64,000 bases of DNA from the NCBI GenBank assembly GCA_002189035.1, contig NEEC01000011.1, positions 496,001-560,000 on the forward strand. Reading direction: 5' to 3'. The position numbers and the translations under genes were made by a program. This stretch comes from Utricularia gibba. Lineage: Eukaryota; Streptophyta; Magnoliopsida; Lamiales; Lentibulariaceae. Below the pieces are notes generated by a model that was not told the DNA's origin, ran no database searches, and saw only the letters and a list, made by a program, of their open reading frames with translations. Shown piece by piece: positions 1 to 64,000 of the stretch (position 1 is the first letter of the stretch; each line of letters opens with the position of its first letter).

Positions 1-149
1 AAGTCAAAGTCTGACCTCATGCATCACTCCATGACTACCTTTTGACTACCCTAAAGACATGTCTCCCACCCACAATTGTTCCAAGTCACGTACAAGAAAC
101 GAAAAGTCAAAGTCTGACCTCATGCATCACTCCATGACTACCTTTTGAC
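1..149. repeat. 46-bp direct repeat at window start
   Basis: Bases 1-46 and 104-149 are identical. Both copies are followed within 20 bases by a similar ACATGTCTC tract. The copies are separated by 57 bp. No coding potential is visible, so this looks like a short local duplication. Confidence 0.8.
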
Positions 150-519
150 ATGTCTCGGTCAAAGTGTGATAAAAAAGATAGAAAATATATATAAAATAGG
201 AAAATAAGAATTTTCTAATAAAATATAATTACTTATCAATATAATTCCTAATTGAGCGACTTAACACTAGATTAATACATAATAATACCTAATAATAAAC
301 TAGAAAATGACACTTAACACGCCATCTGCTGCTTCATTTCTCATACCTCCTGCCATGTGTTCACCTCTAGAAAAACTTAAATAAAACTATACAAAAATAT
401 TAGGTAAAATACAAGATTTAGGAAAATTATAATAAACTAGATAAAAACCTAAATCTTATATTATAAACTCCAAACTTAATAGTTTGTTATATTTAGACAT
501 AAAAACAACCTAAAACATA
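150..519. other. AT-rich intergenic DNA
   Basis: AT-rich sequence with no open frame of note and no recognisable element ends. I see nothing functional here. Confidence 0.6.
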
Positions 520-960
520 GTAAGTGCCTCCCACTACCCCTCGTGTGTGTGTTCTGAAAATTTTGGTCGCCCCTCCTTTGCAATTCTCTCTCCTCATCCT
601 CTTTCTCTCGCCTACCACTGCCCAAGGCAAGTACATTCTTTGACAAATCTGTTGCTCCTGGCCCTAACTTGTAGATTGCCGCCGTGACAGTGTACTCATT
701 GCCCCCTGTAGCCTGGTGAGTTGCACGAAATCCTAATTTCTTCCTTGACTTTTGGGTTGATGCTAGACTCCAAAATCGGGCTAGACATGGGGTGGGCTAA
801 ACCAAAAGGATTTAGCCCACTAATACACCAAAAATCACATTTTCCCTAATCAAATAAAAATACTTAAAACTATTAAATTAATAACTAAACATAATTAAAA
901 AATTATGATTTTCATATCATAAAAGTAGGAAAATTTGTGTGCTATCATGAATATTTATTG
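520..960 (-). mobile_element. TE-derived segment, inverted partner of 8900-9280
   Basis: The reverse complement of this stretch aligns with the sequence at about 8900-9280. Shared landmarks, read on the minus strand, are a palindromic GGGCTAAATC...GATTTAGCCC motif, a GGGCAATGAGTACA block, GAATGTACTTGCC and a purine-rich GAGAGAGAATT run. The similarity runs over roughly 400 bp with many substitutions. The partner copy is an insertion inside a MULE transposase, so both are likely pieces of one transposable element family, perhaps an LTR. The element ends are not defined and no protein is coded. Confidence 0.6.
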
Positions 961-1774
961 AAATTTTATTTTCAAACATAGACTCAAAAAAACTGAAAAC
1001 AAAAGACAAGTGGATTTTTAAAAATAATACAAAAAGTGGCTTTGGATCTAAGATTCAACTTAATTAAAACTTGTCCATAATTGTGTGTATAAACCTTGAG
1101 AACTGACTTATTTGCGCAAGTTATGGAAGTATCATTCTAAAATAGTGCTACTCGGTGACCATTATAGTATCGTTACTTGTTCAGTGAGATTATAGAAACA
1201 ACAAGTTAATTAGTATTTTACATGCGTCAGAATTTTTTATTTGTAATTTATTTGAATTTTTTTTGTAAATTACCTTACTTATTTTCAAAATGCTTAGATT
1301 TTAGGGCTGAATTTGGTAAATACATGTGTTAGAGGAGAGAGGTTGACAAAATACCATAACTTTCTGTTTTATTGGTGTTTTACATGGATTTAAAATTTTC
1401 ATTTGTAATCTACTAGACCTTTTTGTTCTAATTTGTAAATCACTTACTTTTTTATTTTTCTTTGTAAAAAGACTTAGATCTATAAATTTCTTTGTACAAT
1501 AATGCGAAAATAAGTTTAATACTACAAAAATATATTTTGTTTTATGAAATTCCAACATTTTTTTATATTTACATAATACCCTAATTTTCATTTTTCTTTT
1601 ATAAAATACCATATTTTAATAAATTCTAATTATTCTTTAAATTCCAATTATTATATAATAATAATAACCTAATTTAAATTAATATTGAATTCATAATTTA
1701 ATAGAATTATAAAATATCTATTAATTCACTTTTTTAAAAAAATTATTGGATTGCCTGTCTAGTTTAACAACCAG
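961..1774. other. AT-rich intergenic DNA
   Basis: Low-complexity AT-rich DNA. The 103-residue minus-strand frame in it is Lys/Phe/Ile-rich and typical of chance frames in such sequence. No feature is supported. Confidence 0.6.
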
Positions 1775-1870
1775 CACCCAAAGCTGGGCGCTGCGCACAT
1801 GATTACTCCCCCAGCTGGGTGTTGTGTGCATAGTAAGTGCCGCCCACCTGGGCGCTGCATCCGTGGCATG
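1775..1870. repeat. GC-rich degenerate 35-bp tandem repeat
   Basis: Three imperfect units of about 35 bp, each carrying CCCA..CTGGG(C/T)G(C/T)TG, lie in otherwise very AT-rich DNA. The units share a GTGCAT/GCGCAC segment. Each can pair CCCAGCTGGG-like arms, so short stem-loops are possible. No role is known. Confidence 0.5.
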
Positions 1871-2587
1871 ATATTTGATACGGAGCTTTTGAAGTGTATG
1901 GTGATTATTGGATAGACCATGTAATAATCTAATTATTTAAATAAAAAATAAAATGATAATAATAAATGAAAAGTACCTTATTTATTTTTCACCAACTATT
2001 CTTCTTCTTTTACTCCTCTTCTACTCTTCTATTCTTCTCTTCTCATTACACTAACAATTTTCATTTTCTAACCGTTGATACCAGTATAAGTTCCAACAAA
2101 ATCAAGGTATATAAATTCTTTTTTCCTTTTTTTATAGTTTTACTACATAGAAAGACATCTTTTAGTGTTTTGATGATCACTAAATTATGTAATTATGATT
2201 AATTAGCATAGATATTTTTTTGATCTTATTGATTTGAAAAATTAATGATTGATTGTTTTGTTCAACCTTTTTTCTTGTTTTATATTTTTAGAAATTGTTT
2301 TTAAATTTTTTTGAATTTTTTAAATTACTCTATTTTTATCAATAAAAAAGTGTTCAATTTTTTATATATGTAAATCACTATAAATATTTTTTCCATTTGA
2401 TTTATTTTTTAAAATAACTATAAATGGTTTGAATAATTTATATTTGATTTATTTGAATTCTTAAAGATTTTTTCAAAAAAAAACTTTTCAATTTCTAATT
2501 ATTAATTTTTTTATTATTATATGTTTTTTAATATTTTGAAAATCAATGTGACAGATGAGTATTGGAGACAAGATCAGATAAATATAT
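1871..2587. other. T-rich intergenic DNA
   Basis: Strongly T-rich plus strand with short pyrimidine runs (for example 1995-2045). The short frames here are low complexity. Nothing is recognised. Confidence 0.6.
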
Positions 2588-3318
2588 ATGATGTCAACGA
2601 ATTTTGTTATTGCAAATAAGGAAGGTAATGAAAAAATGTCAGATGAGCCATCACGTAGTGGTTGCTCCCGTGCTTTTACAGTTAGCACAGAGCATTTTAG
2701 ATATGGGTTGAGATTACCAATTCAATCGTTCATCGAGTCTTTGCTTTGTTCGGTGCAAGTTCCTTTATTTCATTTGACATCGGCTTCCATTGGTAATATC
2801 ATTTCATTTATGAAGTTGTGCGAGAATGAAGGATTCCCACTTAGTGTAGTGCATTTTTTAGTATTACAAAGTGTTCAAGAGTTGCTCATTCAAATCATTT
2901 TACAATATGATCAAAGGCAAGAATCAAGATTGTAAGAGGTTTGAGAGATTCTCATGGAGAATGGTGGACTAGTTTCGTATGAATCATTCCACCAGAAGAC
3001 ATGAGGATTAGGATACCTAGACAGCTTTTGACCACATCAAATATTGGAAAACCATCTGGTAAGAATTTTTTTTACATATTTTGTCATTTCATGTTTTCAT
3101 TAAACTTTTGTATTCTTGTTATTGTATCCTAAGGTATCCAACTCTTGGATAAATATGATAAAGAATGTCTAAAAGCATTGATAGTGGGAAAGGACATGTG
3201 ATGGATGGATGTCAAACCATCAACTGTAACTAAGAAAGGTTCATTCCATATATGGTGTGGCACTTCTCGGAAGACTATGCAGACTGAATCTCAATAGCAA
3301 CCTGTTGAAGAAGAGAAT
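2588..3318 (+). pseudogene. Relic of plant mobile-element N-terminal domain
   Basis: The frame at 2588-2935 contains FRYGLRLPIQSF followed by a segment in which the order ...SVQVPLFHLTS...FMKLCENEGF... resembles the domain annotated in plants as 'putative transposase, gypsy type', where F(R/L)xG(L/M)xLP and a later 'xxLCExxG' recur. The match is by eye and partial. Downstream (2936-3060 and 3133-3240) similar-looking codons continue, but stop codons interrupt them. It lies just upstream of the HAD-phosphatase relic on the same strand, so the two may once have been one transcript. Function is not assignable, and this is most likely a decayed element. Confidence 0.4.
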
Positions 3319-4330
3319 TTGGCATATTATAGAGTGTATTATGAGAACAATGTAGGTTTGTCTACTTCACAACAAATGGAGGAGAATGATATTGCTCAGA
3401 TGCGTTTACAGTTTCTAGCAACCAAGGATGAAATTGAGGAGCTGAGGGAAACTATATATCAATATGAATCAAGATTTCCAATATTTATTACGGAGGATGA
3501 CAACTTGAGACCTAAGAAATTAATCATCTTAGATAGTAACAGTTTGCTAGCAGATGTTGTGTACATGGATAAGACGAGCAATGGGAAGGCCTGACTTCAT
3601 TGTTGAACGGCAAGTAGATAAATAGTATAATACATTTTATTATCCTAATAATTTATACTAATGATGTTCATTTTCGTGCCGTAGTTTACATAAGACCAGA
3701 CTGTATCGATTTCTTGGATTGGTGCATGAAAATGTTCGACATTGCATTTTGGTCCTCGTGTCGAGAGTAAGTTTCACAAGTACTCCTACTTTCACTTTTC
3801 ATTGCATTAAAGCATTTATAACTTTGATTGTTTTGCAATGATCTGGTGCGTAAAATAGTTCACTACATTCTGTCAAGTTGCAGTCATAAAGCACTTGTAT
3901 TTTGTTGGGGGTATAAGTCAATGCACCGACACTGGAAGATGTATTGATGGGAGCTTCAGCACCATTAAGTTTAAAGACCTACGTCAGATTTGGAATAATG
4001 CTAAAGCGTTTAGAAATCATTACAATCTAAGTAACACATTATTGATTGATGATTCACTAGAGAAATCGCTTCTAAATCCGATAATGAACTTATCATTTTC
4101 TTTCAATATTGTAGAATTTACTTGTGTTGAGTATTGTTACTATATTCACACGTAAATAATGCAATATTTCCTTTTCTTACAAGGTGACTCAAAGGGATGA
4201 CAATGCATTATAGAGCAATGGATACATGCGATTGTTTTTTGAAGGATTATATGAAACAGACGATGTGCCTAACTATATGAAAATGTTTCGATATGGTCCA
4301 TCACCAATTGAAGAAAGTCATGAGCATTGG
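3319..4330 (+). pseudogene. FCP1/NIF-like HAD phosphatase relic, introns retained
   Basis: Blocks in order match plant FCP1-homology (NLI-interacting-factor-like) HAD phosphatases. RPKKLIILDSNSLLADVV (3505-3560) is motif I in the D-x-N form. VYIRPDCIDFLDWCMKMFD plus FWSSC lies at 3686-3770. HKALVFCW is at 3888-3912. CTDTGR and KFKDLRQIWNN lead to LLIDDSLEKSLLNP (about 4040-4080), the second acidic motif. ETDDVPNYMK lies at 4255-4285. Between blocks are plausible GT...AG introns, e.g. acceptor GCCGTAG at 3679-3685 and donor GAGAGTAAG near 3770, so this is not a processed copy. A frame change near 3580-3610 and stops in several blocks argue against a working enzyme. An N-terminal stretch (3340-3480) is Glu/Gln-rich and may be coiled. 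The family dephosphorylates phosphoserine targets; no activity is expected here. Confidence 0.6.
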
Positions 4331-4489
4331 GAAATTTAAAAATATTATAAAAAATCAATATATACAGTATGCTTTATTCGAAAAATTTTATTATGGAATC
4401 TGTTATCATGTTGGGAATAAAATTTTTACAAAAAAATACATATTAATTAAAAGAATGTTAGCATGTAATACTTAAAAATAATATACAAG

Positions 4490-5600
4490 TAATACAATAA
4501 TTTTATCATATTTTTGATTATATAAGAATACAATGATTATAATCATCAAATATTATATTGTTTGTAAATATGTATAAATTTTTTAAAAAATTACATTTAG
4601 TGATCTTAATTCCTACATACTTATTATCATTTATAATTCTTTATTTATTTATCTTTAATACTATTTTAAAATTCAAAATATATTATTTATATTAACTACA
4701 AAATAAAACATAGCGAGATAAAGAAATATAAATCCATAAAATTTATATGAACAAGAATAAGAATATAATGATTATAATTATCAAATCTTATATTATTTTT
4801 AATATGTAGAAATTTAAAATTATTATATTTAGTAATTTTATTTCTTACCTAATTATTATCTAATATAATCCTTTATTTATTTATTTTTAATGCTAATTTT
4901 AAACATTATAGTAGTTGTACAAATTTTTATTAAATTTTTTGTTTGATAAGATAAATTTATATAAATATTTATTATCTCGAAAAAAGGACAAGTTTATTCT
5001 ATTAATCTTTATTCATCATCTTAATTTGTATACAAATATTCTTGGTTTATATTTAGATTTTTACATTTCAATTTTTATAAAAAACATTTTCAAAATGTAT
5101 TATTTATATTAACTATAAAATAAAACATAGATATATAAATAAATATAAATCCATAAAATTTATATGAACAAGAATAAGAATAAGAATATAATAATTATAA
5201 TTATCAAATAATATATTATTTGCAATATGTAGAAATTTTAAAAAATTATATTTAATAATTTTATTTCTTACCTAATTATTATCTTATATAATCCTTTATT
5301 TATTTATCTTTAACATTGTTTGTAAACTTTATAGTATTTGTACAAATTTTTATTAAATTTTTATTTGATAATAGAAATTTATATAAATATTTATTATCTC
5401 GAAAAAAGGACAGGTTTATTCTATTAATCTTTATTTATTAAGAATTATACAAATATTCTTGGTTTATGTTTAGATTTTTACGTTTACGCTTTTTATAAAA
5501 ACAATTTTCAAAATGTATTATTTATATTAACTATATAATAAAACGTAAAAATATGAATCCATAAAATTTATATGAACAAGAATAGGAATATGACAACATA
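4490..5600. repeat. AT-rich tandem repeat, ~410-bp unit
   Basis: A landmark block reading AATCCATAAAATTTATATGA recurs at 4731, 5148 and 5556, giving spacings of 417 and 408 bp. Another, TTATTATCTCGAAAAAAGGA, is seen near 4970 and 5390. There are about two full units plus partial units at both ends, with a more diverged copy at about 4490-4690. The few small frames inside are chance. The array looks like local satellite-type amplification. Confidence 0.75.
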
Positions 5601-5649
5601 ATTCATGATTCTATAATTTATTTATGTTTTCCTAGCTTAAATGTATGTT

Positions 5650-6335
5650 TTACGATTTCAAAAAGGGAAGCATGATGTAATCGCGTTGCTTGATTATGAA
5701 CCATAGTCTTTTCAGAGAATGGCACTTGAGTTGAGTAGAAAAGGGACAACGATAGTAGACCATCCGAAGTAGTTGCCCTTGGCTCTGTGGGTTATTCTCT
5801 CTCGAATGATGAATGTATGTAAGTTGGATTAGCAGGCGAGAGTACATTGGTTGGAAGGATATTGTCTTTCGTGACATATGTGTCTTCTTTGTAAATTTCT
5901 GTAACTTTTGACTTTCACCTTCCTCTTTGCTGAAAATCTACCGATCCTCTAAACCTGGTTGTTTGCTCACGACCCAAATTTGTTCTTTTCTTGATGGGTC
6001 AAGAACCAGCTTGAATGTTGATTCTGCCAATTGACTCTCATCATGTACAGGGCGAACTTCACATTTGTATGTATTCATTAAGTTTGATGTCAGGTAATAC
6101 TCACTTGTTTTCAGTATAGGATTTAAACGGAATTGATGACAACCCTGTGGAATAAAATATTAATTAGATTGATGATTCCTAAATAATAGTACTAAATAAT
6201 TTTACAGAGCTTACCATTTGCGGATGAGAACAAAGATATTTGCCTATTTGCCATATACCACAGTCACAAGTTTGATCTCGAACATTGACTCTTTATATTC
6301 GCGTGGAATGTTGTCCCCAAGATTGCGTCTAACAT
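5650..6335 (-). pseudogene. MULE transposase C-terminal relic with SWIM-like zinc finger
   Basis: Read on the minus strand, 6290-6230 codes CDCGIWQIGKYLCSHPQM. Cys-x-Cys...Cys-x-His is the SWIM zinc-finger spacing found near the C-terminus of Mutator-like transposases. A plausible intron follows, with the AG at about 6147, and then GCHQFRLNP, running into the open frame that ends at 5650. The rest of the transposase lies at higher coordinates on the same strand (7900-8862, 10255-11577). This fragment is separated from it by the 1.2-kb LTR-like repeat. SWIM fingers bind DNA or protein partners in this family. No intact open frame joins the parts, so it is dead. Confidence 0.6.
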
Positions 6336-6414
6336 GTTTGCCTATTCACATCATATGATATGCATTTAAGTAGTGTTAACTAATTCGACACTTCATGATA
6401 TTTCACATGGATTT

Positions 6415-7626
6415 TGTGTCCCAAGGGAATCCCTTTTTTCTGCCGTAATAGTGACTCTAATAAACGAAAAATTATGCAATGTTGTTAACGTAAATCTTCC
6501 TATCAAATAAATTTATAACTTAATACACGTTCAAGTATAAAACAATTATGAGCATAGTGATTAGGGTCGAACACGAAGAGCAAGTGCTTGCTATGTGAAA
6601 ATTAATGCATGAAACTAGTGTCACGTTGGTAAAATTGGTCTTAGCTAGGACTAAAGCAGAACTAAAACGAAATACAGTAAAAAAAAGTAATCAGTTCTGA
6701 AGCTCGGTTGTTTCTAGAATGGAATGGGTGATGCCTTGGGAGTCCTAGGGGATGTATGCTCATCATTAAACAAGCTCATACAAATCACAAATCATATAAC
6801 TAACTCACAAGGTCTAGGTCTACCCGGACTCTTGTTTTTCCCCCTAATCTTTGGTCTACCTCTAATTAGGGTTGTTAAGTTGGGTTTCACTACTTCCCCC
6901 TCTTGGATCTATCCAGGTTTGTTAAGGAAGTGGCGTGACTTATGGTTGTTTAGATCTAAAGATTGATTAACATGTTTCTCCCCTTTTTACCCCAATACAC
7001 CCCTAAGTACTTAGCCACTCATACTTGAGACAAACGAAAATAGAAAAAAAAACATCATCCACAATACATTCATGTCTCAATCGACTACTAGAAGATAAAC
7101 AAGTAGGAAACTGAAATGTTCGACAGAAAGCTAGAAAACGTCGCCAGCTAATCTTAGCTAGGAGTAATAATCTTTGGAAAACAGAAAATAATCTTCAAGC
7201 ATCAGTTTAGTTCCTGTTCGTGTTCCTCCTTCTTCCTCCCCAAAAAACCCTCTCCAGAAAGTTGTTCGTGAGTCTCCAAGGGGAGATTTGCCTTCTCTCT
7301 CATCTTTCGTTCCTTTTTGTCCAAAATCTCCCTTTTTCCTTTTTGGATTTTGTGTGTACCACTTTTCAGACTTTTGGACTCATCTTCTACCACTACACTG
7401 TGCATATTAGGCTCATTGGGATTCGTGTTGCGACCTGCACTACATTGCTCGAATAAAACTATTATAAGGTTGAGAGTAAATCATAGATTTAGTCCCAACA
7501 AAGACTTAAATAACACAATTGCGGTACTTATGCGCAAAAATATAAAAGTAAATAGTAAAACTAAATTTTTGTAGCACAATATTAATCTTTTCCATGCACT
7601 CAATCACTTAAAAATATGTGTTATCA
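6415..7626 (-). mobile_element. LTR-like repeat, copy 1 (with 22313-23519)
   Basis: About 1.2 kb aligns in direct orientation with 22313-23519. Shared blocks include GAGCATAGTGATTAGGGTCG, AGTGTCACGTTG, CCCCTAATCTTTGGTCTACC and an AAAAATATGTGTTATCA end. Read on the minus strand it begins TGATAACACATATTTTT. Copy 2 abuts a primer-binding-site-like sequence, so both are called LTRs of one copia-like family. Here the lower end (near TGTGTCCC, 6415) is poorly conserved. No clear target duplication or polypurine tract is seen, so this may be a solo LTR. It lies between the MULE core and its zinc-finger end. Confidence 0.55.
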
Positions 7627-7899
7627 CATTATGCTACAACGACACTAGACTTGTCCTCAAGTCCTAACTAAGACTAACAGGAGTTAGATTCAGAATGCAG
7701 GAATTGAAAGGGTGCCAGTGTGCAAGACGGGTAATCACTCAAGCATACAGGTGAGTTTCATCAAAATAAGTGCCTTCAAAGATTAAATAAGCTAACATGA
7801 CATAGTTAGACTTTCAATGGGATACTAGTGGTCTCTTTTCATTTCTTCCTCTCTTTACTTTTTTTTCATTTTGTACAGAGATCAAGAGTAGGGAAATTT

Positions 7900-8862
7900 C
7901 CAAGCTTAACTCAGGCAATTTGGAGGTCACCTACAAAGTTGTGGTAACATTAAAAATTATTCAATAATGAAACTCAATTGCAACTCATCTAACCTTTGCA
8001 AGTGCAGTTGGAGGTAAACATCTTGCTGATCATTAAATGTTATTCATACATTTAACATGATTTGTAGTCATGAGCATGTGCCTATATTTTAAGAAAACAT
8101 GTTAGCTAAAGTAAGTAAAATTAACAAAAAAACTGTTTATTGAAGTCCACCATCATAAAGCAATGTCCACTCCTTTTTGGATATTTTTTCTAAATGGTGA
8201 TAGGACTCAATCGAATGTCTTGCTATCTTGCTTATGGCCATACTAAAATCAGTGTTCTAGCAAAGGAAGCTCTTTTGATTCATTGTCCCAAACCTTTTGA
8301 TTTCGAATGAACATGCGACATATAATTTTTTCTTATATGGAAGTTGTACCATTGATGTATGGCATAGGGAGAGCTAAAACGCTTGTAATTGTCATAAGCA
8401 CCAATAATCCCAGAGGCACGATCAGAGATAATATATATATCTTTCTTTTGACGAATAACATGATTGACAAGATTTTGGGAGAAAACTTCCCAATGCTCAG
8501 TTGATTCTCCATATGTCAATGCATAGGCGTTTGGGAAGACACAATTGCTAGCATCAACAGCAATGCAAACCAAAAACTTGTAGTTGTATCGTCTGTACAA
8601 CTGAGTGGCGTCAACACAAAGCATAGGTCGACAATATCGAAATCCTTCAATAGAAAACCCAAAAGCCAGAACACATTTCGCAACACCTTCCCATCTAGAT
8701 CACCACCATGATGTCATATCACAGTTGTGCCTGGGTTTTGAATAAGATCTCTTAGATATCGTGGTAGCTCAGTAGTAGAATTTTCCCATATTCCATAGAG
8801 AATCTCAAAGGCTCTAGTTATACAAGCCGATGCCTGCTAATAGGATATCTCATAATGCCATT
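7900..8862 (-). pseudogene. MULE transposase core (DDE region)
   Basis: Minus-strand coding blocks match Mutator-like transposases. EISY...AFEILYGIWE and LPRYLRDLIQNPGTTV lie at about 8860-8700. FGFSIEGFRYCRP runs into MLCVDATQLYRRYNYKFLV (from 8624). AVDAS.......AYALTYGE.TEHW follows, then IISDRASGI and a HQWYNFHIRKN block in place of the usual CxxH. Beyond the stop at 8280 comes LEKISKKEWTLLYDGG (about 8190-8140) and LPPTALA (about 8010). The first two catalytic aspartates (CVDAT and ISDR) are visible. A stop (TGA) follows NPGTTVI and the frame shifts before FGFSIEG. This is cut-and-paste transposase debris. Confidence 0.8.
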
Positions 8863-10254
8863 ACTGCTTTACATAGGGTTATAGAAACTTAACATTTATA
8901 TATAATTTTCATGTTTTTAGGATATGAAAATCATGAGTTTTTAATCATGTTTAGTTGTTTATTTTACAGTTTTAAGTATTTTTATATATAATTTTGAAAA
9001 ATGTGATTTTTGGTGTGTTATTGGGCTAAATCCTTTGATTTAGCCCACCCATGCTCTAACCCAATTTTGAGCCCAACAGCTACCCGAAAATCATGGATGG
9101 AAAAGTCAAGAATTTCATGTAAGTTACTGTGCAGCAGGAGGCAATGAATACATTGTCCCGACAGTAGTTTGCAAGTCAAGGGCAGGAGCAGTAGAACTGT
9201 TAGAGAATGTACTTGTCTTGAGCAGTGGGAGGTGAGAGAAAGTGAGAGGAGAGAGAATCATAAGGGGACAACGCGTTTTTCAGAATACACACAGGGGGAT
9301 TTTCCCTCCAACATTCATCAGCCTCCAACGGCGGGGAGAACGACTTCTCCACCAACAACAACACCTCCAACACGAAGAACACCGACCAGAAGAGGAGAAG
9401 GAGAACTTCATCCTCAAGAATAGCATCAGAACCAGTTCAGCGCTATTGTTCCGGTCCAGAAACAGTAGCAGACGGAAACCAGACTTCTTACTGCTTTTTT
9501 TTTGTTTGTTAATGTTTTCAGTTTCTGCAACCAACTTCTACACAATGTTCTTGACATTCTCTCTATTTTATGTTAATGTCATTACTTTTTACCTTCCAAA
9601 TATGAGTAGCTAGAACCTTATGAATGTCTTAAGGTGAAGCATGTTTGTGTGGGTCTAGGATTCTTAGTAAAATTCATCATTGTTTCTTAGTTCTTGTTTC
9701 TATTATTTCATGGGTAGACATAAGGAGGGGAACAAGTAACTTCGCAACTAAGAAGCTTGGTTTAGAGGTAGATCAACAAATCAAGGCGGGCGCAGTAGAT
9801 GTTAGTTCGGGGTAGAAATAGTAGAACCGGGTAGACCTAGTTCTATATACTTTGTATGCAGGTAGACCTAATTGTAAGGTTGGTGATGACATTGGGGACT
9901 AACTTAGCCGAAAATATGACAAATGACCTGGGTAGACTTAGCTTATTTGAAGTTGTGAATGTAGGAACATGGCAATTTAAGTTAGACATTTTAGCACTAC
10001 ACCACTTGCAGATTCTTAAGGCATCTTCGTATTATTCTGAGTTAGAACCAGTTCTTGATACCTTTAACGTTAAGATCTGATATTGTTTATTGATCTGTTT
10101 GCCGAACTTGTTTATCGTCGTTGGTCCGAGCTTAGACTAAGACTTACGGTTATTCTGAATTGTGCACTATAAATTTGTATCAGATCGACCCCGACATCTA
10201 CTATACAAGTTTTCTAAATTTGTATTTTGTGTAGATTAGAGACTATAAATTTAT
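8863..10254 (+). mobile_element. ~1.4-kb insertion splitting the MULE transposase
   Basis: On the minus strand the MULE coding sequence reads up to about NFGI at 10256 and resumes with YEISY at about 8860. These two half-motifs belong side by side in the family, so the intervening ~1.4 kb is an insert. Its 8900-9280 part is the inverted partner of 520-960. The rest has a GC-richer, purine-rich leader-like stretch (9240-9480) and repeated GGTAGACCTA motifs (9830-9860). Three overlapping frames at 9169-9613 are chance frames in this segment. It is probably a solo LTR or non-autonomous retroelement. Exact ends and target duplication could not be fixed. Confidence 0.5.
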
Positions 10255-10740
10255 TTGATACCGAAGTTTGCTTTTATTGCAACGATATGCTAAAATTTTC
10301 GTTTATCACCATCCAAAAGTGCAACCAAACGTGGTACAATAAACTTAATTATAAGGTTAATGTTGGATGTCACAATATCAACTGTGACATCGCATGTATG
10401 TGGTTCTACAAGCTTCAAGATCTTCCAAGTATCAGATCGTGTTTGAAATCCTGAACAGAGATAGAATGGACAATTAGAAGTTTTTTATTTCGTTTGACGA
10501 CAAATGCAAGCATATGTCTTTTTATCACTTGCCACCAAGCGGGTCTCTCGATGTGCTATAGAAGTATTGTAAAGAGCAACTGCATCAATATCATCAGCAT
10601 ACAAGAAGTCCAATCGATCTGGTGATTCAATTTGAGTTTCAAAACACGTTTTTGATGGATGATCAGAAATCACCGAAATTTCATTATTCGCAAAGTCAGA
10701 TTCATTGATATTCGAGGGATCATTATCAACATACATTGCC
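10255..10740 (-). pseudogene. MULE transposase, N-terminal zinc-finger part
   Basis: On the minus strand, 10430-10330 reads WKILKLVEPHTCDVTVDIV followed by IIKFIVPRLVALLDGD. This matches the MULE region where a C2HC-type zinc finger (ending ...HTC) precedes the 'FIAexIVpxL' stretch. The frame at 10736-10485 carries an acidic segment (DNDPSNINESDFAN) and ends ...YACICRQTK, as in the spacer between the N-terminal domain and the finger. Stops and frame changes separate the blocks. Confidence 0.6.
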
Positions 10741-11274
10741 CCTTGAACTCAAACTCTTCAATAGGGGCCATTGAGGTCTCATAAGTTTGATTTACATGGC
10801 CTCTGTTATCATATATTTCATCTGAAACATATTAATGATCACCTAAAATAAAAGTTTAAAATATGAACTATTATATGGAAAATAGTAATGTTAAAAAATA
10901 GAAATAGATAAGAGAATCTAACCAACACAAGAATGTGAAGATGGGTGCATAATTTCTCATATTTTATTTAAAAAAAATCGAAAGTCAAACAAAACATATC
11001 ATTTCATTTGACTCTAATTTTCAATATGTATAAAATTCTGAAAATGTTGATTTTTATAAAATATTCAAAATATTACTAAAATGGTATGTTCTTGAAAGAA
11101 TTCTAACCATAACGAGACGAAGGCTCCCAATAAGGATCAAATGGTGCATCCAAGACTTGTGTCGGATAACTGCTATTGTTGCAGCCCTCGTTAGTTTGTT
11201 CGTTCAGGTTAAACCTCCAATCTGCAATTGTAGAATTTCATGCCATTTTATATCACAACTTATGACATAAAACC
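10741..11274. other. Spacer between MULE N-terminal blocks
   Basis: No clear coding match. It may be MULE intron sequence or decayed exon, because it lies between the 11577-11275 frame and the 10736 frame on the same strand. AT-rich. Confidence 0.4.
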
Positions 11275-11577
11275 TCAAAATTCAATTCCATACTCCGAAT
11301 TGGTAGGTGATAAAATATAACATAATACGTCATTACTTGAAATCTCCGTAAAATTTGCATTTCCGGATTCCACATCATAGAACTTTGCATTTAAGGCAAA
11401 TTGAAAATGTAAAGGTGATATTTGAAGGGTCTCACCTATAATTTCAATAAGTTTATCCAGAGTAGATGTGTATTTAACTTTGATGATTTTCACAGAGTCT
11501 CTATCATATGCAACGTATCCAGATGCATTTTGAATTAGATTTTCTCCGTTGAACTCTTTGACAAAAACCTTACTCAT
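11275..11577 (-). pseudogene. MULE N-terminal PB1-like domain frame
   Basis: A 100-codon frame starts MSKVFVKEFNGENLIQN and continues with a ubiquitin/PB1-like pattern (VKYTSTLDKLIEIIGETL ... NDVLCYILSP). Plant MULE transposases often begin with such a domain of about 100 residues before the acidic spacer and zinc finger. Those occur in the right order downstream on the same strand. The ATG at 11577 is a natural start. The frame is open but is cut off from the rest of the protein by stops, so I call it part of the dead element. Confidence 0.55.
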
Positions 11578-12499
11578 TATCCTTTAATGAAAGAAGAAAT
11601 TTGAGAAGAGAAATTAATGAAGAAAAATTACTTAAAAGTGAACAAACATTATGCGCAAATGTTTGAATCAAGAATATAAAAATATCAAAAAGTGAAGCAA
11701 ACAAAAATTTAAAAAACAGGACTTCAATCTAAGATCTCTAGAATGATTTAAAAACTTTGAACTACTCCAAAACTTGATGTTCAAGTTCTTTTATAAAAAG
11801 GAAGTATGTTGAGCTTTTTTGATGAATATTGGATTAGATTTAAATCTTTCAAGATTGCTTTCAAATCTTTATCCAAGTCTTGAATATTGGATTCAATTTT
11901 CATTTTTGAACCTCCTCTTGAACCTAACTTTGATTTCTAACAACCTATTCAACTTAGGCTAGATTACCTTTAATTTAGTTCAAATTATTTTTAAAAATCC
12001 AAAAATACATTTTTTTTTCTAAAAGATGAAATTAGTATAAAACATATAAAAAAACTTAAAAACATTAGAATAAATAAACATGAGAGATAAAAAGACTCAA
12101 AAGATTAATCAGAATCTTGAATTATATGTGATAAAAGCTAATTTATCGGATATGCAGAGTTCATTTCACTATCATGCCCAAGAATAAGATATATGCTCAA
12201 AATAAAACTGAGTAGATGAGTACTTTCAATTTATTTCTTACCTACTAATGTTGTGATGAGTTTGTACACTTTTTAATATAAATGGCATAGAAAAACATTT
12301 CGAAAATTTCATGCATGTACATTTTTAGTTCCCAAAGTTCGATGTACATGATATAATTACTCCCCAAAATTTTATATTTTATGTATTTTTAATTCTCCAT
12401 TGTTTAAACATTAAGCACAATTAGTTTCTATTATTCAAAAATTAGACATGATTAATTGGAGAATGATTTTACAAAATGTTTAAATAATTTAGGGATTAA
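11578..12499. other. AT-rich DNA without genes
   Basis: AT-rich sequence upstream of the MULE start, with a mild CTTGAA/TTCAAG repetition at 11740-11940. No coding or structural feature is supported; the MULE terminal inverted repeat may lie here but I could not identify it. Confidence 0.5.
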
Positions 12500-12690
12500 G
12501 GGTTTAGTATATGCAACTTAATCAATAACTTTTACTTAATTGACAAGTAGAAGTTATTGTACAAGTAGATACATAATAAATAGAAGTAGTCTATTTGAAA
12601 TTATTAATAAGTAGAAGTTAGTAATAAGTAGAAGTTAAATTGTAGAAATAGACTTTTTATAAGTAGTAGTAATATCTTAAATTACTTATA
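12500..12690. repeat. AAGTAGAAGTT-rich subterminal-type repeat, left
   Basis: The motif AAGTAGAAGTTA and close variants recur at least five times. The same motif family, in both orientations, fills 16790-16985 on the other side of the PIF and hAT relics. Clustered short motifs near the ends are typical of DNA transposon subterminal regions, so this may be one end of the PIF/Harbinger element. Confidence 0.45.
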
Positions 12691-12814
12691 TGCCCTTAAG
12701 TATGATAATATTTTATTATGCTATATTAATACGTGTTCATTTTAAATAACCTTGAAAAAAAATTATCAAAACATAGTACATAAAATTGAAAAATCGAAAA
12801 ATAAAGGCATTACA

Positions 12815-13978
12815 TTACATTCCTGCTCGATAAGTAGCCCATAACTGATTTGCAATAGAATCACGAAGAACATCCATAGATTGATCAGATTCATGATTTT
12901 CACTTTCATCATCATCTTCTTCTTCCCCTTCTTCTAACTCACTATTATTAGGCACATCACTACTTGCATCTTCATATACCGAGAGACGAGCGCCATCATC
13001 TTCAGCATTCACATGACGTAGCCAATTGTGTATAGCCATTATAGCTACTACTAGTCTCACTTGGTGCTTAAATTTCATATTTTTTGGCATATCATTCACC
13101 ATATGAAATCTTTTCTTCCATACTCAAAATGCTCTCTCGATTACATTTCGAAGTGAAGAATGTCTGTGATTGAAGTACTCTCGTGAATTTTGGTATCATC
13201 TAGTTGTTCTACGTTGAAAATCCGGTAGGTGATATCGCTCACGATGATAAGTTGTCATAAATCCAGTGGTGTTGGCAAATCCATCATCTACCACATAGTA
13301 CTTTCCTGGGGGTATTGTTGGAAAGCAGAGACACTCCTCATTAATACAATCTCTAAAAATTCTACTGTCATGAGTTATTCCTTCATAGCCAGCTATCACA
13401 TAAGTGAAACGCATATCGAAATCACAAACAGCAAGTATGTTTTGGGTAGGATAACCCTTACATCCAATGTATCGCACCCTTTCAGCTTCAGGAACACATG
13501 CTTTGATATGAGTTCCATCTATGGCAACAATACAGTTACTAAAGTAAGAATACCTGGCATTATTTATGAAAAAAGGTTGAATCTCTGTGTTACTGTGTTT
13601 TGGCGTAATCCACTCCACTGCCATCCAATTAACTGCTTTCAAGATATTGTGGAAAGCACTATGAATAGTATCTCTCTCACGACCAAAGAATTCTTGTAAA
13701 CTAGAGTAACCTTCTCCTTTGCCCACCCTTCTCAAGAAAATAGCGACCTCTTCTTCTACAGGAATAAATTTCCTTTTGGATAGCCCATAATTATCCACAA
13801 GCATCTCTCAAAATCGTAAGAACATACGGCTATGCATTCGCAACTCATTATATGCACAAGCTTCGTGGCCATTTAACATTGATAACAATAAAGACCATCC
13901 ACTAGTTTCTCGATCATACATTGGTTGCTTCAAAAGATAATGCTCGTGATAATCTCTAAGAAGCTTTAATTGAGCCAT
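12815..13978 (-). pseudogene. PIF/Harbinger DDE transposase, three in-frame TGA stops
   Basis: One minus-strand frame of 387 codons runs from ATG at 13978 to the stop at 12815, interrupted only by TGA codons at 13808-13810, 13196-13198 and 13124-13126. There is no frameshift. Order: N-terminal LLKQPMYDRETSG; LSKRKFIPVEEEVAIFLRR with YSSLQEFFGRERDTI; catalytic AIDGTHIKA (first Asp); TQNILAVCDFDMRFTYV; YYVVDDGFAN (second Asp); HRHSSLRNVIERAF (catalytic Glu); then a Glu/Asp-rich tail ending near WATYRAGM. This is the HARBI1/DDE_4 family, and ~390 residues is normal. All three catalytic acids are present. The companion Myb-like protein is not seen. The ATG overlaps the end of the hAT frame by 13 bases. 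Confidence 0.85.
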
Positions 13979-15324
13979 TTGAACATTGATGAATTCTGAA
14001 GTGTAATTTGATCAACAGAATTTAATGAAGATAATGAAGAGGATGACACAAATGAGCTATGTTTTCTACGAATGATGTCCATCGGATTGCAACTGCCAAA
14101 CATCGAATTATTACATGTTTTAGGAATAGGAACACTATGATTATTATATTTAAAAGCATAAAGGGAATACATAGCACGTAAAATATTGTTAGCATCAACA
14201 TCTATTTCTTTACAATTTTTAATGGAAAAAGCAACATCATCTACACTAAATGACTCCGAAATGCATTCAAGTAATGTTTTCACACCTCTAGATTTAACCC
14301 GAGGATCCAAAATAGGTGCAATAAGAAACAAATGTGGGATTTCATCAAAATATTTCAAAAACTTATTTTTCATATTTCGCACTACATTACCCAAAAAATC
14401 ACAATCAGTTTGATAATCATAAAAAGCAAACAAAATTTTACAAATACATGAAAGTACAAGTTGAGAAGTTGGATAATAAATACCACTCAAAATCTTAGTA
14501 CAAGAATAAAATGTTTCTAGTAAATTTAATAAAACTCTTATTTTTTCAAAAATAGAATGAGTCAAGAAATTGAAATCCGTAAAAGATTCACAAAATTCAA
14601 TAACAACATTTTCATAAGGAATAAAAAATTGTAACATATCATATGTAGAATTCCATCTAGTTGGACAATCAATTTTAAATTTTCAATAAGAGATATTTCT
14701 TTCTTGACAAATACTCTTAAAATCATCTCTTTTATTAGGTGTAGTTCTAATCATACTCATTAAATCACGAATATGAGTTAAAAAAATTTCACATTCTTTT
14801 AAACCATTTTGAACACAAAAATTTAAGATATGACAAGTGCACCTAGTGTGGAAAAAAATGCTATTCAACATAGGATTCATGCAACTTTTCAAAATATCAA
14901 TAGCATTTGTATTTGCATAGGCATTATCTAAAGAAATAGAAAAAATTCTATCAGATATTCCATAAAATGCTGTGACATTTTCAATGATTTTAGCAATAGA
15001 AAAACCATTATTTGGTGATGGCCATTGTTGAAAAGCTAAAATTCGTTTTTGCATACACCAAGAATGATCTACCCAAAAACATGTAATAACAATATAACTC
15101 TCATTGTTACAACCTTTCCAACCATCACAAGTCAAACAAAAATTACACTGTAGAGTCACGCATGTTTTTAAAATCCTCAAGTGCCATATGATGCACGGTT
15201 TTCCTAGAAAAATTTTTGTATTACGGTTTTCCAATCGCGAGTTGTATGTAGAAGTTGAAATAGAATTATTTCTGGTAATGAGTGATGAGACAATAAGAGA
15301 AAGTAATGGAAAATTATAAGACAA
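13966..15324 (-). pseudogene. hAT-family transposase, truncated at both ends
   Basis: Two frames, 15324-14683 and 14637-13966, are parts of one minus-strand reading frame separated by a TGA at 14683-14685; the bridging codons give DCPTRWNSTYDM, the classic hAT motif. Earlier blocks are NFCLTCDGWKGCNNESYIV (with the DGW core), FSISLDNAYANTNAIDIL, and FFHTRCTCHILNFCVQNGL. Later come LVLSCICKILFAFYDYQTDC and HLFLIAPILDPRVKSRGV. This matches RICESLEEPER/DAYSLEEPER-type hATs. The N-terminal BED zinc finger is missing. The C-terminal dimerisation domain is absent too: the frame runs instead into the first codons of the PIF transposase. Confidence 0.85.
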
Positions 15325-15810
15325 CCATATAGTATATATAGATAATTTTTTTTATTAAATTAATAGCAACGGATACTTTCAAAATCATGTGCAACTCCAC
15401 AGTGTGCACAGTCACAAATGCATGCACTAGTCGTTGAGATTAATATATACACAAAAATTATATTTTAAATATGATGATGCCACGGCAGTCTTCACATGAG
15501 CATTTTAAATATATACTTATATTTAAATATGCATTGTGCTACCAATATGGATAAATTAGAGATCTTGGCAACACATAACTAGTTATTGAAAAAAATATGT
15601 AGGTAATGAAATGTTAAAATATTTATTTGGTTGAACTATCAAAATTATTCAATAAATTTGAGTAATTTAGTATTTTTCTATTGAGGTTATACATATTATA
15701 TTTATTAATTTCACTCTAATTTTATAATTTATAGTATATAAATAAATGAAATAAATTATTAAAGTGATAAAATTATCAGTAATTGAAAACACATATAATA
15801 AAATTACATT
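15325..15810. other. AT-rich DNA upstream of hAT frame
   Basis: AT-rich, with no zinc-finger coding sequence detected where the hAT N-terminus would be expected. Possibly 5' non-coding hAT sequence. Confidence 0.45.
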
Positions 15811-16040
15811 TTTTCAGACACCCACATTAGCTTATGAGTGTTCGGGAAGAACATATGAAAGACAAAAATCATTCCCTGGCCACCCGCATTTACTCATGCC
15901 TCATGTAAGAGTGTCATGAGGACGCTTGAGATCATTTTCCAAACACCCACATCTATCATTAGTGTGTTTGGGAAGGGGTGTTTCAGAAGATTTTCCAGGC
16001 ATGCACTTCCGTCAAATGGGTGTTTGAAAAAAGTGTCTGA
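15811..16040. repeat. Degenerate ~65-bp repeats (ACACCCACAT...GTGTTTGG)
   Basis: Three or four imperfect units carry (A)CACCCACAT/GCAT, ATTAG/CTCATG and GTGT(T)TGGGAAG. They lie between the hAT frame and the hAT-like end at 16312. Subterminal repeats are common in hAT elements. Confidence 0.45.
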
Positions 16041-16119
16041 AATCATATACAATTATTTATTTTTTTAATTTTTTTAATTTTTTTAATTTTTAATTTTTTT
16101 CCTATTTTTTTAAATTTTT

Positions 16120-16312
16120 TTAAATTTTTTTCGGTTCTGAACCGACGGTTTCGATTCGGAATTGTGAACAGTATGGTTCATACATAGGTCGGAACCGTCG
16201 GTTCCACGGTTCCCTAATTTATCGAACCGAACCGAAACCGTACGAACATCCACCTCCTGGAACCGAATTGGAACCAGAACCGTGGTTGCGGTTCGAACCG
16301 AACCCACCTCTA
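16120..16312 (-). mobile_element. Likely hAT terminus with GGTTCGAACC subterminal repeats
   Basis: Read on the minus strand from 16312 the sequence starts TAGAGGTGGGTTCGGTTCGA, of the T/CA(A/G)NGGTG type seen at hAT ends, followed by dense GGTTC/GAACC repeats in both orientations down to 16125. The 8 bases outside (16313-16320, ACACCCAT) would be one target-site copy. I did not find a matching second end or 8-bp copy near 13966, so the element is truncated there. Confidence 0.5.
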
Positions 16313-16490
16313 ACACCCATCACCTTCCCCAAGCCCCAAATGCACCTGCTGCACCCACCAACTTCCCCAAACTCCGAAATACACCCTGTTGCACCCGCCG
16401 CCTTCCCCCGAACCCCATATGCACCCTGCTGCACCCTCCTTCCCCAAGCCCCAAATGCACCTGCTGCACCGTCTTCCCCCAAAAAAGTAA
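16313..16490. repeat. C-rich minisatellite (~45-bp imperfect unit)
   Basis: Four imperfect units, each with CCTTCCCC(A/G)A..CCC..AT.CACC.TG.TGCACC, differ sharply in composition from neighbouring DNA. Frames on both strands are open across it (Pro/Ala/Cys- or Gly-rich), which explains several overlapping 70-126 residue frames. They are a by-product of the repeat. Confidence 0.65.
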
Positions 16491-16789
16491 TATTCTTTAA
16501 TTCCCCACCATTCCCTTCCCAAATGTACAAAATAATTGAGCTCCAATGTAGCAACAAATGCAGTTGCTGAATTTCTGATAGGGTACACCCACGCTTCAAG
16601 CCTCCTGTGCCACCGGTTCAATTCTAGATCCTTCCTGACCTGTTTAGATCCAAGCTTTGGTTAGGGATTTAGGTGAAAACACATACCTCAACCTAACGCG
16701 AAAATCAGAAGAATGAGCAAAATGAAAGAAAAGCCATGAAAAAGTAAAAGGGTTGGAGGGCAAAAAAGGAATACAAATATTTTAAGAAA
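16491..16789. other. Unassigned spacer
   Basis: Mixed-composition DNA after the minisatellite. No gene or element signature is recognised. Confidence 0.4.
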
Positions 16790-16985
16790 CTTATTGAGTG
16801 AATAAGTTACATTTTAGCAACTTGTGTAATAAGTTGCTGAAATAGTTAAAATTGAAATAAGTAGAAAATAAGTAGAAATAGAAGTAGAAGTTAAATTTTA
16901 GAACAAGTAGATGTGGTCTGTAAAATACTTACTTTTACTTCTACTTTAAGTCATAAGTTACAAAATAAGTTGTACAGACTACTGC
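16790..16985. repeat. AAGTAGAAGT-rich subterminal-type repeat, right
   Basis: The motif AAGTAGAAGTT and its complement ACTTCTACTT recur, with GAAATAAGTAGAAAATAAG tracts and an internal inverted arrangement. It is the same motif family as 12500-12690. With that segment it brackets the PIF and hAT relics, so it may be the other end of the PIF element. Confidence 0.45.
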
Positions 16986-17520
16986 CTACCTAATATTATC
17001 AAATATTTCAAAAAAATGAGGATTATTTATATCAAATTAGTGAATACAAAAATATTGGGGATCAAATATTTAAATATAAGAAAAAAAATTGTGTTAATGT
17101 ATTTAAAATTGGAGACCAATTTTTTCATTATTTAAAATACTTGAGATCATTGTTTTCATTTTTACAAAAATTGGGGACTATTGATGCCAAATATCCATTC
17201 TAAATCTCAATCGATAATTGAACTAAATTTAATTTTTGGAGATGCAACGTCATGTTCTCTACCACTGCTTCTTTAGAGAGAGTGCTAAATGAATTTTAAT
17301 ACTCTATTCTAGGCATCTCTTGTGTATTATGACAAACAAGATATATTGGAACAATATTATTGTTCAAGAAATGAGATTTCTCGCTTCTCATTAATGATTA
17401 AAAACGAACCTAATAAGTCACACAAAGAAGAATTAGAAATTTTTTGAGTCACTTCTGATTCAAATTTTTTATATACTATAGCATGTCTTTAAATTTGAAT
17501 CATAAGTTGGTTAAAATTAA
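16986..17520. other. AT-rich DNA without genes
   Basis: AT-rich; nothing recognised beyond short A/T runs. Confidence 0.5.
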
Positions 17521-17529
17521 TCTAAGTGC

Positions 17530-18199
17530 TTGTCACTTGAAAGATTGGTAATATGGGCCTAAGCCCATATTGATTACCAGAGCCCAAAATAATATGGTCT
17601 GATGATTTGGGCCTGAAGCCCAAGCTCATGTTTTAATAAACGTGCCAATGCGTTGGTTATAAATATGTGGCATTTGGAAAAAGAGAATGGAACTTCTTCT
17701 TCCAAGATGTGCTCGATCGCCAAGAAAAAAAGCGACCAGGAAGGTTTGGGAAGAAACAAGAACGGTGAATAGCGAAATGAAGAAGAGAACTTGATTCTAG
17801 TTTCAAGTTTGGTATCTTTCTTTGTTTATTTTCCGTATTTCTTTAGATTTCTCGCTAGTGAGTGTTAATATGAGATAATAGAATTGGTATTACTATATTT
17901 TCTTAATGTCTTGATCAAGAGTTGAATCGAGAATCAATGTTAATGTGATATATTAGCATTTATATGGTTGTGTTTTCGAAGTATATTGATGCTAATATGA
18001 GATATTAGTATGGTAGAAATATATTTTGGGTAAAATGTATTAGATACATTTAGTTTAACTTTGTCGGATTGATTTCTAGTTCATATAGATGAGCTAGAGG
18101 CATCGTATTATTAATGTTTATCTGCAATATGAGATATCGCTAGTTACGAAAAGGAAAAAAATTTTATTTTCCCACCTTCTGCTGCATGTTACCCGATAG
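17530..18199 (+). mobile_element. Probable copia 5' LTR (relic)
   Basis: The segment ends next to a tRNA-Met primer-site-like sequence at 18200. It contains a TATA-like TTATAAATATG (17656-17666) where an LTR promoter would lie, followed by an AG-rich leader. The last bases (CCCGATA) are a mutated terminus. The start is uncertain: I placed it before GATTGGTAATATGGGCC. Copia gag sequence 1.9 kb downstream, interrupted by a solo LTR, supports the call. Confidence 0.5.
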
Positions 18200-18211
18200 T
18201 GGTATCGGAGC
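18200..18211 (+). other. Primer-binding site, tRNA-Met type
   Basis: TGGTATCGGAGC differs by one base from TGGTATCAGAGC, the usual plant copia primer site complementary to the initiator-methionine tRNA 3' end. Confidence 0.65.
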
Positions 18212-18596
18212 TAGGTTTAGAAACTATTCAATTGTCGTAAGACTTAAACCATGGGTTGTGCAATGTTTTCCACACGTTGGTTTATGTTTTGATCGTCGAT
18301 TCCTGGATTTAAGTTCATTTTTTTTTCAAAAGTACCATCTCTAGTTTGAGTGGGAGTTTGAAATTCTGAATTGGCTAGCTTGTTACATGGATTGGTTTAA
18401 CTAAAGGAAAAAATGGTTTTTTGAAAATTTACTTTTTTATTTATTTGCAAAATTTATTTTTCACATCAAAGATCAAGTCATGAAACATTTCATGTTAATG
18501 TTTCTTGGGTCTCCATTCACACAATATTTTGAATGATATGTGATATTATTCATTTATTGTTAAATCATTCGATGTTGTGACTATGTGAGTATTTAT

Positions 18597-19726
18597 TGAT
18601 AACTGATTTTGTGTCAATTATATTTATATTTTTTAGGATTGATTTGCACCCCTTTTATTCCCCTTTTCCTATGCTTTTGAAAGAATTTTATATATTTCAT
18701 ATCATATCAATCTTTTTAGAAGGAAAGTGTATTTTGGGATTTTTTAAAATAATTTCAGTATAATGTGAAAAATTTTCGAGTTGACTTTAGTGGAATCAAA
18801 GATTTGGTCTATTCTGATAAAGACTTGGTAAAAAATTCTCATATAAGATAAGATTCACATTTTATCTTGAAAGATTTAGATCTTATCCTAGAATATTTGC
18901 ATCACATCTTAAAATCTAAATAGAAGATTTGATATGAGCCCATTAAGAAAGCCCGGTAAATCCTTACCATTATATAAAGACCAAAGCTCGAAAATCGAAG
19001 GCATCAGAGTCAGTTTGGGTTTAGAGTCGAGTCCAGCATGTTTTGGATTCTTCTTCTTTCGTTTTTCATCAACTTTTGTTGTTTAAAATCGAGCATGCGC
19101 ATGTGAGCATTGGCAGGATCTACGATAAAGCCTTGTTTGCGCAAGTCCTATGCGTGTGACTGTTTTATTATGCTTTTTAATATTTAAATTGAGGTTTGAT
19201 TCTATTTTTCGCAACAATTTTTTTTACCAACGTACTCTTTAGTATCACATCACTCTAAGAGAGTGTGGGAGAATCAAAGATTGACATCAATTACCGAAGG
19301 AGAAGGTATATTCTATCTAATATGTCTACAATGTGTGAAGTGTAGAGGTTAGATTTGGCTATGAGGTAAACACGAGTTATCACAAGAGGTGAAATGGCTT
19401 TAGTGGCATGATTGATTCTATAATCCCACTAAACAAGGGACGGTGTTATAACGATCACCGAGTAGCAGTATTTTAGAATAACACTCCCAAAATTTGTGCA
19501 AATAAATCAGTATTCAAGGTTTATACATACAAGTTTGGGCAAATTTTGAGCAAGGTGTATCCTAGATCCGAAGCCACTTTTCTTATTGTTTTTAAAACCA
19601 AATCTTTGTTTTATTTTCTATTTTTTGAGTTATTGTTTTGAAAAGAAAATTCCAATAACAATTTCATGTAGATACGATCTTATTTTATTACTTCGAAGTT
19701 TCTGTATACTTGCAGAACTACCATAA
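18597..19726 (+). mobile_element. Solo Ty3-type LTR with 5-bp target duplication
   Basis: It starts TGATAACTGATTTTGTGTCA and aligns with the LTR at 59815-60520 (start TGATAAATGATTTTGTGTCA). Shared blocks include ATCACAAGAGGTGAAATGGC, ACAAGGGACGGTG, GAGTAGCA.TATTTTAGAATAACAC and GATACGATCTTATTTTATTA. It ends ACCATAA where the other copy ends ACCATCA. The flanking pentanucleotides TTTAT (18592-18596 and 19727-19731) are identical, as for a single insertion event. At 1130 bp it is longer than the 706-bp copy, mainly around 18800-19300. No internal domain is attached, so it is a solo LTR, inside a copia leader. Confidence 0.75.
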
Positions 19727-20098
19727 TTTATATCAAGAATGGCATATGTCCTGAGATCATAAATTACTTATAGAGTTGATGGCTGAATGGGTTTACTTAA
19801 CTAGCATTTTATTCAAGAATAGCATGGATACCCAAGAATGAAAATGTTAGGAGCAGAGATATAATTGTTTATGGGATATGTGAATCAAGTTATTGATTAT
19901 TGTTTTACATGCTCCAAGAATAGCATATGTACTTGAGGGGATGTAGAGCAAGGATTCTATCTATTACATTGTGCATACTTTGTTTATGTGATAAACATGA
20001 ATGCCAATCAATTAGTTGAAGTTCATGACTTATTGATTGATGTGAATGCTTGAATATATGCATATCTTGCTAGTTCTTCATTCATAAGAAAAATAAAT

Positions 20099-20305
20099 TT
20101 GAAAGCAAACAATCCAATTGCCAGTATTCTCGATGATAACAAACTGGTTGGGCCTAACTATGTGGATAGGCTAAGAAACTTGAAACTTGTGCTGCAATAT
20201 GAGCGGTCTGCCAATGTCTTGGATGGAAAAGCTTGTGCATTCTTTGTCGTCATAGTATCTCAGAAATACAGCATAAAAAAGATAACTCTAAGTCATTTGC
20301 GATAG
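20099..20305 (+). pseudogene. Copia gag N-terminus relic
   Basis: The frame reads NPIASILDDNKLVGPNYVD then LRNLKLVLQYERSANVLD, matching the N-terminal pattern of plant copia Gag (UBN2-type; compare NKLVGSNFTDWHRNL in the element at 27.5 kb). Similarity stops after about 45 residues and no further gag-pol coding is found down to 20780. It probably belongs with the LTR and primer site at 17.5-18.2 kb. Confidence 0.65.
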
Positions 20306-21215
20306 AAATAATGATGCTGGAGGTTTCAAATCTATAAATTTTAGATTTTCTGGTACTCATCAAGAAAATGGATTTAGGACTGAGGAGCGACTTAACATGT
20401 TGGACCGTAAGATGTAGTGCCAGTGCCAGCATGAACATGAATTTGCATAGAAAAATTGATATGAATGAAAAGTTTGTAATTTATATTGTGAAAGACACAG
20501 CACTTGATTCTTTTGCAAGATTAGAAAATTTAAAGGCAGCCTAACAGACTCTACGATAAATAAGGAAGAGACCACAAGATGGGCACTTCATGGCTTGATC
20601 AGGAGATGATGCCAATTCCAACATTTACAGCTGTTGCATATGACCCTAGAGTGGAGAGTAACACATCAGCTTCTTTGGTGCCACACAATCTGCATTTTAG
20701 ATGATCCAAAGAAGCTGTAAATGCCAATCAGTTTGGTTGGATGATAATTTTAACATTTTATTCATGAAATGAGTTGGGGTTGGTATTAATCTATTTATCA
20801 ATTTCAGGCAGAGTATCGTCCCCCATTCTCACTAAAAGGTTGGTTAGTAGACCCAAATATCCATTCCATTTGGATAAGATATCAAACCAAAATCCTTTCC
20901 GATTCATATTAAAAGGGAAATCCCACAACACAAGATGAATAGTACTAGAGGAAAACACACATAAAACGATAAATCTCCTCCTACTCAATTTGTGGAAAGC
21001 AGTAAGGCTATATTCTGCATATTATTTTGAAAAGGAATTTTCAAAAAAATAGAATAAAAATGAGAAATAAAATGAATCGACGTTCTGCAACTTTTTTAAA
21101 AAAAGATTGTAAAAACAGAATTGCACATTTATCGTTGAAAAAATAGAATGTGTTCATAACAATACACACATTTTACAATGATGCAAAATCTTTTAGATTT
21201 TTGATAGACATCTTA
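20306..21215. other. Decayed DNA after gag relic
   Basis: No coding match beyond chance. Near 21000-21180 there is AT-rich sequence with TTCTGCA/TGCAGAA motifs recalling the MITE just downstream, possibly a more diverged copy. Confidence 0.4.
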
Positions 21216-21436
21216 GGGCTTGTTCTGTATACATTTTTTTATTGCATTCTCATTTTACAGAATGAGAATGTAAAAACAAATAGAACAAAAATAATTTTTT
21301 ATTATTCATTCTTATGCAATTGAAATTCTCGTTCTTAAAAAATGCATAATGCAGAAACAATCCCTTTCTCATTTTCCTCATTCGTATTCTTAATAAAAAT
21401 GAGATTGTAAAATGAAGAATGTTTGCAGAACATACC
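21216..21436. mobile_element. MITE, 221 bp, imperfect terminal inverted repeats
   Basis: The left end GGGCTTGTTCTGTATACATT and the reverse complement of the right end, GGTATGTTCTGCAAACATTC, align, and the similarity continues inward through TCTCATTTT for about 35 bp. The element is short, AT-rich and non-coding. TTA precedes the left end, as in Tourist/PIF-type MITEs that target TTA/TAA, but the right-hand copy is not clear. Confidence 0.6.
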
Positions 21437-21629
21437 ACTACATTAAACAAACCATCAACCCAGATGGGAAATACTAAAAATCGGTATATGTCAGAGGGCC
21501 AACAGCGACGGCCGTATGACACATGTTGAAAAGCAGCCGAATCATAGCATAATGGGTGGCGATCATCTAAAAAGTAAGGTCATAGTACCAGTACAAAAGG
21601 CAACTGACACCTACAGAAAGGGGGATTCA

Positions 21630-21700
21630 GCTAGATCGGCCTCCCCTATAAATAGGAGAAGTTATGAAGAAAAAGAGGGTTCGATCCTAAGCCTCCCAAC
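21630..21700 (+). promoter_or_regulatory. TATA-like element of a probable LTR promoter
   Basis: TATAAATA at 21647-21654 sits in a GC-richer context (CTCCCC...GGAGAAG), followed by a pyrimidine-rich leader to about 21830. This layout is common in retroelement LTRs. No partner LTR or primer site is seen, so the owner is unknown. Confidence 0.4.
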
Positions 21701-22300
21701 CTGTACCTTTCTTCACCACATCTCTCTAGTAATAACTTTCTCCGGCGAGCTCCGACAGCTCTGTGGTTTTTTCCGTCTTACGGCGGTTTCCATGTAAAAA
21801 TCTCCGCCTACCCCCGTTCCCATTTACCAAACCGAACAAAATCACGAAAAACATAAGAGGGTGCGGGATTTCCCGGTTGCACCTTTCACCTGAAAATCGG
21901 TCCCTTCACAAACATCGATTTTCACCCTTAACACAAGCGAATTTTAAAATGAGGAAATAGTGGCAAGTGAATGACAAAAGAATGAGTGGTTGAAATAAAA
22001 GGCAACAACTGAAATATGTTGCTGCTTATTAGAATGGATAATAAACAAAGAGAACTTTATAATGAATGATAGTGAAAAGTAAATAACAAGGGATGATTGT
22101 TCCTTTTTACCTTCTCTTTTATACTCTTGAAGTTGATATTCAAAGTGTTCTTGCTATTTCATTGAGAGTGAACTTTTTGCTTTACCGAAGCCTAAAATAT
22201 GGAAAAGACCATGGTTATTTTTTTAAAAGAAGTAGGAGGACAAGAATTAAAATTATGATTAAAGGAGAACAAGACAATGATAAAAAGAAACAACCTCAAA
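21701..22300. other. Unassigned, possibly LTR leader
   Basis: Pyrimidine-rich and then AT-rich DNA between the TATA-like element and the minus-strand primer site. No gene is recognised. Confidence 0.4.
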
Positions 22301-22312
22301 GCTCTAATACCA
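22301..22312 (-). other. Primer-binding site (minus strand), tRNA-Met type
   Basis: Read on the minus strand: TGGTATTAGAGC, one C-to-T change from the standard copia primer site. It directly abuts the end (...AGATTACA) of the repeat at 22313-23519, as a primer site abuts a 5' LTR. Confidence 0.6.
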
Positions 22313-23519
22313 TGTAATCTAAAAGAGATTAGCTACCTACAACTATGAGGATTGATAAATGAAAAATATGCAACGTCGTTAAAATGAAAATTTCTCCTAT
22401 CAAATAAATTTATAACCTAATACATATTAAAACATAATACTATTATGAGCATAGTGATTAGGGTCGAACACGAAAAGCAAGTGCTTGTCATGTGATTATC
22501 AATGCGTGCAATCAGTGTCACGTTGATAGATTTAGTCTTAACTAGGACTAAGGCAGAATTACGATGGAATACAGTAAAGAAAAGTAACAAACTTTTGAAT
22601 TCGGTTGTTTCTAAGATGAACTGGGTGGTGCCTTGGGACTTCTAGAGGATTTATGTTTATCACTAAACACACTCATACAAACCATAAATCAAACATCTAA
22701 CAAACAAAGTCTATGTCTACTCGAATTCTTGTTTTCCCCCTAATCTTTGGTCTACCTCTAATTAGGGTTGTTAAGATAAGTTTCACTATTCCCCCCTCTA
22801 ATAAAGTGGCATGACTTATGGTTAATAAAGTCTAAAGAGCGATTAGCATATTTCTCCCCTTTTCACTCCAAGGCACCCCTCTAAGTGTTAGGCCACTCAT
22901 AATAAAGAAAAAGAAAACGTTTTCATACCACATCCTAAATAACATTGTGTTCTCAAAGTTAAACAACAGCAAATTGTGCATAACAGAAACAAAGAAGGTA
23001 AATGGTTCACGTAGTAAAACTAAAACTATTCTACGCTAGGAGTAGTGTTCTTTAAGAGCTGAAGAAATCTTCAAAGGAAAGCTTGGATCGTGATTTCATC
23101 TTCTTCGTCTTCCATGGTTTTGCTACTCACTCCTGCCAGATCTCCCTCCCCAAAATTGTTTTCCTGTTGTTCAAAATGTGGGAGATAGTCTTCTCTCTCT
23201 TCATTATTCTAATAATCTACTTTTCTTCTTCAAATTGAGATTTGGTGTACTTCTTTCAACTTTTGTCTCCTTTTCATGATGACTCCACTGTTCACTTTTT
23301 GGCTTTTTGGGATTTGAGTTGTTAAAACATGCTGCATTGCTCAATAAAGTAATTAGAACTAAGGTTGGGACTAAATCAAGATTTGGTCTTAATTAGGAAT
23401 AAAAAACTCATACTATGTTGATAATCATAAAAATGTAGAAATACACAATATAATTCGAGTTTTATAATAAAATATTAATCATTTTCTTATCTTAGAATAC
23501 TCAAAAATATGTGTTATCA
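22313..23519 (-). mobile_element. LTR-like repeat, copy 2, with adjacent primer site
   Basis: On the minus strand it runs TGATAACACATATTTTTGAG ... AGATTACA, giving TG...CA termini, and is followed by the primer site at 22301-22312. It is the direct-orientation relative of 6415-7626. The two could bound one old element, but the 14.7 kb between them holds MULE, PIF and hAT relics on the same strand and no copia pol, and no polypurine tract is visible next to copy 1. Two independent insertions of one family are more likely. No clear 5-bp duplication is seen. Confidence 0.6.
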
Positions 23520-24599
23520 AGGGCAATTAGTGCTTAGAAAGAAACCCTCAAGAGAATGAATGTTTTGGAACTAAACTATGAAAGAAAGTAGAAAAATAGG
23601 AGCCACACTTTAAAATAAGAAGGAATTGAAAGCGATAATTTTTGGACACCACAAGTTCAAAAGCTTGATTAGTCATGACTGTTCAAGTATTCATAGAAAA
23701 AGAAATTCCTCACAAGATTCGTGAAACAAGCTAAAAGATCCTCCAAAAAGTATACTTATAAAATATTTATACTATAAAATTGGGTCCTAATATTATTAAG
23801 TCTAAACGAAATAAAAGAAAATACTTATCAAGTCCAATAGCACACATTAGAGATGAAAACACATTTTGGGCTATAAGGTAGATCTACTTTTTAAGTAGTT
23901 GAACACATCTAGTGGCAAAATTATAAGCCGAACTTCTAACTCAATATTGTTGAGGAGAGACTTAAGTATAGTTTTAATCTTTTTGCTCTTATTGTTTATG
24001 ATTGGCTCAAGTAGAATGATTTTGCTATTTAAAGTATTCAATTGTGCAACATTCTCATTATCTTTCAAATGTTCTTTATCATCTTGCTGGGGTTCATCAT
24101 CAGTAAAATGATATGGAAATGAGAAGACTCGGCCAACAAATAGAAGATTTATATCCTTGGATAAGAGATAAGATTTGAAACCCCAAATATAAAAGCTCTC
24201 AACATAAGCAATTTGTTACACTCGGCACTTTCTTCTACTGCATATTTTTTCTGTCTAGAAATATGTGAAATCGTGTTTATATAAGTTCTTCCATCTTACA
24301 TTGTTTTACTATATTTTTTAAATGTTTAATTTGAATTGTCATTATTATATACATATCGTTTTCTTTTTCATGGTATGTTTTATAGTTATAAATCCCAAAA
24401 GTATTAGTAGTGAGAATCTCAAATTGGGTTGAAATACTTAATAGAAAATACGCAATTAGAAATATTTTTGTAGTTACATTTAAACTTAACTTTATCTATA
24501 AGGTGTAAGAAACATAGGGCATCATTGAAGGAAAAATGAATTTCAATAAATGATTGATTATATTTTGTGAGTTGAGTGAGAATCTCATGCACGTAAGAT
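23520..24599. other. Unassigned AT-rich DNA
   Basis: Small frames on both strands at 23871-24111 overlap and are low complexity. I see no homology. The U3 part of the Ty3-type LTR whose end is at 24916 may extend back into this stretch. Confidence 0.4.
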
Positions 24600-24916
24600 G
24601 AGTATTACTTTTTTGACATAACCCCAAAAATTATGCAAGAAAAGTCAGTTTTGAGGTTTATTTGCATATGCAATATTTGTATAGCACTAGCGAAATCTAG
24701 ATCTAAGTCCATTGTTTTCTACTGCCTTGAAACTCCTTATTTTTTTGAATCTTTTTTTAACTATTTAATAGTTTCATTGAAGTCAATTTTTCAAGCTTTC
24801 TCATTTCCATAATTTTTGCTATTTCTTTCTTCTTATAAAGTCTTAAATAATAATTCTCTATAGATACGATCATTTTATTACTTCAATTCTTTCAAGTAAT
24901 TGCAAAATTTTAATCA
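24600..24916 (+). mobile_element. 3' part of a Ty3-type LTR
   Basis: ATAACCCCAAAAATTATGCAAG...CAGTTTTGAGGTTTA and later GATACGATC.TTTTATTACTTC align with the LTRs at 18597-19726 and 59815-60520. It ends ...TTAATCA next to a Ty3-type primer site. This fixes the 3' boundary of the LTR family and shows it is an LTR. Confidence 0.6.
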
Positions 24917-24920
24917 AGCT

Positions 24921-24932
24921 TTTGGCGCCGTG
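24921..24932 (+). other. Primer-binding site, Ty3 type
   Basis: TTTGGCGCCGTG, four bases after the LTR end, matches the TTTGGCGCCGTT-type site that is common in plant Ty3 elements of the Athila/Tat group. Confidence 0.65.
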
Positions 24933-25240
24933 AATTGTTTTAGTATTGGATTTATTGTTTATTGTTCCTTTGCAAGATTATCTGCTTGTGTCGTTCTTGC
25001 ACAGGATTATCTTCTTTTGGTACCAAAATGAGTTGTAGCCACTTGACCTGAAAATTGAGAGGATTTGTCAGCAAATTAGGTTGTAAGCTCACCACTTGCC
25101 ATAAGAGTCCAATGCGTTGCACACCATGCACGTTGCAGACATACAAGAGAACATCAGGAATACGGGAGCTTTGTAACTTACCAAGGGCAAGGAGGAGAAG
25201 CCTTGTTTATGGCTTAGGCGACAACCACTTGCCATAAGAG
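24933..25240 (+). other. Probable Ty3 leader with CCACTTGCCATAA motifs
   Basis: Follows the primer site. CCACTTGCCATAAGAG occurs at 25091 and 25228, and CCACTTGCCATAAT at about 25780. No gag coding is seen. Confidence 0.45.
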
Positions 25241-25880
25241 GAATTATTTATTTAAGAGTACATGTTTGTAACCTCTTGTTCTTTACGTTGAGAATTATTT
25301 ATTTTAATTCTTGTTTATAAGAGATTGAATAAATGTTTATTTGATCTCTTAAATAAATGCTGTCACAAATATAATTCATTTATTTAATTCGTTATTTAAT
25401 CTAAAAAGATTGAAAATTGTATCTTTTTAAAATTATATTTATTTTTAGAGATTATAATCTTTATACATTTAAAATGATCTTAAAAATATTATAATCTCTA
25501 AAATATAATCTTTTTAAGATTATAATCTTTAAAATATAATCTAAAAAGATTGATCGCTTAAATAATGAATTAGAAGTTTAAAATATAATCTTTAAAATAG
25601 AATTATATAATTTTTAAGATTGTGATAGCATTCCTTTTAATTCATTATTTATATTTATAAACAATGAATTATTTATTTACTTACATAATTGTTAGTGACC
25701 TCTTGTTCTTTCAATTTTAGGAATTTTGTTGGTCTTTTTATCCAAACATTGAGGATTTGAAAAGTTATCTGGGCGGGAACCACTTGCCATAATCTGATAT
25801 TATAACAAATAACTCAAGTATTTTGAATGTTAGTCATGGTAGTATTGCTAAAAAATTTGTATATAATTCAAAATCTTCTT
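25241..25880. repeat. AT-rich block with direct and inverted repeats
   Basis: GAATTATTTATTTA...GT(A/G)ACCTCTTGTTCTTT occurs at about 25240-25283 and 25668-25713. The block between is built of ATAATCTTTTTAAGATTAT-like palindromes. It resembles an expanded or inserted AT-rich palindromic element. No gene. Confidence 0.5.
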
Positions 25881-25884
25881 AAAT

Positions 25885-26149
25885 TAATTATTTCTTTACA
25901 TTGATTATTAACCAAATATTGTTTTGTGATGATGGAAATATTTATATTGATAGTAGTAGAGTTGATTTGTACTTCCATAGTCAATGGTTTCAAAGAAGTA
26001 CGAATAACACAACACAATATACATTAAAAACAAGCTGCTCAAAAAGATTTATAATCTCACTTCATGTAGATGATATACTGATAACAAGCAATGATAAAGA
26101 ATCAATGATTACTTTTGAGATGCCTAAACTTGGAGAAATGAGTTACTTC
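25885..26149 (+). pseudogene. Older copia reverse transcriptase, left part
   Basis: SCSKRFIISLHVDDILITSN at about 26035-26095 is the copia RT active-site block (xVDD). It is followed by FEMPKLGEMSYF, where the younger element interrupts. Upstream residues (SQWFQRSTNNTTQYTLK) fit the preceding RT stretch. The reading resumes at 32945 after the insertion. Only this piece of the older element survives on the left. Confidence 0.8.
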
Positions 26150-26415
26150 TGTAAGTGTATGTGTTCTAGAGACAATCAACTCATTCGACCAGCATTCAAG
26201 AGCCTTGAGAAGGTTGTCGACGGAGTGCTCCACGTGTGGATACCATAGAGGCCGTCTGGTATTGGCGGTTGGTGAACAACGGAGTCATCTGAAAGGTATT
26301 TTGAACATCTCTTTGTCTGATGTATACCGTATTCCAAGATCTGCGTTTGGGGTTTCTCAAATTTTTTTAAATTCTGCTACTTTGGAGACATACGATGTCC
26401 ACGAGAAACCCAACA
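26150..26415 (+). mobile_element. 5' LTR of copia element, internally deleted
   Basis: It starts TGTAAGTGTATGTGTTCTAG and ends CCCAACA, like the 3' LTR. Bases 26150-26185 match 31443-31478 and 26186-26415 match 32715-32944. The missing 1236 bp include most of U3 and the TATA-like region seen in the 3' copy (near 32417). Both breakpoints carry ATT, suggesting a microhomology-mediated deletion. A transcript from this LTR is unlikely. Confidence 0.92.
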
Positions 26416-26416
26416 G

Positions 26417-26428
26417 TGGTATCAGAGC
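26417..26428 (+). other. Primer-binding site, exact tRNA-Met type
   Basis: TGGTATCAGAGC, exact standard plant copia primer site, one base after the LTR end. Confidence 0.92.
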
Positions 26429-26448
26429 GAGGTTACGGAATTCGTGTA

Positions 26449-26700
26449 TACGTTAGAATCTTTGCTGACTTTACGAGATGTTCTCGTATGTTGCCTGCCG
26501 GTGACACATTAGAATCTTTGCTGATTTTACGAGATGTTCTCGTATGTTGCCTTGTCGGTGACACATTATAATCCTTGTTGATTTTTCGAGATGTCCTCGT
26601 ATGTTGTCTTGCCGGCGATCATCGTAATAGCATGTGATTTTGCGAGATGTTCTCGTATGTTGCCTTGCCGGCGATCATGATAGTAGCATGTGATGCACGA
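26449..26700 (+). repeat. Four ~56-bp leader repeats, each with a CGAGA-TGT-TCTCG hairpin
   Basis: CGAGATGTTCTCG occurs at 26474, 26530 and 26643; a one-mismatch copy (CGAGATGTCCTCG) is at 26587. Spacings are 56, 57 and 56 bp. Each arm is a perfect 5-bp stem with a 3-base loop, followed by TATGTTG(C/T)CT..CCGG(T/C)GA. The array lies between primer site and gag, where retroelement RNAs carry packaging or dimerisation structures. That role is inference. Confidence 0.8.
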
Positions 26701-27573
26701 AATCTGATTATGTTGGATTGTTTTGCTGCCCTAGGATGCAGAAATTTGATTGATGATTGATGCTTTCGAGAATCATATCTTACGTGTATATGCGCAGCAT
26801 GATGATGGTTTATATGTGAAAGTTGTGGGGCATGATGGCCTTTGCACGAATTTTGATTATGATGATCATATTGGTGAATTATCGATGCATATGATGTTTG
26901 ATAATTTATTTGTGACCAAGGCATCTAGGGTCAATTAGGATTTTCGAGCTTTATGTATGAAAATCCATGGAAATGATGCGTTATGAACGAAAGGGCAAGG
27001 GTTGTCAGGATTCCTATCTGATAGGATATCGATATCCATAGTGCAAGTGTTGCCTATGGAAAAATCCCCTATCAAATAATTAAGCTTATTCCTTCCACTA
27101 ACATAAGGAGAACGAGAGTCATTTTTAGTGCATAGAGTTGTTGGCTATCGTCAAGCTCTCCACTACACATGACATGTTCGAATTATGTAATTAGATTCAC
27201 GGTGGGTTGGCTTAACTGATTTTATCAACTTGTTGACTAAAGCCAAGGTTGGTAAAATTGGAGGAAAGGTTGAGGCAAATAGTTTTTACATCAAGAGTTG
27301 ATGACTCAATGATACAGTGGTTGTATGAGAGATACAATTGGCATGAGATGACTACCTGTTTCATTCATTAAAGCTTGTTGGCTATAGTCAAGGTTGAGAT
27401 GAGTGAAATGGGACACTGCCCCACTAAGAAAATGTGATTTTCTCGTTTTGTTAGTAAAGGGCTGCCATCTCGAAAAACATAGTGGGAGTATATCACATTT
27501 GATAAAGACCAGTTAGATGTGATTTAAGGAACACTACATGATGTGTTTGCTTTCTCCTCTTCAGGTTGAAGAT

Positions 27574-28410
27574 ATGTCTTCCAGCGTGATTTTGAGATCC
27601 ATTCTACAGTCCAACAAGTTGGTTGGCTCGAATTTTACTGATTGGCACCGCAATTTGAGAATTGTTCTCAAGGCGGAGAAGATTGCTTACATCCTTGAGC
27701 AAGATGTTCCTGCACAACCCATGGCTAATGCAGCTGAAGATGTTCGGCGTGCATATCAGAAGTATCTAGATGATGCTGAGCTTGTCTCCTGTATCATGCT
27801 TGCTTCAATGGCCCCTGATCTCCAAAAACAGCATGAGGCGATGAGTTGCCAATAGATGATAACACACCTCAAGGATCTATTTGGTGAGCACTCATGACTT
27901 GAAAGGTTCAAGACATCAAAGCTGTTGTTCAATTGTCGCTTGGCAGAAGGAAGTTCTGCTGCTAATCATGCGACATTGATGTTGAGTTACATTGAGAAGT
28001 TGTCCACTCTTGGTTTTGTGTTGGATAAGGACTTGAGTATTGACTTAATCCTTACCTCACTACCTGATAGCTACTCACAGTTTGTGATGAACTATCAGAT
28101 GAACAAGATGGATCAAACTATTCCTGAATTGATTCAGTTACTCAAGTCTGTTGAGACAACTATCACAAAGGAACAAAAGAATGTCATGTTTGTCTCTTCA
28201 AGGAAAAAGGTTTCCAAGAAGAAGAGTCAAGACAAGAAACTCAAAGCTAAAAGTGAGATCAAGAAGAAGAAGCCTGTTGAAAAACCGGCTAAGGGTGAAT
28301 GTTTTCATTGTGGGAAATCTGGTCATTGGAAAAGAAACTGCAAAGCTTACCTAGAGTCAATCAAGGGCAAGAAGCAGAATAAGAATTCAGTTTCAGGACC
28401 TAATGAGTAG
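27574..28410 (+). pseudogene. Copia gag with two nonsense codons
   Basis: ATG at 27574 (MSSSVILRSILQSNKLVG). N-terminal NFTDWHRNLRIVLKAEK is the UBN2-type Gag pattern. Lys-rich KKVSKKKSQDKK precedes the zinc knuckle CFHCGKSGHWKRNC (CX2CX4HX4C) near the end. In-frame TAG at 27853-27855 and TGA at 27895-27897 fall where Gln and Arg fit the context, consistent with C-to-T changes. A TAG at 28408 ends the frame right after the knuckle, whereas gag and pol normally continue in one frame in this family. Gag would form the particle and bind RNA. Confidence 0.9.
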
Positions 28411-28414
28411 TAGA

Positions 28415-29512
28415 ATCCTGAAGAAAGGCGATGTTGACCTAAGAGTTGGGAATGGTGCACGAGTTGCTGCCATGGCAGTTGGGACTTGCCACATCGCCCT
28501 ACCTTCTGGATTATCTCTTGAATTAGATTCTGTTTATTGTGTTCCCTCATTGTCTAAGAACATCGTCTCTATTTCTTGTTTGGACAAGATTGGTTTCGAG
28601 TTTTCTATAAAGAACAATTGTTATTCCATACGACGAGGGAATGCGCAATATGGTATTGCTACGATAGTAAACGGAATATATGTTTTGGATCAGCATGATT
28701 CAGAACAGATTAACATGTGCATAAAAAGGCCAAGGATTGACAATATCTTGAATTCTTACCTCTGGCATTGTCATTTAGGCCATATAAACAAGAAGCGTGT
28801 TGAGTACTTATATCGATTGGGATATTTGGACTCAGAAGATTATGAATCTTATGAAACATGCGAATCTTGTTTATTGGGCGAAATGACAAAGCAACCTTTT
28901 CTAGGAAAAGGAACAAGAGCTGAAAACTTATTGGATTTAATACATTCTGATGTATGTGGTCCAATGAGCATCACTGCTAGAGGGGGTTTCTCGTATTTCA
29001 TCACTTTTACAAATGACCATTCAAGATATGGACGCATCTACTTGATGAAACGAAAATCTGAAGCCTTTGAAAAGTTCAAAGAGTTTCGGATGGAGGTCGA
29101 GAACCAACTTGAGCGTTCCATCAAGAAACTTCGATCACATCGTGGTGGGGAATACTTGAGTAATGAATTCAAGAATCATTTGAAAGACAATGGTATTGTC
29201 TCAAAAAGAACTCCTCCTGATACACCTGAGCACAATGGTGTTTCTGAGAGGAGAAATCGAACTTTGCTTGACATGGTTTGTTCTATGATGAGTTTTGCAG
29301 AACTACCAAGGTCTATGTGGGGATATGCTTTAGAGGCAGCGGCTCATGTTTTGAACAAAGCCCCATCGAAATCGGTTGAAACCACTCCTTATGAGATTTG
29401 GACTGGTAGAAAACCGAGTTTCTCCTACCTTAAAGCTTGGGGATGCCCTGCTTATGTAAGAAGGTTGAAGTCAGATAAGTTGGAGAACAAATCTGACAAG
29501 TGTTTCTTTCTG
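28415..29512 (+). pseudogene. Copia pol 5' part: protease remnant, GAG-pre-integrase, integrase
   Basis: The frame (second forward frame) begins ILKKGDVDLRVGNGARVA, the stretch that normally follows the protease active site; the D-(T/S)-G motif itself is absent, so ~30-40 codons were lost. LWHCHLGHINKKRVEYL with CESC is the GAG-pre-integrase HHCC-like finger. Integrase follows: LIHSDVCGP (first Asp), then LRSHRGGEYLSNEF where the second catalytic Asp (normally RSDxGGEY) is His, and VSERRNRTLL (Glu). NGVSERRNRT keeps the DX35E spacing. A one-base deletion near 29513 (in CTGGATATCC) shifts the frame before the RT domain. Confidence 0.9.
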
Positions 29513-31428
29513 GATATCCCCAAGAAACCATGGGATACTACTTCTATAATCCTCAAGAGGGAAAGGTTTTCATCTCAAGGAATGCTGTCTTTTTAGAGAA
29601 AGAGTTTCTCCTCAAAGAAGCAAGTGGGAGTCGTTTTGAACTTGAGGAGATATTTGAGAACGAGCCAGTGACACCTATAGAGATGCCAGTGGGTGACTCA
29701 AAAGGTAATCTAGGCTCACCATCTCGAAATTCTGTCCCAGAAGCTGGTAATGTACCAGTGAGCAATCAACCTGAGCAATTTGACTTGCCAAATGTACCAA
29801 GCACGCTTTCTATCAGAAGATCAGTCCGAAAACGTAACCCTATTGTGAGATATGGTTTCATTGTTGATGCCGAAGGCATGGGAGACCTCATATTAGATGA
29901 AGAACCTCGGACTTATGACGAAGCAATCAATAGTGCTAAGTCAAGTAAATGGCTTGTTGCCATGAGGGCAGAAATGGATTCCATGTATGAGAACAATGTA
30001 TGGACATTGGTTAATGCTCTAGAGGGAGTAAATCCTATTGGATGCAAATGGGTATTCAAAAGAAAAACTGACATGGATGGAAATATATCTACCTATAAGA
30101 CACGACTTGTGGCAAAAGGGTATCGTCAAAAACAAGGTGTTAATTATGACGAAACCTTCTCACCTATTGCTATGTTGAAGTCCATTCGAATTTTACTTGC
30201 CATTGCTGCTCATTTTGATTATGAGATATGGCAGATGGATGTGAAAACAGTCTTCCTAAATGGAAATTTGGCTGAGGAAGTGTACATGACACAACCTGAA
30301 GGTTTCACACAAGATCCTAGTAAAGTGTGTAAACTGAACAAATCCATCTATGGGCTAAAGCAAGCTTCAAGAAGTTGGAACATCAAATTTGATGAGACAA
30401 TCAAAGGGTTTGGTTTCTCTCAAAATGAAGATGAACCTTGTGTATACAAGAAGGTAGATGGCTTGGCAATCGTATTTCTCATACTATATGTGGATGACAT
30501 ATTAGCAATGGGAAATGATGTTGCAACAATGCAATCAGTAAACATCTGGTTATCCAAGAGCTTTTCAATGAAAGATCTTGGAGATGCGGCTTATATATTG
30601 GGCATAAAGATCTATAGAGATAAATCAAAGAGACTGATTGGATTATCACAATCGACCTACATCGATAAAGTGTTAAAGAAGTTTAACATGGCTGATTCCA
30701 AGAGAGGTTTAATGCCCATGACACATAAGGCACTTTCAAAAGCAATGTGCCCCAAGACAGAAGAAGAAAGGGATCAGATGGCTCGAATCCCATATGCTTC
30801 TGCTATTGGGTCAATAATGTACGCCATGCTGTGTACTAGACCAGATGTGTCATATGCTTTAAGTGTTACAAGTAAATATCAGTCGAACCCTGGAATGGAT
30901 CATTGGACCGCAGTCAAGAGCATTCTTAAGTACTTGAGAAGGACTAAAGACATGTTCTTGATATACGGTGGTAAAGGTCTCCAAGTGGAAGGATATGCTG
31001 ATGCAAGTTTCCAGTCTGATCATGACGACTTGAAGTCTCAATCAGGATACATATTCACCCTAAATGGAGGCGCAGTCACTTGGAAGAGTTCTAAGCAAGA
31101 AACGACTGCTGATTCAACAATGGAAGCAGAGTGCATTGCCGCCAGCGATCTAGGAGTACTCCCAAATGTTGAGGATCCTATACTCCTATATTGCGATAAC
31201 ACTGGGGCTATTGCAAATGCTAAGGCACCTCGATCACATCAAAAATCCAAACATGTGCTTCGACGCTACCATGTGATCAGAGAGATCATTGGTAGAGGCG
31301 ATGTCAGAATTGAGAAAGTGGACACAAAGGATAATGTAGCAGATCCACTTACAAAGATGCCTCCACAGAAGGTCCATGAGATGCACATAGAGTCCATCGG
31401 TATGAGATACATCAATGATTGGCTCTAG
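29513..31428 (+). pseudogene. Copia reverse transcriptase-RNase H
   Basis: The open frame 29500-31428 covers the end of integrase, a spacer, and RT: VNPIGCKWVFKRKTDMDGN, KTRLVAKGY, QMDVKTVFLNGNL (first RT Asp), and LYVDDILAMGND (YVDD). RNase H has EGYADASFQSD, SGYIFTLNGGAVTWKSSKQ and EAECIAASD. Then about 15 codons expected between IAASxA and the GVxPxxEDP stretch are missing, an in-frame deletion. YCDNTGAIANAKAP and VADPLTKMP end the domain. RT motifs look intact. The enzyme would copy element RNA, but upstream defects prevent a Gag-Pol product. Confidence 0.92.
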
Positions 31429-31430
31429 TA

Positions 31431-31442
31431 CAAGTGGGAGAT
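31431..31442 (+). other. Polypurine tract
   Basis: CAAGTGGGAGAT lies directly before the TG of the 3' LTR and just after the pol stop. AAGTGGGAGAT is a common plant copia polypurine tract. Confidence 0.85.
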
Positions 31443-32944
31443 TGTAAGTGTATGTGTTCTAGAGACAATCAACTCATTGGCAAATCTTATCTTTTGATAT
31501 TTACTTTGAATTGTGATCAAATTTATATCATTGATAAAATCCTCTACTTGATCTATGTGCTATAGAAATTATGATGAGATCATAATGTGAGATTCTTCAA
31601 GCACTCATGATCAAGTTAAAAACTCCCTGGCTAGAGTGTTTGTGAAATGAGGATATCACAAATATGGATAAGTTGGCACACATTGAGTTCCCTAAACTGT
31701 TTAGGCAATGGTTCTCACAATTGACGTAATGAGATTACTAGAACCTATGTGTGGGTGTCGATTAGAGAATCAATTCACTGGATGACTCATCTTCGAGATG
31801 CTACTATGGGAAGCTAACCAAGTGTCAGTAGCAAGATCTCGAATATGACAGGCGTGCAAGTAAGCTTAGACTTGAGATCAACAAAGTTATCTTGATCTTA
31901 AGCTCACATTTTCGCTCATTACTAATGGGAGCCTAACCATGGGTTGCCTAGTATGGATGAGTAGGGATGTGACTCCTTAAGGTTGGAGATAGTTGATTGA
32001 TCAATAAAGGATTCATCACTCATGTTAGCGATGAGATCATATCTCAAGTAATTGCATCAAAGCCTAACAATAAGTCCTGGGCCTAGGGTAATGACACTCG
32101 AATTGTTTGAGTAGGTCATTGAGTATTAGTGCTTGATTGCAATTATAACTTCGATACATCAGAAAGACACACATCCATGTTTTGGTATCGAATGAGATAT
32201 AAGAATGATGAAAGCTATTCATTGCATGATGGCTGGTCATGGAAACGCTCAATCAGTTCACCTGATTATTCTTTAATCCTGGGGATCATGATATGTTGCT
32301 AGACATCACTCATGATCGATAATGATGGATTTGATTAATTAAGAGTTAATTAATAAATCCATTATTACGGCCTTGATTGAAGAAGCCTATAGGGTCACAC
32401 ACAATAGTGGAGTCACTCATCGATATAAAATAGGATGACACAATTACATAAGATGTAATTGGTAAAGTGGATAAATTAAATAGAGAGATATTTTGAGATT
32501 AATATTGATTAAACTCAAAATAAAAGATCTCACATAGATAAGATTTGGAACATATGCATATCTCCACAAGATACGATCTTTATGGAGATATGATTTGATA
32601 TGTCACAAAATATCTATCAAAAAGATTTAGATTTTGAGATCTGCTCCAAGGTCTTCGTGCTCTCAGAGACTGATCCACAAGGAGGCGTTTTTCTCTACTA
32701 GCACCTGAGAAATTCGACCAGCATTCAAGAGCCTTGAGAAAGTTGTCGACGGAGTGCTCCACGTGTGGATACCATAGAGGACGTCTACTATTGGCGGTTG
32801 GTGAACAACGGAGTCATCTGAATGGTATTTTGAACATCTCTTTGTCTGATATATACCGTATTCCAAGATCTACGTTTGGGGTTTCTCAAAATTATTTAAA
32901 TTCCGCTGCTTTGGATACATACGATGTCCACGAGAAACCCAACA
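31443..32944 (+). mobile_element. 3' LTR of copia element, 1502 bp
   Basis: TGTAAGTG...CCCAACA, with 5' copy at 26150-26415. It contains a TATA-like ATATAAAATAGG near 32417-32428. A more diverged, inverted copy lies at 61191-62652. Chance frames at 32580-33096 arise in it. Confidence 0.93.
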
Positions 32945-33740
32945 ACTTCTTGGGCATAGAAGTGACAAAAATTGAAGACAACACATTCCTATCACATATG
33001 AAATATTCTAAAGAACTGATAAAAATATTTAAACTTGAGAAAGCAAAACATACATTTCTACTCATCCCACCAGATTGCAAACCATTTTGTAGATGAAGTT
33101 ACATAAAGAATAATTGCTGATCCTAAGAATGTACTATAAGATTTGGGCTACAAAAGCATAATTGGGATAGTTATGTATCTTACTAACATTATGCTAGATG
33201 TAGCCTTCATAGTAAACTTACTATCGAGTGTCTTGAGAGTTTTAAAATGCATCATAAGTACTCTGAAACATGGATTATTATTGTGCAAAAAATACTAACA
33301 TTATTCTGAAGTGTAAAATAGTGATTCCACAAGAGATAACAAAGATACCAAATCAAAGAGTGCATACCTCTTTATGCTTGGCGACACTACAATTCTATGG
33401 AGCAATAAAAAACAAGTGAGCATCACACACTCATCGATCAAGTAGAGTATATGTCCCATATAGGTGCTACAAATCATATAATCTGTATTCAAAAAATTCT
33501 ATCAGATTCAACCACTGATGTTGTTAAAGCCACACCACCATAATCGACAACAAGTCAACAGTCAATATGGGAAAGAAGTCAATTCATTTTGGAAGAATCA
33601 AACATATATACATGAGAAATGTCACAAACCATCAAATTAAGCTTGAATATGTACCTTTAGAAGACTAAATTGCAGATATTCATATTAAGTTTCGTGTTAT
33701 ACATACATATATGTTTAAAGAATGTAAATTTTGATGTATG
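32945..33740 (+). pseudogene. Older copia RT-RNase H, right part
   Basis: It resumes with FLGIEVTKIEDNTFLSHMKY then SKELIKIFKLEKAKH, the RT stretch following the half-motif ending at 26149; the frame is continuous once the element and one ACTTC copy are set aside. RNase H codons appear at 33315-33490: SDSTRDNKDTKSKSAYLF, MLGDTTILWSNKKQ, SITHSSI and, after a frame slip, EYMSHIGATNHI. Many stops are present. This is the host of the younger insertion. Confidence 0.8.
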
Positions 33741-34520
33741 ATTATGAGTTCATATTGAATATTCGAGATTACTTTATTATGATCTCGTTTAATGGATTAG
33801 AAGTATATAACTTTATTTTAATATTAGTTATTAAATTATACCCAATTGACTGAATTTTTTAGGATTTAAGATAGACAAATTGAATCAAAAACATGAAATT
33901 CCAATGGAGTATGGCATTACTAGAGTATTGACGATGTTCAACCTGAATTGCATTCATGTGATCATCTCGATGGTTCATTTTAAATCGCTCGATAAGCAAT
34001 CAAAGTGACATTGCATTTTCTACTTCTAACATTTATTATGCAACTCTTGAACACCATCAACATTTCCCTTGGTGTCATGTCATCGGCTATTTAGATTTCC
34101 ATTGTTAATGTTTTAGATGTAAATGGGTATACTAAGAGATTTTTGAACTCATGATAATTTAAGAAAAAGAGCAAGAAACATTTGTAAAAAACATAAAATG
34201 AGTTGGCAATAGCCAAATACAAGCAGGAGACCCTACAAAGAAGTTGCAAGTCTCTTCGAGAAATAACAAAAGGTTATTAATGTGTGTGATGAGAAAAAAG
34301 TTGAACTTACAAAAAGGGCAATTTTTATCAGTGCTGCAAAGGTTGATTTACTTGAGATCTATCATGTAAGCAAGGTAACGAAAGAGAAATTCATGGACAA
34401 TTAGCTGAGTTTTTTAAGACATGAGTGGTGCTATTCGTGAAAATTTAGTTATTTTTTGTAAAAGTTGAACACAATTAACTTTTCATAATCTTTTTATTAC
34501 GTTATAATGTGAAATTATCT
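33741..34520. other. Unassigned DNA after copia relic
   Basis: AT-rich, no gene recognised; could include the 3' end of the older copia element, but no LTR is identified. Confidence 0.4.
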
Positions 34521-34695
34521 AATTACTTTAATTACACATTGTTTTCTATTATGGCAATCAGAAATCACCACTAGATAGGCATATGAGAATTCATATGTGT
34601 AATTACGTTAATTACACATTGTTTTGCATTACGGCGATCAGAAATCACCACTAGATACGCATATGAGAATTCATATGTTAATTATACATTGCTTT
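34521..34695. repeat. 80-bp tandem duplication
   Basis: 34521-34600 and 34601-34680 are near-identical (AATTAC.TTAATTACACATTG ... CATATGAGAATTCATATG), with the start of a third copy at 34681. Each unit holds the palindromic CATATGAGAATTCATATG. Confidence 0.8.
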
Positions 34696-35640
34696 TCGTG
34701 TAAGAAGTGACCGAAGAGGCATGTTTGAACGAAAAGAATCCTAGATACAGAATGCTCAGGAAGAAAATCCATAAAAGAAAGGTGGAGGATAGGGCAAGGT
34801 GTGGAGCATCTAGGTACATAATGCTTGGAATGAGTTGTTGGTTTAATGAAAAACCAGGCAAGAAGTGCATAAAATGATATTTCCTTAAATACAGAATCAA
34901 GGTTGAAAATGTAGGAAGGTGCTTGCTCATAAAGAAGGCCTAGACATGAAGTATCCAAAAAGATATCATATCTAGGAAGGTGCTTTCTTATGCAGAAGGC
35001 CTAGACATGAAATATCTTAAAAGATATCACTTTACAGAAACGACTTGGTTATGAAGTGCATAGAAAGGACTATTTGCATAATAAGAACTCAAGAAAAAAG
35101 CACATGAGAAACATCATTTACTTGTCAAAGGCCCAAATAGAGTAGCACTTTAGTAAATGACTAAGAGTTGAGTGATAGGGAACAATCTCCTACTTAATGA
35201 GGATTCAGGGAGGGTTATTAAAGAGGTAGAGACCAATGAAGCAGGTGCTCTAGAAGTATACATCCTAGCATCTGGATGTATAGGACTAGAAGGCGTCCAA
35301 CAATCTAGCATTTGGATTTATAGGATTGAAGAAGAAACAAAAGAACCTAGCATCTATGGAGAAGAGTGTTGGGCCACCATTTGTATAGGGCTCAGCCAGA
35401 TATTTAGGCACCAGGCTAAAGACCTTTCCAGATGGTAACGACATAGCAAGTGTTAAGGAGTTGAGGGTGAGAGAAAAATATGAAAAAGATCCATATTTAC
35501 CCCTACTTCACCACCTTACAAGATGTATGGTGCCAATGTTCAAGCTCTACTCATCTTTGAGGAAAAGATTCAAAAACATATTGGATCTAGAGGAAGAAAC
35601 TGAAAAATCACTTGACTTATCAACATTTGTGAGAGTATCT
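34696..35640. repeat. Degenerate repeats (GAAGGCCTAGACATGAA type)
   Basis: GCTTTCTTATGCAGAAGGCCTAGACATGAAATATC and GCTTGCTCATAAAGAAGGCCTAGACATGAAGTATC at about 34920-35015 are two units of a degenerate repeat. A related style of sequence (AAGACCTGGGTATGTAGTAC, AGCACGAAGTGTCTAAGAAG) recurs at 52190-52440. Frames at 35172-35646 have no recognisable match. Confidence 0.45.
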
Positions 35641-35649
35641 TTCTAAAGA

Positions 35650-35960
35650 AGAACTCACAGATGTTGCTTTCAAAATCTATAAATCAAAGAAATCAAAGTT
35701 TATGCCAACTTGATGCTGCATTATAAAAGAAGCATATGAAGGTGTCTTAGGCTGTGAAACTCCCAAAGAAACATTGATATTATTTCAGAAAATCTAATTT
35801 AAAAATGCCAAGAGTCAAGACACATAGATTGCTCACCAATGGAGAGCTCTCATCAACTTCTAAATGACACCTATAGACTCCATCCAGCATTTCTTGACTT
35901 GATAATAATTGGTGTAAAAACTGAAGCTACTAGGATTCACATTAGATGAAGATTGATTAA
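35650..35960 (+). pseudogene. Possible copia gag relic
   Basis: CCIIKEAYEGVLGCETPKET (about 35718-35775) recalls the UBN2-type Gag stretch with 'xxGCExAKEAWD'. Stops flank it. It may belong with the copia pol relic at 36.9-37.8 kb. Weak call. Confidence 0.35.
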
Positions 35961-36440
35961 AGTATATTTTACTAAGTGCTTGATGTCATGCATATAATTA
36001 AAGTTTGACTTTTTGATTGTTACAAGTTACTTGCGAATAGTTATTGACAATGAGCTACTAGAAAACTCATTAGAAATTGACCCCTTTCAAAGGTTAGATG
36101 TTGCCAGTAACATATATTTCAAGCCATTCTAAGTGTAAAGCCCTTACTTTGTGCAAGTTGTCCTCTTCTCCCTTGTTTGACTGCCTCCTCTCCTCTCCAA
36201 TAGCTCATGATTCTGCCCAAATTGTCTAATCCTCTTATTTATAATCATAGTTCGATCTATCAGGCCCCTCCTAAGCCTATCAAACCTAGTCTAATAACTT
36301 TACACCTTACACTCAAACTTAGACTAGCCTTTCTACCTAATAGACCAAGTCTCTTGTCATCAAATGGAGCCTAATGCTAGTCACCTCTTGCCCATCCCCA
36401 TCAGGGGTATTACAATAAATGTAATATTCTATACCCATCT
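35961..36440. other. Unassigned DNA
   Basis: No coding or structural signal recognised; a pyrimidine-rich stretch lies at 36150-36400. Confidence 0.4.
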
Positions 36441-36552
36441 TGTATAATATTGTCCGTTTTGAAGATTCAATTTTCATGCTTTTACTTTTCCCTATTTGTA
36501 TAATATTGTCCGTTTTGAAGATTCAATTTTCATGCTTTTACTTTTCCCTATC
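36441..36552. repeat. Perfect 56-bp tandem duplication
   Basis: 36441-36496 and 36497-36552 are the same apart from the last base or two (TGTATAATATTGTCCG ... ACTTTTCCCTAT). The near identity suggests a recent event. Confidence 0.85.
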
Positions 36553-36899
36553 TTTGGCCTGCATTTCCAAAAGATCATCTATTCTTAAATTATTTTAGGC
36601 CAAACATACTCAACTTTAGAGTTCCTATCAAAGACATGCTTGACAAAGTGCCTTGTGCACGATTTACATGGTCATTTTACTCAATCACATCCTTTTTCTC
36701 ATTCATAACTGATATGAGAAACAACGAGAAGGCAAAACTAAGAATCTAACTCACATCCAATATGCAATATATCAAATTCTCATGTACTAAAAGATTGATG
36801 GTAAAATCGTAAGGGAATTCATGATTTTTGTTTTAAAAAAAATAGCACTATGAGCAAGTCTGTACTTTGAAAAAATAAGTCATTGCTCATGTTCGGAAG

Positions 36900-37815
36900 T
36901 ACCTATTTAGAAAAAAAAATGGGAGTCTAAACATCAATCTCAATGCATAGTCTCTTGCCAAAGTATTGGTGAATGTATCTTTTGAAAACATGAATAAAAT
37001 GAAACATCTTCACATAATATCGATATCCTAATATTAAGAAAATATATGATTTCACTGCAACTACAAATTTCAATAATAAGTTGACTTGACTTCTAGATAG
37101 TCTATACTTTAATCATATATCTAATGATGAGTCAATCTTTAAAAGCTATTTACCACTAATAGAAAATGAGATACAAATAACCAATGGAACTCACGTAATC
37201 ATTCTTGGGAAAGGAAATATCAAGATGGTGACTATAGACAAAAGCATAATCATCATAGGCATCTTCTATATGCCAATAACTTCTCGTAACTCACTCAGTC
37301 TTCGTCACCTTGTAAGTTAAAATTTGAAATATTATTTGCTTATTATATGTGTACTATCTCTGATTCTGTAGGAAATAATGCAAAAGAAATCCTAATGATA
37401 AACAATATGTGTGCTATAAATTTTCTAAGAGAAAAACAAGAACTTAATGAGATATTTTTAAAAGCTGAAAAAAAGGAAATAGGTCATGGAAAATACTATT
37501 GTGTTATTTGTCAATATGGAGACCTTTGAGTACATCACATGGACTTCTGAAATGCCTCTTAAGATCATCCATTTTGATATATGTGATCCAATTCAGCTTG
37601 TTCACAAGTGGAAAATAGATACTTTATACTATTCATTCACGATTGCACAAAGCATAGTTGGGTATATTTCATGAAAACTCAAGGTGAAGTGGTATTTAAG
37701 AGTAAAATCTTTACAAAAATGGTAGAAAATCAAAGTGGACATAAAATCAAGCTCCTCAATTAAGACAATAAAGGAGAATATATTCTTTATGAGCTAACAT
37801 ATTTATGTGAAAAAT
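36900..37815 (+). pseudogene. Copia protease-integrase relic
   Basis: GNIKMVTIDKSIIIIGIFY (about 37212-37270) fits the post-protease stretch. IIHFDICDPIQLVHKWKID (37567-37620) is the first integrase Asp block. In another frame FMKTQGEVVFKSKIFTKMVE then SGHKIKLLN and DNKGEYILYELTYLCEKLM continue to the second Asp block. Frame slips and stops are frequent. It is cut off by the hAT-related segment at ~37820. Confidence 0.7.
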
Positions 37816-38429
37816 TAATGGTTTAAAAAATGGACCAGGCCACCTGGTCCGATCGGAAAAAACGGGAACCGGTCTTTGGATGGGTTCCATTTCAATAAAA
37901 GTTGGTAGATTATGGTTTTTGTGAGCATGTGACAAAAAACAAGCTAAATTCTCTATTTCTACTCCTCTTTCCTGGGATTTGTGGGATCTTTGGTCCAATT
38001 ATTTTGGTGGTTTTCAAACAAACAGTTACAATGGATATTGATGCTTCTACAACTAGTATGCATTTTTTGATTACCTCTTTTCGAATTTTTGCTTAAATGG
38101 TTGAACTTGAACCTTGTTAAGCTTTTGTTTATTTTAAGTAAATTAATGTAAATAGATTTCAATTGTACTTCCAATTCTGTATTATTCCACTTTATATTAA
38201 CAATTTAGTATAAAATTTAGGTTGCATCAGATTATTCTATGCAGTATTTTTTTTCTTGGGGGTTTAGTTTTTTTATTCTATTATTATTGTTGCATAATGA
38301 TTTATTTGTTGTGTGTATATCTGTTGGATGATTTTACTCAAGATTAATGACTATGCTATAAGTTCAGTTTAGTGAAAAATTATTACTGAAAATATTTATT
38401 CATCATTGGTTTCTTTTTTTTTTTTTACA
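37816..38429. other. Possible 5' end region of hAT relic
   Basis: GGTCC/GGAACC-type motifs at 37825-37890 (GGACCAGGCCACCTGGTCC, a near-perfect palindrome, and GGGAACCGGTC) resemble hAT subterminal repeats. No zinc-finger exon is clear. The rest is AT-rich. Confidence 0.4.
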
Positions 38430-40145
38430 ATAGGCATGGATTTTGATGCTTCTCTAATTGGTGTTGATGAGCATAAAAAAAGAGTCAAATATAATATTGC
38501 TTGGCAATATACAAGTATTTTAATTAGTAATGGAAAAAAAAAGACTGACTTTTTTATTATGTGGTCTTAGTTATGCTGGTACAGGGATTAATTGGATGAA
38601 AAAGCATTTCACTAACGAAGTTGGTGATATAGCATCCTAAAAAAAGGCTCCAGCTAGTGTTAGAAATGAAATGAAGAAAGCATTGGCTGAAATTTCTGGT
38701 AAAAAAAGGCAACTAGTGTTATTATACAGATGGATGATGAAACTATGGATGCATATGAGCTTGATTTTACTGATAATGTAAGCCTTGAATCTCCTATAGC
38801 AGATAGTGGAAAGAATGCAGCATTAGTTTCAAATTTTTCTAAGCCAAGGAAGATAAAGAAGAAAGTTGTGGTCAATAAATTAAGCAATGATGATAGGTTC
38901 TAGAAATCCTTGGAAAGTTTTTGAACAAGTGAAGTAGCAGTGAGAAAGGTAAAACATGAAATCGCCAAGTTTTTATGATTCATGCATATTAGTGAGTGTG
39001 GTCAAATTACGTCATTTTCGTACTATGATTGAAGATGCAATTTAATTAGGTCATGCTTTCACCATGCCAAGTTATTATGAGGTACGCATTCCTTTGCTTA
39101 GAGATGCTAAGAGAGAACTTGGATTGTGGATAGATAGTATTAACACTGAGTGGGCAGAAATTGGTTGCACAATAATGGCAGATGGATGGACTGATATGTT
39201 TTATAGAACTTTGATTAACTTTTTGATTTATTATCCTCGTGGAATTGTCTTTTATCACTCCATTGATGCTTCTAGCATTTCTAAGACTGCCAACAGGTTG
39301 TTTTTCTTGTTCATGAAGGTTATTAATTAGGTTGGAGTGGAAAATCTTGTACATGTGGTGATAGATAATGCTGCAAATTATGTAGTAGCTGCGAGAATGA
39401 TAGAAGATTGTTATCCAACAATTTCATGGTCTCCTTGTGCAGCTCATTGTTTGAATTTGATGCTACAAGGTATGAGCAAACTGAAGAGTACACGATCAAT
39501 TATTGATAAAGCATCAGCTTGTTCTAGGTTCATCTATGATTAATACACGATCAATTATTGATATTACTGAATTGGATGAGAAATCGTGTGGGGTGGACAG
39601 AAATTCTTAGACCTTGTACTACATGATTTGGTACAAGTTTCATTGCTCTTGAAAGTTTTTATAGTCATAAGTATGAGTTGCAAGCTTTAGCAACATTTAA
39701 GGATTTTCTATCATCAAAACTATCTAAAGATGCTGCTGGAGAGTTTCTCTTTAGTTGTGTTTGATCGTAAATTTATTGTTTAATTGTTGTAAAGATCATG
39801 AAACCATTAATTCGTCTTCTAAAAATAGTAGATGGGGATAAAAAGCCATCTATGGGTTATGTTTATGAAGGGGTGCACAAAGCTAGTGAAGGAATTAAGA
39901 CAATGTTTTTCAATAAATATCAGCTTTATACACCTTATTTGGAAATCGTGAACAAAAGATGACATTTTCAACTAAGAAAAAAATTACATGCTACAACTTA
40001 TTGGCTCAACCGTGCATTTCAGTATAACAAAGATCATTCACAAAAATTGAAAAGTGTTATGGATGAAGTTTTAGATGTAATTGCAAGTAAAGAATCAGAT
40101 GATCGTATTATTTATTTGGATGAAATGACTATGTTCTCTTAACAT
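38430..40145 (+). pseudogene. hAT transposase relic (DUF659 type)
   Basis: Blocks in order: NIAWQYTSILISNG at about 38497 (start of a BED-like region); PSYYEVRIPLLRDAKRELG (39066-39122); GCTIMADGWTDMFYRTLINF (39163-39225); YHSIDASSISKTANRLFFL; VVIDNAANYVVAARMIED; SWSPCAAHCLNLMLQGMSK; then a duplicated ACGATCAATTATTGAT(A) segment, and diverged C-terminal codons (KLKSVMDEVLDVIASKESDD) to ~40130. This is the DUF659/BED hAT class, with stops (e.g. 39328) and frame changes. No terminal dimerisation domain is recognised. Confidence 0.75.
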
Positions 40146-41214
40146 GTAGGAAGCTTTGGAAGCCTCTTGCATTTGAAGTAAGTACAATACAAAAATCATG
40201 TATTTATTATTTTAATTAAAACTTTGATTCCCATATGATTTATGCAAAATGTTAAATTATTCATAGTAATTATATGTTACAAAACTCTTGTTCTGCATTC
40301 TCAGTTGACATCGATAGCACCCATCAGGTTCTTTCCCTCTTGGGCCTCACAAAGAATAGATTCTCCCAGATTGCTCCATGTCATGATCCCTACTGTTCAT
40401 GCCTCGCCTTCTTGTAATTCAATGGACCCAACCAAGTTCTATTCAAGAAGAAACCCAAAGAAGGACGAGCCCAAAGAAAGGATAACCCAATGATTTAAGG
40501 CAAGGTGACTGCTGTTTGTAGAAATCGTGCTATCCCATCTTTTGCCTGGCTAGTCTGAGACTAGGCTATTTTGTAGAGAATATTCGTTGTAATGGGGTAT
40601 ATTTATGACCACTGCTGTGAGACCGATGATATTGAGTGCTATTTTCTCTTTTCCCTTATCTCTTTATCTCTTCCTACAATCCCAATTCTCCACACTCCAT
40701 TATTCTCTTTTGGATTTCTAAGTGAACATGGTCATGAGTTTTTCTATCCAACAATCAATTGTAGCATTACGATAGGATCATGATATGAATGCCTGAGTTT
40801 TTCATTAATTGGACCAACCTCTGTGCTAATACAATATTAAAAAAAGATGATCCATGTTTGCTCCGCAATCCTCTCAAGTGGCGCCTTGTAGTTGGGTACA
40901 CAACCAAGAATACAGTCAAGCCCGTACATCCTTGTATCTCAAGAGACTATCTCCAACAGCAGCAATCTCTGCAGCACGAACCGTGCAGTATTCTAAGTGG
41001 GAGCAGCCTTGTATGCGTCATCGTAGTGGCCACTCTGTAAAATGTCCACACTCTATGGAAAATGCAAAATGTATTCCATTCTGTACAGAAACAGGGAGCA
41101 AAATCCATGTGTCCCCCTCTCAGCACCTGATGGGGTAATGGACTTCATGCTCGTAAAACCTGCATGACTGAAAAAGAAGGGACTATAGCATGCACACAGA
41201 CAAACTTCAACTGC
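40146..41214. other. Spacer and probable NIPA 3' UTR
   Basis: Downstream of NIPA on the minus strand. 40790-41214 is less AT-rich and could be 3' UTR. Overlapping small frames here (40789-41138) have no match. Confidence 0.45.
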
Positions 41215-43327
41215 TCATGGATCCTGCTGCTCCTCACGTGGGAAAAACTCTCCATTCCCAGCACAAAGGCGGGCTGACAAAGTAGGCGAGGACAAGGGAC
41301 TATAAGTCGTGCCTATACACCAACTCTCAATCAGTAAACCATATGATTTAGCCTGTTCGAATCAACCTACTTGTGGGAAATCAGCACACCTCGAAATGAT
41401 GAATTCCTCTCAAAGTCTATTGTTGAGTTGAGCAAAATGGTTCCAGAGAGTACCACAAGGAATGCGCATATCTCTGATATAATAGCGCCAGCACTCTGGC
41501 CCTCCCAATCCTACAGCAAGGCGCCTTAGCATTCCAGTGGACATTTATGCAAAATAATGAGAAATAAAGTCATCTCATGCTGCCATATAAGTACAGTCTC
41601 TTGTACATGCCAAGATATAGCAGTGAATCCTGCCACATAGAATTACGTCTTGCTTGGAAAGTAGTATACATCTGAATTAACAAATAATACCTTGAACATG
41701 ATAACACTGGCAAGTATTGTGAGCGATGTGAAGAGGACGTAGTATATGGGAGAAACCACGGACGTGTTGAAGGTATCAAGCGCCTGAAACGGTGGACACA
41801 AGCTCAGTCAAGAAACAAAGGATGGATAAAAAAGGAACAAATATAGAGCTTTCTGTGTAAAGGCTTCGTTTTTCTGTTATCAATTAAAACTTACTTTATT
41901 AAGGTAATTCATCTGTGTGACGACACAAGTTACCACCACCAGCACAAAGAACCACGTCTCAGGGAAAAGTAGTTGGTTTTTTCCCTCGACAGTCAATTTA
42001 ATTGATGTCCCGAGGGCCTTAACACTCATAACCTGCAAATGGGGATGCAAATAAAAACTCGTTGAATGCTTTTTTGGCTATTGGGATAGGATTTTGAGAT
42101 AGACGGAATCTGTGTCATCGGATAGAATGGTCTCTATTTTAGGAGGAAGATCGATCCGGATCCACAATGAAAAAAACGTTATATGATGTTGCACATGCCG
42201 AGTAAATCAGCAACTAACAGAATGAAGAATTTACCGAGAGAGAGCCCATTAGAGAGCAAATACCGGTGTAAACAAGTACGTTGGTGTGGCCACATTGGGG
42301 GACAAAATAAAAAACAAGAATGAACACCAAGACCACAACTGATCCCACATAGAGCAGAAAGGCTGACAATAATCAAACAAAGTGAATCAGACGGCATTCT
42401 TCAAGATATATGATGATATAAGTAGTTATCTGACCTGGCTGTGCAGCCATATTCCATATTTGCTGGACTGAAGAGATTGCTTCCTCTTGTGGTGCATGTA
42501 TAACAATTATGACTGAACCAGCGATGCACAGTACACAGCCCAATATGCCCATCTGATGTAACTTTTCGTTCAACACAAAGTGAGCCAATACTGCACTGCA
42601 TTAGGGCTGCCCAATTCAAACCAGACAAATCTAAACATCAAACGCAGCCCTGAATTAAATTACCTGACAATGATACTCAGCGCACCAAGTGGTGTCACAA
42701 GAACTGCAGGGGCAAACGCATATGCCACAAAATTTGCAACTTCTCCAACAATCACTGTTACACGTATAGCAATACACAGCATAGTCAGAACCAGAATACA
42801 CTTCCACCACAGATCGATGTAAGCTTCATTTTATGATTCAAAACAATGACTCTTGATAATACACATCGTATCATCTTCCAAAGCGCAGATATGTTTTTAG
42901 AATCAATGATTTTCGTAATACACATCCAAGAAACAATCCAAAGCAATCTAATTTTATAGGAAGATAAAACCTACCCCTGGGAGGAGGCATACAGAAAGAT
43001 GCGGAAAAATTACACGACAAATGAGAGAAAGCAACTCACTCGTTGTCATTCCCAGCCACCAGAGAGGCTCCAGTAGATAAGAATACCCCCAATACCTAAC
43101 AATACCCATTCAACAAATCGGTATTACAAAAAATGAAGAACACTTCAACCTAAAACCGATTTTTTCGAACAGGAATAGGGAAGACAAGGACCCTAACCAG
43201 CCCGAACACCAGAAACAGCTGCAGCTCTCCGCAGCCCCTTCTTCTTGATAATAAAGCTCGCGCCGATAAACCCACTTGAGAGAAGAGCCAATATGCATCC
43301 TTTGAGATTGTCATGTGAAAAACCCAT
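41215..43327 (-). CDS. NIPA-type magnesium transporter, 9 exons, exon-2 frameshift
   Basis: Nine coding exons on the minus strand: 43198-43327, 43040-43095, 42664-42754, 42435-42595, 42235-42362, 41895-42032, 41691-41783, 41390-41510, 41215-41312, all with GT..AG introns in consistent phase except exon 1/2. Start [147 protein letters not shown]; ending [10 protein letters not shown]. About 338 residues and nine hydrophobic stretches fit the DUF803/NIPA family of Mg2+ transporters in plasma membrane and endosomes. The start of exon 2 is one base short (five G where the family's G-x-GG-Y needs another base). It is either a sequence error or an inactivating deletion. Confidence 0.9.
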
Positions 43328-43791
43328 TAGTATTTTATGTCTAAAAATCGGTTTCAGGTTTCGACAATTTCCCGATTCCGTTCTCCCTATTCTTTAAGGA
43401 AATCTTCAGATCGAATTGCGATCGCTCTATTCCGTGGTTGATCCTTTCCGTTTCTGGCCAATCTAAGCCTCTCCTCCATCTTGTTACTGTAATTTTCGCT
43501 GACAAAAAGCATGCATTGGCTGTAATACAATCCAACGACGGCGACGGTACTTCTTCTCTGTCTTGTCTGCAAAATTGTGCATGGGGGCATTCGTCTTTTG
43601 ACTTGCAGTTACACAAATAATAAATTTTATTACGAAAATGGAAGCTTTCTTTGACCCGACGCTTTCAGTCGGATCCAAAGACCAGAAAACGGGTAAACGG
43701 GCAGCAATTTAAATCGATGCCGGTGAAAATTGGAATTTGATTTCTCAGTAGATCTCAGCTTCTGGTGAATCAAACAAATCGCTTGTTGAGA
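43328..43791. promoter_or_regulatory. Bidirectional promoter between NIPA and FIS1
   Basis: 464 bp separate the two start codons on opposite strands. A CCAAT-type GGCCAATC is at 43457 and an AT-rich AATAATAAATTTTATTACG at 43616-43634, which could act as a weak TATA region for FIS1. Several frames on both strands through here are chance. Both 5' UTRs must fit in this interval unless there is further splicing. Confidence 0.6.
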
Positions 43792-45068
43792 ATGGAAATC
43801 GGGAAGATCTTCGAATCTGTCGGCAGTTTTTTCTCCGGTGGGGATCAGCTTCCTTGGTGCGACTCCGACATCGTGGCTGTAAGTATTTCTGTTGTTCTCG
43901 TCGTGTACATAAAGAATATTTTTGCCTTGAGGATGAATAAACTCGCGGAGTTTATTTATCGAAAATGGAATCATGAAATCCAAACGTTGTGTAGCTCAGG
44001 CTAGGCTTTATCTCTGAACATTGATTTGTTACGCTCCAGATATATCTATGGTTTCTGTATGCGCTTTTTGCCCTTGCTTAATAGGAGAGGAACTTAGATG
44101 GATGATCGCTGATTATTTCATGTCATACGCACAGGGCTGTGAACGCGAGATTCTTGAAGCTCAGAAAGGATCATCTGAGAAAGTGAAGAGTGAATGCATC
44201 ATGCGCCTGTGTTGGGCCCTTGTACATTCAAGGCGATCGGATGATGTGGAACGTGGAATTGCTATGCTTGAAGGTGATAATGAACGTCATCCCTTCCCTC
44301 CTCTCTTTCTTGTCGTGTGTTTGCAACTATGATTGAGGTTTCAAGATAGGAGTTGTGAGGTACAATAAAGTGGGTAATCCTCAATCTACATAGCTTAAAG
44401 GAAGAGATGAAATATCTGAATTGGTTTAATTTATCATCTGTAGCATGGTCTCCACTCTTTGTAAACCATGGTATTTCACTGTCTTAGTAAACATGGTCTC
44501 TCAACCTTTTTTTCTACGCCTTATCTATTCTTTCTTTTTGCGTTGGCAATTATCTCTTTTCTGCTGTAGTGGGTGTGTGGGAAATACCGCTAACTCCTGC
44601 CAACGTATATAACTTGTTATGTGCAGCTTCTTTGTCCAGTTCCAGCGACTCTTCACAGGTTAGGGAGAAACTTTATCTTCAGGCAGTTGGATATTACAGA
44701 AGTGGCGACTACCAGCGCAGCAGGCAGCTTATTGGGCGGTGTTTGGAGGTTCGTATTATCAGCTTCTCAATAGAATTACCTAAGAGTTCTATAATTGTAG
44801 ACTTATAAGTTGAAGGTTTCGCAATATTTTTCAGATTGCACCTGATTGGAGGCAGGCATTGACTCTGAAGAAAGCTATAGAAGATAAAATCACAAAAGGT
44901 ATGTCTTCTTTCTTGGCTGTAGCATCTACTTGTTTCCAACTGTGAAACCAGCTTCTTCAAGTACTCCTCCTTCCTCCAGATGGAATGATTGGCATCGGAA
45001 TCGCGGCAACAGCTGTTGGACTTGTAGCTGGTGGCATTGCGACAGCTATCGCAGCGCGCAAGAGGTGA
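43792..45068 (+). CDS. FIS1: Mitochondrial fission 1 protein (FIS1), 5 exons
   Basis: Exons 43792-43878, 44135-44273, 44627-44748, 44835-44898 and 44980-45068 join in phase to 166 codons plus stop. Start MEIGKIFESVGSFFSG, then LPWCDSDIVA/GCEREILEAQ, ECIMRLCWALVHSRR, DDVERGIAMLE, REKLYLQAVGYYRSGDYQRS, WRQALTLKKAIEDKITK, and a C-terminal membrane anchor IGIGIAATAVGLVAGGIATA followed by basic ARKR. Length and the two TPR-like helical repeats match plant FIS1A/BIGYIN. It is a tail-anchored outer-membrane protein of mitochondria and peroxisomes that recruits dynamin-related GTPases for fission. It appears intact. The start is the first ATG in frame; it shares a short divergent promoter with NIPA. 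Confidence 0.93.
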
Positions 45069-45752
45069 AGGATTTCGTGGTAAGTGTGGTGTACAGACGG
45101 GTTTTAAGTGTTTACTGTTCTTTGAAGGTGAAACCTTTCTAGCGCTTTTTTAGCGGGCAACTGTGTGCTCATAATAAAAGTCGTAGGAATTGTGTAACAG
45201 AAAAATTTACAAGCAAAGCGTAGAACGTATTACGGGCCTATGTTCAGACGCTGCTCTCGATGGAGGAAACCGTGTAGTAGTGTTCTTGATTCGCCCCCCT
45301 GGTTATCTGTATGTAAACGGCGGGCCAGGCCTTCTCAGAGTTGCTTGCCACTTCCGAAGCACGTGTCGTACGGGCATTCGTATTTCCCGCCTCGTAAAAG
45401 CACAAGGCAATTGTTCGAGTGATCTCCTACTCTTTTCGAAGCTGATGCAGAGAACGCCCTTAAATCGAAGGAATAGTGATGGTGCATACGCAGATGCTTT
45501 CATGCCTTCCAGAGCAGTGATTTCATTTCTGGGATCTGCGATTCGTCTGGTTTTATGTTTTTTTTTTTCCGGTTTAGGTGCTGCTCTTCCATGGTTTTGA
45601 GCATTTGTGGAGCTGATGAATTTGAGCAATTCTTAAATGCCTTTTTTCACTTCCGCAAAACTGTTGAATTTTGTATTGAGCGCTTTTAATCGGAGTGTTG
45701 ATGAAACTGGAAGCTGATCCTGGGTTTTAACAACTTTCTATCTAAATGCTAG
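45069..45752 (+). other. FIS1 3' UTR and ASY3 5' region
   Basis: Fairly GC-rich compared with the TE zones. It must hold the FIS1 3' UTR, the ASY3 promoter and its missing first coding exon. A 136-codon plus frame at 45190-45600 has no family match and I treat it as chance. I could not place the ASY3 initiator ATG with confidence. Confidence 0.5.
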
Positions 45753-48700
45753 GACCAAAAGCTTGAGAGCCGCAGTTGTAGCAGGAATCTCCATTCCAGA
45801 AAGATATCTATAGGGATTCTGGCGGACGCAGCTTCCACTGCAGAAGCAATTAGCCGGCCACCAGAAACGTTGGCGAAGCAATCACTCCATGTTACCAGAC
45901 AATCACGTTCCACGGAGAAGGCTTTTATCCACCATTGTGCTCATCCTGTAGCTGAAGCAAATGGCACTGAGAATGATGTTTTCTTTGACAAACAGTCCGC
46001 AAATGAGGAGTATAAGAAGAGCAGGGAGAATAGGACTAATGGTCATGAAACTTTGAGGAAGAAACTCTTGGAGGTTTTGGGAAATATTTCATCCCCTATC
46101 AAGTCAACTGGGTTTAATATGGATCAAGTGAAGGAAGAAATTCAAAGTCCTGTTACGAAGATAAATCTGAACTCAGATACGATTGAGAGCATCTCTGAAA
46201 AACAGTCACCCAGGAGACCAATTAAGCGTTTTACTAGAAGGAAGAAGGCCCTCACCGAAAACAAACATCTGAAATTGGAAATAGAGAAATCTGCTAGCGC
46301 TAAGAAGGGTTTTCCACGGAAAAGGTTATTTTCACTCAAAGGGGATCATTATGGTAAATTGTATGGTAACTCTAATGGTAGCACATTTCCTTCAAATAAA
46401 AACAGGATTGCAAAAGAAAGTTCAAGGATCGGGGTTCATCAGGGTTCAAAATGTGACACTGCAACAGGTAAACATCAGCCTGAATCTAGGAGAAGATCAT
46501 CGGGGAAATTCGTTGAAGTTTCCTGTGCTAATAGTTTAAGGGCCAAGGAAAATGATAAATCTTCTGGTTGGATGATTAGTACACTTAACGTGATGGCTGA
46601 ACAACAGGGCATTGAGCAGCCGCAGGATGTTGCAATTTCAAACGAGCAGCTGGTTGACCAAGAATATAGAGAGACATCCTACAATGTAACGAAGAGTAAT
46701 GAAGGTTTCGTTAATATCATTAAGGTCAGTTTGAAAGATAGGTTTACCGATCCAGTGGTTGATGAAAAATACAACTCTTTCAATTCTCCTCTTAAGATGA
46801 TGGCTCAAATCCAGAAAGGCAATGAGCAGTCACCAGACGTTGGAAATTTCAAGAACCAACTTGTTAATCAAAAAGATAAAGTGAGTTCTTTGTTTGGAAA
46901 GACAATCAGCAGGATGAATGATGAAGTTCCTGGTGCGAATAACACCACCAAGAGAAATGATGCTAAGGATATTGTCCAGCCAATTGATGTTGAACGCTCT
47001 GACTTGATGAATCACGAAGGGAATTTGTCTAATTGTTCAGCAAAAAAGAGAAGGACCCATGCTGGAAATCCTCCGAGCCCACAATGTTGGATTAATCTCA
47101 TTGGTCATTCGATGCAGAGGAAGGAAGATACTCCTCCTGAAAAGCTACATAACTTCAAAAATATTCGGAACTTCAAAAGTTTATGCAGTTCAAAGTCTAC
47201 TGAAGGGAAGCACAAGGAGGGGGATGAATTATCTGTATCCTGACGTGTGTTGTCACATACTCTATTAAGTATATTTCTTTCGTTTTATCATCTTCTCTCG
47301 TTTTAAAAAAGTGGTATATGCATTTTTCTGTTTCTTATCAAATCAAAGGATGGCAGAGGCAAAAACTTCTGTGTTCCGATTGAACTAACCTTCAACATGG
47401 ATGTTGGTGGTAAAAGCCAGGTTCAAGGATCATCTACTGATGGAATGGATACTGAGAGATTAGGAAATGATTCTCCAATGGCAGGTCATTCTGAAAATAA
47501 AAAGGGCATTATTCGTTGAATTGTCTTCATTGAACTACACTTAGTTGACATTGCTACTGGTTAGTTAACTTTTTGGGCATAAATTAGATATCCCATGAAG
47601 TATACAAACAGGAAATGGGGGACAATCCATTATGATTTTTTATAGAGATATTGTCTTCTAGCTACTTGGGATTATTTATTGATATCGTGAACTCCCAATT
47701 TTTTTCCGTGATGGTGAGCTTAAAATGCATGCCATGTTTCCCTCACCTCTTGCAAGTGCAGTAGCATTGCCCGTCTTGTAGAATAGATGCTTTCAATTGG
47801 ATCAAAATTGATGTTGAATTGTTGAAGTTAATAATTTAATTGCAATATGACGACTTAAACCAATATTCCTGTTTGGAAATTTATTGGCAATGCTATCACC
47901 TACAGACTGCATCGAGCCGAAGCAATCATTACCTCAAATTCATCGTGATGAGAAATTTCAAAGTGACTCTGACAGAACTCCAGCCAATGAAACAAATTTG
48001 CTTAAAGGTTTGTCGAATGTACTCCATCTGTCTACGGTTTTTGCTTTCTCTGTATTATCCTTTTCTTGACTCATGTGTAGCTTTCCCCTGCCAGAGAGTC
48101 AGGAAAGTACTCCAGTGTCGTTGGAGCAGAATATCAATGCAGACCTGGACGGGTATTCATTCATGCTTTATTGATCAAGGAAGAAGTTTCCTAACTGGGA
48201 TATTAACAAAAGTATTTCTCAAATAATCACTTCCTTTTCCTACTTACAGTGGGATGACGCTACTCATAATGGCTCTTGAACGTGTTAAGACCAAATTGAG
48301 TTCAATGACCAGCAAAAGATCTGTGGCAATTTTGCAGTCTTCTTCGGAGGGAATACATTCATTAATTCAGAAAGCCGAGTCTCAAATCAAGGCAGATATG
48401 TAAGTAACGGAGTGTTTTGCATGGTCGACATGAACTTCTTCATGCTTAGTTGGGTCATTTCTATTCTAGGTCAAAGCTAACTAATCTTTGTCATTTGACA
48501 AGGGAACTTCTAGAAACTAAATTCCAAGGTTAGTTCCTTCGAACGAAGCTTCATGATTTGAGGCTTTAATGCCAAGATATAGATCTAGCTGATAAGGAAT
48601 GTTATCGTTATTGCTTTTGCTATTCCCCCAACTCGTTTGGTCGGTTGTTTTGTGTGATCCGTTGTATATTCAGAATTCTGGGCATTGCTGAATGAGTATA

Positions 48701-49386
48701 TTAAAGGCTAAAAAGAGGTTTTTGACATTTGTTTGCTTCTTAATTATAATGTATTTCTGATACCTGATTAGATCCTTTAACAAATATATCTTATCTTGAG
48801 TAGAAACACATGAACGCTTGGTTGGAGTGTTCAAAAGATTCAACGAAGAATTAGAGATGCAGCTTCAAGATTATGAAGGTCTCATTGATGATCTGGAAGG
48901 GCATGAGGTTGACCTGAAAAGAACAGTGGAAAGACAAGGTCAGAAAACTGCAATTTAGGGAAACAATATACCATAGTTACTGTGGGGAGGCTTGAGCTCT
49001 AACTTTTGTTGATCCCTTTCCCGAGATTTCAGGAGCAACCCACAAAAAGATCGTGTCACAAGTGGAGCATGAAATCAACAATAGAATCCAAGATGCTGAG
49101 AGCAAGATATTAGCAGTCCAGAAAGTGAGTTCGTCTCATTTACAACCTTGCAGCAGTTGATGTCCTCAAAAAAAAAAAAAAACAAAAAAACAAAAAATCC
49201 CAAAGTTGAACTATTTCCCGTTTTCCACGCATTGTTTGTATTCAGACTTAATATCTGTCTCCGTCGTAATCTCGGGAGGCTCCCAATTACATGACAAGTT
49301 TCTTGCTTGCGCAGTCGAATCAGGATAAGATGCTCCAGTTGAGGACCGTGGTAGCTGAATCCATCAAACATGTGGCCTCTCTGTGA
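45753..49386 (+). CDS. ASY3: ASY3-like meiotic chromosome axis protein (5' exon not found)
   Basis: Exons 45753-47234, 47349-47484, 47906-48007, 48095-48152, 48250-48399, 48470-48528, 48804-48938, 49033-49124 and 49315-49386 give 761 codons plus stop in consistent phase. Near the start SRKISIGILAD is a conserved ASY3/PAIR3 motif. LRKKLLEVLGNISSP and DTIESISEKQSPRRPIKR follow in a basic, disordered middle. The C-terminal ~190 residues form a coiled coil: LLIMALERVKTKLSSM, IQKAESQIKADM, LVGVFKRFNEELEMQLQDY, KIVSQVEHEINNRIQDAESK, KMLQLRTVVAESIKHVASL. ASY3 builds the axis with ASY1 and is needed for synapsis and crossovers. Exon 45753 follows an AG with no nearby ATG, so an earlier short exon is missing. 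No lesion is seen. Confidence 0.85.
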
Positions 49387-50990
49387 TGCCGAGTGCTTCG
49401 CCACCTGGGGCTGTAGTATGTTCCAAGGGTTGGGCATTCCGGAATTCAGTGGGAAAAGAGTTGTTTGAATCCTTTTTTCGAATGGACAGCTTGTTTCAGC
49501 TTCTGCTTGTGAGGGAAATTTTAGTATAAAATAGTGACTCCCAATTGGAGTTGAGTCGCAGGTATGACATGGCCTCGTCAACAGAAGTCAGTCATTTGGA
49601 TCCATCACTCTGCCTGCAATTCCAGGGTTCAGTCAGCCCCTCAACTCGAATACTTTTTGCTCACTCTTTGTTAAACTGTGTCGAATTCAATCCCTTACGC
49701 ACGTCGCCCTCTTGGCAGTCTCTATTTTTAAGCCGTGTCCCTACGCAAATGCTGTGATCCACGCTGCGGGAGGAAGGTAATGCGAGAGACGTGCCCAAGC
49801 ACGTGGCTTGTTGGATGAGGAAGAGCTTGTTTTTATGCTATGCAATTAATGAGCCTCCTCTCGTCTTCCTTCCAACGCGGTTGGCTTAAACAATTTACCC
49901 GGGACCCTTGCCTCAATCTATCGCGTCTATTGGGTACTTGGTTCCAAATGAAAAAAGTTGGATCCATAGATGGGTGAAGTAGGAAGACATGTGCTGGTTA
50001 CTTTATTGTTCTATTTCTGGGTGATTGTGAGTTGTGAGTTGTATTAGAAGACAAATTCCACGGGTGCACAACTAATTGAAATAGAGCCAACGCTAGAAAA
50101 TCTAAAATAGCTATCATCATGAGCTAACTCCACAATTGGAATGTGAGTGTGAATATCAAATGTATGATGATTCTCATGAGAATATCCAAAATCAGTCATT
50201 ACATGAAATTTTTGCTATTGTATTAAGAGTTGAACTTCAAAGAGAGAGTTCATCACTCAAACAACACAAATCTAGTTTTGCACAGCCTAATCAAATGTAT
50301 GCTAGGGGTTGGGGATTCAGTTTCACAATAGCCCATCCCATTGTTATCAATTTTCCCTCCTCCCAATAGTGGAAGTCACATGACACCAAGGGATCAGGAA
50401 ATCAAGATGAGATTTTGTCATATCATTCCTCTCCAAACTCCACTCCTTCCACATCACACCAATATTCATCAGAATCCTTTTTAAAAAATGAAATGGGAAG
50501 GGAAATGGTGAAATTTGGACACTTGGACATTTAATCAGTGGAAAAACACTTTTGTCTTTGCTATTTTTATCAATCCATTTTCAATTGTTCTCATCTATTC
50601 ATGTGATTCTTCCTTGCACAAACTTTTCTCAATTTGTTCATAAAAATTTTATATTATATACTTTTTTATATAATTTTTTGTAAGAAAGGGTATAATCATT
50701 TTTTTACAAAAATAATCACTTCCAAAACATTGCCTATACAAATTTTAATTTAGCAACCAAACATAGCTTTTAAAACATCTCCCTATTAAAGTATGCCCCT
50801 TTTCCATCTAATATTGCTGTTAAAGCATTTCCCATTATATCAATTTTCCTGAAACAAGCATGTCATGTAACCTTGAATAATATATTCTTGGTCAAGGCTA
50901 AAATATTGCCGACTGGCCCAGTTGCTTCTCGTGGATTTTCATCACCCTGCTTGCAATGGATTGGTGCTTGTTCCTATTGAAAATAATACT
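49387..50990. other. ASY3 downstream spacer
   Basis: Includes the ASY3 3' UTR (to perhaps 49560). Small frames at 49545-50369 show no homology. No TE signature recognised. Confidence 0.45.
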
Positions 50991-52780
50991 ACAACCATAC
51001 AACGACAAACACAAAGATGGTTGGGACCGTGTGCAGAAAAAAAAAAAAACTCAATCACATCGTAGCAAGTGGACAATTTGCATTCCAAGCACTAAATCAA
51101 GAACAAGACATTTTGAATGTGGTTAAAGCTACAACGTTTCAGGATTTTGAGTTTATAAGTACTTTTTGTCTGTCTCATAATTTTTGGACAATAATGTGTA
51201 AATTATTGACATGAGTGCCATTATATACATTTGTAATGCAAAATCTCTTTTCCTAAGCCTTAGCAAAACAATCCAGCTTATCTCTATTTTTATTGCCAAT
51301 GGTAATCTTATTCAAGTTGTATTCAAGGGATCAGTCACGTTGAACTTCTTGATTATGCTAAATGATGTGTATATTCCATCCTTTTAGTACAATCTCCTTT
51401 TGGATCAATTGCCTTTATAAATCCAACAGAGCTAATTCCTTTTTCTCACCGACTACTTCCTTTCTATAGGGTCAAGGGTGCCCCGACTTTTGTGGGGTGG
51501 AATGTGAGTTCAATAGTTTAAACCGATCGGATCTATGTATGTATTTTTTAAAATTTTCTAACAAGTATGGCTGATCTATGTATGTTGATTTTTTTATGGA
51601 TTTCTAAATAAAAGAATATGTGAAACATATTCTAGAAACATATCATATGTACCAATTAGTTTGCTTGCCTTTGTTGTTTCACAAGGATTTCTAGAAAAAA
51701 GAATATACTGAAGGAGGAAGGGGTGGGGTGTTCCGTGATTTGTGAAAGGCTTGTGAAAGTGGAATTGCGAAGTAGTTTCCATCTAACTCAATGATTACAA
51801 CAAAATTTTCAACCTCAGGATATAATATGAGCATATATATATGCTTGTATTTAGTATCATTAATTAGGAGGAAAAAGTATCATTGTAATTCTATTTATCA
51901 GGTTCAAGTTATCCTCATCTAACAAGGGCATGCAAGAGAGAATCTCTATAAATACAGGATAAGGAGATACCTATGGAGAACCTGCTCGAAAATGGTTCAA
52001 ATGAGATGAATCCCAACAAAGGGTGATTCCCACAAGCACTAACAAGACAACACATCGGATAGCATTGGATTGTTGTCCCTTCATATTGGCTAAGGGTAGT
52101 CAATCATAATGAAACCATTAATAAATAGTACCCAAGTAGAGTATTGCTCAAAAAGAAAGTGCCTAGGTGAGCACTACTAGATGAATGAGGCTTAATCAAG
52201 GTATGTTTGAAAAGGGGTCCCATAAAAGCCCCTAGACATGAGGTACAAAATGTTTGGCTAGACAAAGTTCATAATGATATCTATATTCAAAGAAGACCCA
52301 ACTAACAGTGTCCAATAAGACATTTCCTATGCACAGAAGACCTGGGTATGTAGTACAAAACAAGATAATACACTTTGAAGCATAAGCTCAAGCACGAAGT
52401 GTCTAAGAAGGACCTCGCATATGAAGACCCTAATGGAACCCATGAAGTGAGCGACTATGGAAGAAAAGTGTCCAAAGTGATTTTATAGAAAAAAAAGTTT
52501 ATATAATATTGGTCTAAAATAAATCTATATTACTAATATTACACATCATGAGTAATGGCACCCATCATTAATGATGGCACCTTTGATACAAGCGATGGCG
52601 CGTTCAGTGTAGGCATGCGTTAGGTGTAGGCACCATCATTGATGGTGATCTCATACTTAGGCTATTGTTCATTGGACATCTTCCATTAAGCACAAATTAT
52701 TGCCTTTGAATTTATTCACATGTTGAGAATATCTTGGCATGGGCTCTTAATAAGTGCCTTTCGTGAGAATTACGACAACC
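50991..52780. other. Intergenic DNA with degenerate repeats
   Basis: No gene recognised. 52190-52440 contains the degenerate AAGACC..GTATGTAGTAC / GCACGAAGTGTCTAAGAAGG pattern related to 34.9 kb. 52550-52650 has repeated GATGGCACC / GGCACCATCATT motifs. Confidence 0.45.
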
Positions 52781-53200
52781 GAATTCTACTAACACAAACT
52801 TATACTCAGCCTAAACAACCCATAACCTGATTCCAACGATTAACGCCAGAGAAATGCAAAGAACACCAGATTTTTAGTGTGGAAAACCTTTGGCTAAAAA
52901 GCCATGGTGTTGATTCTAGTCCTCTAAAATTTTACCTTCAGCCTCAAGTTCTCTCCGCTGCTTCTTGTTCATTTCTGGAATTTCAAGCATTTTCCTCCAT
53001 GGTGGGCAGCACTTGTTCTTCCGGTACAACAGATTCCTTGTCATTGTTTTGTGCAATATTTTCGGATGCAAAGTGTGCATGGTGTTGACTCCATAATGAG
53101 TGAACAGGTATGAAAAGTCTTGTGCACCAAGAGGATTAGAGACATTCATGGTGTGGGTTTGGGACCATTTGGATGTCCATGTAGCTTCCAAAATTTACAA
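52781..53200. other. Unassigned segment with a 91-codon minus frame
   Basis: The minus-strand frame 53191-52916 has normal-looking composition (ends PEMNKKQRRELEAEGKILED) but I do not recognise it and no neighbouring exon is evident. A GTGGAAAACCTTTGGCTAAAAAGCC stretch at 52879 resembles LTR-type leader sequence. It could be an exon fragment or chance. Confidence 0.3.
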
Positions 53201-54060
53201 TATTTTTTAAAAAATGTATATTAAATTCTAGTTATCTTTAAAAATATTTATCTCAAATTTTAAAAATTTTTAAAATATTTTTTAGCCGAAATGCCATAAA
53301 TTGAGTTTATTGGTAAACTTGTTGATTAGATTTTGGACAAGTTCAAATATTTGATTGTAAAATAAATATGATTAAAATATTGTGATTTAAAAAACGATTT
53401 TTCCCAAAAAATCCTATATAAGAGTATTTCAAATGGTTTCCACATAAATCTATGTGGCATTCCATTTCATTTATTAGATTTCCATAAACCGTTGTGCAAG
53501 TGTAGTTTTGATTTCAGATTTATGTGGAATGGAATTTTCACTTCCATTTTAGAAATTCATTAAATTGGGCGTCAAAAGATGATACCAACTTTTTTCTTCC
53601 TCAATTCCATTATTTCCAATGCTTCAATTCTTCAATATAAGCCTATTTGAATTATAGCTTGTTCTTACATAATTCCACTAGTGCCAACACTTCGATTCTT
53701 CGCTACAAGTCTATTTGAATTATATTTTGTTTGTGGGTCTTGGATAATAGATCTTCAAACCTATACTTAAAGGTTAGGTCTTTCAAACCTATCTTATATC
53801 CAAACTCATAGTCTTGTTCATGGGCCTTGGATAATAACTCTTCAAACATATCCTAAAATTGATATCTCCAATATTTATCTTTATGTTGTATGTTTTTAGC
53901 ATTTCATCAATTATCTTCTATCTTTTAATATTATTTGTTTACGTAAATAATTGTAAAGAAAATAAAAATTTAGTAATTGAATTTCCAGAAATTTAGTAAT
54001 GTTGACATATCACTTTAGATTTTCGAAAATCGTTGGAGATGTTCTAATGTGTTATATATA
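53201..54060. other. AT-rich spacer with CTATTTGAATTATA repeats
   Basis: Two imperfect units (53625-53740) share CTTC.ATTCTTC..TA.AAG.CTATTTGAATTATA, and two more share AACTC(A/T)TAGTCTTG or GGGCCTTGGATAATA. Local duplication; no gene. Confidence 0.45.
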
Positions 54061-55217
54061 CTACCTAAAAATATGGTAAAATATATATTTACAGTAATAT
54101 GTATTTTGACTTGACACCACTAACTGTTCCTTTGCTTTTTTTTTTTTTCGTTTTTTGTCAGATGAATTTTGCGTTTTTGAAACTGTAATGGTAATGAAAT
54201 CCCTATTAATTTGACGGTGCGCCATTTCTCCGCGGCTATTTTTGCAGCAAAGATAAAAGTATGGTAAAAGTAGATGGTTTGCATGAAGCAACTGATTCCC
54301 CGGCGCAAATCGACACTCCGAAAACAACATTCTCAAACGAAAGATGCAGAAAAGGTACAGAGGTTGTATAATAAGCTTCCTATTCTTGATATAAGAGGCT
54401 TGTTTGTGCAGAGAACTCTGTAGAAGGAGCCACAACATCAAGAAAAACTTCATGACACGGTATTGTGCAAACCAGAAATCCCAGTGCATCAGAGACGCCC
54501 ACCAGAACGCGGTTTCTGCGCCGGTCGTTCTGAGTTTTCACCCGAATCCGTCATTATTGATCACCTGAAATCTCTTCAAGCACGGAACCAGAGTCGTCAT
54601 CCCGCCGACATCGCCCCTTTTTGTGGCATCACGAAACCCTTCCCGACTGTGGCCCTCGAACTTGTGGGTGCCAGATAATGCGGCGGTTTAGGGAACAGAG
54701 CTCACAGCAAGATTAAATGAAGCAACCCATCTACTTGATTCGCGTCTGATTAGAAGAACAACAACCAGATGAAGAAGTTTAAGAAATTTGCCAGTTGTCT
54801 GCGCAGAGCTGTGAAGCGGCATGCCGGCGCCGGTCATGACTTGTATCTCAGTAATTCAAAACCAAGAACTTGGCTCATAAACTCAACTACAGTAGGAGAA
54901 ACCAGACAATTCAAGCCGGTGGAGAATGCGAGTCGTAGTTGGGCTGGTGCCCATTGTTGATGCTCCACCATCCTCCTGATCTCCGAGGAAACAAGTAGCC
55001 CCGCGTGGAAACCGGAAACGTTCGACTGATGCTCCGGAATCAGCTGCATGCTCCAAATACGAAAGCGTAAAACAAACAAGCCTTTATTCAACACTAGATG
55101 CCACAACCCAGACAAAGCAGGAGCAATAAAATCCTAAGTCAGCAAACACAAATCGAAAGACTTCTTGGCTGGATGACCGATCACCAAGCAAACAACAGTA
55201 TCATCCCACCACAATCT
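54061..55217 (-). other. bZIP downstream region
   Basis: The part next to 55218 should be the bZIP 3' UTR. Frames on both strands at 54463-55115 are GC-richer but without family match, e.g. plus-strand MKKFKKFASCLRRAVKRHAG at 54769. I see no supported second gene. A poly-T/poly-A tract lies at 54138-54150. Confidence 0.4.
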
Positions 55218-55673
55218 TCAACAGGGGTACATTTGAGCTGAAGCAGGAATGCCTTGAACTGGGCATGGCAGCCGCCATGGCTCATGCAGAGAATCCGGGA
55301 TAGCAGGAATATCTACATCGAGGCCACTCACCTCAGATGCGATTTCTAGAACCGAGTTCAGGCACCTAAGACGATCAGTTAGCTTGGAGAGCTGTGCCCT
55401 TAAGACATTGTTCTCAGATGCGTAGTTGATGTAGAGATCAGCTGAACCATCAATCATGGTCCTCAACTTCTTGTTCTCCTCCTGCATCTGACTTACTTGT
55501 CCAATCAGCTCATCCAATTGTTTTTGCTTCCTCATCCGTGATCTTCGAGCCGACTCACGATTGGACAGCATTCTCTTCCTCTTCCTCTCATCGCCCTCAG
55601 ATGATTCCGGGCTTTTCGGCTGTTGTTTTGAGGCCATGGACATAAAACGGGTCGTTGATTCCACAGGGTGCAC
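55218..55673 (-). CDS. Group S1 bZIP transcription factor, bZIP53-like
   Basis: An intron-free 151-codon frame. The basic region is ERKRKRMLSNRESARRSRMR with the N-x7-R core (NRESARRSR), then a leucine zipper with heptads through QLDELIGQVSQMQEENKKL, LYINYASENNVLRAQL and LTDRLRCLNSVLEI. The C-terminus IPAIPDSLHEPWRLPCPVQ, ending ASAQMYPC, matches the conserved tail of bZIP53 better than that of bZIP11, 2 or 44. S1 bZIPs heterodimerise with group C bZIPs at ACGT elements and drive amino-acid and seed-maturation genes. Starts at M1, M11 or M13 are possible; I keep the first. The leader holds three uORFs including the sucrose-control peptide, so translation is probably repressed by sucrose. Confidence 0.93.
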   Translation of the reverse strand: MHPVESTTRFMSMASKQQPKSPESSEGDERKRKRMLSNRESARRSRMRKQKQLDELIGQVSQMQEENKKLRTMIDGSADLYINYASENNVLRAQLSKLTDRLRCLNSVLEIASEVSGLDVDIPAIPDSLHEPWRLPCPVQGIPASAQMYPC

Positions 55674-55767
55674 AATTACAAAAACAGTGTTGGGCTAATT
55701 TAACAAACACAGGTGGCTTGATAAGGGTATTGAAAATCAGGGGCAAGGAAAATCACGGGCGAGCGCT

Positions 55768-55851
55768 TCAAGAGAAAACATAGAACCAGTACAAAAATAC
55801 CACCGAGAAGGAATGAAGAATTCTAATCCTTCGCATCCGGATCCCCGTCAT
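55768..55851 (-). CDS. Sucrose-control uORF peptide (27 aa)
   Basis: ATG at 55851 to TGA at 55768, ending RILHSFSVVFLYWFYVFS. The SFSVVFLYWFYVFS end is the invariant part of the SC-peptide in all group S1 bZIP leaders. When sucrose is high the nascent peptide stalls ribosomes near the stop and blocks the main frame. The gap to the first main-frame ATG is 94 bases. This is conservation of peptide sequence, so it is a real coding feature despite its size. Confidence 0.95.
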   Translation of the reverse strand: MTGIRMRRIRILHSFSVVFLYWFYVFS

Positions 55852-55900
55852 GTAAACACGCTCATCAAGAACAAGGGGGAAAAAAAGGAAAAGCACCAAT

Positions 55901-55990
55901 TCAATTGTCAAAGTGTCTGAATCTCTGAACAGTGAAATTAACCCACCCAAATCGGGGGTCTTTACAGTTGATTTTATCTGCAAAAGCCAT
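55901..55990 (-). CDS. Second upstream ORF in bZIP leader (29 aa)
   Basis: MAFADKINCKDPRFGWVN... from 55990 to TGA at 55901. Its peptide is not known to be conserved. It would lower scanning to the SC-uORF if the leader is unspliced. Confidence 0.45.
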   Translation of the reverse strand: MAFADKINCKDPRFGWVNFTVQRFRHFDN

Positions 55991-56028
55991 GAAGAAACCA
56001 AATCAAACCAACCCGAACTGAAAATCAG

Positions 56029-56085
56029 CTAACAACAAGCAAAGATAAAATTCAAACAAAAAAAAATACAGAAATTAAGAGACAT
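56029..56085 (-). CDS. First upstream ORF in bZIP leader (18 aa)
   Basis: MSLNFCIFFCLNFIFACC then TAG. Small and hydrophobic, just 50 nt or so from the likely cap site. Several uORFs before the SC-uORF are usual for S1 bZIPs; this one's peptide may not matter. Confidence 0.4.
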   Translation of the reverse strand: MSLNFCIFFCLNFIFACC

Positions 56086-56109
56086 ATAAATAAATAGAGA
56101 AACACGAAC

Positions 56110-56200
56110 CCTAGGAGTGACGTGAAGAACTCGTGTAAAGGAGGTTGGAGGCGTCGAGAGAAGTGGTATTTATAGAGAGAATTCGGTGGGCTTCGACAGC
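56110..56200 (-). promoter_or_regulatory. bZIP core promoter
   Basis: TATAAATA at 56174-56167 on the minus strand, with initiation expected about 30 bases lower (~56140), giving a ~465-nt leader. A CACGTCAC (ACGT core) lies at about 56113-56120, near the leader start. Confidence 0.65.
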
Positions 56201-57130
56201 TCAGGAATTCAGCATTGACGGGCTGTGTTGAAAGCTTTACCCCCCGCGGGCCACCGTGGACCGGAAACCGTGAGCCTTATCAACAACCCGCACGCCGATC
56301 AACGAGCATATTTGAATTACCAAAGTAGCTTTATCCATTTGACAAACAAAGTGACTTTCAGAAAATATTGCGGCTTTCTTCATATATTTTTAAAATAATT
56401 TTAAAATAGTAATAGTTTCACATATAATATTTTTATATTAATTATTTTGAAATAGATTATGTTTTAAAATTCAAAGCAATCAATCAAAAATTGTGAGAGA
56501 AAAATTATTGATATTGTCTATGTTTTGGTTGATTTGCAACAATTAACAATTTTAGTGAATTTGAGATTTTTATTACAATTTTAGTGTTAGGGAAAAAAGG
56601 AAATGGAGAGCCCTCTCCATACTGTTACTGGACACGAGAAATGCATGCTACAAACCACACTCCACAAGAAAGGGATAATATTTGTGACTCACAACCAATC
56701 AGATTCCTTGAATCAACAAGTAGCTGATCTCTTCGAGAGAAAACGAGGGGTAGGTGATTGGGAATATGGAAACTTGAGGCATTGATTCCAATGTTGGACT
56801 TCCCTTCCACGGGCATAGCATGAGTTGGAAGGCGGCTATTTTTTCCATCATAAGCAGAGGTCTCACATCTATTACGAGTAGGAGGCGGTGGGCACTGACT
56901 TCCCAAGACCTTGGAAGATGTTGTGGGAAGTCTCTCACTCCAAGTCAGAGTATTTCCCATGAAGATAGAATTCATTGGTGTGCCTTAAGCCAATAAACAT
57001 AACAGGAATGTGAATTCTCCCCAATGGAACAGGAGAGACTTCAATTGGAATTGCTTTCAATCCTCTCTTGCCACTAAAGACCACAAAATGCCTTCTTCAC
57101 TAACGGGTAATCACTATAAAAACAAGACCT
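56201..57130. other. bZIP upstream and unassigned DNA
   Basis: 56201-56340 is GC-rich promoter-proximal DNA; the remainder to 57130 has no recognised gene. The minus frames at 56625-56975 lack any match. Confidence 0.4.
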
Positions 57131-57545
57131 AGCCCTTGAAATCTAAAGTGGAAATTGGTGATTCATGTAGGGTATTTCTCTGTCCTCTCTTAGATTCCTA
57201 CTCATAAAAAAAAAAGACAACTGAAAAAATAAGGAAAATACAAGATTGAATACAGTGAGTTGATTGAATCTCTCATTATAGCAAATTCCTGATACTTTGG
57301 TGACTCCAATATCAATACAAAGCAAAATGAAATCAAAGAAGTAATATGCAGATTTATGTCTCAATAACCAAGAAATTACAATTTTTTTTGTTTAGAAAAG
57401 TTTATTTACTTGCTTATAAATAGTGGTCGTGATCACATGTATTAGACACACAGAAAAATAAAGCAAACATTTGTCTTCTCGAATTTTCATTTTTTTTTTC
57501 AAAACACTTTCTCCCTAGAATTCCTGTTGTTTTTAGTCCTCCTTG
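57131..57545 (+). mobile_element. Probable copia LTR end
   Basis: TATAAATA at 57415-57422 and a pyrimidine-rich leader run to a primer-site-like sequence at 57547. The LTR start is not defined. Confidence 0.45.
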
Positions 57546-57546
57546 A

Positions 57547-57558
57547 TGGTATCAAAGC
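57547..57558 (+). other. Primer-binding site, tRNA-Met type (mutated)
   Basis: TGGTATCAAAGC, one change from TGGTATCAGAGC, followed within 300 bp by gag-like codons. Confidence 0.6.
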
Positions 57559-57559
57559 T

Positions 57560-58160
57560 TTGCCACCTCGCACAAGCATAGGGCAACCGCCATTAACACC
57601 TTTTCCCTTAATGTTTCCCATGTCGTCACAATCCAGTTGTCGCCCTCAAGTGGCCCACTTTGGCATGAATAGTTTCTCGTTCTCGTTGAAAGCCAAGAAC
57701 TCACTGGCCTATTAACTAGTGAGACAGCAATCCCACTGCAATTCCACACCACCAGTTCTGAAAATACAATAGGAATGCAAGAAACCCAAGAATATATTGC
57801 CTAAAAAAAGACGATCGGCACAATCTCAAGAAGAATCTCTTAGCATTTGCATTGGCTTGGAGACGGCATATGTCATATGGGAATTGTTGAAGAATGAACA
57901 TGCCAAGGACTTAGAGGAACGAGAGATTGTGCTACATCATCAAATCACCTATTTGAGGAAAACAAACAACAAATCAATTGATGAGCACATCGAAGCATTC
58001 AACATCATCTCTGAGAAAAGGTTTATTTTCTTCTTACAAACTTAGGATTTAATTATAACTCATTTATTACCACTATGATGAACCAACTAAGTCCCTCTTA
58101 TGTTGAGCTTATCCCATAAGTCAAGAGTTACATCATGCATCAACAATTCTCTTCACTCTT
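57560..58160 (+). pseudogene. Copia gag relic
   Basis: IGLETAYVIWELLKNEHAKD, then REIVLHHQITYLRKTNNKSI and DEHIEAFNIISEK (57845-58015) match UBN2-type Gag ('TAxxxWxxLxxxYx...LxxxLxxLKKxxxSVEEYLxxFxxL'). After a stop, NYNSFITTMMNQLSPSYVEL continues. Stops are frequent; no pol follows. Confidence 0.65.
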
Positions 58161-59800
58161 CTCTTGTCTTCTTGAGTACTCGGTTATATGAGTAAGAAAT
58201 TGTCTACTCTCCCTTACACTCTCTTGCAAGAAGGCACGAGAATAGCCTGATGTTGCTCCTCCTTGGACGAACATGAGAATAAGAGGCCCTGCCTGCGTAC
58301 CCTCACGGCCGAATTGCGCGCATGTGCCCGAGTGTTGCCAATGACCCAATGAGTCCAGATATGAGGTCACTACCTGTCCATTGATCCTGAGGTACGGCCA
58401 CAGACAAAACGTTGTCTTCCTCTTGCCAAAAGGGCAGAAGTTGGTGCTCTCTACCTTGCTCCTCTCCAAAACTCGTGGGTAGTGATTAGTTAACCATGAA
58501 TCTTGAATAAGGGGACTGTTACAAAAAGACTGCAACATAGTCGCGTGAAGACATACAAAGCCCGTTCAGATTCAAAGAAGAGATGAAGATAAGCTAACGA
58601 AACATAGATTTGGGGGTGTTCCAACCCAGAAATGGAAGTTCTAGTCGCGAACGGCCATACAACCTCACATTTGGTATTTTGCTGGAAGTTAAACTTTTGT
58701 CTTTGGTATTATTTCTTCAAAATAGTTGATGTGCATTAGAATTTTGGCATGCTTCTTGCTAAGGTATGCTTTTGCATATTGTTCATTTTGTACTCCTTAC
58801 ACAAGCTACATAGCCCTACTTTCTTGGTGAGGAGACCACTCTTATTCTCTTTTCTTTATGAGTGACCTGAATGTACCACGATCATGGGCTTGTTCTTGTG
58901 TATACGTCTGGGTTATTCTACAGGTCTTGCGCAAAGGGATTGAGGCATTAGAATTTTCCCTATTTTATCTCTATTATCCCACCTTCAATCTACATAGTGA
59001 GCCCTGCTTGGCCTGAAAAACTTTTATTTGGATCACCACATCAGAAGCCAAACCCATTTTTACAATTATAGCCTACTAAAATTTCTCTTGACCCAAGGAA
59101 GGAGCATCTGGAGAATAGTTTTGTTCGTTTGCTTGCACAAGCTGCAGAACTAGGAGCTCTATTACAAAAGTAGAAAAGTTGAGAGCAATTTTCAACTCAG
59201 TGATGAAGCTCTATATCAACAAATTATGAAGGGATTTTCAATAGACATACTATGCAAGAGAGAGATCGATTTCGAAAAAAAAAAGAATGAATGAAAAAAA
59301 AAAAGAGAGAGAAGAAGAAGAAAGAAAAAAGGCTGAAGTGTTGAAAAGAAGCCACAAAACTGAAAGAGGAGTTCCTTAGAGTACGAAAATCAAAAGACAA
59401 GCATGACAGAATTGTTTGATGGATGCTCACTCCTTATTACCCATGAAATGAAACCTCCAACCAAATTTCCTACCTATCCCAAGCTCCTGCCGTGCTACAA
59501 CCCGAGAAAAAGGCCTCATGATTGCGCAAGCTTGCTGAAACTAGTGGATCACTTGCGCAAGTTTACTGACTCGCCTACATTCAGGTATTGAGCGATCCTC
59601 TTTTCATTTCACCCTCCTCTTATGGAATTCTTTTATTGAGTGTATTGAGTGACACCTGTGAGTAGTAACTACGTGCAAGGGGAGCTAGTGGATAGTGTAC
59701 TATTGAATAACTCATGCATTTTGCTAGTCTTACTTCTATTTGCAATTTACTACTTTGGAGAAAAATACCTTGAACAATTGCTTGAGGACAAGCAATCTTT
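58161..59800. other. Decayed retroelement DNA
   Basis: 58140-58538 is GC-richer with a 132-codon minus frame of no known match. The part near 59650-59800 precedes the polypurine tract and reads like the 3' end of a Ty3 internal region (CTTGAGGACAAGCAA). A purine-rich low-complexity run is at 59272-59335. Confidence 0.4.
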
Positions 59801-59814
59801 AAGTGTGGGGGAGT
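59801..59814 (+). other. Polypurine tract of Ty3-type element
   Basis: AAGTGTGGGGGAGT, preceded by GAGGACAAGCAA, a combination common before 3' LTRs of plant Athila/Tat-type Ty3 elements. Confidence 0.75.
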
Positions 59815-60520
59815 TGATAAATGATTTTGTGTCATTCGAAAACATGTTCTTCCATTATTCTTTAGTGTTGTTTTTACTTATCTTAGACTCTACTTTCTCA
59901 TTATTCTCAATTGATTTTGCATCTTTCACACTACTTTGATCTTTTTGGAGAGAAAGTGTATTTTGTGGATTTTTAGGGTACTTTTGGATCAATTTGAGGA
60001 GAAATCAAGATCCACCAAATTATGGACTTGATGGGCCATGAATCTCAACCCAAGACTGGGTCAATCGATGAAGATTTGGTTCAAGATTCATGGATAAGAT
60101 AAAGATATAAAGATGATCTTGGAAGATGTGAGGTGTAGGGGTTACATTTGGGTTTGGGGAAAACATGGGTTATCACAAGAGGTGAAATGGCTCTGGTGGT
60201 GTGGTTGATTCCATAATTCCACAAAACAAGGGACGGTGCTATAACGGTCATCGAGTAGCACTATTTTAGAATAACACCCCCAAAGCTTGCGCAAGTAGGT
60301 TAGTCTTCAAGGTTTACACACACGCAAGGGACGAGTTTTGAGCAAGGAGTATCTTTGATCCAAGGCCACTTTTCTTATTATTTTTAAACCCAAATCTTTC
60401 TTTTGTTTTTAGTCTTTTCTCAGTCTTTGTTTGAAAAGAAAATTCTAATAAAAATTTCATGTGGATACGATCTTATTTTATTACTTCGACGGTTTCTGTG
60501 CACTAGCAGAATCACCATCA
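59815..60520 (+). mobile_element. Ty3-type LTR (3' LTR by context), 706 bp
   Basis: Begins TGATAAATGATTTTGTGTCA directly after the polypurine tract and ends ...ATCACCATCA. It is related to 18597-19726 and 24600-24916. Because a polypurine tract precedes it and no primer site follows, it is a 3' LTR. Its internal region upstream has been lost or replaced. Confidence 0.75.
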
Positions 60521-61190
60521 ATTAATGCTTGCGCAAGCATGGCCGAAAAAACAAAGCACACTTCCAGCAACAAATCGCTACTACATCTGAGAAAGGATTG
60601 TGAATGAATCTCATGCTAATAGTACTATGTTGAATGTTCAACTTAACATTTTTATTTTGCTTATTAGATTGTGTTTGGTGAAAATTCACTAAGGTTTTTC
60701 GAGGAACACCTCTGCAGGTCAACACCATATATAAAATATTTGATATTGGCCAATACTAGTGCAAGGTAAATGCACAAAGCAGCATGCCATACTCGATGCT
60801 GCTCAACTCACATAAGGTGCATATGGCAGTACTACATGTTCCATTTCCAGTGCTAGTCAAACACATGCGAAGAGTAGCTATGTAGAGCAGCATCACATGT
60901 ATTCTACCCAGTTTTATACTAAGAAGTGCATCCATGATTACACGGTGTTTTGTTACGAAAGTTGCAAAGCACCAACCTTCCTTGTGATGCGGTGCTTTTG
61001 AACAAGAAAGTATAGTTAGTGACAAACAATATATGACCTTATATGTGGTCCTAGGGGTCATTCGATAACCTAAATAATGCAATTTTTTAGTAGAACATGA
61101 GGAGATATTAAAAGAATAGAGGAAATGCATTGAGGAGTTGCTTGTCATCAGTGGTTGTGAGTGACGAGCACCACATTGCATGGTGCTTGG
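60521..61190. other. Unassigned DNA
   Basis: The 176-codon minus frame at 60756-61286 has no domain I recognise and overlaps the inverted LTR. No gene called. Confidence 0.4.
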
Positions 61191-62652
61191 TAATGGGTTT
61201 CTCGTAGGCATCATATGTCTCAAAAGCAGTGGAGTTTCTAAAATTTTGAGAAACCCCAAACGCAGATCTTGGAATACGGTATACATCAGACGAAACGATG
61301 TTCAAAATACCTTTTAGATGACTCCGTTGTTCACCAACCGCCAATAGCAGACGGCCTCTATGGTATCCACACGTGGAGCACTCCGTCGATAACCTTCTCA
61401 AAGCTCTTGAATGCTGGTCGAATTTCTCAGGTGCTAGTAGAGAAAAAAGACTCCAGGTGGATCAGTTTCAGAGAGCACGAAGACCTTGGAGCAGATCTCA
61501 AGATCTAAATCTTTTTTATAGATATTTTGTGACATCAAATCATATCTCCATAAAGATCTCATCTTGCGGAGATATGTATATGTTCCAAATCATATCTATA
61601 TGAGATCTTTTATTTTGAATTTAATCAATATTAATCTCAAAATAGCTATGTATTTAATTTATCCACTTTACCAATTACATCTCATGTAATTGTGTCATTC
61701 TATTTATATCGTTGAGTGACTCCACTATTGTGTGTCACCCTATAGGCTTGTTCAATAAAGTCCGTAATAATGGATTTATTAATTAACTCTTAATTAATCA
61801 AATCCATCATTATCGATCATGAGTGATGTCTAGCAACATATCATGATCCCCAAGATTAAAGAATAATCAAGTGAACTGATTGAGCCTTTCCATGACCAAT
61901 CACCATGCAATGAACAGCTTTCATCATACTTATATCTCATTTGATACCAGAACTTGGGTGTATGTCTTTCTGATGTGTCGAACTTATAATTGCATTCAAG
62001 CACTAATACTCAATGACCTACTCAAACAATTCGAGTGTCATTACCCTTGGCCCAGGACTTACTGTTAGGCTTTGATGCAATTACTTGAGATATAATCTCA
62101 TAGCTAACATGAGTGATGAATCCTTTATTGATCAATCAACTATCTCCAATCTTAAGAAGTCACATCCCTACTCATCCATACTAGGCAAGCCATAGTTAGT
62201 CTCCCATTAGTAATGAGCGAAAATATGAGCTTAAGATGAAAATAACTTTGTTGACCTCAAGTCTAAGCTTATTGCACGGCTATCATATTCGAGATCTTGC
62301 TACTAACACTTGGTTAGCTTCCCATAGTAGCATCTCGAAGATAAGTCATTCAGTGAATCGATTCTCTAATCGACACCCACACATAAGTTCAGATAATCTC
62401 ATTACATAAATCTCTAAACAGTTTAGGGAACTCAATGTGTGCCAGCTTATCCGTATTTGTGATATCATCATTTCAAAAATACTCTAGCCAGGGAGTTTTT
62501 AAATTGAACATAAATGCTTGTAGAATCTCACATTATGATGTCATCATAATTTCTATAGCATATAGATCAAGTAGAAGATTTTATCAATGATATGAATTTG
62601 ATCACAATTTAAAGTAAATATCAAAAGATAAGATTTGCCAATGAGTTGATTC
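61191..62652 (-). mobile_element. Inverted, truncated LTR of the 26-33 kb copia family
   Basis: On the minus strand it follows the 3' LTR 31443-32944 over nearly its whole length. Shared blocks include CCAATGAGTTGATT, the GTCACATCCCTACTCATCC tract, and ATACCATAGAGGCCGTCTGC near the other end. It lacks about the first 30 bases (breaks after GAGTTGATT at 62652) and has a worn terminus at 61191. No primer site, pol or target duplication is attached. Confidence 0.85.
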
Positions 62653-62884
62653 TCCAAAGTGCTTTCTTTTGCATTATTCATTGTAGGCCATAAACATTTA
62701 CCACCACGAATTCCTTCCCATTCTATTGCATTTTCCATCGGCATTCTATGACTGCTTCCCCTTGCCATCATTGGCAGTACCCTCTAAGTCTCACCCCAAT
62801 TTGACTTCCGAACATGATTAATTTTGATCTCTCGATCGCATCCTTCCCACGTCAGGCTATTGTACCACTTGTTTTCGTAGCTCT
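62653..62884. other. Unassigned spacer
   Basis: A 72-codon minus frame (62771-62553) bridges into the LTR and has no match. Short spacer between LTR relic and Ty3 gag. Confidence 0.35.
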
Positions 62885-64000
62885 ATTGAATCAAAAATCA
62901 AGCTGAAAATTAACAAGCAATCCGAAATTTGGAGGTTCAAGTGAGTCAGTTGGCAGTAGAGCTTGGAAACCTTAAACAAAAATGGAGTTTGCCATCTCAA
63001 CCCAAGCCAAACCCAAATTTCAGTGGAGGGCCGAACATCAGCACCATGATACTTAGGAGTGAAAAAGAGAAGCCTGGATGAGAATTAGTCAAGACTGAGA
63101 CTTAGGAGAATGAGACAGAAGAGTATGAAGTTATTGTACAGAGTGAGGATGAAATTGAAGTACTACCAGAACCTGTCACGGTGAAGCTGAAAGATGAGCA
63201 AACGGAGAAAGAAAAAATGTTGAAAGCATTGGGAAACACTCAATTGAATTTAACTCTCCTAGAGTATATTGATCTTGTGCCAAAGAGTGTCAAATATTTG
63301 AAGCAGCTATGCATGTCTAAACCCAAGCTAAAAGAGAAATGCTAGGTGAAATTAAGTGAAAGCTACTCAGCACTTCTCACATGGAAACTACCTGAAAAAT
63401 GCAAGGATCCGGGTACGTTTTTTATCCATGAAAAATAGGAGATTTGTGCATCAGGAGAGCTATGGCAGACCTGAGAGCTTCTATAAATGTCATGTCAAAT
63501 TCTGTTTATGAGGCACTTAGGTTGGGACCTTTGCAAGCATCGGGTGTGCAAATTGAGCTAGCGGATAGGAGAGTGATCTCTCCCAAAGGCTTGTTGAGGA
63601 TGTTCTGGTGAAAATTGAGCATCTTGTATTCCCATCTGAATTTTATGTGGTGAACATGCCTTTTGGAGGATCAAACGACACGACAATTATCTTGGGGAGA
63701 CCATTCTTGAGCACTTCGAATGCTATCATCAACGTGAAGATGGGGATCATTGAGCTTTCTTTTAATGAAGACAAAATCACACTGGACATGAAGGATGTCA
63801 AGAATTATCCTAGTGATTTTGAGAGCATTTGTGCTGTGGATGTCATGGATGGACTCATTGAGGAGCACTTGAAGAAAAAAATTCAAGAAAAAGAAGAGGC
63901 TCATGAAGAATATTTATTTGCAAAGTTGGAAACTGAAGAAAAATTCGAGCAATTAAATGTTGTACAAGCCAGAACTCAGGAAGAGAGGTTAGCTGAATTG
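62885..64000 (+). pseudogene. Ty3-type gag-protease relic, runs off window
   Basis: Plus-strand blocks: VSQLAVELGNLKQKWSLPSQ; GGPNISTMILRSEKEKPG then TGA; LLEYIDLVPKSVKYLKQLC; YSALLTWKLPEKCKDPGTF; after a frame change DLRASINVMSNSVYEALRLG with LQASGVQIELADRRVISPKG; another frame change; VKIEHLVFPSEFYVVNMPFG; TIILGRPFLSTSNAIINVKM; ITLDMKDVKNYPSDFESI. The aspartic protease loop of this plant family is usually DLGAS; here Gly is Arg. The order matches Athila/Tat-type Ty3 gag-protease. RT and beyond would lie past base 64000. Confidence 0.8.

Follow-up and report, generated by a model that had tools for sequence, protein, structure and literature searches.

The question raised by this locus is whether a very short reading frame ahead of a bZIP gene of Utricularia gibba encodes a sucrose control (SC) peptide, and whether such a peptide would control translation of the gene. 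The window, the whole stretch of DNA analysed, is 64,000 nucleotides long. Within it, a sequence-only reading had described a 27-codon minus-strand frame as an SC-peptide uORF of bZIP group S1, and the coordinates and length that it gave are exact (Table 1). The frame has 27 codons followed by TGA, and the peptide has the C-terminal end SFSVVFLYWFYVFS. We read it, with near certainty, as an SC-uORF (CPuORF homology group 1). Its identity as a group S1 SC-uORF is supported by the S1-type bZIP downstream, by ten uORF-bZIP pairs in the genome, by conservation at the codon level, and by the four residues reported as essential and the position of the stop. The frame is a new SC-uORF member, ordinary and expected for a group S1 bZIP gene and of low surprise, and it leaves the known mechanism unchanged. 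Short frames of this kind are usually missed by annotation pipelines.

The main open reading frame is the next long frame downstream of the SC uORF on the same strand, and it is uninterrupted. It encodes a short protein with a plant bZIP basic region and zipper, which clusters with the SC-bearing S1-type copies in a tree made of this genome's bZIPs. The bZIP53 label is putative and follows from a resemblance at the C-terminus. A second ATG at 55637 (139 aa, MASKQ...) is common to all four bZIP53-like paralogs, and translation may start there instead of at 55643. The uORF stop lies 124 nt from the first ATG and 130 nt from the second, and these distances replace the 94 bases previously given.

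Table 1. Features at the SC uORF locus, in window coordinates. L001 is the window copy; L002-L004 are its bZIP53-like paralogs.
Feature	Position	Strand	Basis or occurrence
Main ORF, bZIP53-like group S1 transcription factor, 141 aa, intact	55218..55643	minus	Pfam bZIP_1 (E=2.8e-12), bZIP tree
14-codon uORF, other frame, start within SC frame	55737..55781	minus	absent in L003
SC-type conserved-peptide uORF, 27 aa, MTGIRMRRIRILHSFSVVFLYWFYVFS, stop TGA	55768..55851	minus	ORF reading, profile HMM, paralogs
Shorter SC uORF version, second in-frame ATG, 22 aa	55768..55836	minus	ATG in L001 and L002, GTG in L003
5-codon uORF (MSVFT), TGA overlapping SC ATG (ATGA)	55848..55865	minus	ORF reading
TATA-like element CTATAAATA	56167..56175	minus	common to L001-L003

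The TATA-like site, through the transcription start that it would set, suggests a leader of ~500 nt that contains the SC uORF. S1 genes have long leaders, and the predicted length agrees with this. Together with the short distance to the bZIP frame, the site would place the SC uORF inside the mRNA leader. An acceptor-like AG is present near 55978, upstream of the uORF, and is similar in L001, L003 and L004, not in L002. The leader may contain an intron upstream of the uORF; such an intron could alter the upstream part of the leader and would not remove the uORF.

The start-codon contexts of both SC uORF ATGs are weak, so that only part of the ribosomes would read the uORF, which fits leaky scanning. 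The 14-codon uORF is not conserved, as one paralog lacks it. L002 and L003 carry uORFs of 10-11 codons that have the same ATGA overlap with the SC frame as the 5-codon uORF, but different starts. The function of the overlap is uncertain, both because a TGA follows automatically from ATGA and because the short uORFs in these two paralogs start elsewhere.

A profile HMM was built from nine paralogous uORF peptides, with the window copy left out. The window uORF scored 60.1 bits against this profile, and the second-best six-frame match inside the window 9.0 bits. In 20 block-shuffled windows the top match reached 16.7 bits, and this difference refutes a chance origin of the uORF match. Pfam contains no model for the SC uORF peptide, and an exact-text literature search with the core peptide gave no match.

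A six-frame search of the genome found 11 SC-like peptide matches, and in ten cases a bZIP reading frame follows a short way downstream. The bZIP-linked copies comprise the four bZIP53-like ones (L001-L004), three mutually similar copies of the bZIP11 type (L005, L006, L008), a closely related pair (L009, L010) and a single copy of a distinct type (L007). Nested ATGs, which give frames of 39-41 and 28-29 codons, are found in L005, L006, L008, L009 and L010. The bZIP53-like copies and L007 have the short form of the SC uORF only. The peptide core had been termed invariant. Its C-terminal sequence is indeed present in the window copy, but invariance in the strict sense does not hold: the ten bZIP-linked copies agree at 10 of the 14 core positions and differ at the other four (V/A, F/L, V/Y, F/I).

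The pattern of substitutions shows what is conserved in the frame. Pairwise comparisons of the four bZIP53-like uORFs (27 codons each), all paralogs of one genome, give pS values of 0.35-0.66 versus pN values of 0.033-0.153, and differences at codon positions 1, 2 and 3 number 18, 9 and 62. When all ten bZIP-linked copies are compared, their 15-codon core has a pS of 0.60 and a pN of 0.075. When the same DNA is read in the two other frames, the pS/pN pattern is reversed. An alignment with other S1 bZIP leaders had been proposed as a check, and with the leaders of this genome's paralogs it bears out the earlier reading: when each third of the uORF is taken separately, L001 and its paralogs agree at 21-25 of 27 bases, versus 1-18 of 27 for the closest leader blocks on either side, where the leader is scarcely alignable. 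Thus the DNA is conserved for its peptide. Among the bZIP53-like paralogs the uORF is under strong purifying selection at the peptide level, and this codon-level conservation strongly implies that the peptide is translated.

In the segment HSFSVVFLYWFYVFS, residues S14, S16, L20 and Y24 of the 27-aa peptide correspond to Ser-29, Ser-31, Leu-35 and Tyr-39 of the AtbZIP11 uORF, with the register set from the spacing of the residues. These four are listed as essential in a paper that cites the original work (PMC4960570). The TGA directly after ...YVFS is at the angiosperm stop position, which nine of the ten bZIP-linked copies use; the same paper calls the position of uORF termination invariable in angiosperms (PMC4960570).

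The closest known systems are those of Arabidopsis, where the SC-uORF is described as common to AtbZIP1, 2, 11, 44 and 53, and SIRT is reported for AtbZIP11 and four other S genes (PMC3310857). Stalling at the stop codon of AtbZIP11 uORF2 is attributed to Yamashita et al. 2017 (cited in PMC11062462). The window copy resembles the Arabidopsis uORF2 in its location upstream of an S1-type bZIP, in a core with the four residues reported as essential, in a stop codon that follows this core immediately and in a long leader, which is here predicted. It differs in an N-terminus that is shorter and of different sequence, and it lacks the 39-41-codon extended start present in the bZIP11-type copies of the same genome. 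The tobacco gene tbz17 likewise has an SC-type uORF in a multi-uORF leader upstream of an S-group bZIP. According to PMC3310857, SIRT was shown by measurement in tbz17, whereas sucrose repression of the window gene is a prediction. The S1 5'uORFs of the gymnosperms Picea abies and Pinus taeda are also of the SIRT type. Their peptides are described as lacking the two Ser and ending at a different codon (PMC4960570), whereas the window copy keeps the angiosperm form.

By analogy with these systems, the uORF very probably represses the bZIP53-like protein in a sucrose-dependent way; for this copy, stalling and its dependence on sucrose are extrapolated from the Arabidopsis and tobacco work. Scanning ribosomes would translate the 27-codon SC frame. 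At high sucrose, the nascent C-terminal peptide (SFSVVFLYWFYVFS) in the exit tunnel would arrest the ribosome on the stop codon or close to it, and the stalled ribosome would keep those behind it from reaching the bZIP start, which lies about 124-130 nt further downstream. At low sucrose, ribosomes would bypass the uORF or clear it, allowing synthesis of the transcription factor. For workers on this plant, the protein level of this bZIP would not be readable from its mRNA. Altering or bypassing the same uORF is reported to raise sugar content in strawberry, tomato and tobacco (PMC7470447, PMC3310857; tomato via PMC11062462).

Perhaps the uORF is translated and represses through its peptide, but does so constitutively or in answer to a cue other than sucrose. 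Its N-terminal half (RMRRIRILH) is unlike that of the genome's bZIP11-type copies (for example, SSLRRGANLVQ), and in another CPuORF group divergent N-termini have been suggested to set the response (PMC9305500). However, the window uORF has a complete SC core and stop, and gymnosperm uORFs with just two of the four key residues are reported to be still sucrose-responsive in Arabidopsis cells (PMC4960570). We regard a constitutive or differently cued repressor as improbable.

A second alternative is that the SC frame is a chance ORF or a decayed, functionless remnant. A decayed SC peptide does exist in this genome. The orphan SC-like peptide QSFNVVFLYWFYVNS (L011, L037:4516 onward; G000:C414:1962548) has neither an in-frame ATG nor the usual stop, and is likely an SC relic. 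Its pairing with a nearby bZIP was rejected, as no credible bZIP trace was found within about 4.5 kb, nor any in the surrounding 9.5 kb. At the window locus, however, start and stop are intact, as is the main ORF, and the peptide is under strong purifying selection among paralogs, which makes chance or decay a very remote prospect. Least credible of all, and close to negligible, is that the frame is a coding exon of another gene or part of an N-terminally extended bZIP isoform: no support for this was found, every one of the ten bZIP-linked copies has a stop in this frame ahead of the bZIP start, and the sequence between uORF and bZIP ORF is poorly conserved.

A sucrose-dependent repressor remains the preferred reading for the window copy. 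For two S1-like bZIPs elsewhere in the genome, L018/L038 (G000:C413:2368353) and L035/L040 (G000:C4:3754681), a search of about 2.3 and 3.5 kb of upstream DNA, respectively, found no SC peptide. L038 and L040 cluster with the SC-bearing copies in the bZIP tree. Both genes may truly have lost sucrose control; alternatively, the SC peptide may lie in a leader exon further upstream.

The main bZIP ORFs of L005, L006 and L007 (G000:C304, C451 and C413) appear to carry frameshifts in or beyond the zipper region, and their SC uORFs are intact. The frameshifts are probably assembly indels, and possibly these are decayed genes. Assembly errors are therefore possible, including for the stop of L004 (G000:C317:646337-646414, minus strand). 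In this copy GAG GCC AGT TGA stands in place of the usual stop and adds Glu-Ala-Ser (...YVFSEAS*), and termination occurs three codons later than in the other nine. The extension may be a natural variant or an assembly error, and one missing base could explain it. It is conceivable, though doubtful, that the bZIP53-like copies form a natural set of SC-uORF variants, with the short form without the extended start in three copies and L004 running three residues past the usual stop. If true and not an assembly error, the L004 extension would offer a natural experiment on whether stalling needs a stop directly after the core.
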